From: Corynebacterium jeikeium
Lineage (GTDB): Bacteria; Actinomycetota; Actinomycetes; Mycobacteriales; Mycobacteriaceae
Direction: 5' to 3'
Assembly (NCBI GenBank): GCA_003955985.1
Contig: CP033784.1
Coordinates: 1,488,001 to 1,552,000, forward strand
Length of the DNA stretch: 64,000 nt
Shown here: positions 1 through 64,000 of the stretch, piece after piece
Layout of the letters: every line of letters starts with the position of its first letter
Position numbering within the stretch: position 1 is the stretch's first letter
The notes under the pieces: generated by a model
Seen by the model: only the letters and a program-made list of their open reading frames with translations
The model's database searches: none
Told to the model about the DNA's origin: nothing
Made by a program: the position numbers and the translations under genes

Positions 1-1198
1 GCTGCATCTCCACGACCCCGATTGCGCCAAGAACCCGCACATCGGCCACGGCATCGCTGCTGGCTAGGGGCTGGAGCTGGTTGCGGAGTCGGGACTCGAT
101 GCGCGGGACATCCTCACGCCACTGCCCCTCTGCAATCAGGTCGAGCTGCGCGCAGGCCACGGCACAGGCCAACGGGTTGCCCATGAAGGTCGGGCCGTGC
201 ATGATGCCTCCGCCTGCGCCACTGGAAATGTTGCGAGCCACGTCGGCGGTGGCGAGGGTGGCTGCGAAGCTCATAAAGCCGCCGGTCAGCGCCTTGCCGA
301 CACACATAATATCCGGCACAATCCCGGCCGCCTGCGTCGTGAACAGGTCGCCAGCTCGGCCGAAGCCGGTGGCGATCTCATCCGCAATAAGGAGAATGCC
401 GTGCTTGTCACACAGCTTCCGGAGCCCCACAAGCAGCTCGTGGTCATGGAACCGCATGCCACCAGCGCCTTGGACTACCGGCTCAATGATGATGCCGGCG
501 ACGGAGTCGTCGATAAGCGAATCGAAGTGCGCGAGATAGCGTGCGCGTTCCTCTTCGGTTGCGCCGCGGGCGGGCGGTTTGTCGGCGAAGACCTGCGGAG
601 TCCACTGCCCCGTCCACAGCGAATGCATGCCGCCCTGGGGGTCGCAGACAGTCATGGGTGCGCGAGTGTCGCCGTGATAGCCGCCGCGCCACGTGGCCAG
701 TCGGGTGCGCTCGGGATGGCCTTTGGCCTGCTGATACTGCAACGCCATTTTGATCGCCACCTCGACGGAGACCGAACCCGAGTCGGAGTAAAAAATGGCA
801 TCGAAGCCGGGGCCTGCGAGCTTTAGGAGCTTCTCCGCCAGTTCGATGGCCGGACGGTGTGTGAGTCCGCCGAACATGACATGCGACATCGTGGTGGCCT
901 GCTTCTTCGCGGCTGCGACCAGCTTCGGGTGCGAGTGGCCGTGACAGGCGGCCCACCAGCTGCTCATGCCGTCGATGAGGGTGCGGCCGTCGGCGAGGTG
1001 GAGGTTGACGCCCTCGGCGGACTCGACCAGCTTGGGCGCAACCGGCGACGGGATGGGGCCGTATGGGTGCCAGATGTGGTCGGCATCGAATTGGGCGAGG
1101 TTGGCGATGGCTGGCTGGGTGTGTGGTTGGGTGGGTGGTTGGGCGGGTGGTTGGGAGTGCTGCGGGGTGTGCGGCTGGGCGGTTTCCGAGGCTGTCAT
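1..1198 (-). CDS. bioA: Adenosylmethionine-8-amino-7-oxononanoate aminotransferase, 3' end beyond window
   Basis: PLP-dependent, class III aminotransferase that makes 7,8-diaminopelargonate in biotin synthesis. The reading frame runs leftward from the ATG at 1196-1198 and leaves the window at base 1, so the C-terminus is missing. After a Gln/Pro/Thr-rich N-terminal stretch the family landmarks appear in order: WHPYGP, the GMSSWWAACHGHSHP segment, FYSDSGSVSVE, the WRGGYHGDT segment, the PLP-contacting DEIATGFGRAG, and the Schiff-base lysine in CVGKALTGGF. The Gln/Pro-rich start is unusual but in frame and could be trimmed by using a later start. A biotin-type operator and a -10 box lie just upstream, which supports this start and a nearly leaderless transcript. 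Confidence 0.95.
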   Translation of the reverse strand, partial: MTASETAQPHTPQHSQPPAQPPTQPHTQPAIANLAQFDADHIWHPYGPIPSPVAPKLVESAEGVNLHLADGRTLIDGMSSWWAACHGHSHPKLVAAAKKQATTMSHVMFGGLTHRPAIELAEKLLKLAGPGFDAIFYSDSGSVSVEVAIKMALQYQQAKGHPERTRLATWRGGYHGDTRAPMTVCDPQGGMHSLWTGQWTPQVFADKPPARGATEEERARYLAHFDSLIDDSVAGIIIEPVVQGAGGMRFHDHELLVGLRKLCDKHGILLIADEIATGFGRAGDLFTTQAAGIVPDIMCVGKALTGGFMSFAATLATADVARNISSGAGGGIMHGPTFMGNPLACAVACAQLDLIAEGQWREDVPRIESRLRNQLQPLASSDAVADVRVLGAIGVVEMQ

Positions 1199-1208
1199 GA
1201 TACTCAGC

Positions 1209-1214
1209 ATAATA
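1209..1214 (-). promoter_or_regulatory. Putative bioA -10 box
   Basis: The minus strand reads TATTAT here, 10 bases upstream of the bioA ATG. The likely transcription start is only a few bases before the ATG, so the mRNA would be leaderless or nearly so. The matching -35 position falls on the BioQ-like operator. Confidence 0.5.
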
Positions 1215-1232
1215 CCTGTACAGCACCGGACT

Positions 1233-1245
1233 TGAACGCCGTTCG
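1233..1245 (-). promoter_or_regulatory. BioQ-like operator in front of bioA
   Basis: The plus strand reads TGAACGCCGTTCG, a GAAC-N3-GTTC dyad. It fits the 13-bp TGAAC-N3-GTTAC motif described for the corynebacterial biotin repressor BioQ with one mismatch. It overlaps the -35 position implied by the -10 box, which suits a repressor. Assignment to BioQ rests on motif and position only. Confidence 0.65.
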
Positions 1246-1290
1246 GGGTTGGTGGTGGAGCTTCTCGCAAGGATTACAGACAGTCGCAGC

Positions 1291-1365
1291 GACTTTACGA
1301 CACCCATGTCACCTCGTGGCAGCTGCGGAGGTGGCATGAGGTGACACCTGTGTCGTGAAGTGGGG
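1291..1365. repeat. Long palindromic repeat, copy A
   Basis: About 74 bp, near identical to 2808-2880 (roughly five differences) and in the same orientation. The left part holds TTACGACAC and GTCACCTC; the right part holds GAGGTGAC and GTGTCGTGAA, so the transcript can fold into a long hairpin with an internal loop. It lies between bioA and the 3' end of the DUF559-like gene. It may be a REP- or MITE-like element or a structured terminator. Confidence 0.8.
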
Positions 1366-1394
1366 TTTTGGGGTGGGCCCGATGAGCCAGCCAG

Positions 1395-2528
1395 CTAGTA
1401 CAGCCGCCCCGCTTGGCTCCACACTCGTCGGCGACGCATGGCCAACTCGGCCGCCTTACCTGTGATTGTGATGGGCTGCCGCGCGAAGGCGTAGTTTCCG
1501 CGATAGCAACTGCCACCATTTGCCAAGTGACGCCGGATGTCTGCGGCCGCTTGCCGCAAGGTGGCTACGGCGGAGCCGTCGAAAAGCTGTGACCAGACGA
1601 TCCGGATGACATTCAACCCGAGGTTCTTCAGGCGCTTTTCGCGCTCCAACTCCTTTGCGATTGCCACCTGCGTGTCCGCGACCCCGCCATCGGTGTATTT
1701 CATACGGCCATCGAACTCGACGATCAGCCCAAGCTCGGGCAGGTAGAAGTCCACGCGTGCGATGAAGCCACGATCATCCCGAAAGGACACCTGCTGAAGC
1801 AACGGAGTACGAGAATCGTCGACAGAAGCTAGCCCCGCCTGGACGATTGCTTCTTTAGTGAGCGATTCCCCAATGCTTTCCGACGACGCTGTCGCTTGCC
1901 CCAACAATCTCCTGGCCTGTGCATTTCCCGGAGCACGCGGATATGCAGCCAACGTGGCCAACAGCTCCTCGGTGTCGGTGTGGCGCTGGAGGGCGGCGTC
2001 GGCAAGCACTAGTGCATTGTGCGGGGTGCGGGAACGGCAGACGTCGATGACGGACTTTGGGACATCGGTGACGAGGCGGCCATCGATTTCTACGATGTCC
2101 TCGGGGAGAATCCGGCCGGAGACGCGGATGAGGCGTTTGTGCGGCTGGTACGGGCCATTCGGTGTGCTTCGCGATTGCCCGCGCGTGCGGCCGGAGTTGG
2201 CGATTGCGATGGGAGTGTTGTGCGTGAGTAGAGGTAAACCGTGGAGAGCAGCGGCGGCATCGCGGGTGACTACGGTGGTGGTGCCGCGATGGACGAGCGC
2301 TTTGATTTCCAGGATGTAACGTTCGGTGCTGTTTAGGGTGAGCCACCTGTCGACAGGCACGTACGCGCCGTATGCGAGCCACAGGAGGCTGCCGCTTTTG
2401 GCCCGCCGGAGGAGATCTCGGTCGGAGTGCTGGCCGATTCGGGAAATTGCGAATGTGCTGGGGCGGGCGCATTCGCGCTGCTGGCCGGTACGGATGATGT
2501 CGTCGGCGTCGTAGATCCACTGCGGCAT
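1395..2528 (-). CDS. AbiEi-antitoxin-like N-terminus with DUF559 (Vsr-like) endonuclease domain
   Basis: A protein of 377 residues. The first half resembles the AbiEi/type IV antitoxin winged-helix family common in actinobacteria (segments such as LLRRAKSGSLLWLAYGAYVP and AAAALHGLPLL). The last 120 residues look like a DUF559/very-short-patch-repair nuclease fold, with RVDFYLPELGLIVEFDGRMKY, a later conserved E and K, and the strand VIRIVWSQL. I chose the ATG at 2526-2528 rather than the TTG at 2555 because AGGAG sits nine bases upstream. No toxin partner is visible next door, and such solo genes are frequent in Corynebacterium and Mycobacterium. The gene is bracketed by two direct copies of a palindromic repeat. 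Function unknown; a DNA-processing or defence role is inference. Confidence 0.75.
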   Translation of the reverse strand: MPQWIYDADDIIRTGQQRECARPSTFAISRIGQHSDRDLLRRAKSGSLLWLAYGAYVPVDRWLTLNSTERYILEIKALVHRGTTTVVTRDAAAALHGLPLLTHNTPIAIANSGRTRGQSRSTPNGPYQPHKRLIRVSGRILPEDIVEIDGRLVTDVPKSVIDVCRSRTPHNALVLADAALQRHTDTEELLATLAAYPRAPGNAQARRLLGQATASSESIGESLTKEAIVQAGLASVDDSRTPLLQQVSFRDDRGFIARVDFYLPELGLIVEFDGRMKYTDGGVADTQVAIAKELEREKRLKNLGLNVIRIVWSQLFDGSAVATLRQAAADIRRHLANGGSCYRGNYAFARQPITITGKAAELAMRRRRVWSQAGRLY

Positions 2529-2680
2529 CGGATTGCGCTCCTGAGGTCCAGGCAACTGCTGGTTGGTGGGTGGTGATGTGAGTGTTTGTGGGTTTGTGAG
2601 TGTTTGCGAGTGCTTGCGAGTGCTACGTTCTCATTTTTGGGCTCACACGGAGACTCAGGAGGCATCGATTTGGCATCGAC

Positions 2681-2689
2681 TGTGGATAG
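2681..2689 (-). promoter_or_regulatory. DnaA-box-like 9-mer
   Basis: The plus strand reads TGTGGATAG, so the minus strand reads CTATCCACA, one mismatch from the strong DnaA box TTATCCACA. It faces the perfect box at 2707-2715 and lies in the promoter region of the DUF559-like gene. Confidence 0.4.
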
Positions 2690-2706
2690 TTTGCAGTTTT
2701 CGGGAG

Positions 2707-2715
2707 TTATCCACA
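2707..2715 (+). promoter_or_regulatory. Perfect DnaA box
   Basis: TTATCCACA matches the high-affinity DnaA 9-mer exactly. Together with 2681-2689 it forms an inverted pair with 17 bases between. The stretch 2556-2960 holds no convincing gene apart from these boxes, GTG-rich simple sequence around 2560-2630 and 2720-2760, and palindrome copy B. Confidence 0.5.
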
Positions 2716-2807
2716 ATGCGTGTGGTGGGTGTGGTGTGCGGTGTGGGTGTGGTGGGTGCAAAGGCTCGCAGTGAGCTGTAGCGAGCAGCATACCCAGCCC
2801 GGAATGC

Positions 2808-2880
2808 GACTTCACGACACCCACGTCACCTCGTGGCAGCTGTGGAGGTGGCATGAGGTGACACGCGTGTCGTGAAGTGG
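2808..2880. repeat. Long palindromic repeat, copy B
   Basis: Arms ACTTCACGACAC and GTGTCGTGAAGT pair perfectly. Inside them GTCACCTC pairs with GAGGTGAC across a 4x4 internal mismatch, leaving a GTGGCAGCTG-type centre. It is near identical to copy A at 1291-1365. The two copies enclose about 1.5 kb holding only the DUF559-like gene. Confidence 0.85.
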
Positions 2881-2961
2881 GTTAGCCGATGGAGCGAGCC
2901 CCGCAGCCCCGCAGCCCCGCGGCCCAGCTAGGCCCCCTGTCCAACCGCCCCAGAACCCCAC

Positions 2962-3576
2962 CTAGTCCAACGGCTCGTCGATCAAGTCGACTTCAGGCAG
3001 CAGCGGAGCCAAATCAGGCAGCTGGTCCAGCGAATCAATCCCCAAAAGCTCCAGGAACAGCGTCGTCGTAACGTACAAATGCGCGCCGGTTGCCGGGTCC
3101 TCTCCGGACTCCGCAATCAGACCGCGCGCGACCAGCGTGCGCATCACCCCATCGACATTGACACCGCGTACACCGGAGACCTGCGCACGCGTGGCCGGCT
3201 GTCGGTAAGCCACCACTGCCAGCGTCTCCATAGCTGCACGTGAGAGCTTCGACTGCGAGCCATCCAGCAAGAATCGCTCCACCGCGCTGGCGTGCGCGGG
3301 AGCCGTGTAGAAGCGCCAGCCCTCATCCGTTTCACGCAGCTCAATGCCGCTGCGACGTGCACGGTATTCGTACTCGATCTCGCGAAGCACGTCACGGACA
3401 TCACTTGCGGAAACATCCAGCGCCCGCGCCATATCCTCCGCCGCCACCGGCGTATCGACTACCAGCAGAATCGACTCAACGCCTGCTCGCAACGGGTCAA
3501 TGGGCGGCAACTGAGCCGAAGAAGCAGACGCGGGCTCCACGGCCTGCTCGGATGGTCCGGAACTGGTTTCGCTCAT
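2962..3576 (-). CDS. scpB: Segregation and condensation protein B
   Basis: The winged-helix kleisin-associated subunit of the SMC-ScpAB condensin, which compacts and helps segregate the chromosome. The protein has about 204 residues. After an acidic/Ser-rich leader come the conserved LRAGVESILLVVDTPV helix, a winged-helix repeat, and the very typical LSRAAMETLAVVAYRQP followed by VSGVRGVNVDGVMRTLVARGL. The ATG at 3576 is preferred to the TTG at 3594, which overlaps its own GGAGG; the ribosome site for the ATG is not obvious. The gap of about 125 bp to scpA holds two tandem copies of GCCCGACCAAGCCCA. Confidence 0.95.
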   Translation of the reverse strand: MSETSSGPSEQAVEPASASSAQLPPIDPLRAGVESILLVVDTPVAAEDMARALDVSASDVRDVLREIEYEYRARRSGIELRETDEGWRFYTAPAHASAVERFLLDGSQSKLSRAAMETLAVVAYRQPATRAQVSGVRGVNVDGVMRTLVARGLIAESGEDPATGAHLYVTTTLFLELLGIDSLDQLPDLAPLLPEVDLIDEPLD

Positions 3577-3700
3577 GCGGGTCAGATTACGCAACCTCCC
3601 GCGCCGGGCGCTAATTGGCCGGGCGCTAATCAGCTGTTAGCACCAGCCCGACCAAGCCCACGCCCGACCAAGCCCAGCCCCAACAGCCAGCCCCAGCCAC

Positions 3701-4543
3701 CTACTCCCAGTTCGCCGCCGCCACGACGGCCGGGTCCACGTCCAGCCCGGTCCAGGCCACGTGGATTTCCTCCAGCGCCTCCTCCTGCTCCACACCGATC
3801 GCCTTGGCTCGGTAGAGCTCCAGCAGCGCCAGGAACCGCCCGACAACCTCCATGGACACGCGGCACTCCGAGGTCAGCTGCGTAAACGTCAACCAGGTCC
3901 CCTCGCCGGCCAGCCGCAGCGAGTCCAGAATTTTGCCCGCCTGCTCCGGTACGGACACGGGCACACCGTGGATGTGCCCGACGCCGACTTCCTCCGGCGG
4001 CTTCGGCCGCATCACGACGGCCGCAAACTCGGCGAACTCCCCAAGCGTCATGCCCAGGCGCACGGGCGGCAGCAGCTCCTCGAACTGCTTGTCCGGCCCC
4101 ACAGCTCGCGGATAGCGCCGCGGCGCGGTCTTCTGCCACTCCTCGAATTGGTCGGCTACCTTGCCATACGCCTGGTATTGCAGCAGTCGGGCGAACAGCA
4201 GGTCGCGTGCTTCTAGCAGTTCGAGGTCTTCTTCGCTGTCGACGTCGCCACGCGGCAGAAGTCGTGCGGTCTTGAGGTCGAGCAGCGTCGCTGCCACGAC
4301 GAGGAATTCGGTGATTTCGTCGAGATCGCTGACTGCGTCGAGGCTGCGCGTGTACGAGATGAACTCGTCCGTCACCGCCGCCAGCGCGACCTCGGTGACG
4401 TCCATCTTTTTGCTGCTGATGAGCTGCAGCAGCAGGTCGAAGGGCCCGTTGAAGTTCGCGAGCGCGACGCGGAAGCCGGTGATCTCTTCCTGCACGCCCT
4501 CGCTTGACGACGGTTCGGGAGTGTAACTATCCGGGGAAGTCAC
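3701..4543 (-). CDS. scpA: Segregation and condensation protein A
   Basis: The kleisin that bridges the SMC heads and binds ScpB. The protein has 280 residues, slightly longer than usual. The N-terminal SMC-neck-binding part shows FNGPFDLLLQLISSKKMDVTEV, followed by ATLLDLKTARLLP and the winged-helix end with TFTQLTSECRVSMEVVGRFLALLEL. It follows parA directly and precedes scpB, the standard actinobacterial order, so these genes probably form one operon with xerD. Confidence 0.96.
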   Translation of the reverse strand: MTSPDSYTPEPSSSEGVQEEITGFRVALANFNGPFDLLLQLISSKKMDVTEVALAAVTDEFISYTRSLDAVSDLDEITEFLVVAATLLDLKTARLLPRGDVDSEEDLELLEARDLLFARLLQYQAYGKVADQFEEWQKTAPRRYPRAVGPDKQFEELLPPVRLGMTLGEFAEFAAVVMRPKPPEEVGVGHIHGVPVSVPEQAGKILDSLRLAGEGTWLTFTQLTSECRVSMEVVGRFLALLELYRAKAIGVEQEEALEEIHVAWTGLDVDPAVVAAANWE

Positions 4544-4546
4544 CTA

Positions 4547-5422
4547 TTATTTGCGGCCTTTGCGCTCGATGACCTCGCGGGCCAGGTTGCGGTACTGCGC
4601 CGCAGCTGGGGTGTTCGGTGCCCAGGTGGTGATGGGCTCGCCGGCGACGGAGGTTTCCGGGAAGCGGACGGTACGGGTGATGACCGTGTCGAAGACCTTG
4701 TCACCGAAGACCTCGATGAGGCGTTCCATGACTTCCTTGGCGTGGCGCGTGCGGCGGTCGAACATGGTGACCAAAATGCCGGAGACTTCCAGGTTGAAGT
4801 TCAGGCGGTCGCGGACCTTGGCCACCGTGTCGGTGAGCAGTGCCAGACCGCGCAGGGAGAAGTACTCCGCCACCATTGGGATGATGACGCCCTCGGAGAT
4901 GGTCAGCGCATTGACGGTCAGCAGGCCTAGCGACGGCTGGCAGTCAATGATGATGAAGTCGTAGTCATTCATCACTGGGCGCAGTGCGCGCCCCAAGGCC
5001 TGTTCGCGGCCGACTTCGTTGACAAGCTGGATTTCCGCCGCCGACAGGTCGATGTTGGCCGGGACGAGATCCAGGCCGGAAACCTTGGTGTGGTGGATGG
5101 CGTCGCGGACATCGGTGGTGTCGTCGACGATGAGGTTGTAGACGGTCAGGTCAAGTTCCTCATGGGGAACACCGAGACCGGCGGATAGTGCGCCTTGCGG
5201 GTCCAAGTCAACGAGCAGGACTTTACGGCCAAACTCCGCCAGTGCCGCGCCCAGGTTGATGGTCGAGGTGGTCTTCCCCACGCCGCCCTTCTGGTTACAC
5301 ATTGCCAGGATGACCGCGGGGCCGTGACTGGTCAGGGGTGCGGGTTCCGGCAGCTCACGTGCCGGGCGACCGGTGAGACCGAGTTCAACTCGATCGGCCT
5401 CAAACAACCCTTCTTCAGCCAC
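4547..5422 (-). CDS. parA: ParA/Soj-family chromosome partitioning ATPase
   Basis: A Walker-type ATPase of the ParA/MinD superfamily with the deviant Walker A KGGVGKTT, the VDLDPQG motif (Walker A'), and the DYDFIIIDCQPSLG Walker B. An N-terminal extension of about 30 residues precedes the fold. No ParB gene is adjacent, so this is probably the second ParA homologue that many actinobacteria keep beside xerD-scpAB rather than the one in the origin-proximal parAB locus. I prefer the GTG at 5422 (GAGG eight bases upstream) over the TTG at 5428. A nearly repeated CGGTAATAT pair lies at about 5468-5490 between xerD and this gene. Confidence 0.93.
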   Translation of the reverse strand: MAEEGLFEADRVELGLTGRPARELPEPAPLTSHGPAVILAMCNQKGGVGKTTSTINLGAALAEFGRKVLLVDLDPQGALSAGLGVPHEELDLTVYNLIVDDTTDVRDAIHHTKVSGLDLVPANIDLSAAEIQLVNEVGREQALGRALRPVMNDYDFIIIDCQPSLGLLTVNALTISEGVIIPMVAEYFSLRGLALLTDTVAKVRDRLNFNLEVSGILVTMFDRRTRHAKEVMERLIEVFGDKVFDTVITRTVRFPETSVAGEPITTWAPNTPAAAQYRNLAREVIERKGRK

Positions 5423-5486
5423 AGTCAATCCCTCTTCCTTGAAGATTTCTCATCAATTCTACTGCGCGATATATTACCGCCACATA

Positions 5487-6425
5487 TTACCGCGAGTATT
5501 CAGCCCGTGGGTGAGCCCCCGCCCAGACTCGTCGCATATTCTCCGCGGTAATCATGGTGTAGATCTGGGTCGTCGTCACCGAGGCGTGCCCCAGCAGCTC
5601 TTGGACCACGCGCACATCGGCACCGCCCTCAATGAGGTGTGTGCCGAAACTGTGGCGCAGGGTGTGCGGGGAGATTTTCACGCTCAGCCCGGCGCGCTCG
5701 CCTAGCTCCGCCAGCGTATTTCCCGCCGACTGCCGAGACAGCCTGCGCCCCAGCGAGTTAATAAACAGCGCCGGCCCGGAGTTCGCCCGCACCCAGCTCG
5801 GCCGCCCGCGTGTCAGCCACGCATCCAGCGCCGCCATGGCCGGCGATCCCACGGGCACGATGCGTTCCTTGCCGCCCTTGCCACGCAGCAGCACGAGGTT
5901 GGTTTCGCGGTCCACGTCATCGATATCCAGGCCGGTGACCTCGGAAACGCGCGCACCTGTCGAGTACAGAAACTCCACCAGCGCTCGGTTGCGCAAATCC
6001 GTCACGTCGGCGGTCTCATCGTCGGGGATGGACTCGATAAGCCGGGTGACCTCATCAATGCTGAGCGCCTTCGGATACCGCGAGGGCTGCTTCGGCGGCG
6101 CCACCCGCTTGGCGACATCCGCATCCAACGCGCCTTCACCCACCGCGAACTTGTGGAAGCTCCGCACGGCCGACAGCGACCGCGTCACCGAGGTCGGGGC
6201 CAGCGCTGGCCTTCCCGCCGACTTATCTCCCCGCGCCAGATACGCCAGGAACTCTGACACATCCTGCTCGGTGACCTGCGCCAATTCCGTACGCCCAATC
6301 TCCCGCAGATAGGTGCGGTACTTCTCCAAGTCGCGCTTATAACTGGCGAGCGTATTCGCCGACAGCCCCTTTTCCACCGCGAGGTAGGTGACGAAGGCGT
6401 CGACAAGCGGATCGATCGAACTCAT
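5487..6425 (-). CDS. xerD: Site-specific tyrosine recombinase XerD
   Basis: It resolves chromosome dimers at dif with XerC. The protein is 312 residues, the usual length. The N-terminal SAM-like core-binding domain (about residues 1-100) is followed by the catalytic domain with R159 (in STGARVSE), K183, H254 and R257 (HTLRH), H280 (LGHAS) and the nucleophile Y289 (QIYT). All six catalytic positions are present. It overlaps the stop of the upstream Nudix gene by four bases (ATGA), which indicates translational coupling. Confidence 0.97.
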   Translation of the reverse strand: MSSIDPLVDAFVTYLAVEKGLSANTLASYKRDLEKYRTYLREIGRTELAQVTEQDVSEFLAYLARGDKSAGRPALAPTSVTRSLSAVRSFHKFAVGEGALDADVAKRVAPPKQPSRYPKALSIDEVTRLIESIPDDETADVTDLRNRALVEFLYSTGARVSEVTGLDIDDVDRETNLVLLRGKGGKERIVPVGSPAMAALDAWLTRGRPSWVRANSGPALFINSLGRRLSRQSAGNTLAELGERAGLSVKISPHTLRHSFGTHLIEGGADVRVVQELLGHASVTTTQIYTMITAENMRRVWAGAHPRAEYSR

Positions 6426-7084
6426 CGGATGCGTTTCAGGTCCGCGCCGGTGCCGAGCTGCTCCGCCCGACGCTTCGCCAGGGCCGTCGGTCGAATCTCG
6501 AACGGCTCCGCGACCGAGCGTGGCGTGGCACCCCTCAGCAGCACCTCCGCCGCCAGCAAAATGCCGGACAGCGCGATGCCGTTGAGGATCTCTCCGCGCA
6601 GCGCCATCGCCACTGCCTCATCCACTGCGATCCACGACGCAGTCATGTCCGCTTCCTCATCGTGGGCTTCCGGCTTATCGACGGCACGGAGACCCCGAGC
6701 CAGATAGATCCGAACCGCTTCCTCTGCGAAGCCGGGCGAGCTGAACATATCGGTAAGCAGGGACCAAGACTCGGCCTCCAGTCCGGCTTCCTCGACCAGC
6801 TCACGCTTGGCGGCCTCCAGTGGGTCCTCGTCCGCGACATCGAGAAGTCCGGCCGGCAACTCCACCAAGCGCTGCCCCGCTGCCTGCCGCCACTGATTCA
6901 GCAGGTAGAGGCGGTTATCCTCATCTGTGGCAACGACTGCGACAGCGCCGAAATGCTCCACGATCTCGCGGGCGGATACATTCCCGCCTGGCATTCGCAC
7001 CTGGTCGCGGCGGACCGCGATGATAGGTGCCTCGAGAACAATCTCGGAATCAACAACGTCAAATTGGTGCGCCATGAGCTTCAC
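6422..7084 (-). CDS. Nudix hydrolase, ADP-ribose pyrophosphatase type
   Basis: The Nudix box is complete: G-x5-E-x7-REL-x-EE-x-G-L in the segment starting at GLLDVADEDPLEAAKREL. The preceding HFGAVAVVATDEDNRLYLLNQWR and the following GFAEEAVRIYLA fit ADP-ribose pyrophosphatases. The frame opens with a GTG at 7084, but the ATG at 7075 (MAHQFD) is equally possible. It sits between pyrG and xerD, as in related corynebacteria. The substrate is inferred from the subfamily, not shown. Confidence 0.9.
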   Translation of the reverse strand: MKLMAHQFDVVDSEIVLEAPIIAVRRDQVRMPGGNVSAREIVEHFGAVAVVATDEDNRLYLLNQWRQAAGQRLVELPAGLLDVADEDPLEAAKRELVEEAGLEAESWSLLTDMFSSPGFAEEAVRIYLARGLRAVDKPEAHDEEADMTASWIAVDEAVAMALRGEILNGIALSGILLAAEVLLRGATPRSVAEPFEIRPTALAKRRAEQLGTGADLKRIR

Positions 7085-7122
7085 TCTAATAGGTAGGCCG
7101 GATTCGCCCTCGCGGAGCTAAG

Positions 7123-8760
<1,638 letters not shown>

Positions 8761-8769
8761 TCAGAATAT

Positions 8770-8796
8770 CGCTTGCGCAGGTGCAAGCGCAAGCGC
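8770..8796 (-). promoter_or_regulatory. Hairpin in the pyrG leader
   Basis: CGCTTGCG and CGCAAGCG are separated by 11 bases and end 16 bases upstream of the pyrG GTG. The stem could affect pyrG translation or transcription. There is no T-run between stem and gene, so an ordinary terminator is unlikely. Function is unproven. Confidence 0.35.
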
Positions 8797-8888
8797 CTTT
8801 TCATAATGGCGGATAATTTCTTCATATTTGGGTAACTTTTTCGGAGTTGCGCCCCATCCGCCAGCAGGAACGCAGCGACAAATGCGAA

Positions 8889-9098
8889 CTACGCGATACT
8901 CTCGAAGATCATGGTCGCCTGGATGCGGTCCCCGCCCATCAGCCCCTTACTGCCCGAAGAGGCAGTAGTAATCGTGTGCAGCCGAAACCCCTGCGAAGCC
9001 TTGTCGTTGATTACCCTCTCAAGCTCTGTCAGATTAGCTGAGCCGGTACCGATGAACTTTTCCTTCAGAACCACCTGAAGAACTTCATAATGAGGCAT
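8889..9098 (-). CDS. DUF4177 domain protein
   Basis: A small soluble protein of 69 residues starting MPHYEVLQVVL and ending with the conserved GDRIQATMIFES strand, as in DUF4177 proteins. I chose the ATG at 9098 because GGAGGG lies six bases upstream; the longer open frame to 9173 has no comparable site. It is divergent from the DJ-1/PfpI gene and just upstream of pyrG. The function of the family is unknown. Confidence 0.8.
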   Translation of the reverse strand: MPHYEVLQVVLKEKFIGTGSANLTELERVINDKASQGFRLHTITTASSGSKGLMGGDRIQATMIFESIA

Positions 9099-9191
9099 TT
9101 TCCGCCCTCCGTTAAAGTATTTTTCAATATTGCACGCAAAACAATACTCGGGCGGATGCATAAACGCGATCACGTCGTTACCCTCGGGGCT

Positions 9192-9710
9192 ATGCCTGAT
9201 TTAACGAATAAGACCATTGCAGTTTTGGCCACCGATGGATTTGAGGACTCCGAGCTGACGAGCCCGGCTGAGGCCGTGAAGAATGCCGGTGCGACCGTGC
9301 ACGTTATCTCCACGGAGGAAGGCTCCATTGAGGGCAAGAATGGCACGAAGGTGGACGTCGATAAGCTCACCAGCAGCGTTTCTGCCGATGATTACGATGC
9401 CCTGATTCTGCCTGGCGGCACCGTGAATGCAGACCAGATTCGCATCGATAAGGATGCCGTCGCGCTAGTGAAGGGGTTCGCCGCAGCTAACAAGCCAATC
9501 GGCGTGATTTGCCACGGCGGTTGGATTCTCACCGATGCGGATGTGCTGAAGGGCCGCACTATTACCTCCTACATCAGCGTCAAGACTGACCTGATTAACG
9601 CTGGCGCCAACTGGGTCGATGAGGAAGTTGTCGTTGACGGCAACCTGATTTCCTCCCGCACCCCGGCCGACCTTGAGGCTTTCAACAAGGCACTCGTAGA
9701 GAACTTCTAA
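9192..9710 (+). CDS. DJ-1/PfpI family protein (class I GATase-like)
   Basis: A protein of 172 residues of the YhbO/PfpI type. The conserved acid is in ATDGFEDSE, the presumed catalytic cysteine is C107 followed by H108 in GVICHGGW, and LILPGGT forms the strand before the active site. Proteins of this family act as glyoxalase/deglycase-like or stress-response enzymes; the exact reaction cannot be read from the sequence. I chose the ATG at 9192 because the protein family starts there. An in-frame ATG further upstream near 9156 would add residues with no family match, and neither start has a good ribosome site. Confidence 0.85.
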   Translation: MPDLTNKTIAVLATDGFEDSELTSPAEAVKNAGATVHVISTEEGSIEGKNGTKVDVDKLTSSVSADDYDALILPGGTVNADQIRIDKDAVALVKGFAAANKPIGVICHGGWILTDADVLKGRTITSYISVKTDLINAGANWVDEEVVVDGNLISSRTPADLEAFNKALVENF

Positions 9711-9750
9711 GCCACTCGGCTTTTAGCACCACCAAAGGACGGCTGTTGTC

Positions 9751-10527
9751 ATGAGTTCATATTGGGATAACCCAAAGTCGCTGTGGGATCAGATTCCACA
9801 GCACGATCAGGAAGATGCTTCCGGGCAGCAGCCTCCCGCACCGGAACAGCCTGCCGCGCCTGAGCAACCTTCCGCGCCGGAGCAGCCTCCCGCGGCCGCA
9901 CAGCTTCCGCCACAGCAAGGGCGTTACCAGGGACTGCTCTCGCACAACAGCATCGTTATCCAGCAGATTCGAAACTTCATGGCGGATGATTTCGACATTT
10001 TGGATACCGAGGGCCACTGCATCGGAAAGATCGAAACTACGGGCAGCACGCTGAGCCGAATGTTTATGGGCTCTCGTCGCCTGACAGTGTCCGAACCGGA
10101 CGGCACTCCGGTATTCGTTATCACCGACCCGACCGATTTCACCCTTGATCGCTACGAGGTCTATTACCCCGACCCGCATGCGACTGATACCGAAGGCAAG
10201 CAGCAAGGTGGAGCAGAGTCATCGCGCCTTCTGGCCACTATTCAGCAAAAGTTTGCGTTCTTTAAGCGGCGGCTGGAGATTTCCATCCCCGGTTTTGCCA
10301 ATTGCGAGGTCGACGGCGACGTCTGGCATTACGACGCCACTTTTATGATCAATGACGTCAGAGTCGCACAGATGTCACGCAAGTGGTCGGGGTTTGCGAA
10401 TCTCCTATCCGGCAATGAACGCTATGTGCTGCAGCTCAAGGATGATTTGCCACCACAATTGCGCGCGGCGATCATTGGTGCCGCCATTGCCCTGGATTTG
10501 ATGGCGAAAAAGGCGCAATCCGACTAG
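9751..10527 (+). CDS. LURP-one-related / phospholipid-scramblase-like protein
   Basis: A protein of 258 residues. Residues 20-55 are a low-complexity Pro/Glu/Gln stretch with three PEQP-type repeats. The rest matches the tubby-like LURP-one/scramblase fold: FDILDTEGHCIGKI, SRRLTVSEPDGTPVFVI, a middle FAFFKRRLEISIPGF, and a C-terminal hydrophobic helix (AAIIGAAIALDLMA) resembling the buried helix of this fold. It follows the DJ-1 gene at 40 bp on the same strand and faces the esterase gene. Bacterial members have no established function. Confidence 0.75.
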   Translation: MSSYWDNPKSLWDQIPQHDQEDASGQQPPAPEQPAAPEQPSAPEQPPAAAQLPPQQGRYQGLLSHNSIVIQQIRNFMADDFDILDTEGHCIGKIETTGSTLSRMFMGSRRLTVSEPDGTPVFVITDPTDFTLDRYEVYYPDPHATDTEGKQQGGAESSRLLATIQQKFAFFKRRLEISIPGFANCEVDGDVWHYDATFMINDVRVAQMSRKWSGFANLLSGNERYVLQLKDDLPPQLRAAIIGAAIALDLMAKKAQSD

Positions 10528-10582
10528 CTATTATCGCTGTCGACTCGCGCCTTTTATCAAGAGCTACTGCTCACGACTATCG

Positions 10583-11698
10583 CTACCGCGCCCCTGCAGC
10601 CTGAGCGATGCGTCCGTCGATTTCCGTGATTCCGTCAGAGACGGCATTGACGTGTTCTGGGCGCACATTGGCATTGTCGTTGATGCCACCTTCAAAAACG
10701 GCGGTTACCGGCACGCACGGAACCTCAACATTACGTCCGAGCGCATTGGCCACAAGTGCAATTGCCCGAGGCGAGAAAGTCAGCCCGATGTGGCCCGACA
10801 GGTCCGCAGAGCAACCATCCTGTAGGAGGATGTTGTTGGAAGTCGGTGCGCTCCACTGGCTTGCAGCCATTGGCGTGACGGCTTCATCAACCTGAGTAGA
10901 GATTGCAACGTAGTTGACGCCCGGCTGCTCCAAGCCGCCCTCATTGATCTTGGCCATGAACTGGCCGTGCTGCATCAGATCCACCAGGCTGGGGCTGACA
11001 ATGTACCCCGCAGCTTTGTCACCGGCATTGTCGAACTGGTTGAGCTGCTCCAAACCATAGGAAGCGCCCAGCAGAGTTGTGCCATGCAGCACGCCCGCCA
11101 GGGAAACGACGGTGCCGATTCCCCGCCCCTGCTCCTGCTTGGCGTAGGCGGCAGCCAAGGCGCCACCGGCAGAGTGACCAACAATATCGACGGCGGTAGC
11201 ACCAGTTTCCGCCTTGAGGGTGTCAATCTTCGCAGTCAGCTCAGCCAACGCGGTATCCAGCGGGGTCATGTTGCGCATGGTTGGAATAGAGCCCAGCACC
11301 GAAAACTCGTCAGGACCCAGCTTGCCGACGTTAAATGCGTACAGACACTTCCCCATTGCCTTTAGCTCCGGTGCCATGCGGGCATAGGTCTGGTACGAGT
11401 TCGAGTTCATGCCGTGGATCATGACCACCGGATTCTCACCAGGAGCAGGAACACACTGCACATTCGTGCCCTCTGGGCTGATGTTTTCCGTCATCCCCTG
11501 GTTGACCATGACAGTGGGGAAATCATTTGCCTTTGGCCCCCAGTCACCCATTTCGGTCCAGGACAGGACCTGATCATTATCAGTTGCCGAAGCCGGTGCG
11601 GCAGCCGCGATGGGAGCCACCGCCAGAGCGACACCAGCCGCAGCCAACAGTGCTGTGGCTGACCGTGCCAGCTTTGCGAATGCTCGATGAGTGCCCAT
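10583..11698 (-). CDS. Secreted alpha/beta-hydrolase, triacylglycerol lipase/esterase
   Basis: A protein of 371 residues with a Sec signal peptide: basic start, the hydrophobic core ALLAAAGVALAVAPIAAA and a likely cleavage after AAAAPA. The lipase fold is shown by VVMIHGMNSNSYQTY (oxyanion region) and the nucleophile elbow GHSAGG. The acid and histidine are probably in VDEAVTP and DLSGHIGL. Closest in type to actinobacterial EstA/LipA-like lipases, which act outside the membrane and may hydrolyse lipids or mycolate esters; the substrate is not determinable. A clear AAGGAG precedes the ATG at 11698. Confidence 0.87.
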   Translation of the reverse strand: MGTHRAFAKLARSATALLAAAGVALAVAPIAAAAPASATDNDQVLSWTEMGDWGPKANDFPTVMVNQGMTENISPEGTNVQCVPAPGENPVVMIHGMNSNSYQTYARMAPELKAMGKCLYAFNVGKLGPDEFSVLGSIPTMRNMTPLDTALAELTAKIDTLKAETGATAVDIVGHSAGGALAAAYAKQEQGRGIGTVVSLAGVLHGTTLLGASYGLEQLNQFDNAGDKAAGYIVSPSLVDLMQHGQFMAKINEGGLEQPGVNYVAISTQVDEAVTPMAASQWSAPTSNNILLQDGCSADLSGHIGLTFSPRAIALVANALGRNVEVPCVPVTAVFEGGINDNANVRPEHVNAVSDGITEIDGRIAQAAGAR

Positions 11699-11699
11699 G

Positions 11700-12112
11700 A
11701 TTACTCCTTGCCTAGAACAGTGAATAGTAAAACGTTTCCAATAAGAACTACGACATGGGCAAGAGCAAAAATCAGGCTACGAATCGTTATCGTACTCTGA
11801 AAGGAAATCAATGAAAGCCCCTCAAAAGGGTGAATAGAAAGTGAACTAAATATAACTATAACGCTATTCATTTACAGGCCTGCAAGCTTTTAAAGTGATA
11901 TCGACCACAGCGCGAAACGAGGCGAGACCCCCTCGCAGCACCACAGGAGCATCGCTGATACTGACATCGCCATTAAGGATAAGCGCCTGCTCCACGAATA
12001 TTTCAAACAACCAGTGATGCGGACGCTTGATATCGTCAGCGAGGAAACTGAGTCACCAATAGCAGAACTTAGAGAACACCCTCTCACCTGCCCGTACAGT
12101 ATGGTATTTCAC
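11700..12112. other. Intergenic region with a possible gene remnant
   Basis: AT-rich spacer of about 410 bp between the esterase and the frame-shifted lipoprotein gene. On the plus strand the frame is open from 11894 into the lipoprotein frame and reads like protein around 11951-12070 (for example KDKRLLHEYFKQPVM), but it has no start codon before the GTG at 12014. It may be a decayed gene. No terminator or promoter was recognised with confidence. Confidence 0.3.
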
Positions 12113-12618
12113 ATGCACAAACGACACGTTTTCACCCTCGCACTGACCATTCCAGCGCTATGCCTTTCGGCTTGCTCCAACGGAGAACCGGAAAAAGCAC
12201 CGGAACCAACTACGGTTACAAAAACTGTCACCAGCCCAGAAAGCAGCACAGAATCGACGACACAATCCACCACCAGGCCCCTAACCCGTCGACACCCCCG
12301 ACCCGGACGACGGAAAGCTCGAGCCCCACCGGTTACGCCGGCGCACCCAACGGCGAGCCGACAGCTATAAACAAAACGATTTCGCATTGCGCGAAATCCT
12401 CGCAGGGACTCTACGAACAAGGCACCACCTGGTTTACCGACGGCACCTCCGGCTGGACGCAGTATTGCGCCAACAATTTCTATGACGGTCTTTCCATGAA
12501 CACTGCCCCGGAACCTCAGAACAACGAGCCATCCCCGTGGGTTCAAGGCCAAATCGACTGGGCCGATTGCCTGAACTCTGGCCATTCCGAGGAAGAGTGT
12601 CGCGAGATGTTGAATTAG
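12113..12618 (+). pseudogene. Lipoprotein gene interrupted by a frameshift
   Basis: The first part starts MHKRHVFTLALTIPALCLSA and has a clear lipobox (LSAC) followed by a Thr/Ser/Pro-rich linker. Past about 12280-12300 this frame degenerates into Arg/Pro-rich sequence and ends near 12370. The frame shifted by -1 carries a plausible secreted domain with two or more cysteines (HCAKSSQ, YCANNF, DWADCLNSGHSEEEC) and ends in TAG at 12616-12618. The switch lies in a C-rich tract (GGCCCC and ACACCCCC, about 12276-12299). It can be a real frameshift, a phase-variable tract or a sequencing error. Function unknown. Confidence 0.6.
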
Positions 12619-12643
12619 GCAACCCCGCCGCCTTCCACGAGAT

Positions 12644-13540
12644 ATGATGCGCAAGTCCGACTCTTCCCTGTTGTGCGGCACCTGGGTGGACCGCATGTGG
12701 GGCACGAAGGTCAAGGACAAGCGCAAGGCAGCCAAGCAGGATGCCACCGACGGCAAGCCGTCGATTAACCCGCCATGGAGCGCAGCTCGCGTCTCCCGCG
12801 TGCTGACCACCATCGCACTCGTGGTCATCACCATCGCCGCATTTGCCGAGACAGAAATCTCCGCCTCGAACTTCTTCACCGGCCTGGCCAACCTGCCAGA
12901 GACCATGGCTTTGTTCCTGCCGCCGTCCTCCGGTGGTATTGCCGGCGAGATCTTCAAGCTGCTTCTCGATACCCTGCAGATCGCCTTCGCCGCCACCTTC
13001 CTCGGCGCCATCCTCGCCATCCCGATTGGCATCATGGCCGCCTCCAACGTGGTTGCCAACAAGTGGGTACACGGCTTCTTCCGCGTGCTCATCGTGATCA
13101 TCCGCGGCATCCCGGAACTGATTTTGGCCATCATCTTCGTGGTCATCTCGGGTCTGGGACCGGTCGCCGGTACGCTCGCGCTGGCTCTCGGTGCTGTTGG
13201 TCTGCTATCCAAGCTGATCGCCGACTCGCTGGAAGAAACCGACACTGACGTGCAGGAAGCCCTGCGCACTACTGGTGCAACCGAGTCGCAGATCTTCTTC
13301 GCCGCCACCGTTCGCCAGGCAATCCCGTCTTTCATTGCCCACTGCCTCTACCTGCTGGACACCAACATCCGCTCGGCCACGCTGCTCGGTGTCGTCGGCG
13401 CAGGCGGCATTGGCTTCCAGCTGCTCAATGCCTCTCGAGTCAACCAGTTCGACGTCGTGACCTACATCCTCATCCTCATGGTCGCTGTCGTCCTCGTCGT
13501 CGAGGCGCTGTCCATGCGGCTGCGTGCCGCCGTCCGCTAG
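12644..13540 (+). CDS. phnE: Phosphonate-type ABC transporter permease
   Basis: An integral membrane permease of the PhnE family. A transmembrane helix near residue 55 precedes the binding-protein-dependent transport domain, with the EAA-loop region EALRTTGATESQIFFAATVRQ and the typical end RSATLLGVVGAGGIGFQL. About 45 polar residues precede the first helix, more than usual. The ATG at 12695 (MWGTKV) is an alternative start. PhnE normally works with a PhnC ATPase and a PhnD binding protein; neither is in the window, although a phosphonate hydrolase and dehydrogenase follow directly. The transporter is therefore incomplete here. Confidence 0.85.
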   Translation: MMRKSDSSLLCGTWVDRMWGTKVKDKRKAAKQDATDGKPSINPPWSAARVSRVLTTIALVVITIAAFAETEISASNFFTGLANLPETMALFLPPSSGGIAGEIFKLLLDTLQIAFAATFLGAILAIPIGIMAASNVVANKWVHGFFRVLIVIIRGIPELILAIIFVVISGLGPVAGTLALALGAVGLLSKLIADSLEETDTDVQEALRTTGATESQIFFAATVRQAIPSFIAHCLYLLDTNIRSATLLGVVGAGGIGFQLLNASRVNQFDVVTYILILMVAVVLVVEALSMRLRAAVR

Positions 13541-13588
13541 TCCCCTCCACCCCAGTCCCCGTCCCCTTCTACCGAAAAGGAAAACTCC

Positions 13589-14257
13589 ATAACTTACCAG
13601 CTCGCTATCTTCGACATGGCTGGCACCACCATCGACGACCGTGACGAGGTCTACCGCGTCCTCCGCGAAGCCACCGAACGCGAAGGTGCCCGCTACTCCG
13701 ATGAGACTTTCCAGCACTACATGGGTACCGAGAAGTTCTGGGCGATTGGCAATCTGCTCCGTGAAGGTGGAATCGAGCCGACGCCAGAGGTCCATAATCA
13801 CGCCTGGGAGTTCTTCCGCGCCGAGCTTGTTCGCACGTACAAGGAAAACCCGCCGACCCCGCTGCCAGGCGTCGAAGACATGCTGAAGGCGCTGCACGAT
13901 AAGGACATCAAAGTCGGCTTGACGACGGGCTTTGCGCGCGAAATCGTCGATATCATTGTCTCCTCTATGGGGTGGGACAACGGGATTATCGACACCGTTG
14001 TCGCCGGTGACGAAGTCGAGCACGGCCGCCCCGAGCCCGACCTGATTCTGGCTGTTATGGAGAAGCTCGGTGTGACCGACAAGGCAGCTGTCATTAGCTC
14101 CGGGGACACCGAGGCTGATGTCCGTTCCGCCCAGGCCGCTGGCGTCACCAGCATGGGTGTGCTCACCGGCCACTTGACTCGCGAACAGTTCGAGTCCCTC
14201 GGTGCCGACTACGTCCTGGATTCGTCCGCGAACCTGCTGGACATTGTTGAAAAGTAG
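13589..14257 (+). CDS. Phosphonatase-like HAD hydrolase (PhnX-like), apparent ATA start
   Basis: A HAD-superfamily protein of the phosphonatase-like group. Motif I is DMAGTT, preceded by QLAIF; motif III and IV regions are KVGLTTGFAREI and VAGDEVEHGRPEPD, then SSGDTEADVRSAQAAGV. The first ATG of the frame (13616) lies directly after the codon of the nucleophile Asp, so starting there would destroy the active site. The frame is open back to the phnE stop, but between 13541 and 13615 there is no ATG, GTG, TTG or CTG. The best start is the ATA at 13589, giving (M)TYQLAIFDMAGTT, with AGGA about eight bases before it. This is either a rare non-canonical start or a mutated ATG. Confidence 0.8.
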   Translation: MTYQLAIFDMAGTTIDDRDEVYRVLREATEREGARYSDETFQHYMGTEKFWAIGNLLREGGIEPTPEVHNHAWEFFRAELVRTYKENPPTPLPGVEDMLKALHDKDIKVGLTTGFAREIVDIIVSSMGWDNGIIDTVVAGDEVEHGRPEPDLILAVMEKLGVTDKAAVISSGDTEADVRSAQAAGVTSMGVLTGHLTREQFESLGADYVLDSSANLLDIVEK

Positions 14258-14298
14258 AATCTGCCCTGTAGACCTAACCTGGTAAGTACACAACGCTG

Positions 14299-15369
14299 AT
14301 GACGACTCCGACTCCCCCAACCACCGCCCCTTCAACTGCGCCGACGGAAAAGGCCCAGGCGCTTGTCTGGCACGGCGGTAGCGACTTTCGCATGCAGGAG
14401 GTTCCTATCCCTGCTTTGCACGAAGGCGAAACCTTAGTGGAAATCACCACCGCCACCATCTGCGGCTCCGACCGTCACACCGCTCTCGGTCGTCGCAGTG
14501 CGCCCTGCCCCAGCGTCCTCGGCCACGAGGGAGTCGGAGTCGTCCGCGCTACCCGCAACCCAGATTTGCAGGTTGGCCAGCGCGTTGTGTTCTCTGTCAC
14601 CGCGCCATGCATGGAGTGCGACCGCTGTGAACGCGGCATGACCGCCAAGTGCCGGATTTTGAAAAAGACTGGTCACGAGGCCTTCGATAGCGACTGGCCT
14701 CTTTCAGGGACCTATGCTTCCCATATTGTGCTGCGCAACCATCAGCCAGTGGTAGTAGTCCCCGACTCGCTTCCCGATGTCGCTGCCTCCATCGCGACCT
14801 GCGCCGGCGCCACAGTGATCGCTTGTATGGAACAGGCTGGACCCCTTGCAGGTAAACGAGTCCTGGTTATGGGCATCGGCATGCTCGGCCTCATCGCTGT
14901 TGAGGCAGCTGTTTGTGGTGGCGCCGCTGAGGTTGTGGCCATGGACCGTAACCAGACTCGGCTTGAATGGGCACGACAGTTGGGTGCGGTTGTGCCCGAC
15001 CCGTCGGCTGCTGGTGCCGATTCCGAACCAGAGCCTTTCGATATCACCCTCGAGTTCTCCGGTAGCGAATTCGGAGTCACTACCTGCATCGGCAGCCTCG
15101 ACATAGGTGGTCGAGCGGTGCTGGCCGGAAGTGTTGCCACGTCACCGGCTTATGCCCTCGATCCGGAGTGGCTCGTCCGTGGCTGGCGCACCATCACCGG
15201 TGTCCATAACTACGAGCCACGGCATCTTGCGCAGGCAGTAGAGTTCCTTGCTGACTCCCAGATTGATTGGGACACGGCTGTGTCGGCACCAATTGCGCTA
15301 GAGGATGTGCCTGCGGAGGTGGAGGCGGTGCAGGATATGTATTTGAGAGCGACTGTGACGTTTTCCTAG
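14299..15369 (+). CDS. Zinc-dependent alcohol dehydrogenase, phosphonate-associated type
   Basis: Medium-chain dehydrogenase of 356 residues. Catalytic zinc ligands are in TICGSDRHT and GHEGVG. The structural zinc site C-x2-C-x2-C-x7-C is in APCMECDRCERGMTAKC. The Rossmann motif appears as VLVMGIGMLGL. The sequence fits the family proposed to act in phosphonate catabolism (often written HpnZ-like), and its place directly behind phnE and the PhnX-like hydrolase agrees. The substrate, possibly a phosphonate-derived alcohol or aldehyde, is inferred. Confidence 0.83.
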   Translation: MTTPTPPTTAPSTAPTEKAQALVWHGGSDFRMQEVPIPALHEGETLVEITTATICGSDRHTALGRRSAPCPSVLGHEGVGVVRATRNPDLQVGQRVVFSVTAPCMECDRCERGMTAKCRILKKTGHEAFDSDWPLSGTYASHIVLRNHQPVVVVPDSLPDVAASIATCAGATVIACMEQAGPLAGKRVLVMGIGMLGLIAVEAAVCGGAAEVVAMDRNQTRLEWARQLGAVVPDPSAAGADSEPEPFDITLEFSGSEFGVTTCIGSLDIGGRAVLAGSVATSPAYALDPEWLVRGWRTITGVHNYEPRHLAQAVEFLADSQIDWDTAVSAPIALEDVPAEVEAVQDMYLRATVTFS

Positions 15370-15697
15370 CAACCGCTGGAAAGAAAAGGTACGCAACAGA
15401 AAGAATTTCAACCAAGGCTGTTACCTATCTCAGAGGAGAACTGCGAAAAACCTTTTCTAGGGCATTGAAATGAAAGACTTCATTGGATAAGAGATTATAG
15501 GTGGTCAATAAATATTCTCGAAAACCAACATCCAAAACGAATCACAGCTTCTAATAGCAATTCAACAGCGGGTTATAATCCCAGTTTCAATTCCCTATTC
15601 AATAGCCCTGGAAGTCCATCCTTCGAAACAATTGAGAACATGAAACAGCGAAACGCTGCATTTTTTGGAAAATTAAATATACTGAAACTAAACCCGG
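15370..15697. other. AT-rich spacer, no gene seen
   Basis: About 330 bp between two converging genes. Base composition shifts to AT-rich here and stays so to about 17820, marking the left edge of the likely transferred segment. I see no open frame, tRNA or clear terminator. Confidence 0.5.
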
Positions 15698-17491
15698 TTA
15701 ATCATCCGCTATTCCAGATGCGGCAGCAACCAACGCTTCACGAAGCTCGCGATCCACAGCATAGATATGTAGCCCGTGTACCCCTCGAGTAAGTAAGACA
15801 TTAAGCTGATTCTTCAACAGTTCTTCAGCGAAGGACTGTTTCGACCCGTCTTTCAACGTTCGTTTATTCTTCACATTTGGGTTCCACGACTCAGATGGGT
15901 CAAAGATAATCTTTCCATCACGATATTTGACAGAGGGGCCAATAATGACACCAGCATAGTTCAGGTCAAAACCCTGGATAGTAAAAATAGAACCAATTTC
16001 ATCAATAGTTTGTGGGCGCTCTGCCCAGCTCAGCTGTAGACCTGCAGTCTTCTTCTCAGTACTCTTCTTTTGATTGTTCCATGGCATTGAAAAATCACCG
16101 ACTCGAACCCGCCAGAGTTCATTCTCCGCAGGTGGCCGAGCACTCGAAAACTGCCAATCATACGTGGCTATTAACCTAGATAATCCTTCCTCTACATTCG
16201 ACGCTTTGTCCTTAATTGACTCGTAAAGCTGGTTAGGATCATCGAAAATCTTAATACTATATTTATTATCCTCCGGAATTTTATGGATAATACCGTCATC
16301 GACAAAAGAGCGTACCCACTGAATGGTATCCTCCGAGGCAAGCATCCTCATCTGAAGCTTTAAATCAATACTTTTATCGACTCGTTGCTCCATCCATTCC
16401 AAATCCGCCGGCTCCCACACCTGATTTGCGGCAAGAATCTGGTCAGGATCAAATACTGCTACCACTACATGTGCACGTTCGAGAATATCTTTGAGGTGAT
16501 TTTTACCCCTGTACGACTGTTTTCCTTGCGTCCATAGCAAATGAGCTTCGTCGATTAGAACGACATCTACCTTTTCCCCAGGATTCCGATGATTGATAAA
16601 GGATGTCGGCTTCATGACTTTAAGATTCTTGGTACTCGAAATACCGAGTTTTTCAGCAACCTGCTGATAAACAGTAACCTGCTCATCGTGGTTGACTAGC
16701 ATATACGCGTCAAGGGTCGATTTCCCAAGATGTTCTTCGATAGCTGGGAGTTTTTGATTCAAGTCATAAAAAACGCTGCTAAGCAATACTGTTTTGCCGG
16801 TTCCAGCAGCGCCTGAGACCATAATCAGCCTAGAGTCGCCGATTGATTGCATTTGATCTACAACTGCATTAATTATCTCAAACTTTGCATCAGACTGCTC
16901 TGTAGTTAGCTCATGGAAAGGTGATGCTTTAAAAAGTGCAGATTCGCGGATAATACGTTCAGCTGGAAATAGCTGTTGATCCAGCGCATGTAGTTTAGAC
17001 CAAATCTGGGTGAAAGATTTGTCTAAATGCTCTTTGGTGAAGTAATCACCTTGCGCATTTGTTCGCGCATTCTCAGTAGCAACACTGGTCTCACTGGCAG
17101 ACTTCACCGATTCGTTGCTAGGCAAGTACTGCATAAGTCGATTCTCAATATCCAGAGTCAACGACTTATTAAATAGAGAGTGCCCAATCACGTACATCTG
17201 GGTCCCAGCGCCATCACGTAAATCAATCCAGAGATTTCGCTTGGAGTTAGATGCCTTTGTATCCCCCTCGAGATGTTGGGTCGTTCGCTGGACAATCGAG
17301 TTCGTTTCCCCCACATAGACTCGATAGGATCCCTTGTTGTCCCGCAATGAAATGATGTAGACCGTAGGGTAGTCAATAATAAAACGGCGGTAAGGAATGT
17401 CTTTGCCTTTTAGCTCGTCGATGCCACTACTTGCGTAGTCGACTCGCTCAACAAATGCCCTTGGGGCTGGAAGCAGTTTTCTCTTGCTCAC
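15698..17491 (-). CDS. GIY-YIG nuclease fused to DUF2075 superfamily 1 helicase
   Basis: A protein of about 597 residues if it starts at the GTG at 17491, one base after the MazG-like stop codon. Residues 40-125 form a GIY-YIG nuclease domain: VYII at 44-47, VYVG at 58-61, and a conserved acidic residue at E116. Residues 190-597 are a DUF2075/superfamily 1 NTPase: Walker A GAAGTGKT at 227-234, Walker B VVLIDEAHLL near 310, the sensor-like VVAVFDPDQIL, and a motif VI-type LNVLLTRGVHGLHIY near the end. The domain set (nuclease plus helicase) resembles restriction or antiphage effectors. The gene is clearly richer in A+T than its flanks, so it was probably acquired. A defence role is inference from architecture, partner and composition. 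Confidence 0.85.
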   Translation of the reverse strand: MSKRKLLPAPRAFVERVDYASSGIDELKGKDIPYRRFIIDYPTVYIISLRDNKGSYRVYVGETNSIVQRTTQHLEGDTKASNSKRNLWIDLRDGAGTQMYVIGHSLFNKSLTLDIENRLMQYLPSNESVKSASETSVATENARTNAQGDYFTKEHLDKSFTQIWSKLHALDQQLFPAERIIRESALFKASPFHELTTEQSDAKFEIINAVVDQMQSIGDSRLIMVSGAAGTGKTVLLSSVFYDLNQKLPAIEEHLGKSTLDAYMLVNHDEQVTVYQQVAEKLGISSTKNLKVMKPTSFINHRNPGEKVDVVLIDEAHLLWTQGKQSYRGKNHLKDILERAHVVVAVFDPDQILAANQVWEPADLEWMEQRVDKSIDLKLQMRMLASEDTIQWVRSFVDDGIIHKIPEDNKYSIKIFDDPNQLYESIKDKASNVEEGLSRLIATYDWQFSSARPPAENELWRVRVGDFSMPWNNQKKSTEKKTAGLQLSWAERPQTIDEIGSIFTIQGFDLNYAGVIIGPSVKYRDGKIIFDPSESWNPNVKNKRTLKDGSKQSFAEELLKNQLNVLLTRGVHGLHIYAVDRELREALVAAASGIADD

Positions 17492-17492
17492 G

Positions 17493-17816
17493 TTACAACC
17501 TGTCGTGCTTAAGCGAACTTCCCGTGCTTTTACTACGCGGATAGCGCACTTCATTTAAGGCGATTTTCTTCGCAATCGCCTCATTAGGATCGATTTCAGC
17601 CCTACGAGCCAGTAAAAGGCAGTAGCTCAGCACATCTGCAAGCTCATCCTCGAGATCGGCTTTTTCGTATTTTGCGTCCCATTGAAAAAGTTCGAGCAAC
17701 TCAGCAGACTCAATTGAGATCGCTTTAGCAAGATTCTCAGGAGTATGAAAAACCTCCCACTTTCTGTCAGAAGAGAACTTGAAAAGCTGCTCTACTGTTT
17801 CCCGACTAACTTCCAT
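17493..17816 (-). CDS. MazG-like nucleotide pyrophosphohydrolase
   Basis: All-alpha NTP pyrophosphatase of 107 residues. It has the metal-binding acidic motif in ESAELLELFQW and the second motif DELADVLSYCLLLARR typical of MazG/dUTPase-like enzymes of the YpjD or RS21-C6 type. It begins six bases after the steB stop, and its ribosome site AAAAGG lies within the last codons of steB. It runs into the GIY-YIG/DUF2075 gene with a one-base gap. The pair is likely one translationally coupled unit. Its nucleotide substrate is unknown; hydrolysing modified or alarm nucleotides during infection is one possibility. Confidence 0.85.
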   Translation of the reverse strand: MEVSRETVEQLFKFSSDRKWEVFHTPENLAKAISIESAELLELFQWDAKYEKADLEDELADVLSYCLLLARRAEIDPNEAIAKKIALNEVRYPRSKSTGSSLKHDRL

Positions 17817-17822
17817 GTGTTT

Positions 17823-18731
17823 TTACCTTTTCAAGTCCCCAACAACCCCAACCTGCCCCGCAGCGTCAGACACCGCGTCCACACGCTTCACGGCAGGGTC
17901 GGCGCCCAAGCGCTCGTCAGGCAAGGCACCAACACCTTCACGGCCGAAGCTGTCAGTCCCCACCACAACGTGACCAGCTGCATCCTCACCAGCACCAAAG
18001 CCCTCAGCCAGCGCCACCGCCAGATCTGCAACCAGCCCAGCACCGAACTCCGGATCCTCGCCCTTGTCAATAGCAGCGCGCGACACAGTCCCGTGATTAC
18101 CAACAATCACAATGCCAGCAGCCGGGCGCAGAGTCCCCTCGTCGTACTCGACGAACCCGCCGCCCTTCAGAGCCTCCAGCAGCAGCTTTCGGTCAGCAGC
18201 GGTAGCCCGCTCTCCCCCATCCTTATCCAGCTCTAGCACTGGAGCCAGCGCCTGACCAGCCTGACGGCCCGGCTCACGACGCTCCGGATCCAGCTGCACA
18301 TCAGCCGGCAGCGACGTAGAAACCGTGTCCTTCAGCTCGTCCGCACCAGCGGAGGAGAGGAACTTATCGGTCAACTTCAACACGCCGGCATCCGGGGCAC
18401 CAGCAGCGCGCAAGGTCTCGGAAACCCCTGCAAGCTGCTCATCGGTGGCATCGGGAGTCACGATAACAAGGACAGGCACGTCCTTCAAAGAGTCCTTGAC
18501 GATCTCCCCGACGATGGGCTCGATGATGCGATTGGCTTCATCGGCACGCGCTTGCTGCGCATCGGCACGTGCGACAGCGGCATCGCGCTCAGAGGCGGCA
18601 CCGGTGCCGAAATCAATGCCAGCACCAGCGGGGTTCAGCACATAAGCACCCAGTGCAGCACCTGCCGCCACACCGAGGGCAGCACCTGTAACACCGGCTG
18701 TAAACTTCCCGCTCCTGCGCTTCTTCCCCAT
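17823..18731 (-). CDS. steB: SteB / MctB-family protein (copper-transporter family annotation)
   Basis: A protein of 302 residues with one N-terminal transmembrane segment (GVTGAALGVAAGAALGAYVL), a predicted coiled coil (residues 48-70, AVARADAQQARADEAN) and a large C-terminal domain outside the membrane. Homologues are listed either as MctB copper channel (mycobacteria) or as SteB, partner of SteA in septal cell-wall cleavage through the RipA hydrolase (C. glutamicum). The adjacent steA favours the SteB role. In related genomes I recall steB being followed directly by the Nudix/pyrG genes; here 9 kb of accessory genes intervene. Confidence 0.9.
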   Translation of the reverse strand: MGKKRRSGKFTAGVTGAALGVAAGAALGAYVLNPAGAGIDFGTGAASERDAAVARADAQQARADEANRIIEPIVGEIVKDSLKDVPVLVIVTPDATDEQLAGVSETLRAAGAPDAGVLKLTDKFLSSAGADELKDTVSTSLPADVQLDPERREPGRQAGQALAPVLELDKDGGERATAADRKLLLEALKGGGFVEYDEGTLRPAAGIVIVGNHGTVSRAAIDKGEDPEFGAGLVADLAVALAEGFGAGEDAAGHVVVGTDSFGREGVGALPDERLGADPAVKRVDAVSDAAGQVGVVGDLKR

Positions 18732-18819
18732 CGCCCGTCCCTCATTCCTTTCGCCGACGCCTCAATCAGCACTGACAGCTGAAAACTCAGGCGCTCATAG
18801 TGCTCGAATACCGCTAAAA

Positions 18820-20004
18820 CTACTTAAACAGCCCCTGGAACCACAGTGCAATGGAGTTCCAGGTATCAATCAGATTCTCGCTGACAGAACCATCACCGGA
18901 AGTACCAGCGATAGCGAAAATCACCGCAACGGCGACAAAGATAGCCAGGATTGCCCAGGCCACGCCAAAACCACGGCTATTGACTTGGTAGAGGTCGGCG
19001 ACCATGCGACCGTCGACAAGCTTCTCCCCGACCTTCAAACGCGACAGCAACGCCGACGGCACACCACTTTGGTTCTCAGCGTGGTAGATGCTGTCGATGT
19101 TCTGCGGGGCGCCGACGGAGACGACCATGTCGGCGTCGTGATGCGCGGCGAATACCAGCGCCAGGTCAGTGGCGGAATCGGACAGCGCCGGGAAGGTCAT
19201 GGCACCAATGCCGAGGTCCTGGATGCGCTCCAGGCCTACCGCGTGACCGTCCGGATCAGCGGGCAGGATCACGCATCCGGCAGACCGCAGTGCCTCAGAG
19301 TTGATGTTCTCCGGATCACCGATGATGTAGTCCGGCTCGTACTTCAGGTCGAAGAGCGTGTCGGCACCGGTGTCGACGCCGATGAGCAGCGGCTCGTACT
19401 CGCGGATGAAGTTCTTTAAGTCTTCCAGCGTCTTGCGGTGTCCCTCACCAGGGCTAACAACAACGACCTTGCGGCCACGCAGCGGCTCCGTCTCGTCCGG
19501 AATGCCCAGGCCATCGATGTAAAGCGGAGACTCGGTCTTGGCGAACTCCACCAAGTTGCCGGAAAGCGCCTCCAGGCGGTCGACCATGCTGGTGCGGCCC
19601 TCGTCGAAGGCGCGCTCGAGCTCGTCCTGGTCGACCTCGTCGCCCTGACCAATCAGGCGGTCACCGTGGTAGAGCTTGCCGTCGTCAAGCCTGCCGTTCT
19701 TGCCGTCCTTGAGCTTCTCAAAGACCTCGTCGCCGACGTTCTGCACCATTTCAATGTCGGCATCGCGCATCATCTGCGGGCCGTAATTCGGTACAAAACC
19801 CGTGGTAAACGCGCCGGTGTTCACCACTGCGGCGACCTTGGCATCAATCAACTGCTGTGCCAGAGGACGCGAGATATCCGGCGCATCGATCACCACGATG
19901 TCGCCTTCGCCCATGCGCTTTAGCGCACGATCCAGGCGGGAACCGTCCCGCACGGTCCCCGAAATGCCAGGAAGATCTTTTTCGTTCCGAGAGAACAGAC
20001 TCAT
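18820..20004 (-). CDS. steA: SteA, septal cell-separation protein
   Basis: A protein of 394 residues with a cytoplasmic part related to thiamine-pyrophosphokinase-like folds (GIDTGADTLFDLKYEPDYIIGDPENI region: acidic motif GDPEN) and a C-terminal transmembrane helix (WAILAIFVAVAVIFAIAG) followed by a short tail. In C. glutamicum SteA and SteB form a membrane complex needed for daughter-cell separation. I chose the ATG at 20004 (MSLFSRNEKDLPG); the longer frame to 20079 overlaps the recN end and has no family match. Confidence 0.92.
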   Translation of the reverse strand: MSLFSRNEKDLPGISGTVRDGSRLDRALKRMGEGDIVVIDAPDISRPLAQQLIDAKVAAVVNTGAFTTGFVPNYGPQMMRDADIEMVQNVGDEVFEKLKDGKNGRLDDGKLYHGDRLIGQGDEVDQDELERAFDEGRTSMVDRLEALSGNLVEFAKTESPLYIDGLGIPDETEPLRGRKVVVVSPGEGHRKTLEDLKNFIREYEPLLIGVDTGADTLFDLKYEPDYIIGDPENINSEALRSAGCVILPADPDGHAVGLERIQDLGIGAMTFPALSDSATDLALVFAAHHDADMVVSVGAPQNIDSIYHAENQSGVPSALLSRLKVGEKLVDGRMVADLYQVNSRGFGVAWAILAIFVAVAVIFAIAGTSGDGSVSENLIDTWNSIALWFQGLFK

Positions 20005-20029
20005 GGCACTTAGTGAAACATAAGTGCAG

Positions 20030-21769
20030 CTACTTGGCCGCGAAGGCGCGCCGAGCTTGATCCAGAAGATCTTGCGCATGCGCGCGTCCGGATTCCGAAT
20101 CGTCCAAGCCCGCCATCATCCGCGCGAGCTCGTCAATCCGCTCCTCATCGCCCAGGCTCGTCACCTTCGACGACACCGCACCCGAGCGCGCATCCTTGCT
20201 GACCACCAAGTGGGTATCCGCAAACGCCGCCACCTGAGGTAAGTGCGTGACGACGATCACCTGGTTATTCACCGCCAACTGCTTTAGGCGCTTACCAATT
20301 TCCACAGCCGCGCGCCCACCAACACCGGCATCGACCTCATCGAAAACCATCGTGTGTCCGGCCTGTCCTTCGGCGAGGACAACTTCCAATGCCAGCATGA
20401 TGCGGGAGAGCTCACCGCCGGATGCGGAGGAAGCCAGCGGGCGTGGCTCGGCACCCTCGTGGGCGCGGAGCTTGAACTCAATGTTGTCCACGCCAGCGGG
20501 GCCAAAGGTGTCGGCCTTGGTGATCTCGACCACCAGCGATGTGTGGGGCATGGCCAGGCCCTTGAGTTCCTTTGTCACGGCCTGTTCCAGGTGCTTCGCG
20601 GCCTTTGCGCGGGCCTTGGAGAGCTTGCGTGCGGTGGTGCCGAGCTTCTTCTCCGCGGTCTTAATCTCCACGGTGAGTTTGTCCAGGGCTTCGCCGGAGA
20701 CATCCAGCGTGGCGAGCTTGCGCTCCGCCTTATCCCGCCAAGCCAGCACGCCTGCGATGTTCGGGGCGTACTTACGGGTGAGGTTCTTGATCTCCAGCTG
20801 GCGCTGCATGAGTTTGTCCAGGGACTCGGTTTCCTCCGGCAGGCCAGAGAGAAACGCGCCGAGGCCAGCAGAAATCTCGGAGAGCTGGCTGGTCAGCTCA
20901 TTGAGCTGGTTGGAAAACTCGGTGAGTTCCTCGTCGTCTGCGGCGGCAAGCTCAGTGGCGGCGGCACCGAGCAGTTCGGCGGCGCCGGATTCCTCGGTGG
21001 CGGCATCCATGCCGGTCGTGCTCACGGCAGCGGCGCCATCGATGGCGGCAAGCGCCACGGCCGCCGCGTCGCGGAGACCATCCAGATCCTGCATGCGGCG
21101 GATCTGGGAGGCCAGGTCCTGGTCCTCATCTGGTTCGGGCGAGACTGCGTCGATTTCTTCGATGGCGAAGCTGAGTTGGTCGGCACGCATGGCCAGCTCG
21201 CGTCGCTTAGAGGTCTTCTCTTCCAGTTCTTTGACCAGGGTGCGCCAGTGTGCGCGTTGCTGCCGGTAAGTTTCCAAGGTAGGTGCGATGGTGTCGGCAT
21301 CCATGCGGTCGATGGCCGCACGCTGCTCATCGGCGCTTTGCAGGCGCAGCTGATCGTTCTGGCCATGAATGGCAATCAGACGGGTGGAGACATCCGCCAA
21401 TGCCGCAGCCGAGGCACTGCGGCCCCCAACCCACGCCCGGGAGCGTCCCTTCGCAGAGACTTGACGGGCAAGCAGGTACTCATCATTTTCATCGCGCTCG
21501 CCGCCGAGCTCAGAAACCACAGCATCGATGGTGGCTGATTCTTCCTCCGAGAGGTGCTCAGTGGAAACGCGACCTTCCACCAGGGCCTTGTCTGCGCCGG
21601 TGCGCACGCGGCCGGCGTCGGCACGCGCGCCACAGAGCAACTTGAGGCTGGTGACCACCATGGTCTTACCCGCACCGGTTTCACCTGTGAGAACGGTCAG
21701 GCCTGGGCTGAATTCAAGCGTCGCGTCGGGGATAACGCCGAGGTCGCGGATGGAAATCTCAGTCAGCAT
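20030..21769 (-). CDS. recN: DNA repair protein RecN
   Basis: SMC-like ATPase that acts early in double-strand break repair. The protein has 579 residues. It has LTEISIRDLGVI at the start, Walker A GETGAGKT, two central coiled coils flanking the middle hinge-like part, the ABC signature SGGELSRIMLALE and the Walker B MVFDEVDAGVGG followed by the conserved QVIVVTHLPQVAA. It lies upstream of steA and downstream of the NAD kinase, as in other corynebacteria. Confidence 0.97.
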   Translation of the reverse strand: MLTEISIRDLGVIPDATLEFSPGLTVLTGETGAGKTMVVTSLKLLCGARADAGRVRTGADKALVEGRVSTEHLSEEESATIDAVVSELGGERDENDEYLLARQVSAKGRSRAWVGGRSASAAALADVSTRLIAIHGQNDQLRLQSADEQRAAIDRMDADTIAPTLETYRQQRAHWRTLVKELEEKTSKRRELAMRADQLSFAIEEIDAVSPEPDEDQDLASQIRRMQDLDGLRDAAAVALAAIDGAAAVSTTGMDAATEESGAAELLGAAATELAAADDEELTEFSNQLNELTSQLSEISAGLGAFLSGLPEETESLDKLMQRQLEIKNLTRKYAPNIAGVLAWRDKAERKLATLDVSGEALDKLTVEIKTAEKKLGTTARKLSKARAKAAKHLEQAVTKELKGLAMPHTSLVVEITKADTFGPAGVDNIEFKLRAHEGAEPRPLASSASGGELSRIMLALEVVLAEGQAGHTMVFDEVDAGVGGRAAVEIGKRLKQLAVNNQVIVVTHLPQVAAFADTHLVVSKDARSGAVSSKVTSLGDEERIDELARMMAGLDDSESGRAHAQDLLDQARRAFAAK

Positions 21770-21865
21770 GGCGCCTGCAATCAGTCCTTCCGTTGAAGTT
21801 GGGGGCCGCGGGCACGGTCCCGGTTGTGGAGTCTCGTGACGGCTCTTGTCTGCCGTGTTTAGGGG

Positions 21866-22840
21866 CTATTGGGCCTCGGCAGGGCCGCGCCACCCGGACG
21901 TCGGCAAGCGGAACTTGTGCACCAGACGATCGGCGAACGGTTGATCGTCCAGACGCACCCAGCGCACCGGCTGCGCGCCGCGCTCGATTTCGATGCGGCT
22001 GCCCGGCGGCATGGTGATGTTGCGGAAGCCGTCGAGCACCGCGATCGCCTCGGCGGTGTCGTGGTTGGTCTCAATAGCGATGGTCGAATGCGGAGAGATT
22101 ACCAGCGGGCGGGAGAACAGCGCGTGGGCGTTGTTAGGCACGACCAGCATGGCATCGAGCTCCGGCCAGAGTACGGGCCCACCTGCAGAAAAGGCGTAGG
22201 CGGTGGAGCCGGTTGGCGTGGAAATCAGCACGCCATCGCAGCCATAGGAACTCACCGGGCGACCATCGACTTCCAAGATGACATCCAGCACGCCACGGCG
22301 GTTGACGTTTTCGATGCTGACTTCGTTCAGCGCCCAACCGGAGCCAATCACGCGGCCGGTGGTGTCACGGACGGTGACGCGGATGGTCATGCGGTCCTCG
22401 ATACGCCAGGAGCGCTTGATGACGCGACTAATCGCCTCCGTCATGGACTCCTGCTCCCACTCGGCGAGGAAGCCCACGTGCCCCATGTTGATGCCGAGCA
22501 CCGGCAGGTCAGCCGAGTGCGCGATATCTGCGGCGCGCAGGAAGGTGCCGTCACCGCCGAGGACGAGGACGAGTTCGCATCCCGACGCCGCCTGCGGGGA
22601 ATGCCAGTAACGCGGGTACTTACCGAGCGTTGGGTGCGCGGCCAGCGCCTCCGGGTTCTTACCGGCCAGCACGCGGATATCGATACCCGCGGCCTCAAGC
22701 AGCTCGGCAGCCTCGGCGGCCATTTCCAGGTTGGCGCTGCGGCCGGTGTGCGGGACCAGCAGGATCTCGCGCTTGCCGGCGCTGGTCTTGGGCTTGCTAT
22801 CCCGTGAGTGAGTCTTCGCGCTAGTCGGTGAGCTAGTCAT
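21866..22840 (-). CDS. nadK: NAD kinase
   Basis: It phosphorylates NAD to NADP. The protein is about 324 residues. The signature GGDGT occurs in VLVLGGDGTFLRAA, followed by GINMGHVGFLAE and the conserved TPTGSTAYAFSAGGPV. I chose the ATG at 22840, which overlaps the tlyA stop by eight bases and has GGAGG nine to ten bases upstream; the longer frame to 22897 lies wholly within tlyA. Translation is probably coupled to tlyA. Confidence 0.96.
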   Translation of the reverse strand: MTSSPTSAKTHSRDSKPKTSAGKREILLVPHTGRSANLEMAAEAAELLEAAGIDIRVLAGKNPEALAAHPTLGKYPRYWHSPQAASGCELVLVLGGDGTFLRAADIAHSADLPVLGINMGHVGFLAEWEQESMTEAISRVIKRSWRIEDRMTIRVTVRDTTGRVIGSGWALNEVSIENVNRRGVLDVILEVDGRPVSSYGCDGVLISTPTGSTAYAFSAGGPVLWPELDAMLVVPNNAHALFSRPLVISPHSTIAIETNHDTAEAIAVLDGFRNITMPPGSRIEIERGAQPVRWVRLDDQPFADRLVHKFRLPTSGWRGPAEAQ

Positions 22841-23681
22841 TGTGCGGCCCCTCCTCAACGGCCTTAGCGATGGCCGCAGCCATAGCCTCATCACCAATAT
22901 CGCTGGCGCCGCCGTCTTTCACCAGCCACAGGAAGAACTCTACGTTGCCGCTCGGACCCGGAAGCGGGCTGGCCACAGCCGCGCGGAAGGACAACCCCAG
23001 CGTGCGGGCGTACTCGGCGACTTCCTGGACAACTTCCTGGCGCAGCGCATCGCTGCGCACGACACCACCGGAGCCAAGGCGCTCCTTGCCAACCTCGAAC
23101 TGCGGCTTGACCATTGGTAACAGGTCAGCGCCTTCGTCGAGGCAGGAGACAATCGCAGGCAGGACCAGCTTCAAAGAAATAAACGACAAATCGCCGACCA
23201 TTACATCGGCCGTGCCACCGAGAATCTCCGGCGTCAACGTGCGGACGTTAGTACGGTCGAGCACAACCACCCGCGGGTCATCCTGCAAGCGCCAAATCAA
23301 CTGACCGTAACCGACATCGACGGCGTAGACGGTCTCGACATCGCGGCGCAGGCACACATCGGTGAAGCCGCCCGTGGAGGCACCGGCATCCAACACCTTC
23401 CGGCCCTTCAAGTCCAGGCCCTGCGGCTCGAAAGCCTCCAGCGCGCCGAGCAGCTTGTGAGCCCCGCGCGATGCCCAGTTCTCATCTTCTTCCAGACCAC
23501 TGACGCGAATGGACACGTCGCCTGTCACCGCAGTCGCAGGCTTGGAGGCGACAAAACCGCCGACCTCCACTCGGCCGGCTTTAATCATGTCCACTGCCGC
23601 TTCACGGGAGCGAGCGATCTTCCTTCGCACCAGCTCCGCATCGAGCCTGCGCTTAGGAGCTTTCTTTGCCACCGCGTTCAC
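22833..23681 (-). CDS. tlyA: TlyA-family rRNA 2'-O-methyltransferase
   Basis: A protein of 282 residues with an N-terminal S4 RNA-binding domain (RLDAELVRRKIARSREAAVDMIKAG region) and an FtsJ-like Rossmann methyltransferase: VLDAGASTGGFTDVCL for SAM binding, then MVGDLSFISLKLVLPAI and the conserved MVKPQFEVG. TlyA methylates 16S and 23S rRNA 2'-hydroxyls and is the basis of capreomycin sensitivity in mycobacteria. Its start overlaps the stop of the preceding small gene by four bases. Confidence 0.94.
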   Translation of the reverse strand: MNAVAKKAPKRRLDAELVRRKIARSREAAVDMIKAGRVEVGGFVASKPATAVTGDVSIRVSGLEEDENWASRGAHKLLGALEAFEPQGLDLKGRKVLDAGASTGGFTDVCLRRDVETVYAVDVGYGQLIWRLQDDPRVVVLDRTNVRTLTPEILGGTADVMVGDLSFISLKLVLPAIVSCLDEGADLLPMVKPQFEVGKERLGSGGVVRSDALRQEVVQEVAEYARTLGLSFRAAVASPLPGPSGNVEFFLWLVKDGGASDIGDEAMAAAIAKAVEEGPHND

Positions 23682-23977
23682 TTTCCTTCCCTGCGTGACG
23701 AGCCCAGGGCCTCATACAAAATCTCATGCGCCCGCTCGAACTGCGCGACTCTCTCCTGCGGAGTCGGCGCAGGCGCGGACAGTGCGGCCGCAACCTGCCC
23801 GCGCACATCCTCCGGGGTTACCTCGCGCGCTCCGGGCATTGCCGCCGGGCTAGGAGCGGACGAGGGACCGGGTCCGGGTTTGGGGGCAGGGGCGGGTGCA
23901 ATTGCAGGGCCGGGTTTCGGCCCCGGCACAGGACCAGACCCCTGCCCCTGCCCTGGCTTCGGTGCGACCTCACTCAT
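23678..23977 (-). CDS. Small Pro/Gly-rich hypothetical protein
   Basis: A protein of 99 residues. Residues 5-48 are a PKPGPG-type low-complexity tail. Residues 50-99 form a folded-looking alpha-helical part (TPEDVRGQVAAAL, ERVAQFERAHEILYEAL). It overlaps tlyA by four bases and follows the HAD gene by six bases, so it is a member of the same operon. I do not recognise a family with certainty; small helical proteins are common at this spot in corynebacteria. Confidence 0.75.
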   Translation of the reverse strand: MSEVAPKPGQGQGSGPVPGPKPGPAIAPAPAPKPGPGPSSAPSPAAMPGAREVTPEDVRGQVAAALSAPAPTPQERVAQFERAHEILYEALGSSRREGK

Positions 23978-23983
23978 CGGCTA

Positions 23984-25024
23984 TCACTTCCGCCAGGCAG
24001 CCAGCGCCGCCTCAGCAGCCGGGCCCTCCGCGCGGACCTCCGCAACCTCGACTGCGCCAGCACGACCAGCCTCAGAGTTCCACACCACATCCACGACCGT
24101 CAGCAGCGCCGCCACCGCGGCCTCCGCTGGGTTCGCCAACCGAGGATCCTCCGTGTCACCGCCAGAAAGAACGATGACACCGGCCTCCGCGTCGTCGTAA
24201 CGCGCGGTGAAACCAGCCTGCGGAGCCGGGCGTGCCTGATCCAGCTCACGGTTCAGCGCGGTCATGTCAGCACCGATGAGCGTCGGACGGTGCTCGGGCG
24301 GCGCTGCGACGACATCCATATGCGTGGAAACGCCCGTGACCACCATAAACGTGTCCATCTTCGCAGCATTTCCACCTGCGATGTCGGTATCCAGACGATC
24401 CCCAATCGCCAGCGGACTCTTCGCGCCCATACGCTCCGCAGCCTTAATGAACATCGGCGGCTTCGGCTTACCCGCCGACAGCGGCGCAACACCCGTGGTC
24501 GTCGAAATCGCCGCAGCGACCGAACCATTGCCGACCAAAAAACCGCGCTCCGACGGCAGCGTCGTATCCAAATTCGACACCAGGAAGCGCGCACCTCGCG
24601 ACACCGCCAGCGCCGCCTCCGACATCTGCTTCCACGTCATCTCACGGTTGAGCCCCTGGAACACCGCCGCAGGGTTGTCATCAGCGGAATCCACCAGCGT
24701 GTACCCCGCCTCACGAGCCAGCTGCTTAAACGACTCCGCACCCAACACAAAAACGTTCGAGCCCGGCTCAATGACCTCCGCCGCCATCTCAATGGCCGCC
24801 TGCGCCGACGTCATCACATCGTCCGCGTGAACGTCATAGCCCAGCCCGTTGAGCTGATCCGCCACCGTCTGCGGCGCACGGGAGGCGTTGTTCGTAATGA
24901 ACACCATCGGCAGCGCTGCCTCGGTCAGCCCCTCCAGCGCGTTCGGAATCGCCGCGCCGCCCTCGTAAATCGTGCCATCCAGATCCAACAGAGCGGCATC
25001 ATAGGAAGAAGCGACAGAAGCCAT
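23984..25024 (-). CDS. HAD-IIA family sugar/nucleotide phosphatase (NagD-like)
   Basis: A protein of about 346 residues. HAD motif I is ALLDLDGTIYEGG, motif II is VFITNNASRAP, motif III includes AGKPKPPMF, and motif IV is LAIGDRLDTDIAGG. The cap type and length fit NagD/p-nitrophenyl phosphatase-like enzymes. The C-terminal 100 residues are extra and Ala-rich compared with NagD. Two in-frame ATGs (25033 and 25024) share one GGAG; I give the inner one. Substrate unknown. Confidence 0.9.
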   Translation of the reverse strand: MASVASSYDAALLDLDGTIYEGGAAIPNALEGLTEAALPMVFITNNASRAPQTVADQLNGLGYDVHADDVMTSAQAAIEMAAEVIEPGSNVFVLGAESFKQLAREAGYTLVDSADDNPAAVFQGLNREMTWKQMSEAALAVSRGARFLVSNLDTTLPSERGFLVGNGSVAAAISTTTGVAPLSAGKPKPPMFIKAAERMGAKSPLAIGDRLDTDIAGGNAAKMDTFMVVTGVSTHMDVVAAPPEHRPTLIGADMTALNRELDQARPAPQAGFTARYDDAEAGVIVLSGGDTEDPRLANPAEAAVAALLTVVDVVWNSEAGRAGAVEVAEVRAEGPAAEAALAAWRK

Positions 25025-25134
25025 GAGGTGCATTTCTCCTTTTACGAAAATAGGAACGCTTTACGACGAATTGTAGATGCGCAGCCGCATCGCGCCAGCG
25101 GTGGATGGTTTTGCGAGTCGGGCAGCTGGGCTGT

Positions 25135-26376
25135 TTACTTGCTCAGCTCTTCGATGCGCTCGCGAGCATCGAGCATCTGGTCGACATCGATCTTGGCGCA
25201 GCGGGTAAACCACACCTTGGCATCGTCTTTACGGCCGGCCTCCACCAGCGCATCGGCGTAGGCGTAGAACAGACGAGCTGCTTCGAAATCCTCACGGTCC
25301 GGGTTCAGATCCTGGGTCTCCAGCTCAACCAGAGCCTCATCAATCTGGCCCATATCGCGGCGAGCACCTGCGGCGACGATAGCCAGCTCAGTCTTGGACT
25401 CGTTATCCAGCTGCTTGGCTTCCTCGGATCGAGCCAGCTCGATGGCCTTCTCCGGACGGCCGAGGCCGCGCTCACAGTCCGCCATCACTGCGAGCATGCC
25501 CGGACCACCGGAGATGCGACGAGCAGCACGCAACTCAGCCAGGGCTTCCTTCCACTCACCTGCGTGGTAAGCGGCGACACCAGCTGTCTCACGAACGACA
25601 CCGACGCGGCCTGCGCGGTCCTTCGCTGCGCGGGCGTGCTCCAGGGCACGCTGCGGGTCTTCAGCCATCAGGATTGCGGCCATAATCATGTGACGAGCAA
25701 CCTTGTCGGCGTTGTCCTTAGCCAGGCTCTTCAGATCCTGGCGGACGCTCGGGTCGAGCTCGTCTGCGCGAATGTCATCTGGCAGCTTCGGCTCGTTCTT
25801 GCGGGCCTCAATGCGCTCCTCGCGGAAACCTGGGCGCTGCGGGCCGGTGCGGTGCGTACGCTTCTCATCCTGGAAGCGGCCACCACGGTTAGAGCGACGT
25901 GGCTTGCCACCACGACGGTCGAAGTTGCGACCTCCCTGGCCGCCACGTCCGCCCGGGCCGCGACGATCATTGCGCTCGCCCCGGTCGTTGCGCTCGTTAC
26001 GATCATTGCGGTCGTAACCGCGGCCACCGCGACCACCACGGTCATCGCGGTTAAAACGCTCATTACGATCATCGCGATTGTTGCGGTTGTAACCACGACC
26101 GCCACGACCACCGCGCTCATTGCGGTCACCGCGGTTAAAGTCACGATCGTCGCGATCATCACGACGGAAGCCCCGCGAACCACGGGAATCGCGGTTACCG
26201 CCATGACCACCGTGACCACCACGGCCACGACCACCTGGGCCACCGCCCTGTCCACGACGATCGTTGCGGTTGCGCCCGTTAAAGCCGCCCTCGCCACGAC
26301 CATGGGAACGGTTAGACCCGCGGTTTCCGCGATTTCCTCGGCCTTCGCCGGAACGAGGACCTTCGTGCTCAGCCAT
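25135..26376 (-). CDS. TPR-containing protein with long RGG/NDR-rich N-terminus
   Basis: A protein of 413 residues in two unlike parts. Residues 1-190 consist almost wholly of Gly, Arg, Asn and Asp in RGG, GGRG and NRDDR repeats, a composition known from RNA-binding, phase-separating tails. Residues 195-413 are alpha-helical TPR-like repeats (AILMAEDPQRALEHARAA, GVAAYHAGEWKEALAELRAA, and more). The C-terminal part is conserved next to the HAD/tlyA genes in corynebacteria. An RNA- or ribosome-linked role is inference from composition and from the neighbouring rRNA methyltransferase. AAGGAG precedes the ATG. Confidence 0.85.
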   Translation of the reverse strand: MAEHEGPRSGEGRGNRGNRGSNRSHGRGEGGFNGRNRNDRRGQGGGPGGRGRGGHGGHGGNRDSRGSRGFRRDDRDDRDFNRGDRNERGGRGGRGYNRNNRDDRNERFNRDDRGGRGGRGYDRNDRNERNDRGERNDRRGPGGRGGQGGRNFDRRGGKPRRSNRGGRFQDEKRTHRTGPQRPGFREERIEARKNEPKLPDDIRADELDPSVRQDLKSLAKDNADKVARHMIMAAILMAEDPQRALEHARAAKDRAGRVGVVRETAGVAAYHAGEWKEALAELRAARRISGGPGMLAVMADCERGLGRPEKAIELARSEEAKQLDNESKTELAIVAAGARRDMGQIDEALVELETQDLNPDREDFEAARLFYAYADALVEAGRKDDAKVWFTRCAKIDVDQMLDARERIEELSK

Positions 26377-26488
26377 GAAGTCGGAGCTCCTTATATGTAA
26401 TGAGTAAAAGAATTTATGTGTTTTTAGGCTACCAGTAACCCCGGATTGCCTGGTGGTCTACCTAAAAGACCAAACTTTCATACTACTG

Positions 26489-27400
26489 CTAAGACCTGCC
26501 TACATTCCAGCCCAACAAACGCGCAGAACCTGTGGCTTTCCCCACTGCCTGGGACAAATCCCAGACAGCCAGGCCAACCCAGTCGTCTGTAGTGAACTGC
26601 GCAGTAGCGGTGGTTCCCTCGACGCGGAGCTCATGCTCGGCATCCGAAAGCCCGTCTGGCACGGCGAGGTTGGCGCCCAGGGCGTCGTTAAGCAATGCCT
26701 TGAGGGCGCGGGCATTACCCTGCTCAGCGCGATGTGCGGCCCGGCGGAAAACAGTGAGCGCTTCCTTGGCTGCGTCCTCGGGTGTCACGGTGGTGTCGGC
26801 AGCGAGGTCAAAGAGGCCTTCTTGCTCGAAGGTTGCGGTCTTGGGTGCCTTGGAGTCGGAAGAAGGCGTGGCGGGCGTGGTTTTTGTCGGCGCTGCATTC
26901 GTCTGTGCTGCATTCGTCTGCCCGCGACTCCCCGCACCAGCGAAACCTGGCCCCTCGGGCACTGCGGTGCCCTTCTGATACGCGGTGGCGGCGGCTCGGG
27001 CGCGCTGATCTGCAGCTTCGTTCATGTCGTGGCCAGAGTGGCCCTTGACCCATTCGAGATGAATGTTGCGACCAATGAGCAGCTTGTCGATGTCCTGCAA
27101 GATGTCCACGTTGAGGACGGGTTTGCCGTCGCGCTTCTTCCAGCCCTTGCGCTTCCATCCCGGCATCCACTTGGTAACGGAGTTAATCACGTACTGCGAA
27201 TCGCACAGGACGAACAGTGGCTCATCGGGGATGTGAGCGGTGGCGCGGAGCAGCTCGGCAAGAGCGGTGAGCTCCCCGCGGTTGTTGGTTCCCTCTTTCC
27301 ATCCGCCGGCGGCCCAGCAGCTGTCGTCGATATACCAGCACCACCCGGCAGGTCCGGGGTTGTGCAGGGCGGAACCGTCAACGGCAGCAGTAATAGTCAT
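26489..27400 (-). CDS. rnhA: Ribonuclease HI with C-terminal extension
   Basis: It degrades RNA in RNA-DNA hybrids. Residues 1-140 are the RNase H fold with the four acidic active-site residues D8 (AAVDGS), E43 (NNRGELTAL), D67 (LCDSQYV) and D131 (NEAADQRA); the basic handle WKRKGWKKRDG is present. Residues 150-190 are a flexible linker with NAAQTNAAPTK repeats, and about 110 further residues form an unrecognised helical/strand domain found in some actinobacterial RNases HI. The gene is between the TPR gene and the iron transporter. Confidence 0.93.
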   Translation of the reverse strand: MTITAAVDGSALHNPGPAGWCWYIDDSCWAAGGWKEGTNNRGELTALAELLRATAHIPDEPLFVLCDSQYVINSVTKWMPGWKRKGWKKRDGKPVLNVDILQDIDKLLIGRNIHLEWVKGHSGHDMNEAADQRARAAATAYQKGTAVPEGPGFAGAGSRGQTNAAQTNAAPTKTTPATPSSDSKAPKTATFEQEGLFDLAADTTVTPEDAAKEALTVFRRAAHRAEQGNARALKALLNDALGANLAVPDGLSDAEHELRVEGTTATAQFTTDDWVGLAVWDLSQAVGKATGSARLLGWNVGRS

Positions 27401-27444
27401 GAGGCTAGATTGTATCGGCTGCGTGGGTCCGGCCAGGAATTGCC

Positions 27445-28203
27445 TTAAGAGCCGTAGCAGGCGACCGGGCCGTGCGGGCCCTGGACGATGTCAATCTGAG
27501 TGTTGAAGATTGGGCTCAGAACCTCCGAACGCATCAGCTCTGCGGTAAGGCCGTGCTCTACAATCTGGCCATCCTTGACCGCACAGATGTAGTCGGCGTA
27601 GCGAGCCGCGAAATTGATGTCATGCAACACCACCACCATGGTTCGACCCAAATCGCGCACTGCAGTGCGCAGGTACGACATGATGTCGACCGAATGAGAA
27701 ATATCCAGGTTGTTCAACGGCTCGTCGAGAAGCACGTAATCCGTCTCCTGGCAGAGCACCATTGCGACATACGCGCGCTGACGCTGCCCACCGGAGAGCT
27801 CGTCGAGGTAGCGGCCCTGGAGCGCCTCAAGATTGAGGAACTCGATGTACTGGGAGATGATGCGCTCGTCCTCAGCGGTCAGGCGCCCCTGGCTGTGCGG
27901 GAAGCGGCCGAAACTGACCAGCTGGCGCACGGTGAGACGCGTGACGAAGTGGTTGTCCTGGCGCAGAATCGACAGCACCTTCGCCAGATCCTTCGACTTG
28001 GTCTTCCCCACGTTGTATGGACCGACGTTGATGTCACCGGAATCGACGGCAAGGAGGCGGCCAATCATAGTCAAGAGCGTGGACTTGCCCGCGCCGTTCG
28101 GGCCGATCAGAGCCGTGATTGCGTTGGTTGGAATTTCCAGGTCAACGGGGCCAATTGACACCTCGCTGGTATAGCTCTTGCTTACACTGTCGAGGAGAAT
28201 CAT
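27445..28203 (-). CDS. Iron-siderophore ABC transporter ATP-binding protein
   Basis: A protein of 252 residues with Walker A GPNGAGKST, the signature LSGGQRQRAYVAMVL, Walker B YVLLDEPLNNLD and the H-loop VVLHDINFAARY. It fits the FatE/VctC/YclP type that serves catecholate siderophores such as petrobactin or vibriobactin. The start overlaps the upstream permease stop by four bases. The DtxR box in front of the binding-protein gene should control the whole operon. Confidence 0.92.
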   Translation of the reverse strand: MILLDSVSKSYTSEVSIGPVDLEIPTNAITALIGPNGAGKSTLLTMIGRLLAVDSGDINVGPYNVGKTKSKDLAKVLSILRQDNHFVTRLTVRQLVSFGRFPHSQGRLTAEDERIISQYIEFLNLEALQGRYLDELSGGQRQRAYVAMVLCQETDYVLLDEPLNNLDISHSVDIMSYLRTAVRDLGRTMVVVLHDINFAARYADYICAVKDGQIVEHGLTAELMRSEVLSPIFNTQIDIVQGPHGPVACYGS

Positions 28204-29243
28204 AGCCGTCCCTTCTTCAAAACGACGTAGAGGAAGATCGAACCGCCAACCAGCTCGATAATGATGGACACCACGCCCTGGGCATAGAAAACGTGATTGA
28301 GGATGAAATACGCACTGGCCAGCGTGACGTAGCCAATCAGCGCCGCCATCGGCAGCACAAAGCGGTGGTCATAGGTATCCGCAGCCTGGTACGCAATGGT
28401 CGCGACCAGGAAGCCGAGGAATGTCATCGGGCCGACCATAGCCGTCGATACTGCCATCAGCACGGACACCGCAACCAGCACGGTGATGGACCGAACCTGG
28501 TAATTCACGCCCAGATTCGTCGCGACTTCACGCCCCAACGACATGACATTGAGGGCCCGCGAATGCAGCGCAATCACCACGATTGCCGCGATCACCAGCG
28601 GGATCGCCACCGGGAAAAACTCCGGGTCCGCGTTGTTGACAGAGCCGAACAGCCGCGCCGTCAGCAGGTCAAAATCCGAAGGCGTCAGCATGCGCTGCAT
28701 GAACGTCGACAGCGAAGCCAGTCCGCCACCGATGACAATGCCCACCAGCAGCATGCTGTGCATATCCGCGCCCTGCCCGGTCAGCAGCCACGCATACAGC
28801 ACCAGCGACAGCCCCACCATCAGCGCGAGCTGCAGCACAAACGCGCCAACCGAGCCAGCTTTCATCAGGCCGGTCGCACCGAAGAAGTACACCGCAGTGG
28901 TACTGATAGCCACGTACAGCGCCTCAAAACCCATAATCGACGGCGTAATAATTCGGTTATTCGCAATCGACTGGAACGCCACCGTCGCGACGGCATGGCA
29001 GCAGGCAACCACGATCATGGCAATTACGGCATCAAGACGCCGGCGCGCAATCAGCCAAAAACCATCCGTACCGAACGGCAACGGGTTATCCCACGCGAGC
29101 AGGCCCGCCGTAAACAACACCGCCAGGCCCACCAGCGCAGCAATGATAATCCAGTACCTGCGCGCCGCGGCGGCCGTGCTAAACGACGTCGTTTGCGGCC
29201 CGGCCTGGTCGGCCACCGTGTGAGTTGAACTGAGATTAAGCAC
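28200..29243 (-). CDS. Iron-siderophore ABC transporter permease (second subunit)
   Basis: A FecCD-family permease of about 347 residues with roughly nine to ten hydrophobic segments, of the FatC/YclO type. I chose the GTG at 29243, which overlaps the stop of the first permease by eight bases and has GGAG seven bases upstream; the track-length start (TTG at 29258) is less likely. It pairs with the permease at 29236-30183. Confidence 0.9.
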   Translation of the reverse strand: MLNLSSTHTVADQAGPQTTSFSTAAAARRYWIIIAALVGLAVLFTAGLLAWDNPLPFGTDGFWLIARRRLDAVIAMIVVACCHAVATVAFQSIANNRIITPSIMGFEALYVAISTTAVYFFGATGLMKAGSVGAFVLQLALMVGLSLVLYAWLLTGQGADMHSMLLVGIVIGGGLASLSTFMQRMLTPSDFDLLTARLFGSVNNADPEFFPVAIPLVIAAIVVIALHSRALNVMSLGREVATNLGVNYQVRSITVLVAVSVLMAVSTAMVGPMTFLGFLVATIAYQAADTYDHRFVLPMAALIGYVTLASAYFILNHVFYAQGVVSIIIELVGGSIFLYVVLKKGRL

Positions 29244-30183
29244 GACGCCGCTCCACAATCAGATAGACGAAGATGGCAGCTCCCAGGATGCCGAGAATCA
29301 CCGATACCGGGATCTCGAACGGGGCGATAATGACGCGGCCAATCAGGTCCGCAATCGTCACGGTGCCAATTCCCACCAGGCACACCCACGGCAGGTTGGA
29401 GCGCAGATCATCTCCACGGAACATGGAGACGATATTCGGGACGATGAGCCCCAGGAATGGGAGGTTGCCCACCACGACGGTGACCAAACCTGTTGCGATT
29501 GCAATCAGCCCCGTTCCCAGGAACACGATTCGCTTGTAGTTCAGACCGACGTTGGTGGCAATGTCCTCACCAAGCCCCGCAACCGTTAACCGATCGCTGA
29601 ATACGAAGACGATTGCAACCACGATGACGACCAGCCACAGGAATTCGTACTGCCCTTTATAAATGGCAGTAAAGGAGCCTGCGAACCACACGCCTAGCGA
29701 CTGCAGCATGTCCGTCTGCAACGCAAAGAAAGTCGAAATCGAACTGACTACCGCACCCAACATGATGCCCACGATGGGCACAACCAGACTTGACTTCAAA
29801 GCGACACGGCGCAAGAACAGGAAGAACACTGCCGTGCCGATGAAAGCGAAGATGATTGCCCCGCCCATCCGACCAAGCATCGAGGCCGAAGGAAAGAAAT
29901 ACATCACGAAAATCAGGCCGAGACCAGCCCACTCCGTGGTTCCCGTGGTGGTGGGTTCGACGAACTTGTTGCGCGTAAGTAGCTGCATGACCAAGCCACA
30001 CATCGCCATCGCGGCACCCGAGAGCACTAGTGCAATGGTGCGCGGTATACGCGTAGTGGCGAACATCTCCCAGCCGTCGTCGGCGCCCAGGATGTCGTAT
30101 TGGCCTACAAACAGCGACATAGCCACCAGGACTGCCACAAAGGCAATCCCGATGGCTAGTCGGGAATCCAGTAACTTCTGCAT
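29236..30183 (-). CDS. Iron-siderophore ABC transporter permease (first subunit)
   Basis: A FecCD-family permease of 315 residues of the FatD/YclN type, with the conserved TRIPRTIALVLSGAAMAMCG near the start, GLNYKRIVFLGTGL and NLPFLGLIVPNIVSMFRGDD in the second half. Eight to ten transmembrane segments are apparent. It begins 39 bases after the binding-protein stop. Confidence 0.93.
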   Translation of the reverse strand: MQKLLDSRLAIGIAFVAVLVAMSLFVGQYDILGADDGWEMFATTRIPRTIALVLSGAAMAMCGLVMQLLTRNKFVEPTTTGTTEWAGLGLIFVMYFFPSASMLGRMGGAIIFAFIGTAVFFLFLRRVALKSSLVVPIVGIMLGAVVSSISTFFALQTDMLQSLGVWFAGSFTAIYKGQYEFLWLVVIVVAIVFVFSDRLTVAGLGEDIATNVGLNYKRIVFLGTGLIAIATGLVTVVVGNLPFLGLIVPNIVSMFRGDDLRSNLPWVCLVGIGTVTIADLIGRVIIAPFEIPVSVILGILGAAIFVYLIVERRRA

Positions 30184-30222
30184 AGAGTTGGTGAGGTACT
30201 CCTGTGACTGGTCAGAGAACTA

Positions 30223-31230
30223 TTAGGCCTGCTCGAAGGCGTCGGCAAGCCCGTTCAGAATCTCCGTGTACGTGATAATGGACTCGTTGGTGTAGGTGTC
30301 CTCTGGGGCGTAGTAGATCTTGCCCTCCTTGACTGCCTTCACGTTCTTCAGCGGAGCAGCCTCCTCGACCACAGACTGTGCCGAACGGTACTCATCGGTA
30401 CCGCGGACAGAGGTGCCAGCATCGCGGTCAAGCACCATGATGAAGTCCGGGTTTGCCTCAGCGATGGACTCGGCGGAAATCTCATCACCCTGGTGGTCAT
30501 CGCTGGCCTTGTCGACCTCCAGCGCCGGCTTCATGCCAATCAGGTCGAACAGCGGGCCGAAGGTACGACCAACAGTCGGAGCAATGTAACCGAGGGTGCC
30601 GCCCGACGAGTTCAGCGCCATGACCTTCACGTCCGGGTTGTAAGCCTTGCGAGCGCGCTCCAGAGCCTTGTCAAAGTCTGCGATGAGCTGATCGGCTTCC
30701 TTCTCCTTACCGAAGATGGCGCCCAGGCCCTTAGCGTGCCGCTTGAGCTCCTCGTCCAGCGGCTTGCCCTCGCGCGGCTCAAACTCCACAATCGCGGAGT
30801 TCGGAGCGAGCTTCTTCAGGTCATCGTAGTACTTGCCGAAACGCTGACCGTTCACAATCAGGTCCGGGTCAGCAGCAGCAACAATTTCGAGATTCGGCTC
30901 GCGGTGATTGCCGATGTCCTGAACGTCAGGATTGTCCTTGTAGTCGGAAACCGTGAACGGGATAATCGGTTTAGGAGCTGCAGCCAGCTTAATACCCCAC
31001 TGATCGAGCATCTCGAAGGAACGGTTATCCGTGGCCACAACAGAGTCAATCTCGGCAGGTACGGTCTGCTCACCATGATTATCAGTAACGGTAATAGTAG
31101 ACTCGTTGCCTGCAGCTGCAGACTTATCCTCGTTACCGGCATCAGTAGAACAAGCACCAAGAACAAGTCCAAGGCTCGCAACAGATGCAACTACGATATT
31201 GCGAATACGGCCGGAGTTAGAACGCGCCAC
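30223..31230 (-). CDS. Iron-siderophore ABC transporter solute-binding lipoprotein
   Basis: A lipoprotein of 335 residues with the lipobox LVLGACS followed by an FepB/YclQ-like binding domain: TITVTDNHGEQTVP, VVATDNRSFEMLDQWGI, EPNLEIVAAADPDLIV and the late NPDFIMVLDRDAG. It binds the ferri-siderophore outside the membrane and passes it to the two permeases. Translation begins at GTG 31230 with AAGGGA upstream. A DtxR box lies about 75-90 bases before the start. Confidence 0.92.
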   Translation of the reverse strand: MARSNSGRIRNIVVASVASLGLVLGACSTDAGNEDKSAAAGNESTITVTDNHGEQTVPAEIDSVVATDNRSFEMLDQWGIKLAAAPKPIIPFTVSDYKDNPDVQDIGNHREPNLEIVAAADPDLIVNGQRFGKYYDDLKKLAPNSAIVEFEPREGKPLDEELKRHAKGLGAIFGKEKEADQLIADFDKALERARKAYNPDVKVMALNSSGGTLGYIAPTVGRTFGPLFDLIGMKPALEVDKASDDHQGDEISAESIAEANPDFIMVLDRDAGTSVRGTDEYRSAQSVVEEAAPLKNVKAVKEGKIYYAPEDTYTNESIITYTEILNGLADAFEQA

Positions 31231-31303
31231 TTAAAGGCATCCCTTCGGTCACAGTAGGATTGTTAAACAAACGCCACTTAGACGCCGTTACCCAATCACT
31301 TAC

Positions 31304-31322
31304 TTAGGTAATCATTACCTGT
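31304..31322 (-). promoter_or_regulatory. DtxR box controlling the siderophore operon
   Basis: TTAGGTAATCATTACCTGT contains the perfect dyad AGGTAAT-C-ATTACCT and agrees at most positions with the DtxR consensus TWAGGTWAGSCTWACCTWA. It lies upstream of the binding-protein gene, where iron-loaded DtxR would repress transcription. A weaker half-site (TTAGCTTAGGGT, 31329-31340) follows. Confidence 0.8.
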
Positions 31323-31420
31323 GAAACATTAGCTTAGGGTTCCCTATTTAACAAGTAAATACGTTATGAAATTACGCAATATTTAGGGCATATTTCGAAC
31401 TTGGCTTAGCGTTGGCTAAT

Positions 31421-31493
31421 TTGTGCTGGTAAAGGCACAATTGCAGCGTTCGCTAACGGGGGTAACTTGTGCCCTACGGAAGGTAACATGTGC
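31421..31493. repeat. Cluster of TTGTGC motifs
   Basis: TTGTGC at 31421 pairs with GCACAA at 31435-31440. Two direct copies of GGTAAC(T/A)TGTGC lie at 31461-31472 and 31482-31493, 21 bases apart (two helical turns). This could be a regulator-binding array between the iron operon and the rRNA operon; the protein is unknown. Confidence 0.4.
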
Positions 31494-31520
31494 ACTATCG
31501 ACGTATGTTTGGGTCTCGCT

Positions 31521-31560
31521 GGGCGTAGTTGGGCCTAGTTGGGCCTAGTTGGGCCTAGTT
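31521..31560. repeat. Four tandem decamers
   Basis: GGGCGTAGTT followed by three exact GGGCCTAGTT units. The ten-base period matches one DNA turn. No function is known. Confidence 0.8.
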
Positions 31561-31663
31561 GACAATGAGCTTGCGAGCTTTGCTTGCGAGAATGGGCTGC
31601 GCTTGAATACGGGCTGTACACGCGATTGGAGGCTATACGTGTGAGTACAGGCTGCAGGCATAA

Positions 31664-31752
31664 ATACGGGCTGCAAACGTGAAACTGTATGAGTTTATGA
31701 CACTTTCAAGCGATCTTTCGCGCTATTTCTGTCATAAACGCAGTCAGTAACT
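31664..31752 (+). repeat. Dispersed hairpin repeat, copy 1
   Basis: It contains GGGCTGCAAACGTGAAACTG, the arm GTTTATGACA (31693-31702), a variable centre, the matching arm TGTCATAAAC (31730-31739), and the end AGTCAGTAACT. The same series occurs inverted at 44412-44500. A shorter unit ending in AGTCAGTAACT follows at 31810-31840. Confidence 0.8.
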
Positions 31753-32009
31753 TTAATTAGCCCACAGCCGCTGCCATAGACCCAGGAACTAACCCCGCAT
31801 TCACCCGCCAATGACAGCCATAAAGGCAGTCAGTAACTCACATTGAGGTAAGCAGCGAAAGGTGCCAACCGGGCGATCCTCTAAGCGGACACGCCTGTGT
31901 CCATTAACCCGGACACCCTTTGCCCCCTTAAGCCTCAAGACACCGGTAAGCCCGCCTTCCGCTACCGAGCAGACCAACCCCTATTTAATCCCGTTTACTC
32001 GTGGGTAAC

Positions 32010-32065
32010 AAAAAGTGGGCCGCAGCACCCAACCCCACACAAGGGGCAAGGCAACAACGACCCAC
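32010..32065 (-). terminator. Terminator of the rRNA operon (likely)
   Basis: Downstream of 5S the minus strand can fold GTGGG with CCCAC around an inner CCCC/GGGG stem and continues with TTTTTG (A-run at 32010-32014 on the plus strand). Position directly behind the 5S gene supports a terminator. Confidence 0.55.
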
Positions 32066-32081
32066 ACAATAAACTTTTTAT

Positions 32082-32198
32082 GCCGGCGGCGACCTACTCT
32101 CCCACACCCTCCCGAGTGCAGTACCATCGGCGCTGGTGGACTTAGCTTCCGGGTTCGGAATGGGACCGGGCGTGACCCCACCGCTAACACCACCGACA
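32082..32198 (-). rRNA. rrf: 5S ribosomal RNA
   Basis: About 117 nt on the minus strand, with the conserved GGGGTCACGCCCGGTCCCAT and CATTCCGAACCCGGAAGCTAA elements and the end GAGAGTAGGTCGCCGCC. Ends are estimated from pairing of the terminal stem and can differ by a few bases. Confidence 0.95.
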
Positions 32199-32299
32199 AA
32201 AACCAGGCAACAACCCATCCCCACCACAACTTTGGGTGGGTGGTGTCATGCCAGACACTGAATAACGGACGCGAGCAAAAACCCTGTAATTCACACTTT

Positions 32300-37297
<4,998 letters not shown>

Positions 37298-37660
37298 AAA
37301 CCCTTCAAATCAGAAGAATCAAAAAAACAATGAAAGGCCCAAAAACCTGACAAAAACAGACAAACAACCACCACACACAAACAATGCATGCGGCCTGGCC
37401 GTTATCCAAAAATAAAACGTTCTCCCCTTCGAACCGACGAGGCCAAAAAAGAAGAGAACAACCATGATCTTTCCCACAAATGAAAAAACCACGCGAAAAG
37501 CACCCAAACAAAGGCGCCGCCACGCAATCCATCACCCGCAAGCACAAAAGGACCCAAAACAAACAAAGGCCCCCGGCACCCACCAGCAACACACACGCAA
37601 ACGACAACCAAACAAGCACTTTCCCAAAAAAGTATTAGTTAGTACATCGGCACACTATTG

Positions 37661-37672
37661 AGTTCTCACACA
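37661..37672 (-). promoter_or_regulatory. boxA-like site in the 16S leader
   Basis: The minus strand reads TGTGTGAGAACTCAATAG, the usual actinobacterial leader boxA. It lies about 365 bases before the mature 16S 5' end. The leader 37298-37736 holds no gene. Confidence 0.6.
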
Positions 37673-37736
37673 ACACACACCCACGAAGACAACCACCCCA
37701 AACCAGGGCAACCACCACGTGAGCAGCGAGAGAAAA

Positions 37737-37765
37737 CATTAACAAACAATTAACCAGAAAGTCAA
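37737..37765 (-). promoter_or_regulatory. Candidate rRNA operon promoter
   Basis: The minus strand has TTGACT (37760-37765) and TTAATG (37737-37742) separated by 17 bases, upstream of the boxA leader. The -10 is weak, and further promoters up to 37990 are possible. Confidence 0.4.
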
Positions 37766-37992
37766 ACCAACGACTCCCAGCGGCTAACCGCACGAAAACA
37801 TTTCCCCCACATCAGCCAACCAAACACATAAACTGCCTGGCCACGCTGACCTCCGAATACATTACACACACCCCACCCAAAGACACAAAACCCCAGGTCG
37901 ACAGACGTGAATCAACGTCCCATCTGTTCAAAAGAGTTGTTAACCAGAAGCTGCCAGTCCTCTCCTTTGATGAAACCCAAGAAGAGCTACAG

Positions 37993-38412
37993 CTACTGTC
38001 CACGAAGTCTTCGGTGATAATCCTCGAAGGCTTCTCTGGAAGAATGTATTCGCTCCTTTCGCTGACTGTCCGTGGTTTTCCTGACAATGACTTCACGGTC
38101 GTAAAAATTCCGCTGGAATTCATCCTCCAGTCCGACCATGTCGGAAAGGCCACCGATGAAGGCATCATATTCACGGATAACGATTTCATTTTGCCTATCT
38201 TCAACGGTGTAGAACACATTTGGGTTTTCAACCGTCAATCGGCCTGGCGTGCTCTGCGGGCTCACCCGCCGAGAAGCAACCTCACCCTGAAAATCGTGGG
38301 CTTGTTCGGAGCCCGTTTCTGACGCACGCTGAGACTTCTTCGAGAAACGCGCGATAATCCGACCCATCAACGAGCCTCCCCGTCCAGCACGGTTTTCATG
38401 TCTTGGACTCAT
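37993..38412 (-). CDS. Hypothetical protein, 139 residues
   Basis: A hydrophilic protein starting MSPRHENRAGRGGSLMGRII, rich in Arg, Glu and Asp, with no membrane segment. The ATG at 38412 has AAGGTGG six bases upstream. It lies between the rRNA promoter region and tyrS, and a large inverted repeat (38456-38526) lies in its leader. I recognise no family. The overlapping frame 37812-38231 is rejected because it has Ser/Trp-rich, non-protein-like composition. Confidence 0.65.
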   Translation of the reverse strand: MSPRHENRAGRGGSLMGRIIARFSKKSQRASETGSEQAHDFQGEVASRRVSPQSTPGRLTVENPNVFYTVEDRQNEIVIREYDAFIGGLSDMVGLEDEFQRNFYDREVIVRKTTDSQRKERIHSSREAFEDYHRRLRGQ

Positions 38413-38455
38413 CGCTACCACCTTTGCTTCGGCTTCTACGCTCCCTTTAAAACAA

Positions 38456-38526
38456 CTAAGGCTCCAAGCTGACCAGGAGCAGATGATTCTGAAATCATCG
38501 AACCCTTCGCCTGCCCGGAGCCTTAG
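38456..38526 (-). ncRNA. Structured inverted repeat between tyrS and the 139-aa gene
   Basis: Outer arms CTAAGGCTCC (38456-38465) and GGAGCCTTAG (38517-38526) pair perfectly over 10 bp. Inside them GATGATT-CTGA-AATCATC (38482-38499) forms a second perfect hairpin. On the minus strand the outer stem is followed by TTGTTTT. It could be the tyrS terminator, an attenuator, or a small structured RNA in the leader of the 139-aa gene. The ncRNA label is tentative. Confidence 0.45.
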
Positions 38527-38611
38527 CCCAGCTACCTAAAAAGAATCAAGCTGCATAAACACCAATTGATTGAGAGATCAGCAGCGCGCCTACACAAAGA
38601 CCAACCAGCAC

Positions 38612-39880
38612 CTACACGAACTTCACACCAGCGAAGTTCTTCTTACCGCGGCGCAGCACGATCCACTTGCCGTGCAGCAGGTCCTCGGCAGCTGGCTCCC
38701 ACGCTTCGTCCTCGATGCGCTGGTTATTAGCGTACGCGCCACCTTCCTTAATGGTGCGGCGTGCCTCGCCCTTCGACTTGGCAAGACCCGCAGCGACGAG
38801 AAGGTCGACAACAGTACGCGGCTCGCCCTCAGCGATCTCCGCAACCTCAGTCTCAGAGACGGCACCTGCCAGGGTGGCCTCGTCCAGCTCGGTCAGCTCA
38901 GCACGCCCAAACAGGGCCTGCGCTGCCAGCTCAACTGCCTTGGTGGCCTCTTCGCCGTGGACCAGGTTGGTCATCTCCTGCGCCAGACGACGCTGCGCCT
39001 CACGCTTGAATGGACGCTCCGCAACAGCGACCTCGTACTCCGCAATCTCCTCCTGAGACAGGAAGGTGAACCAACGCAGGTAGTCAATAACAACCGAATC
39101 ACCGGCATTGAGGAAGTACTGGTACCAGGAGTACGGCGAGGTCTTCTCAGCGTCCAGCCACAACTTGCCGCCACCGGTGGACTTACCGAACTTTTGACCC
39201 TGCGCATCGGTCACCAGCGGCACCGTCAGGCCGTGCACCTTGGCACCGTCGATACGCCTGTTCAAATCGACGCCAGAGACGATGTTGCCCCACTGATCGC
39301 CGCCGCCAATCTGCAGCACGCAATCGTAGTTGCGGCGCAGCTGCACGTAGTCGTTGGACTGCAGCAGCATGTAGGAAAACTCGGTGTAGGAGATACCGTC
39401 AGACTCGAGGCGACGCTTCACGGTGTCGCGGTCGAGCATGGTGTTGAGGGAGAAGTTCTTGCCGACATCGCGAAGGAAGTCAATGACGGACATGTTCATA
39501 GTCCAGTCCGCATTATTGACCATTGTCGCCGGGGCATCGCCCTCAAAGTCAATAAAACGACGCAGCTGGCCCTTGATGGCCTCCAGGTTGTGCTCAATGG
39601 CGTCTTGGCTGAGCATCGAACGCTCACCGACATCACGCGGATCGCCGATGAAGCCCGTGGCGCCACCGGCCAGCGCAATTGGGTGGTGACCGGCCAGCTG
39701 GAAACGACGCAGCATAATCATCGGAACCAGGTGGCCCGCGTGCAGCGAATCGCCAGTTGGGTCAAAACCGCAATACAGAGTAATGGGGTTTTCGCACGCC
39801 TCGCGCAGCGCGTCAACATCGGTGGACTGATTAATCAGGCCACGCCACTGTAGTTCGTCGATAATGTTCTGTTCAGTCAC
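38612..39880 (-). CDS. tyrS: Tyrosyl-tRNA synthetase
   Basis: Class I synthetase of 422 residues. It has [18 protein letters not shown] (HIGH-type site HAGH), the tyrosine-binding [14 protein letters not shown] and [10 protein letters not shown], the KMSKS-type KFGKS, and a C-terminal S4 RNA-binding domain ([18 protein letters not shown]). It acts in the cytoplasm. No T-box leader is seen upstream, where the MPG gene is close. Confidence 0.97.
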
Positions 39881-39928
39881 GTCCCCTATCGTAACGTTTC
39901 ACTTGCCGACGTTCACCGCGAGGGTGAC

Positions 39929-40579
39929 CTAGAACTCCTCAACCGCCTTCTTGTGGCGCCGATAGGCTGAGACGGAATCGTCCGGAAGCCACAGCCGCCA
40001 CGGCCGATTCGCCGCTCGCCGAACGCCCACGCGCGGGCCTGCGTGGATGTCTCTAACCGAATCGGCGTTCGCTGGCTGCGCCACAAACACGCGTGACGAC
40101 GGATCCAGCGCATCTGCCCCATAGTCATTTAAGTCAAGGCCAAGCGCCTGACCAACATTTCCTGGACCACGTCCGAGACCCGCAACTGCTGGCTTTTCAC
40201 CGCGGCGACGGCGCACCGCATCCAGGCCCTGCTCAATGCGTACGGAGCGGACTAATACTCCCCCACCCGTGCCGTCCGTAGCGCTGGTGATGTTGGCACA
40301 AAAGTGAATGCCATAGGAGCGGTAGATATACCAATGTCCCGCCGGGCCAAACATGGCGCGATTGCGTGCGGTTGGCCCCATGAAGCAGTGCGCGGCCGGG
40401 TCGGGATAGCGCTGGTCAACTGGGCCACCATAGGCCTCGACCTCGGTGATGGTGGCGATAACATCCTCAGCGGGGATGACAATTACGCAGCCGAGCAGTG
40501 TCTTCGCAGCCTCAATGGGAGCTCCCGACAGCACAGTGCGGTCGAGGGCGCGGTAACCGTCGGCAAGCGGGAAAGGCAA
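39929..40579 (-). CDS. mpg: 3-methyladenine DNA glycosylase
   Basis: Base-excision repair enzyme of the AAG/MPG family, 216 residues. Conserved segments are AKTLLGCVI, ITEVEAYGGPVDQ (catalytic Glu), NRAMFGPAGHWYIYRSYGIHFCAN (intercalating Tyr and active site) and GRGPGNVGQAL. Translation seems to start at TTG 40579, directly after the stop of the Trm112 gene (TAATTG), which implies coupling. Confidence 0.93.
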   Translation of the reverse strand: MPFPLADGYRALDRTVLSGAPIEAAKTLLGCVIVIPAEDVIATITEVEAYGGPVDQRYPDPAAHCFMGPTARNRAMFGPAGHWYIYRSYGIHFCANITSATDGTGGGVLVRSVRIEQGLDAVRRRRGEKPAVAGLGRGPGNVGQALGLDLNDYGADALDPSSRVFVAQPANADSVRDIHAGPRVGVRRAANRPWRLWLPDDSVSAYRRHKKAVEEF

Positions 40580-40753
40580 TTACTTGTCCCAGGCGATAGC
40601 TTCGTCGGAAAGCATGACCGGAATGCCTTCGTCGATGCGGTAGGCAATCTTCAGGCGAGTATTGACCAGCACCTGCTCGTCTTCGAGGTATTCAAGCGGC
40701 CCCTTGTCACGCGGGCATGCGAGGATTTCAAGGAGTTTCGGATCAAGGCTCAT
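40580..40753 (-). CDS. Trm112 family protein
   Basis: A very small protein of 57 residues: MSLDPKLLEILACPRDKGPL, then YLEDEQVLVN and the typical AYRIDEGIPVML end. Trm112/UPF0434 proteins are zinc-binding partners that activate methyltransferases; here only one Cys of the usual four is present in the CP motif, as in many bacterial members. It lies between the XpaC-like gene and the MPG gene, with which it overlaps by adjacency. Confidence 0.9.
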   Translation of the reverse strand: MSLDPKLLEILACPRDKGPLEYLEDEQVLVNTRLKIAYRIDEGIPVMLSDEAIAWDK

Positions 40754-41390
40754 AGTCCACTACCTTACCGAACTGAATTGCCAGGGTGTCACGCTGACCT
40801 TCCAAAGCAATCAGGTTGTCCTGGCCGATAGCATCCTGGATCTTCTGCACCGCGGAATGCAGCAGGTCGATGGACTCCCGAGCCGGATTCTCGGCTTTGT
40901 GACGCAGACGCTCCGGGACCGCGAGGTAGGAGTTGACTGTCTGCGGCAAGTACTCCTGGATAATGCCGCCGATGACTACCTTCTGCTCGGGATAATCTTT
41001 GAGATACTTCCACTCGCTCAGGACGGATTCCAGCGTCGCACCCAGGTCATTTGCGGCGTTGCCAAGAGCTTCGCCAGGCTGGGCATCGAAAAGCCTGCCC
41101 AATGTCCGGTGAAGATTCCTACGCAGCTCAGATGGATTGAGCGGGCGACGCTGTGGGATCTCAGGCTTCGGCGCCGAGCTAACGGACTTCTGAGCCCCTT
41201 TGCTCTGCCTCGGCAACAAAGCAACCGACGCGCCCCAGGCGGCAATCGCAACAACCGGCCACAGGAAACCAAGCCCCACGGTCAGGTGCAGCAGCACGAC
41301 GGCGATGGCAAGGATGAGCCCGACAATGTTGGCGGGACTGTTGAGAAAGCCACCGCCAGAGGAAGTGCCGGAGGATTTACTGGTAGCCAC
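40743..41390 (-). CDS. XpaC-like membrane protein
   Basis: A protein of about 215 residues. Two close hydrophobic segments (residues 17-55) form an N-terminal membrane hairpin, followed by a basic linker and a helical C-terminal domain. The segment IIQEYLPQTVNSYLAVPERL resembles XpaC/5-bromo-4-chloroindolyl phosphate hydrolysis family proteins, which occur beside TelA and VWA proteins. I chose the GTG at 41390 (AAGGAG five bases upstream); it overlaps the VWA gene by 14 bases. It also overlaps the Trm112 start by 11 bases. Function uncertain. Confidence 0.7.
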   Translation of the reverse strand: MATSKSSGTSSGGGFLNSPANIVGLILAIAVVLLHLTVGLGFLWPVVAIAAWGASVALLPRQSKGAQKSVSSAPKPEIPQRRPLNPSELRRNLHRTLGRLFDAQPGEALGNAANDLGATLESVLSEWKYLKDYPEQKVVIGGIIQEYLPQTVNSYLAVPERLRHKAENPARESIDLLHSAVQKIQDAIGQDNLIALEGQRDTLAIQFGKVVDYEP

Positions 41391-43008
41391 GAATCTCCTT
41401 GAACACATCAGCAAGCTCGGTCTCACGGGATTCAAAGACCTTACCACCGGTCAGGTTCGCAAGTTCCTGCATTTCTCCCGGATCCGCCTCTCCATAGCGG
41501 ATGACGAATACCGGCGGCAGATTCCCGCCCTTGGACTGGTAGAAATCACGGAATTCCGCAAAGCTCTTGCCCGACGTCACCTGACCATCGGTCAACACCA
41601 CGATAGACGGGATGGAGTTCTTATCCGAGCTGCCGAGAAGGTCGAAGGCTTGAATCAGTGCGTCGTAAAGCGCCGTCTCGCCCTCTGCGTACAGACCATC
41701 GACGGCGGCGGTGAGCTGCGCGCGCGATTCCGGGCCGTCAATTGTCGTGGTCGTGGGCTCGCCGACGCTCGTACTGAACGGCAGGATCGTCGCGATCTCA
41801 CGGTTTCGCAATCCCACGCTTCCCGTTTCGGTGCGTGCACTGCCGTCGACGATTGCGCGCATCGTCGCCTGTAGATCGGCGATGCGCTCCCCGAACATTG
41901 AACCGGAAGTGTCGAGAACAAAGACCGACTCTCCGGGCACGCGCAAGTCGTTGTCGTACGCCTCAATGAGACGATCCGTGACTGCGCGATCACCCGGGAA
42001 AGGCAGCTCGATGATCACGCTGTTGGTCATGCTTTCCGGCAGGTTGGCGTCATCGGAGACCGGGCGCAGGAAGTGGTCGGCGAGAACCTGCGAGTTTGCT
42101 TCCAGCCACTGTCCGAGTGCCTCCGTCTGCCGCGCGGCGAGATCATTAGCGGGCTGTGCTAGTGGCGTCAGCGGGTAATCCGCACTGATGACACCGTCGC
42201 TCGGAACAACAACTTCCAGGTCAGCGCCCTCTTTATTCATCTGCTGCAACACAGCTTCATAGTTGATGAGCGCATCGACGGAGTCCGACTCATCCAGGAA
42301 CTTGTCACGCAGCCACCCCGACGAACCCGAGGTCATCTTCTGCCCCTCGAAGAACTTCTGCAGTTCAGGCGTGGTGCGGTTGATATCCCCCGTAGTCAGC
42401 GCCGATCCGGTGTCGGCGAACGCGGTCGCAACCGACACCACACCGGAAAAGCCCGAGTTCGATTCCGCGGGGTTGGTCATGCCGTAGGTCAATTTGCCTG
42501 ACGACGCAGCCTCCGCGATCTCAGCCCACGTCGGCTGCTTGGTATCCCAACCGAGCTCCCGAGCCTTCGCCGAATGGATACCAAAGGCTACCGGCGAGGT
42601 GGCGACTTTCTTGGCTTCGCCCAGCTTGTCAGCCCCACCGAGCAGATCAACGTACCGGTTGGTAGCAAACCAAGTGGCATCAAATTGGTTGTCGAATTCG
42701 TCTGCGACAAGGGCGTGGCTGTTCTTCACGGTGCCGTCGACAAGCTCGAGGTTAATCGTAAAACCGAGGTCGTCGGAGGCCTTTTGCACCAGTGGCTGGA
42801 GCTCTGCAAGCTCCGTGGCCCCGGCGATACGCATGGTCGAGCCCTTGAGGTCAGAATCGACGTCGACTTTGTTGGTCTTCTCCTCGTCGGAGCCCAGCGG
42901 CAGGTTCAGGCCACCGTCGGAGCAGGCCGCGACAGCGAAGATGCCGAGCACACCGACGAGGCCAAGAAGCATTTTGCGGAGGGCAGTTAGTGCCTTATAC
43001 ATGTTCAT
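41377..43008 (-). CDS. Lipoprotein: solute-binding domain fused to VWA domain
   Basis: A protein of 543 residues. The signal peptide ends in the lipobox AVAACS (Cys about 29). Residues 55-330 look like a type II periplasmic binding fold (STMRIAGATELAEL, GFTINLELVDGT, FDATWFATNRY). Residues 360-543 are a VWA domain with an intact MIDAS (FVLDTSGSM, then TALYDAL and LTDGQ). It faces the cell wall. Partners are the upstream membrane-anchored binding protein (six bases away) and the downstream XpaC-like protein. A metal- or stress-sensing envelope complex is inference. Confidence 0.85.
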   Translation of the reverse strand: MNMYKALTALRKMLLGLVGVLGIFAVAACSDGGLNLPLGSDEEKTNKVDVDSDLKGSTMRIAGATELAELQPLVQKASDDLGFTINLELVDGTVKNSHALVADEFDNQFDATWFATNRYVDLLGGADKLGEAKKVATSPVAFGIHSAKARELGWDTKQPTWAEIAEAASSGKLTYGMTNPAESNSGFSGVVSVATAFADTGSALTTGDINRTTPELQKFFEGQKMTSGSSGWLRDKFLDESDSVDALINYEAVLQQMNKEGADLEVVVPSDGVISADYPLTPLAQPANDLAARQTEALGQWLEANSQVLADHFLRPVSDDANLPESMTNSVIIELPFPGDRAVTDRLIEAYDNDLRVPGESVFVLDTSGSMFGERIADLQATMRAIVDGSARTETGSVGLRNREIATILPFSTSVGEPTTTTIDGPESRAQLTAAVDGLYAEGETALYDALIQAFDLLGSSDKNSIPSIVVLTDGQVTSGKSFAEFRDFYQSKGGNLPPVFVIRYGEADPGEMQELANLTGGKVFESRETELADVFKEIRGYQ

Positions 43009-43014
43009 TCGGCT

Positions 43015-44250
43015 TTACCCCTCTTCCGTTTCCGGCCTCGGCGGGCTCTGGTATCCACGGGAAACACCCTCAATAAGCTGCTCGAGGATGTCGAAACTCG
43101 GCGGATCAATGGAGTCCACAAAATCGGTGGAAACCTCCTGGCCCGTCTTCAACTGCGTCTGGAATTCCTCCATCGCCTCAGGCTGGCTGGAGCGGTAACC
43201 GTGCTTGGCCGCCAGCTTCTGAAGCTCAGGGTCTTCGGCGAGGAGCCGTGCGACCGCAGCTCCATTGTCGTTAAAGCCCAGCGCCACGTGAGTACTCAGA
43301 ATCGTCGGAGATGGATACGCCAGGCGCATTTCCGGCTTCAACCGGCTGTTCGGGGCGCTGTTCTCCCCCAGGAACTGCGACTCGTAGACCATCACCATTG
43401 GCTTTGAACCGACACCCTGCGAGAGGTAGTCCGAAAATGGCCCAGCTGATGAGGATTCCGTGTACCCCTGGCCGGTGAACAGCGGGGTGAGCTCTGGCAA
43501 GACCGCATTAACCTGCCCATTGTCGGACACAATCCGGCCTTCATTGGTAATCCAAGACATGAGCGACAAGTACATTGCGGCCGAGTTCGACGAACGAATG
43601 TCCGTCGTGGACATCTGCACCGTGCGCGGCGACGGATAATCGTTCTCCGCGAAGTCACGCCAGCGGACATTGTCGTGCTGCATCGTGGCCAGCGCTGCCA
43701 TATCTACCTGCCACGTAGTGCCCTGTTGGCGAGCAACATTTTCCCGCGCCAATGCCTGCAAGATGTTGTCGAAAGTAGCGATCGCCATCGGTGTGTAGAA
43801 GACGTCGTACCGCTCAGCGCCGCTCATTTTCTCGGCAATTTTCTCCGCTGCCGGTGCTGACGACGGAAACGCCAAGTCGAAGGAATCCAGATCCACATCC
43901 GTGGCCATCCGACGCGAACCCGCCGTCTTTACTTCCACCACATAGCCGTGAGAGGCAAGAGCTTTCTGGACCTCTTTGTCTTCGAAGAAGGGCTTTTTCT
44001 CAGAGCCAACAATCGCCTTGACGACGGTCTTTTCACCACCGAAGAAAACACGGTTTCCTCCGGAGCTGCCACCAGAAAAACCTGGAATACTACCGCCACG
44101 ACCGACATAGACTGCAACAGCCGCGATGACAATCAAAATGACTGCAAGAATTGCCCCCGGGCCCATGCACCCTTTCTTGCTACCACTCTGATTTTTATTT
44201 TTATCTCGTGAGCTGCGATTTCCACCGCTCGACCGCGTACTTTCCACCAT
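43015..44250 (-). CDS. Membrane-anchored solute-binding-like protein
   Basis: A protein of 411 residues with a cytoplasmic Arg/Ser/Lys-rich start (residues 1-30), one transmembrane helix (ILAVILIVIAAVAVYVG), a Gly/Ser linker, and a binding-protein-like extracellular domain (VKAIVGSEKKPFFEDKEVQ, FDLAFPSSAP, VMVYESQFLGEN). It is not a lipoprotein, in contrast to its downstream partner. It is first in the three-gene unit. Ligand unknown. Confidence 0.8.
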   Translation of the reverse strand: MVESTRSSGGNRSSRDKNKNQSGSKKGCMGPGAILAVILIVIAAVAVYVGRGGSIPGFSGGSSGGNRVFFGGEKTVVKAIVGSEKKPFFEDKEVQKALASHGYVVEVKTAGSRRMATDVDLDSFDLAFPSSAPAAEKIAEKMSGAERYDVFYTPMAIATFDNILQALARENVARQQGTTWQVDMAALATMQHDNVRWRDFAENDYPSPRTVQMSTTDIRSSNSAAMYLSLMSWITNEGRIVSDNGQVNAVLPELTPLFTGQGYTESSSAGPFSDYLSQGVGSKPMVMVYESQFLGENSAPNSRLKPEMRLAYPSPTILSTHVALGFNDNGAAVARLLAEDPELQKLAAKHGYRSSQPEAMEEFQTQLKTGQEVSTDFVDSIDPPSFDILEQLIEGVSRGYQSPPRPETEEG

Positions 44251-44351
44251 GAAATTATGGTAAGAGACCCGGACAAACCTGGCAACAGATATAGAAATAA
44301 TCAGTAATCTGCGTCACTTCAGGGGCACCCTGGCATTACTGGGTTACTGAC

Positions 44352-44433
44352 GGCGGCGGGTCGATCCGAGTTACTGACTACGTTTATGACTGGCGGCGGC
44401 GGGTCAATCCGAGTTACTGACTACGTTTATGAC
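44352..44433. repeat. Two tandem 39-43-bp units
   Basis: Units at 44352-44390 and 44395-44433 share GGCGGCGGGTC(G/A)ATCC followed by GAGTTACTGACTACG and TTTATGAC. The second unit merges into copy 2 of the hairpin repeat. Confidence 0.85.
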
Positions 44434-44500
44434 AAAAATGGCCTGAAAAATGGCCTGAAAGTGTCATAAACTTACACAGTTTCACATTTGCAGCCCGTAT
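44412..44500 (-). repeat. Dispersed hairpin repeat, copy 2
   Basis: On the minus strand it reads ATACGGGCTGCAAATGTGAA, then arm GTTTATGACA, a GGCCATTTTT-type centre present twice, arm TGTCATAAAC and the end AGTCAGTAACT. It matches 31664-31752 in order and spacing but is inverted in the chromosome. Confidence 0.8.
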
Positions 44501-44606
44501 TCGCACGTGGAGCCCGTAATTTTTCGGGTTGCCAGTTACCGAGGTTGCCAGTTGTCGGGTCATCAGTTGTCGGGTTGCTGGTTTTTCTACTTTCTCCCCG
44601 GGCTGT

Positions 44607-44643
44607 AAAAAATCGGCGTGCGGTCGATTGACCGCACACCGAT
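44607..44643 (-). terminator. Rho-independent terminator of the arg operon
   Basis: The minus strand has ATCGGTGTGCGGTC, loop AATC, GACCGCACGCCGAT, then TTTTTT. It is a 14-bp stem with one mismatch or G-T pair, about 50 bases behind the argH stop. It closes the argCJBDFRGH unit. Confidence 0.9.
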
Positions 44644-44691
44644 TAATTAGCTGCGTTAGCTGGGCTAGCAGGTTTGCTAGCTCTAGCAGCT

Positions 44692-46176
<1,485 letters not shown>

Positions 46177-47376
46177 TTACAGTTTGAAGTCGCGCTTTGC
46201 GGCCATCTTCGAGGACAGGCCGTGCAGCTCGACAAAACCGCGAGCCAGGGTCTGGTCGAAGGTGTCGCCCTCGTCGTAGGTAGCCAGGTTGAAGTCGTAC
46301 AGCGAGGTGTTCGAACGACGACCGTTGACGTTGCAGTGACCTGCGTGCATGACCATGCGGATGTCACCGGAAACGCCCTTCTGGGACTCCTCGATGAAGG
46401 CATCCAGCGCGCGCTTCAGCGGCGAGAACCACAGGCCGTCGTAGACCAGGTTGGCCCACTCGCCTTCGACCTGACGCTTGTAACGAGCCAGCTCACGTTC
46501 AACGGTGACGTCCTCCAGCGCTGCGTGTGCAGCCATGATGGCCATAGCACCCGGTGCCTCGTAGATCTCGCGGGACTTGATGCCGACCAGGCGGTCCTCA
46601 ACCATGTCCAGACGACCGATGCCCTGAGCACCAGCGCGGCGGTTCATCTCTTCGATGGCCTCGAGCACGGAAACCTTCTTGCCGTCGATGGCAGTCGGCT
46701 TACCATCCTCGAAGGAGATGATGACCTCATCCGGAGAGTTGAAGTTCAGGGTCGGATCCTCGGTGTACGCGTAGACATCCTTGGTCGGTGCGTTCCACAG
46801 ATCCTCCAAGTAGCCGGTCTCAATGGCGCGACCGAAGAGGTTCTGGTCAATGGAGAACGGCGACGACTTGGACTGCTCAATTGGCAGCCCCTTTTCCTCA
46901 GCGAAGGCGATGGCCTTATCGCGGGTCCACGCGAAGTCACGAGCCGGTGCGATGATCTTCAGATCCGGTGCGGTGTTGGCGAAACCGACCTCGAAACGGA
47001 CCTGGTCATTGCCCTTACCGGTGCAGCCGTGTGCGACGTGAGTGCCACCAAACTCCTCTGCGGCCTTCGCCATGTGCTTAACAATCAGCGGGCGAGACAG
47101 TGCAGAAACCAGCGGGTACTGCTTCATGTAGAGACCATTGGCCTTGATGGTCGGCAGGCAGTACTCCTCGGCGAACTCGTCCTTAGCGTCGACAACGACA
47201 GCTTCGACAGCGCCGGCGTCCAGAGCGCGCTGACGCACGGACTCCATGTCCTCGCCGCCCTGTCCGACATCGATGGAAACTGCGACGACCTCGCCGTCGG
47301 TCATTTCCTTGAGGTACGGAATAGCAACGGTGGTGTCGAGGCCACCAGAGTAAGCAAGAATAACCCGGTTGGTCAT
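46177..47376 (-). CDS. argG: Argininosuccinate synthase
   Basis: It joins citrulline and aspartate with ATP. The protein has 399 residues. The PP-loop is [25 protein letters not shown] and the C-terminal [12 protein letters not shown] are conserved. It lies between argR and argH, with 33 bases to argH. Confidence 0.97.
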
Positions 47377-47425
47377 AGGGTAAGCGCTCCTTTAATCGGT
47401 GCTTTAAAGCATTTCGTGGAATAGT

Positions 47426-47908
47426 TTACTGGTTCGTTCCGGCGGCTAGACGCTGGGCTAGGTCAGCGCCGGAAAGTGGTTCTCTAGCCAGGCACATTAC
47501 GGTGTCATCTCCCGCAATTGTGCCAACGATTTCTTTGAGTCCCGCACGGTCAATCACACTGGCTAGATACTGTGCGGCTCCCGGTGGTGTACGCACAACC
47601 GCGATGGTGCCCGAATGATCAATGGAGACCAGCAGCTCGTCTAAAACGCGCCGCATCCTGGCCACTGCCCCGCTGGAGACAGCGAGTGCATCTTCGACGA
47701 TGGAATACCGCGAACCGTTGGCTCCATCGCGAATCTTTCGGGCTCCCAGCTCATCGAGGTCTCTGGACAACGTCGCCTGCGCAATCTCAATGCCTTCGTC
47801 GGCAAGCAGCTCGACGAGCTGAACCTGACTGGACACGTGATGCTGCGCCAGCAGGTCAGCGATGCGCGTCTGCCGAGCTGTGCGAGATCCTGGTTGTGCT
47901 GCGGTCAT
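47426..47908 (-). CDS. argR: Arginine repressor
   Basis: A protein of 160 residues. Its N-terminal winged helix shows [11 protein letters not shown] and [14 protein letters not shown] (recognition helix), and its C-terminal hexamerisation/arginine-binding domain has [21 protein letters not shown] and IAGDDTVM. With arginine it should bind the ARG boxes upstream of argC and regulate its own operon. It starts five bases after argF. Confidence 0.95.
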
Positions 47909-47912
47909 GACC

Positions 47913-48860
<948 letters not shown>

Positions 48861-50066
48861 CTAATTCCTTCCTTTGTTGGCGACAGCCTCAACGGCGTCG
48901 TTCAGGCAGGCATCAATCAACTCGACGGCGCGGTTGACTTCCTCATCGCTGAGGTTCAACGGCGGCACAATACGCAGCACATTCGCCTGCGGAGCGTTCA
49001 GAATGACACCACGTTCATAACCGGCGTTAACCGCTTCCTTCGCCAGGTTCTCGCACAGCACCAGTCCAAGCATGAAACCGCGACCACGCACGTGATCGAC
49101 ATGGCTTAACGACGCAAGCTTGCGAGCCAGCACCTTGCCCTTCTCAGTGACTCGGTTGAGCAGCTTTTCCTCTTCCAGCGTCTCGATGACGGCCAGGCCG
49201 GCAGCGGCACAGACCGGATTGCCACCAAAGGTGGTGCCGTGCGCACCAGGAGTAAACAGTTCCGCTGCGCGGCCGTTGGCGATGACAGCACCCAGCGGCA
49301 GGCCGCCGCCGAGCCCCTTCGCCAGGGTCATAACATCCGGCACGATGCCATCGTGCTGGTGGGCAAACCACTGGCCGGTACGGCCGATGCCGGTCTGTAC
49401 TTCGTCGACAATCATGAGAACGTCGAAGCGCTTGGTCAGTTCGCGGACGGCAGCGAGGTATCCCTCTGGCGGTGCGACCACACCGGTCTCACCCTGAATT
49501 GGTTCCAGAATCACCGCAGCGACACCCAACGGATCGGATTCGATGGTCTTGGTGAGGAAGTCAATGTCACCGTACGGCACGAACTCGACTCCACCCGGCA
49601 TCGGTTCGAACGGGGTGCGCTTGTCGGGCTGACCGGTCATGGCAAGTGCGCCCATGGTACGGCCGTGGAACCCGTGGTGGGTAGCGATAATGCGATTGCG
49701 CCCCGTCAACCGCGCCAGCTTGAACGCGGCTTCATTGGCCTCAGTGCCGGAGTTGCAGAACATAACTCGGGTGTCATCAGTGTCCCAGCCAGTGAGCTCA
49801 ATGAGCTTCTCGCCCAGTGCCAGTGGTGGCTCAGAGGCGAAGATGTTGGACACGTGCCCCATCGTGGAAATCTGCTTGGACACAGCTTCCACGATGGCCG
49901 GATGTGCGTGACCCAACGCGTTGACTGCAATACCGGCGAGCAGGTCCAGGTATTCCTTGCCCTCGGAATCCGTGACAATAGCGCCCTTACCCTGCACAAG
50001 CTCAATGCGCGGCGTGCCGTAATTGTTCATCATCGTGTGTTGCCACTGCTGCTTGAAGTCGCTCAT
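48861..50066 (-). CDS. argD: Acetylornithine aminotransferase
   Basis: PLP class III transaminase of about 401 residues. It has [17 protein letters not shown], the [17 protein letters not shown] segment, [13 protein letters not shown], the PLP lysine in [13 protein letters not shown] and the [10 protein letters not shown] phosphate-binding strand. I prefer the ATG at 50066 (MSDFKQQW) over that at 50090 from family length. Neither start has a strong ribosome site. Confidence 0.96.
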
Positions 50067-50124
50067 GTCGTCTTTCGACCTGCCTAACATGTATGTCGGT
50101 AAATTCTTGTCCGTCTTTTCTGCC

Positions 50125-51018
50125 TTATCCGGGCTCTACCATTGTGCCGATACCGCCGGAAGTCATCAGCTCCAGCAGCACCGAGTGTGGCTGGCGGCCG
50201 TCGATAACGTGGGCCGCAGGCACTCCCTGATCCACTGCGTTCAGGCAGGACTCCATCTTCGGAATCATTCCGGAATCCAGCGTCGGGAGGATTTCTCGCA
50301 GATGCGAAGTGGAAATCCTTGACACCAGCGAATCGCGGTTCGGCCAATCCGTGTAGAGACCCTCGACATTAGTCAGAATCACCAAACGGTTCGCGTTAAT
50401 TGCCGATGCCAGTGCACCTGCTGCCGTGTCGGCGTTGATGTTGTAGACCTCTTTGCCATCAGCGGACGGCGCAATCGTAGAGACCACCGGAATACGTCCG
50501 GCATCAATCAGGTCCAATAGCGTTTCCGAGTGCACCTCGGTGATATTGCCGACCAGCCCGATATCTGTTTCCTTGCCGCCGACGTTTACCGTTCGTCGAG
50601 TACCAGTGAACAGGCCACCGTCCTCACCAGAGGTACCCACTGCATAGGGGCCGTAGGCGTTGATGAGGTTCACCAGTTCGCGGCCGACCTGCCCGAAGAG
50701 CACCATGCGGACAATTTCCATGACCTCCGGAGTCGTGACACGGAAACCGCCTCGGAACTCTCCCTCCAGCCCCAGGCGCTTGAGCATCGACGAAATCTGA
50801 GGGCCGCCACCGTGGACAACCACCGGCTTCACCCCCACGGTGCGCAGAAAAACCATGTCCTGCGCGAAGGCCTTCTTCAGTTTCAGGTCGGTCATCGCGT
50901 TACCGCCGTACTTGACCACCACAATCTTGTCGCGGTGGTGCTGCAGCCACGGCAGTGCTTCCGCCAGCACATGTGCCCGCTGTTCGAAGGACAGCCCTTC
51001 GGTCAACTGGTGAACCAT
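50125..51018 (-). CDS. argB: Acetylglutamate kinase
   Basis: It phosphorylates N-acetylglutamate, a feedback-controlled step of arginine synthesis. The protein has 297 residues. [10 protein letters not shown], the [11 protein letters not shown] substrate loop, [17 protein letters not shown] and [13 protein letters not shown] are all present. The N-terminal helix typical of arginine-sensitive kinases is there ([20 protein letters not shown] region). Confidence 0.97.
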
Positions 51019-51039
51019 TGCAGAGTCTCCTCAAAACCT

Positions 51040-52248
51040 TTACGACGAATATGCCGAGTTGATGTGAACGTAGTCGTGGGAAAGGTCAGTCGTACGAATC
51101 GTGGCCTCTTCCGGATTACCAGTACCGAGGTCAACCTCCACGGCAATGTCCTTGCCGGAGAGATCCACTTCACGAGCATCAGGCGTGCCACCGGTATCGC
51201 GACAGACTACATGACCGTTGAAGGAAACAGTGATGTGCTCCGGATCCATATCCACCGGTGCAGTGCCGACAGCCGCCAGCACACGACCCCAGTTCGGGTC
51301 CGAACCGAACATCGCACACTTGAAGAGGTTGTCGCGGCCGATGATTCGAGCAGCTACCAGAGCATCTTCAGCACCACCGGTGCCACGCACGGTCACGGAC
51401 ACACGCTTGGTCACGCCTTCGGCGTCCGACTGCATCTGGCGCGCGATGGAATCACACACACTGAGCACTGCCTGGTCGAGCTCCTCCTGCGAGGGCTTCA
51501 CACCAGAGGCACCGTTGGCCAAAATGATGACGGTGTCATTGGTGGATGTGGAGCCATCAATATCTAGGCGGTTAAACGTAACCTCGCTCGCCTTGGCAAT
51601 AGCCTCGTGCGCCATTTCTGCGCTTACCGACGCATCCGTCGTAATCACACCGAGCATCGTGGCCATCGACGGGCTAATCATGCCAACACCCTTGCCCATA
51701 GCGCCGACAGTGAATCCGTCACCATGCGCAACGGCCTGCTTTGCCACCAAGTCAGTGGTCAAGATGGCTTCTGCTGCAGCCGTACCTGCGGCGGCATCGG
51801 CGCCCAGTTTCTCAATCAGCTTCGGCACACCCGCCAGCACAATGTCCATCGGCAACCGGTCACCAATCAAGCCGGTGGAACAGGCGCCAATCTCGGTAAC
51901 GTCGACGCCGAGCCCATCTGCGACCTTTTGGCAGACTTCGAGGGCGTCGGCAATACCCGGCTGACCATTGCAGGCGTTGGCATTGCCGGAGTTCAGCACC
52001 ACTGCCGACAGCTTGCCGTCAGCGATGTGCTTCTTGGATACCGCCACCGGCGCAGCCTGGACACGGTTGGTGGTAAAGACAGCCGCCGCGGTCTTCTCCG
52101 GCCCCTGGTTTACGATGAGCGCCATGTCCGGGTTTCCGCTGACCTTGATGCCTGCAATGACACCGCTGGCCGCGAACCCCTGAGGTGCACATACGCCGCC
52201 TTCGTCACCGGCGACGTTGACGAGACCTTCTTTTTCTTCCTTCATCAT
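51040..52248 (-). CDS. argJ: Bifunctional ornithine acetyltransferase / N-acetylglutamate synthase
   Basis: It recycles the acetyl group from acetylornithine to glutamate. The precursor has 402 residues and is self-cleaved. The cleavage site Thr is in the [23 protein letters not shown] segment (before the TMLG motif), and NTND-type residues and the C-terminal HINSAYSS are conserved. Start and argC stop overlap by four bases (ATGA); AGGAG precedes the start. Confidence 0.96.
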
Positions 52249-53285
52249 GGGGCAACTCCTACCAGTGGAAGTCCTGCAGTTTCATCCTGTCCAGTAACCA
52301 AATTCATGCACTGAACTGCGGCACCACCGGTGCCCTTTGTCAGATTGTCAATCGCCGAGGTCAGCACCAGGCGCTTGGCGCGTTCATCTACCTCGACCTG
52401 AATCTGAACCAAGTTAGAGCCAATTACCGACTGTGTCTGCGGCAGCAGCCCTTCGGCCAACACCTGCACAAACGGCTCATCCTTGTAGAACTCGAGGTAG
52501 GCTTCCCGTGCGGCTGCCTCCGTAACCCCGTCGACAAGCGGGGCGGTAATAGTGGTGAGAATGCCGCGCGACGTCGGGGCGAGTACGGGCGTGAAGCTGA
52601 CGGTGAGATCCTCTGCGTACGGCTTGAGGTTCTGCAGGAACTCTGCGGTGTGGCGGTGCCTGCCCGCAGTGTTGTAGGCGCGGAGATTGCCCATAACCTC
52701 GGACCCGAGCAGGGGCACAGCCGCCTTCTTGCCCGCACCGGAGGTACCGGTGATGGAAACAACGGACAGGTCCGGCTTAACCAGGTTCTTTGCAACTGCC
52801 GGCAGCGCCGTAATTGTCCCCCCAGTGGGGAAACAACCCGGCACAGCAATGCGCTTCGAAGCAGCCACTACTTCCCTGTTGCCCGGCAGCTCTGGAATAC
52901 CGTAAGTCCAGGTACCGGCGTACTCCGAGCCGTAGTAGTGCTCCCACTCAGCGGCATCCTGCAGGCGGAAATCCGCGCCGCAGTCAATAATCACCGTGTC
53001 ATCCCCCAACTGCTCTGCAATCGCAGCCGAATGACCGTGGGGCAGCCCGAGGAACACCACGTCATGTCCAGCGAGTGTGTCACCATTAGTCGGCTCAATA
53101 CGACGGTCAGCCAAAGGTGCCACATGAGGCATAATGTCGCCCACACGAGCACCCGCGTTGGATGCTCCCGTCAGTGCGCCGATGGTTAGCTCGCCGGAAA
53201 GGTACGCCGGGTGCGACAGCAGGATGCGGAGGATCTCTCCTCCTGCGTAACCGGTCGCACCGGCAATGGCAACGGAAATACTCAT
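52245..53285 (-). CDS. argC: N-acetyl-gamma-glutamyl-phosphate reductase
   Basis: NADPH-dependent reductase, first gene of the operon, about 346 residues. It has [15 protein letters not shown] for [14 protein letters not shown], and the active Cys in [15 protein letters not shown] sequence ([10 protein letters not shown]). I chose the ATG at 53285 (MSISVAIAG), the usual start, over the one three codons upstream at 53294. The promoter region bears ARG-box-like sites. Confidence 0.96.
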
Positions 53286-53294
53286 GTCAAACAT

Positions 53295-53331
53295 TCAACA
53301 CTTTTATTCACTGCGTTGCAAGATATTCATA
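53295..53331 (-). promoter_or_regulatory. Two ARG-box-like sites upstream of argC
   Basis: On the minus strand TATGAATATCTTGCAA (53316-53331) and AGTGAATAAAAGTGTTGA (53295-53312) resemble the ArgR operator WNTGAATWWWWATTCANW and are about 20 bases apart, as for a hexameric repressor. A third TATGAATATA half-site lies at 53381-53390 on the plus strand. The argR gene is in the operon itself. Confidence 0.6.
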
Positions 53332-53464
53332 GAATTCGTTGCCAAAGTGCTGGAATCCTACCAATGTGACGTGAGTGATTTATGAATATAACGCCGTCGT
53401 CGGTACATACACTTCGCTCAACCAGCACACCGGACTACTCAACGCCGGGCTACTCAACGCCGGA

Positions 53465-54301
53465 CTATTCAACTACGACGCTTGACTCCTGGCTCATCAC
53501 ACCATCTGCCCACTGCGCCACCGATGACGTCGTGGTGTAGAGATAGTAACCCGACTCCTCCGGTGCGACGCTGCCATCAAAAGCCACCGCACCCGAGAAC
53601 ACCGCGGCCAGCTGGCCGTCGATAAAGAGTGGTCCGCCCGAATCGCCCACCTGCAACGCCGCGGGTCGCTCCATGTGCGCCAACACTGAGTCTTCCCGCA
53701 CGCACTGCTGATACTTCACCGGGCACATCGACGCGGTGACGGTCGCCATCGGCAGCGCGCCATCCGCAACATCGCCGAGCAGCGATCGCCCATAGACCGT
53801 GCCTGCCGTTTCTTGCTCCGAAAACGCTTGACGACGTTCCATTGCGGGATACTCCCGAAGAGCTGCATCGCCCGCAAGGTGAATAAGCACTACGTCACCG
53901 CTGGGCGCAATCTCCCAGCGATCAATCGGTACACGCCGGGCATCCGGGCCGGAACCGACCTCGACTTCCCCAACCTGCTGCGGGACATCACGCACGCAGT
54001 GAGCTGCGGTCATTACCCACTGCGGGGCGATTGCAGTTCCCGTGCAAAAGTTTCCGGTATGGGGACTGGTCCGGACCATGACCGACACCACGGAGTCCGC
54101 CGCCGCACTGGGCGCAGCAGCCTCCCCACCAACCAGCGCAGCCGCACTCGGCGCGCCGGTGAGCAATAGACCTGCCGTGACAGCAGCTGCAGCCACAGTC
54201 GCCGCAGGCTTCGCACTGCTCACAGCGCGCGCTCCGACGCGCTGCTCTCGTGCCTCTGCGCTATTCAGCCTGTTGTCGCGGTGCCGCAAGATGCCAATCA
54301 T
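53465..54301 (-). CDS. Secreted trypsin-like serine protease
   Basis: A protein of 278 residues with a long charged N-region and the signal core AATVAAAAVTAGLLLTGAPSA. The S1 fold follows from LVGGEAAAP: catalytic His in MTAAHC, Asp in GDVVLIHL, Ser in VGDSGGPL. Cysteines in FCTGTAIAP, TAAHC, MCPVKYQQC suggest two disulfides. It is exported and has no recognisable membrane anchor. It stands alone between the arg operon and pheT; the target is unknown. Confidence 0.9.
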   Translation of the reverse strand: MIGILRHRDNRLNSAEAREQRVGARAVSSAKPAATVAAAAVTAGLLLTGAPSAAALVGGEAAAPSAAADSVVSVMVRTSPHTGNFCTGTAIAPQWVMTAAHCVRDVPQQVGEVEVGSGPDARRVPIDRWEIAPSGDVVLIHLAGDAALREYPAMERRQAFSEQETAGTVYGRSLLGDVADGALPMATVTASMCPVKYQQCVREDSVLAHMERPAALQVGDSGGPLFIDGQLAAVFSGAVAFDGSVAPEESGYYLYTTTSSVAQWADGVMSQESSVVVE

Positions 54302-54328
54302 GGGTATCTCTCCCTGGGGCCTCCCCTT

Positions 54329-56821
54329 TTAGCCGCGCAGCTGAGCGCCGTGACGGGTAGTGGCCAACTCAATGGCCGCCTCGCGAGCTGCGGAAGCTTC
54401 CTCTTCCTTCAGCGTACGGTCCGGTGCGCGGAAACGCAGGGAGTACGCCAGTGAGCGAACGCCTTCGCCCATCTGCTCGGAACGGTAAACATCGAAGACA
54501 CGGATGGATTCGAGGAGCTCACCGGCACCTTCCACCAGAGTCTTCTCCACCTCTGCGGCAGAGACCTCATCGCTGACAACAAGCGCGACGTCCTGGTGGA
54601 CGGCCGGGAACGGGCTGAGTACCGGCGCCGGCAGGTGCTCCGTCACTGGCAGTGCATCGAGATTGATCTCCATAGCGCAGGTGCGCTCCGGCAGACCAGC
54701 ATCCTTGCACACCTTCGGGTGCAGCTCACCGGCGTGGCCGACGACCTCGCCGTCGACAAGCAGCTCAGCGCAGCGGCCCGGGTGCCACGGCAGCACCTCA
54801 GCGTTACGGATCTCCAGCTCGACGTTGGCAGCGCGGGCAACAATGCGCGCGGCTTCGATGGCGTCGGCGACGGTGTACGCGGCCTCGTCACCCCACGGGC
54901 TATCCAGGCGGATACGACCGCAGGCGACAGTGGCGACGTGCAGCGGCTGCTCCGGCAGCGACTCCAGCAGCTCGGCGCGCTCGGCCTCGCTCGGCAGACC
55001 CGCGGTAGACGGCATCGGCGAGACACCGTTACCGCGCTCGATGGATACCTGCTCCACACCGTAGAGCGACAGGTCGACCTGGCCGCGAGCAACATTGCGC
55101 TTCAGCGATTCAAGCATGGACGGCAGCAGAGTCGTGCCCAGCTGAGCGTGGTCGGACTCCAACGGGTTGATGACCTTGACGGTGTTACGACGCGGGTCAT
55201 CAGCGTCCAGGCCCCAGACGTCGAAGACATCGTTGGCAATGAACGGTGTCGGCAGAATCTCCAGGTAGCCATTGTGAGCCAGCGCGTGGCCGACGAAGCG
55301 GCGACGCAGCTGACGCTCGGTCAGACCGCGACCGGCCGGGGCGATTGGGAGGATAACCGGAATGTCTTCCAGGCCCTCCAGACGTAGGATCTCCTCAACC
55401 AGGTCAGCGGACATGGTCAGGTCCGAGCGCCAGGTTGGCGGAGTGACAGCCAGGCGGTCACCGTTGTCGACGACCTCGCAACCGACCTCGCGCAGGCGTC
55501 CAATGACGGTCTCACGCGGGTAATCAACGCCCGCAACTTCGCTGGCGCGGTTGACAGCAAAGTCAATAGTCGGCATGGTGGCAACCTCACCGAGCAGGGT
55601 GCGACCAGTGTCGATAGTGCCGCCGGCGATGTCAGCGAGCAGCTGGCAGGCCAGATCCAGAGCCGGCTCGACCAGAGCGGTGTCCACGCCGCGCTCGAAA
55701 CGTCGTGAAGCCTCGGAGCTCAGCTTGTGGCGGCGACCACTGCGGAAGACATGCAGCGGCGACCAGTTGGCGGCCTCGAAGACCACATCGGTGGTGTCGT
55801 CGGCGATCTCGGAGGTGAGACCACCCATGATGCCGGCCAGCGACTGAATACCATTGTCGTCGCAGATGACAACGTCTGCCGGGTCGAGCTTGCGGTCCAC
55901 GTGGTCGAGGGTGGTCAGAGTCTCGCCGGCCTTAGCGTTGCGGATGTGCAGGCCACCAGCGATCTTGGAACCGTCGAAAGCGTGCATCGGCTGACCGAGC
56001 AGTAGCATCACATAGTTGGTGACGTCCGTGGCCACGTTGACCGGACGCTGACCAGCCAGCAGCAGGCGGCGACGCATCCACCACGGGGTCTCGGCGTTCG
56101 GGTCGATGCCGGTGACTCGGCGCAGACCAAAGCGGCGGGTGTCGGTGTCCTCGTCGATAGTGACGTTCAGGACCTCACCTTCGACCGGCAGCTCGTTGAC
56201 CTTGGCTGGATCGGCGAAGTCGAGGTTGAAGGCGGAGCAGATCTCGCGGCCCAGACCGCGGGCCGACAGCGCGTAACCGCGGTCCGGGGTGATGTTGACC
56301 TCGAACTTCTCGTCATCGAGACCGATGAATTCCTTGGCGCACGAACCCAGCTCAGCTGGGGCCGACGGCAGCGTCAGAATACCGGCGGAGGAATCGGTCA
56401 TACCCAGCTCAGCTTCGGAGCAGAGCATGCCGTTGGAAATCTTGCCGTAAGTCTTCCGTGCGGAAATCTCGAACCCACCCGGCAGCACGCAGCCCGGCAG
56501 CGCGACGATAACAATGGAGCCCTCTTCGAAGTTGCGGGCACCACAGATGATCTCCTGCAGCTCGCCGGTGCCATTGGCATCACCGACATTGACCTGACAG
56601 AAGCGAATTGGCTTCTTAAAGCCCTCGAGCTCCTCAATGTGGTCGACGCGACCGAAAACCAGCGGCCCCTCGACCTTCTCCAGCGGCTCGTGCCCCTCGG
56701 TTTCAAAACCAACGCGGACAAAGCCCTCATCCAACTCGTCCGGGGTAACGGACCAGTCCGGGTTGATGGTGTTCTCTGGGCCGCGAACGATTTCAGTGAC
56801 CCACGACTGTGGAATGAACAT
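54329..56821 (-). CDS. pheT: Phenylalanyl-tRNA synthetase beta subunit
   Basis: A protein of 830 residues with all domains: an N-terminal OB-fold tRNA-binding domain (KPIRFCQVNVGDANG), B3/B4 editing, B5 with DNA-binding-like fold, and the C-terminal anticodon-binding ferredoxin fold (SPFPAVHQDVALVV). It forms the alpha2-beta2 enzyme with PheS, whose gene is 32 bases upstream. Confidence 0.97.
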   Translation of the reverse strand: MFIPQSWVTEIVRGPENTINPDWSVTPDELDEGFVRVGFETEGHEPLEKVEGPLVFGRVDHIEELEGFKKPIRFCQVNVGDANGTGELQEIICGARNFEEGSIVIVALPGCVLPGGFEISARKTYGKISNGMLCSEAELGMTDSSAGILTLPSAPAELGSCAKEFIGLDDEKFEVNITPDRGYALSARGLGREICSAFNLDFADPAKVNELPVEGEVLNVTIDEDTDTRRFGLRRVTGIDPNAETPWWMRRRLLLAGQRPVNVATDVTNYVMLLLGQPMHAFDGSKIAGGLHIRNAKAGETLTTLDHVDRKLDPADVVICDDNGIQSLAGIMGGLTSEIADDTTDVVFEAANWSPLHVFRSGRRHKLSSEASRRFERGVDTALVEPALDLACQLLADIAGGTIDTGRTLLGEVATMPTIDFAVNRASEVAGVDYPRETVIGRLREVGCEVVDNGDRLAVTPPTWRSDLTMSADLVEEILRLEGLEDIPVILPIAPAGRGLTERQLRRRFVGHALAHNGYLEILPTPFIANDVFDVWGLDADDPRRNTVKVINPLESDHAQLGTTLLPSMLESLKRNVARGQVDLSLYGVEQVSIERGNGVSPMPSTAGLPSEAERAELLESLPEQPLHVATVACGRIRLDSPWGDEAAYTVADAIEAARIVARAANVELEIRNAEVLPWHPGRCAELLVDGEVVGHAGELHPKVCKDAGLPERTCAMEINLDALPVTEHLPAPVLSPFPAVHQDVALVVSDEVSAAEVEKTLVEGAGELLESIRVFDVYRSEQMGEGVRSLAYSLRFRAPDRTLKEEEASAAREAAIELATTRHGAQLRG

Positions 56822-56853
56822 GTAAGTAAAACTCCTATCTGTAGGTCAGTGAA

Positions 56854-57906
<1,053 letters not shown>

Positions 57907-58001
57907 TCAACCACTTCTATATAGGACTATCAGTTCTTGTGATGGAACAATCATAGTCGAGGATAACTGCACGCGTGCACGCACCTCACCATCGAGGTTT
58001 C

Positions 58002-58832
58002 CTACTTACCCCGAACCGTCTCCCACAGGCACATAGCCGCTGCGGTGGCGAGGTTCAACGACTCCGCCTCGCCCTTAATCGGGATGGCCACACTCGCCCC
58101 CGCCGAGGCCGTAATCTCCTCCGACAGGCCATGTGCTTCGTTGCCAAAAAGCCAGGCGACGGGACCGTCGGGAAGCGCATCAACGCCGAGCGTGAGAGCG
58201 CCATCCATCGCCGTGGCGAGGGTGGTAAAGCCCGCTTCCCTGACTTTCTCCATAACGACATCAATATCGCGCTCGCGTGCGACAGGGGTATGAAAAACAG
58301 AACCTGCCGACGAACGCACGGCCTTAGAATTCAACGGGTCAACCGAATCGCCAGCAAGGATAACCGCACCAGCTCCGAGAGCATCAGTCATACGCACAAT
58401 CGTGCCGACATTACCCGGGTCATTGCACTCCACCGGAATCACCAGACAGCCGGACTGCTTTCCAACCTCAATGGCCTCTTCCAACGAAATGGACACCGCA
58501 CCTGTGTCGCAGACAGCGAAGAGTCCGGTGGTGGTGACAGTTTCACTTAAAGAGCGGGCGGCGGCGGCGTCGATAAGCGAAACAGACTTACGCTGCGTCC
58601 CCGATTCGAGATACCCCGTGAGCAGCTCGCGGAACTGCTCGGCGGCGGCAGCGGTGACGAAAATTTCTACGACAGCCTCTGCGCGGATAGCCGCATCGAC
58701 GGAATTGAAGCCCTCGACGAGGAAGCGCCCGGACTTCTTCCGCTTGGCCGCACGGTGGAGCTGAATAGCCGCCGAGACGCGTGGAGTGCGGGGAGTAAAC
58801 GGCTCGTCGTTGAAGTACAGCGCAGAGTTCAT
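58002..58832 (-). CDS. SpoU/TrmH-family RNA 2'-O-ribose methyltransferase
   Basis: A protein of 276 residues. The N-terminal substrate-binding part holds HRAAKRKKSGRFLVEGFNSV; the SPOUT knot domain shows VIPVECNDPGNVGTIVRM, AVRSSAGSVFHTPV and WLFGNEAHGLSEE. It fits the rRNA-type (RlmB/TsnR-like) branch commonly placed between rplT and pheS in actinobacteria. The target nucleotide is unknown. Confidence 0.93.
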   Translation of the reverse strand: MNSALYFNDEPFTPRTPRVSAAIQLHRAAKRKKSGRFLVEGFNSVDAAIRAEAVVEIFVTAAAAEQFRELLTGYLESGTQRKSVSLIDAAAARSLSETVTTTGLFAVCDTGAVSISLEEAIEVGKQSGCLVIPVECNDPGNVGTIVRMTDALGAGAVILAGDSVDPLNSKAVRSSAGSVFHTPVARERDIDVVMEKVREAGFTTLATAMDGALTLGVDALPDGPVAWLFGNEAHGLSEEITASAGASVAIPIKGEAESLNLATAAAMCLWETVRGK

Positions 58833-58894
58833 AGTGATTAATCCTAGTGATGCGGCTCGGGATTCATAACCGCCAGCAAGCCAGTGCGGATACG

Positions 58895-58942
58895 AAAAAC
58901 CACCGCCGAGGTTATTCGTTAACCCAATCGACGGTGGTTTTT
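58895..58942 (-). terminator. Terminator behind rplT
   Basis: AAAAACCACCG (58895-58905) and CGGTGGTTTTT (58932-58942) pair over 11 bp with a loop of 26 bases. The stem carries T-runs in both directions. It lies about 75 bases after the rplT stop and before the methyltransferase gene. Confidence 0.75.
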
Positions 58943-59016
58943 CAAAGATGTTGGCAGGCGCACTGCCAGTAAGCAGGCGCTTGCCGACGCTACGTACGAG
59001 TTACCTCGTAGCTGCT

Positions 59017-59400
59017 TTACTTAGCAGCAGGAGCGTTGACGTCCTCCGGCAGAGCGTCCTTAGCGACCTTGACCAGAGCAGCGAATGCCTGCGGGTCGTT
59101 GACAGCCATCTCAGCCAGGTTCTTACGGTCAACCTCAACGCCAGCCAGGTTCAGGCCCTGGACGAAGCGGTTGTAGGTGATGTCGTTAGCGCGGGCAGCA
59201 GCGTTGATGCGCTGAATCCACAGACGACGGAACTGACCCTTACGGTGGCGGCGATCGCGGAACTCGTAGGTCTTGGAGTGGAGCATCTGCTCCTTGGCCT
59301 TGCGGTACAGGCGGGAGCGCTGACCACGGTAGCCCTTTGCGGAATCGAGAACTTCGCGACGCTTCTTCTTAGCGTTAACAGACCGCTTCACACGTGCCAC
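59017..59400 (-). CDS. rplT: 50S ribosomal protein L20
   Basis: A protein of 127 residues with [20 protein letters not shown] and the [18 protein letters not shown] motif. It binds 23S rRNA early in assembly and represses its own operon in several bacteria. Confidence 0.98.
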
Positions 59401-59478
59401 GGTGATACTTCCTTTTCGTTGTCTTTAAGAACTAGTGAAATTAAGAGGGCGATTGCCCCTGGGACGAGGCTTGAAAAA

Positions 59479-59673
59479 TTAAGCCTTGCCCAGCAGACGC
59501 TTGACGCGCTTGACGTCCGACTTAGCAACGTCCGTGGTGCCCTTCAGGCGACGGGTACGAGTGGACGGCTTGCCCTCCAGGAGGTGGCGGCGGTTAGCCT
59601 GCTCGCGGCGCAGCTTGCCGGAACCGGTAACCTTGATGCGCTTTGCGGTGCCCTTGTGGGTCTTCTGCTTCAT
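59479..59673 (-). CDS. rpmI: 50S ribosomal protein L35
   Basis: A protein of 64 residues beginning [20 protein letters not shown], with a typical basic [13 protein letters not shown] end. The ATG at 59673 is the family start; the longer open frame to 59715 is not used. Confidence 0.97.
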
Positions 59674-59749
59674 GTTAAAACTCTCCCCTACCGATCTTTG
59701 ACGCTCGTGGCGCAAAAATCTCGTTTACAACCATTTCTGGTCAGGTCGG

Positions 59750-60274
59750 TTACTTCTTACCCTTATTCCGAACCGGCCCCAGGACCATAGTCATGTTGCG
59801 ACCGTCCTGCTTCGGGCGAGACTCGACAATGCCGTACTCTTCGACATCGGCGGCCAGACGCTCCAACAGGCGGAATCCCAGTTCTGGACGAGACTGTTCA
59901 CGGCCACGGAACATAATCGTGACCTTGACCTTCGAACCCTTCTCCAAGAAACGAACAACGTTGTTCTTCTTGGTTTCGTAGTCGTGGTCATCAATCTTCG
60001 GACGGAACTTCTGCTCCTTGACCACAGTCTGCTGCTGGTTCTTTCGAGCCTCGCGTGCCTTCTGGGCTTGTTCGTACTTGAACTTGCCGTAGTCCATAAT
60101 CTTGGCGACCGGCGGCTTTGCTCGCGGAGCAACCTCAACCAGGTCAAGGTCTGCTTCGTAAGCGAGCTTGAGTGCGTCACCGGTGCGGACAACGCCCACC
60201 TGCTCACCATTCGGTCCTACAAGGCGGACTTCCGGTACTCGAATATCCTCGTTAATACGAGCTTCAGCGCTGAT
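59750..60274 (-). CDS. infC: Translation initiation factor IF-3, ATC start
   Basis: A protein of 174 residues in two domains (about residues 1-75 and 85-170) with [16 protein letters not shown] at the start and the [10 protein letters not shown] linker. It prevents premature subunit joining and checks the start codon. I place the start at ATC 60274 because AGGAGG lies four bases before it and the family begins at SAEARIN. The frame reaches 60313 only through a shadow with the ribosome site inside it. A rare start codon is a known feature of infC and allows autoregulation by IF-3. Confidence 0.93.
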
Positions 60275-60713
60275 GTGGCCTCCTAGGTTGAACCTGAACA
60301 ATCTTCGTTTCAAACCGCGATAGCAAGCGGGAAAGGAAGAAAAGCCACGCGTCTACAGCGGATTACTACACACTGTATAAGGACGCCTTCCAATCGTGCG
60401 ATGTGACATCACCGATTAGGGTGGACCCCGGCGCTACCGTAATTCTTTGGCGCACCTAGGGTGGGACTTAAATCCTCTTCGCTGCCGAATGCAACTAAAT
60501 GCTCCCCGAAGGCAGCAAGCATCGCATTCTGGCGGTCGTAGACGAGATGTTAACACAGCTGTTCTCGCATACCAAAACCGGCTCTCACTCCGGGTTATTC
60601 ACCATCGGCACCCGACGCGATACCAAGCGTCAAAAAAATTGCAATCCGAATTGTAATCAGATTGGTAGATTCTCTCCATAGTTTTTAGGCCAAACACGAT
60701 TAAAGTCGTCACC
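60275..60713. promoter_or_regulatory. infC leader and divergent promoter region
   Basis: About 440 bp without a convincing gene. A TATACA -10-like box for infC lies on the minus strand at 60374-60379. A long leader suits the autoregulated infC-rpmI-rplT operon. A 60-codon frame (60499-60681, plus) is noted under rejected items. Confidence 0.4.
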
Positions 60714-63128
60714 ATGAATACTGGCTCCAACGGCTTTGGCCCTAAAGCCGAGAACACCAATCCTAATCAGCACTCCGCCCGATACGACAAGCCTCCGACC
60801 GGCGATTTTGTCCTGACCGGCGACTCCGTCTCAGAGCTTTCCCATGCTCTGGCAGATTTGGAGGCCAGCTCGCTTCGACTGGCTCAGCTCACCCGTACCT
60901 GGCAGGTGCGCCTTTCGCAGGCAAGCGGGCAAGCGCCGACTGCACCGAGCGCGCCTCAAACTACGGGAACGGAGTTTGCGTCGGTACCTAAAGCGGTACC
61001 TAAATCGGCGCCTGAGCGGACACCTCAAGCGCCGCCCCATGTTGCACCCCAAGGGGCACCTCAACACAATCCGCAGCCACCGCCAACACAAGCGGACTGG
61101 CGGAATCAACCAGCTCCCCTGCCACAGAGCGGCGCAACTGCGCAGCCGATGTTCGGCTTCCCCTCTGCCCACCAGTGGCGGCGGGATTCGAAGTCGCCGC
61201 AGTCTTCTCCCTTGCCGCAGTCTTCCCCCTCGCCACAGTCTTCCCCAACCGGCTCGGCCCCGCCGCCGAAGCTGCCGGAGGCACCGCGTGAACCTCGCGA
61301 GCCCCGCGAACCCTGGTGGCGCAACGAGAAGGCGATCATCAAGATTATTGCCATCTTCGGTGGTCTCATTACCGCTGCCGGTATCGCGTTCTTCGTCGCG
61401 GTTGCAATCCAATCCGGTCTGATTGGACCGGCCGGTCGTGTGGTTCTGGCTTACTTGTTGGCCACCGTGCTCGCGGTCGCGGCTGTGCGAGCGCACCGTC
61501 GTCAAGCACCACTTGCTGGCGTAACGGCATTGATTGCGACGTCGCTAGCCGCTGCGCACCTGACAACGATGTCGATGTCCTACCTCCTCGACTGGATTCC
61601 GGTGGCGGCGACGCTGGTCATCATGCTGCCTTTCGCCGCCGTCGGCCTATACGGCGCGCGGTGGACAAAGTCGAGTGCAACCGCCGCGTGGGCCATCACA
61701 ATCAACACCGGATTAATGCTGTGGGCGACGATCGGCCTCGACTTCCACGCCCGCCCGCTGAGCTCCTCGCTCGCGCAAATCACCCTTCAACTGATGGTCA
61801 TCGCCGCTATCGTCTGCCTCCTGAACGTCCCCTTCCGGAAGTACGTAGTCGCATTCCTGCTCGGCGCAAACGTTCTCATCGGCGTAATCACGACCAACAA
61901 TGCACTGGTGATGCCCGCAATCGCCGCACTCACCATTGCCCTTTTCGTGTTTGCCCAGTTCGGCCCGCTGGCGATGGCTCGCCAACTCACTCCCGAGCTT
62001 GACGACGAGCCTTCGGAAACCAGCACCTGGGAAGACGATCTGGTCACCATCACGTCAGTAGTTGCCTTCTCGACTCCGGTTGTAGCTGCAGTCCCAATGG
62101 TCAACGCCACACAGTCCGCCTCCAGCCTCTGGCTGCTGTTCTACGGCGGATTCGTGCTGTTCATCGCAATTGCTGCAGTATTCCTTTGGAACCGTGCCAT
62201 CTTCCGCTATCTCGCCCCAATGGCCTTGGCCACGGCAATTCTGCCCTGGCTAGCGCTCGCGGTGGCAGGCCCGGAAAGGAGCTCAGGAGCCGATACTGGA
62301 ACCCACACTTGGGGTCTCATCCCAATCTCCATCGGTGCCGCGCTCTTTGTCTGGGCGCTGGCCACAGCACCGAAGCACGGCGCGATTGGCGCACGACTAC
62401 AGGCTCCTGAACCAACCCAGGATGCCGTGGCACCATATACAAAGATTGCGGCACTGACCTGGCTGCTCGGCGCAACGGTAGTACACCTCTACATCCTGCC
62501 CGCAGCGTTGAATGCCGGTGCCGCAGCTGATTACTCGGCAACGTGGGCAGAAACGCTTTCGCTGTTGTTCCTGCTGTGCGCCGATGTCGGCCTGGCCGTG
62601 ACGGCAGCGAGGTCGCAGCTACCGCCAGCTTTTGCACTGATTGGCCTGGCTGCACTGGGTATGCCATTTATCGTGCTGCTCACGACTATTGGCGTGAGCT
62701 TCAACGCCGCACACATGTTGCTGAGTATTTTCTGGGCCACGATTGCCGGCATGCTGGTGCTATCGAAGAGGTTCCACCACATTCCGGCGCGACTGGCAGC
62801 GGGTTTGACGATTGCGGCGCTGTCTATCGTCAAGCTGATCTTCTACGACATGGCAACGCTCGATGGCGTTATCCGCGCCTTGGCGTTCCTCGGCTGTGGT
62901 CTGATTCTGCTGGCCATGGCGGTCTCCGGGGCGAAGCAGAAGAGTGCCGAGGAGCCGGCGGCACCGGAGCGTGACGGCACCGCCAGCGATACTGACGCTG
63001 CCGGCGCTGCTGCCGACGCTGCCGGTGCGAGCGGCGCAGCAGATGCCGACCCCGCTGCTGACAGAATGGAAGGCATCACCCGCACCGACGGTCCTGGAAT
63101 TTCCGACGGAAACGAGCCGACTACCTAA
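60714..63128 (+). CDS. DUF2339-type multi-spanning membrane protein
   Basis: A protein of 804 residues. Residues 1-190 are soluble, with a coiled-coil-like stretch (SVSELSHALADLEASSLRLAQL) and Pro/Gln-rich repeats (PQSSPLPQSSPSPQSSP). From residue 200 to 740 there are about 20 hydrophobic segments, as in DUF2339 proteins. The tail is Ala/Asp-rich (TDAAGAAADAAGASGAADAD). It converges on uvrA with one base between the stops. Homologues in corynebacteria are near uvrA; function unknown. Confidence 0.8.
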   Translation: MNTGSNGFGPKAENTNPNQHSARYDKPPTGDFVLTGDSVSELSHALADLEASSLRLAQLTRTWQVRLSQASGQAPTAPSAPQTTGTEFASVPKAVPKSAPERTPQAPPHVAPQGAPQHNPQPPPTQADWRNQPAPLPQSGATAQPMFGFPSAHQWRRDSKSPQSSPLPQSSPSPQSSPTGSAPPPKLPEAPREPREPREPWWRNEKAIIKIIAIFGGLITAAGIAFFVAVAIQSGLIGPAGRVVLAYLLATVLAVAAVRAHRRQAPLAGVTALIATSLAAAHLTTMSMSYLLDWIPVAATLVIMLPFAAVGLYGARWTKSSATAAWAITINTGLMLWATIGLDFHARPLSSSLAQITLQLMVIAAIVCLLNVPFRKYVVAFLLGANVLIGVITTNNALVMPAIAALTIALFVFAQFGPLAMARQLTPELDDEPSETSTWEDDLVTITSVVAFSTPVVAAVPMVNATQSASSLWLLFYGGFVLFIAIAAVFLWNRAIFRYLAPMALATAILPWLALAVAGPERSSGADTGTHTWGLIPISIGAALFVWALATAPKHGAIGARLQAPEPTQDAVAPYTKIAALTWLLGATVVHLYILPAALNAGAAADYSATWAETLSLLFLLCADVGLAVTAARSQLPPAFALIGLAALGMPFIVLLTTIGVSFNAAHMLLSIFWATIAGMLVLSKRFHHIPARLAAGLTIAALSIVKLIFYDMATLDGVIRALAFLGCGLILLAMAVSGAKQKSAEEPAAPERDGTASDTDAAGAAADAAGASGAADADPAADRMEGITRTDGPGISDGNEPTT

Positions 63129-63129
63129 G

Positions 63130-64000
63130 CTACTTAAGCAGCGGCTTCAGGTACTGCCCGGTGTGGGAGCCGGAACAGTTCGCGACATCCTCCGGCGTGC
63201 CCTCTACAACCACGGTGCCACCGCCGGAGCCGCCTTCCGGCCCCATGTCGATGATCCAATCCGCAGACTTGATGACATCCAAATTGTGCTCAATGACAAT
63301 GACGGTGTTGCCCTTGTCCACCAGGCCCTGCAACACCAACATGAGCTTGCGGATGTCCTCAAAATGCAGCCCCGTGGTCGGCTCATCCAAGATGTAGACC
63401 GTCCGGCCATTGGAGCGCTTCTGCAGCTCACTGGCCAACTTCACGCGCTGAGCCTCACCACCCGAGAGCGTGGTTGCCGCCTGCCCGAGACGGACATAGC
63501 CCAGGCCGACGTCGACAAGCGTATTGAGATAACGCGCAATCGACTGAATCGGCTCGAAGAACTCCGCTGCCTCGGAGATGGGCATGTCCAGCACCTCAGC
63601 GATGGTCTTGCCCTTGTAGCGAACCTCCAGCGTTTCGCGGTTGTAGCGCGCGCCATGGCAAACCTCGCAAGGCACGTAGACATCCGGCAGGAAGTTCATC
63701 TCAATTTTGATGGTGCCGTCGCCCTTACACGCCTCACAGCGACCGCCCTTGACGTTAAAGCTGAACCGGCCCGGCTTATAACCGCGAACCTTGGCCTCTT
63801 GCGTCTCTGCGAAGAGGTTGCGGATTTTGTCGAACACGCCGGTGTACGTCGCTGGGTTGGAACGCGGGGTGCGACCAATCGGCGACTGGTCAACCTGCAC
63901 CAGCTTGTCCAGCTGATCCAGCCCCTCCACGCGGCTGTGTCGACCCGGCACCTGACGAGCACCGTTGAGCTCATTGCTCATCACCTTGGCCAGAATTTCG
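63130..64000 (-). CDS. uvrA: Excinuclease ABC subunit A, C-terminal part only
   Basis: The frame enters from the right edge of the window, so the N-terminal two thirds are missing. It has the zinc finger with [21 protein letters not shown] and [10 protein letters not shown], the second ABC signature [15 protein letters not shown], and Walker [15 protein letters not shown]. The protein acts in nucleotide excision repair. Confidence 0.97.

Follow-up and report, generated by a model that had tools for sequence, protein, structure and literature searches.

The window examined here, a stretch of 64,000 nucleotides from a Corynebacterium genome of 2.53 Mb, carries immediately behind the host gene steB a two-gene cassette that pairs a small MazG-like protein with a GIY-YIG nuclease-helicase (Table 1). 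We lean modestly towards the view that the two genes form a cassette that moves horizontally and acts against phages (or plasmids): the nuclease-helicase would attack invading DNA, and the MazG protein would act on dNTPs. We favour this reading because of the conserved catalytic residues of both proteins, the tight linkage of their genes, signs of mobility, defence genes beside plasmid-borne relatives and an alternative type of nuclease-like head on sister proteins.

On the minus strand the order is steB, the mazG-like gene and then the GTG-started nuclease-helicase gene. The host gene, which we take to be steB from the gene of that name in C. glutamicum, ends six bases before the mazG ATG, and the sequence AAAAGG is found 9 nt 5' of this ATG, within the final steB codons. 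This is the likely ribosome binding site that the preliminary description of this DNA had placed there. The same description had the two cassette genes a single base apart, and the coordinates agree: one base separates the mazG stop codon TAA from the helicase GTG at 17491. An alternative in-frame ATG at 17554 would lengthen the helicase to 618 aa and make it overlap mazG. Both cassette genes are intact and closely coupled.

Table 1. Features of the cassette and its surroundings (window coordinates; residues are those of the encoded protein)
Feature	Position	Strand	Description	Basis
mazG-like gene	17493..17816	-	107 aa; predicted all-alpha NTP pyrophosphohydrolase, DCTPP1/RS21-C6 type	PF12643
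GIY-YIG + SLFN-g3 (former DUF2075) superfamily 1 helicase gene	15698..17491	-	597 aa from GTG	PF09848, PF01541
GIY-YIG nuclease domain	17117..17368	-	about residues 42-125	Pfam and alignment
SLFN-g3 helicase domain	15752..16831	-	residues 221-580	Pfam and alignment
Helicase motifs			Walker A 227-234, DEAH 314-317, TRG 568-570	
AAAAGG, likely mazG ribosome binding site	17826..17831	-		inferred from sequence
Terminator-like hairpin	15645..15659	-	about 40 nt 3' of helicase stop	consensus match only
steB, host gene 5' of cassette, outside cassette	17823..18731	-		

The helicase belongs to the SLFN-g3 family: PF09848 matched it with an E value of 2.8e-91 (306.9 bits, cut-off 24) over profile positions 2-354, which is the whole domain, and the motor motifs are intact. 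The nuclease head was recognized by PF01541 (E 3.3e-5; 24.5 bits, cut-off 22.6), and the two tyrosines, the arginine and the catalytic glutamate of a GIY-YIG nuclease are all present. In an alignment of 42 GIY-YIG helicases, comprising those of Corynebacterium (the window's included, broken ones omitted) and three from Bacillota, Y59, E116, G227, G230, G232, K233, D314, E315, H317, T568 and R569 were invariant, Y45, G61, R69, A316 and G570 were kept in 41 and the Walker A threonine T234 in 39. The GIY-YIG head, Walker A, DEAH and TRG motifs named in the preliminary description are therefore upheld by Pfam matches and by conservation alike. A distant relative, L045, has no Pfam GIY-YIG match at an E value of 0.01, and its assignment rests on the alignment and on the PADLOC profile PDC-S14. 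An AlphaFold model of the helicase, built on six sequences, had a mean pLDDT of 67 and a pTM of 0.60. Among the solved structures closest to it in fold are DSH9, Upf1 and human SLFN11, and since the TM-scores are low (about 0.2-0.45), these matches support the SF1 class only. Sequence searches of the solved structures with the helicase gave P-loop matches only, NCBIfam profiles gave no match near any cut-off, PHROGs gave nothing beyond a pyrophosphatase match, and phage records yielded four matches of 25-27% identity.

The partner protein was matched by PF12643 (MazG-like) with an E value of 7.7e-14. Its family profile in turn matched 4qgp and dCTP pyrophosphatase 1 (DCTPP1/RS21-C6), the latter at 6.1e-28 over nearly the entire profile. 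The window protein has the ExxE and ExxD metal-binding motifs, and the four residues concerned (E36, E39, E58 and D61) did not vary among the 25 aligned relatives, which came from bacteria and one archaeon and a few of which lack a neighbouring helicase (for example, L079 and L081). The invariant metal site suggests that the protein is probably an active enzyme, and it is predicted to hydrolyze dNTPs, probably dCTP-like ones. DCTPP1 is described as binding dCTP and modified dCTP derivatives with high affinity (PMC7162842, in the part available to us). The window protein differs from DCTPP1 in that it is small and bacterial and has its gene next to that of a nuclease-helicase.

Several observations suggest that the cassette is mobile. 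The preliminary description had called it AT-rich compared with both sides, and indeed the GC content of the two genes is 0.448 and 0.454, against 0.63 for steB and 0.61 for the gene at 14299-15369. Of all 1.86-kb stretches in the window, the one with the lowest GC begins at about 15401. Among 51 helicase genes compared with their flanks (L001, loci shorter than 12 kb and genes shorter than 1.3 kb were omitted), GC was lower in 48, the window's included, with a mean difference of -0.08, and the three that were not lower are extra members of tandem arrays. The cassette occupies different places in different Corynebacterium species, and three Bacillota helicases fall among the Corynebacterium ones in the tree (branch support 85, below the starred level). 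Helicase genes were also found only as pieces (L038, L042, L043, L044 and L074), as would be expected if the system is lost repeatedly.

Comparison with relatives also supports the earlier claim that the pair was inserted exactly behind steB. The window helicase is 98% identical to a C. vitaeruminis helicase, and in both genomes of the C. vitaeruminis group, the window's and G235 (L001), the pair lies behind steB. G090 is the closest sampled relative that lacks the pair (steA 80-87% identical, in two pieces), and its steB reads as two ORFs in different frames. Directly behind steB this genome has a 66-aa ORF, then HsdM and HsdS genes (L103, 4554-8705), so the same spot is used by another defence-type locus. 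In the six other relatives viewed, a XerD-like gene, identified by eye, lies within one to three genes after steB. We found no convincing flanking repeat around the cassette; only short, imperfect two-copy repeats were present, and a repeat-bounded island was rejected. Inspection by eye of the window ORFs between 11000 and 22000 revealed no integrase. Nearby, the window block at 12619-15160 holds, as read by eye, transporter permease, HAD-like and alcohol-dehydrogenase-like genes. In its place the sister genome L082 has other genes, including one for a TROVE/Ro60 protein, and it keeps a short remnant of the block, homologous to the block's dehydrogenase end.

The preliminary description had proposed a search for homologous pairs, and such pairs occur far above chance. 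Of 242 Corynebacterium genomes, 46 have a helicase relative and 21 a MazG relative, the window genome included in both counts, and by coordinates MazG adjoins the helicase in 18 of the 21; the three unpaired genomes are G205 (MazG on another contig), G138 and G046. We rejected the status of core gene for either member on these counts. Sporadic occurrence together with the low GC described above is the reverse of the core-genome distribution and normal composition that the earlier description had held against a defence role. Both genes lie on the same strand in all 19 distinct two-gene loci (20 rows, one C. vitaeruminis genome being present twice), and the ORFs overlap or are at most 23 bp apart in 18 of them, the exception being L044, whose helicase gene is fragmented. 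Of 25 MazG-like genes (above the Pfam cut-off) in an even sample of 296 Actinomycetota genomes, 13 lay within 3 kb of a strong PF09848 helicase (more than 170 bits), against 0.04 expected, and chance adjacency was rejected on this basis. These 13 include the window genome, and the pair in G396 is on opposite strands. The strong helicases number at least 30, in 27 of the 296 genomes, a lower bound since at most six candidates per genome were scored. The remaining 12 MazG-like genes are not near a helicase, and eight of them are in genomes that lack a strong helicase. Linkage recurs across phyla, with both kinds of nuclease-like head and with both gene orders, the order being swapped in L003, L086 and L110 and also in G466, G451 and G308. 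Among viral MazG relatives (the best 80 of 96 loci, with flanks of up to 4 kb), 77 loci have no helicase and three do.

MazG is, however, an optional partner of the helicase: 28 of the 46 helicase-bearing Corynebacterium genomes have no MazG beside it, and the idea of a constant companion was dropped. Nine of these 28 genomes carry two helicases in tandem. The tandem SLFN-g3 loci (L035, L036, L037, L039, L040, L041, L051, L052, L077 and L004), none with an adjacent MazG, combine a GIY-YIG helicase with one whose head looks by eye like PD-(D/E)XK. These extra helicases, as well as those that accompany MazG in L085 and L088, have within their first 130 residues a conserved R-x-D ... E-L-K-Q-W pattern that we read by eye as a putative PD-(D/E)XK nuclease; this reading rests on 17 of 18 aligned rows, the remaining row (L078) being GIY-YIG. 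A Pfam scan of five of these helicases (L037, L004, L077, L085 and L088) detected no GIY-YIG domain. That two kinds of nuclease-like head are found on this motor suggests that cutting matters. On a helicase tree of 42 rows, made by a quick method and with L054 on a single very long branch, the MazG label changes nine times, at least six of these changes being forced by supported branches, and the tandem label changes three times. MazG and a second nuclease-helicase thus seem to be alternative ways of adding to a single core.

We also examined plasmid sequence around relatives of the helicase or of MazG. From 39 helicase and 26 MazG records (12 records hold both) we chose 15 neighbourhoods, of which one (L194) had no annotation; restriction-modification, CRISPR or CBASS-like genes were present in eight of the remaining 14. 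Type III-A CRISPR genes lie right behind the helicase in L195, type I restriction-modification genes are near the loci L086 and L088, a type IV enzyme is near L087, restriction-modification genes occur in L090, restriction genes in L196 and L197, and a CBASS-like set in L198. MazG adjoins the helicase in L086, L087 and L088 and lies about 6 kb from it in L090, whereas L195-L198 have the helicase and no annotated MazG, the helicase of L198 being a relative of only 25% identity. The other six annotated stretches (L083, L084, L085, L089, L192 and L193) have no clear defence gene. Stretches taken from the opposite side of six of the positive plasmids, which were thus preselected, contained a restriction, CRISPR or CBASS gene in none of six cases; one of them holds a Fic gene. 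MutT or similar genes occur near the L088 and L196 loci. In L087 (6674-12069) a (deoxy)nucleoside triphosphate pyrophosphohydrolase gene is followed by a gene for a PLD-helicase-DUF3427 enzyme (PADLOC mREase_IV, 1.6e-262), and these adjoin MazG and a GIY-YIG helicase, giving two pairs of nucleotide enzyme and nuclease-helicase in a row. This layout suggests that pairing a nucleotide enzyme with a nuclease-helicase is a common theme and, more boldly, that modified bases are targeted. On an IMG/VR prophage-like contig (L110, 4986-7735), helicase and MazG are found between endolysin and integrase genes, followed by a Doc-like gene. The Corynebacterium flanks, by contrast, are mostly ordinary genes, as judged by eye from selected ORFs of 21 loci with seven proteins checked against Pfam; the exceptions are a PADLOC PDC-S06 match near the lone helicase of L064 and HipA in L056.

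In the favoured reading, the cassette, placed behind a host gene, would probably be transcribed by read-through from steB. The core would be the nuclease-helicase, whose SF1 motor would load on invading or replicating DNA and whose GIY-YIG head would cut the DNA on which it had loaded. The MazG partner would hydrolyze dNTPs and so lower or clean the pool during the attack on foreign DNA. The preliminary description had seen in the pair a common logic of antiphage systems, and this claim stands in part. Co-occurrence, the sporadic distribution, the plasmid neighbourhoods and the prophage-like cargo agree with it, whereas the lack of a MazG beside the helicase in most helicase-bearing Corynebacterium genomes and the mostly ordinary Corynebacterium flanks do not.

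Those flanks would suit a mobile module for DNA repair or stress, in which the helicase-nuclease processed repair intermediates and MazG served in house-cleaning. GIY-YIG nucleases and SF1 helicases are known in repair, and enzymes of the DCTPP1 type clean nucleotide pools; RecD-like models overlap the window helicase as well, if weakly (8.8e-4 and 0.0034). However, a repair function sits poorly with genes that are sporadic and sometimes broken, that occur on a prophage-like contig and on plasmids, there with defence genes in eight of 14 neighbourhoods, and that use more than one nuclease-like head, and we regard it as rather unlikely. Co-inheritance, with MazG merely travelling with the helicase and having no joint function, would accommodate the repeated gain and loss of MazG on the tree and the many Actinomycetota MazG-like genes situated away from any helicase. 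Against it stands the linkage in different phyla, in both orders, with both heads and with overlapping or abutting ORFs, and it is the explanation to which we give the least credence.

A further alternative, which we think unlikely, is a type IV-like restriction system with self-protection, in which DNA containing modified cytosine (or another odd base) is attacked and MazG removes modified dCTPs. It would make sense of the profile match to DCTPP1 and the reported affinity of that enzyme for modified dCTP derivatives (PMC7162842, as far as that source was available), of the neighbouring pyrophosphohydrolase and mREase_IV genes in L087 and of the MutT-like genes near two other loci. Against it, many helicases have no adjacent MazG, although one may be encoded elsewhere, and a Pfam scan of the window proteins detected no modification-reading domain. 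An extension of this idea, still more speculative and in our judgement improbable, is that these are modular defence cassettes in which a pyrophosphohydrolase is wired to a nuclease-helicase, so that altered-base DNA would be destroyed and altered dCTPs kept out of host DNA. If so, self and non-self would be told apart via the nucleotide pool, not by a methyltransferase, and the nuclease heads would be interchangeable, whether GIY-YIG or PD-(D/E)XK.

The anti-phage reading can be set beside several known systems. PF09848 has been counted among abortive infection (Abi) protein families (PMC10121019), and the window helicase is a clear member of this Pfam family; the part of that paper available to us names the Pfam domain alone and mentions neither a GIY-YIG head nor a MazG partner. 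The PADLOC candidate profile PDC-S41 matched relatives with the PD-(D/E)XK-like head (L085 at 2.2e-19, its N-terminal part included, and L120 at 1.2e-20), and its C-terminal part matched the GIY-YIG relatives L045 (5.3e-8) and L110 (2.9e-8). However, it gave no match to the window protein, whose head is GIY-YIG, at E values up to 1. PDC-S14, another PADLOC candidate with a profile of about 300 aa, matched the GIY-YIG N-terminus of the same two relatives (9.5e-10 for L045 and 3.1e-9 for L110) and the window protein weakly (7.8e-5). The PADLOC models Nhi (5e-13) and AbiO (1e-10) matched the helicase motor, within residues 216-451 of the 618-aa ORF and with nothing in the nuclease head. Only profile positions 183-374 of 470 and 179-369 of 468, respectively, were covered (about 41% of each), and membership in either was rejected. 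Human SLFN11 (7zel) was the fifth fold match of the helicase model, at a TM-score of 0.22-0.29, but scanning the window helicase with Pfam gave no match to a Schlafen core domain.

DefensePredictor lists MazG as a predicted, unvalidated defence domain (PMC13092281, in the portion available), and the available parts of a BREX paper (PMC12839542) and a HEPN paper (PMC3710099) discuss Schlafen domains, with MazG not found in them. We found no name for the pair of MazG and nuclease-helicase in the open-licence PubMed Central literature, where DUF2075, PF09848 or COG3410 appears in few papers, for helicases carried by 27 of the 296 Actinomycetota genomes. A joint role in defence, if true, would tie nucleotide-pool enzymes to DNA-cutting defence, and the pair offers a compact construct for testing MazG as a defence domain.

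Finally, two features elsewhere in the window deserve mention. The region from about 32000 to 38500 lacks ORFs of at least 280 aa, shows a strong negative GC skew, lies just beside a tyrosyl-tRNA-synthetase-like gene and is probably an rRNA operon. At 44346-44460, just upstream of the ORF at 43015-44250, a 43-bp unit occurs twice in tandem (95% match) and is followed by a 12-bp repeat.
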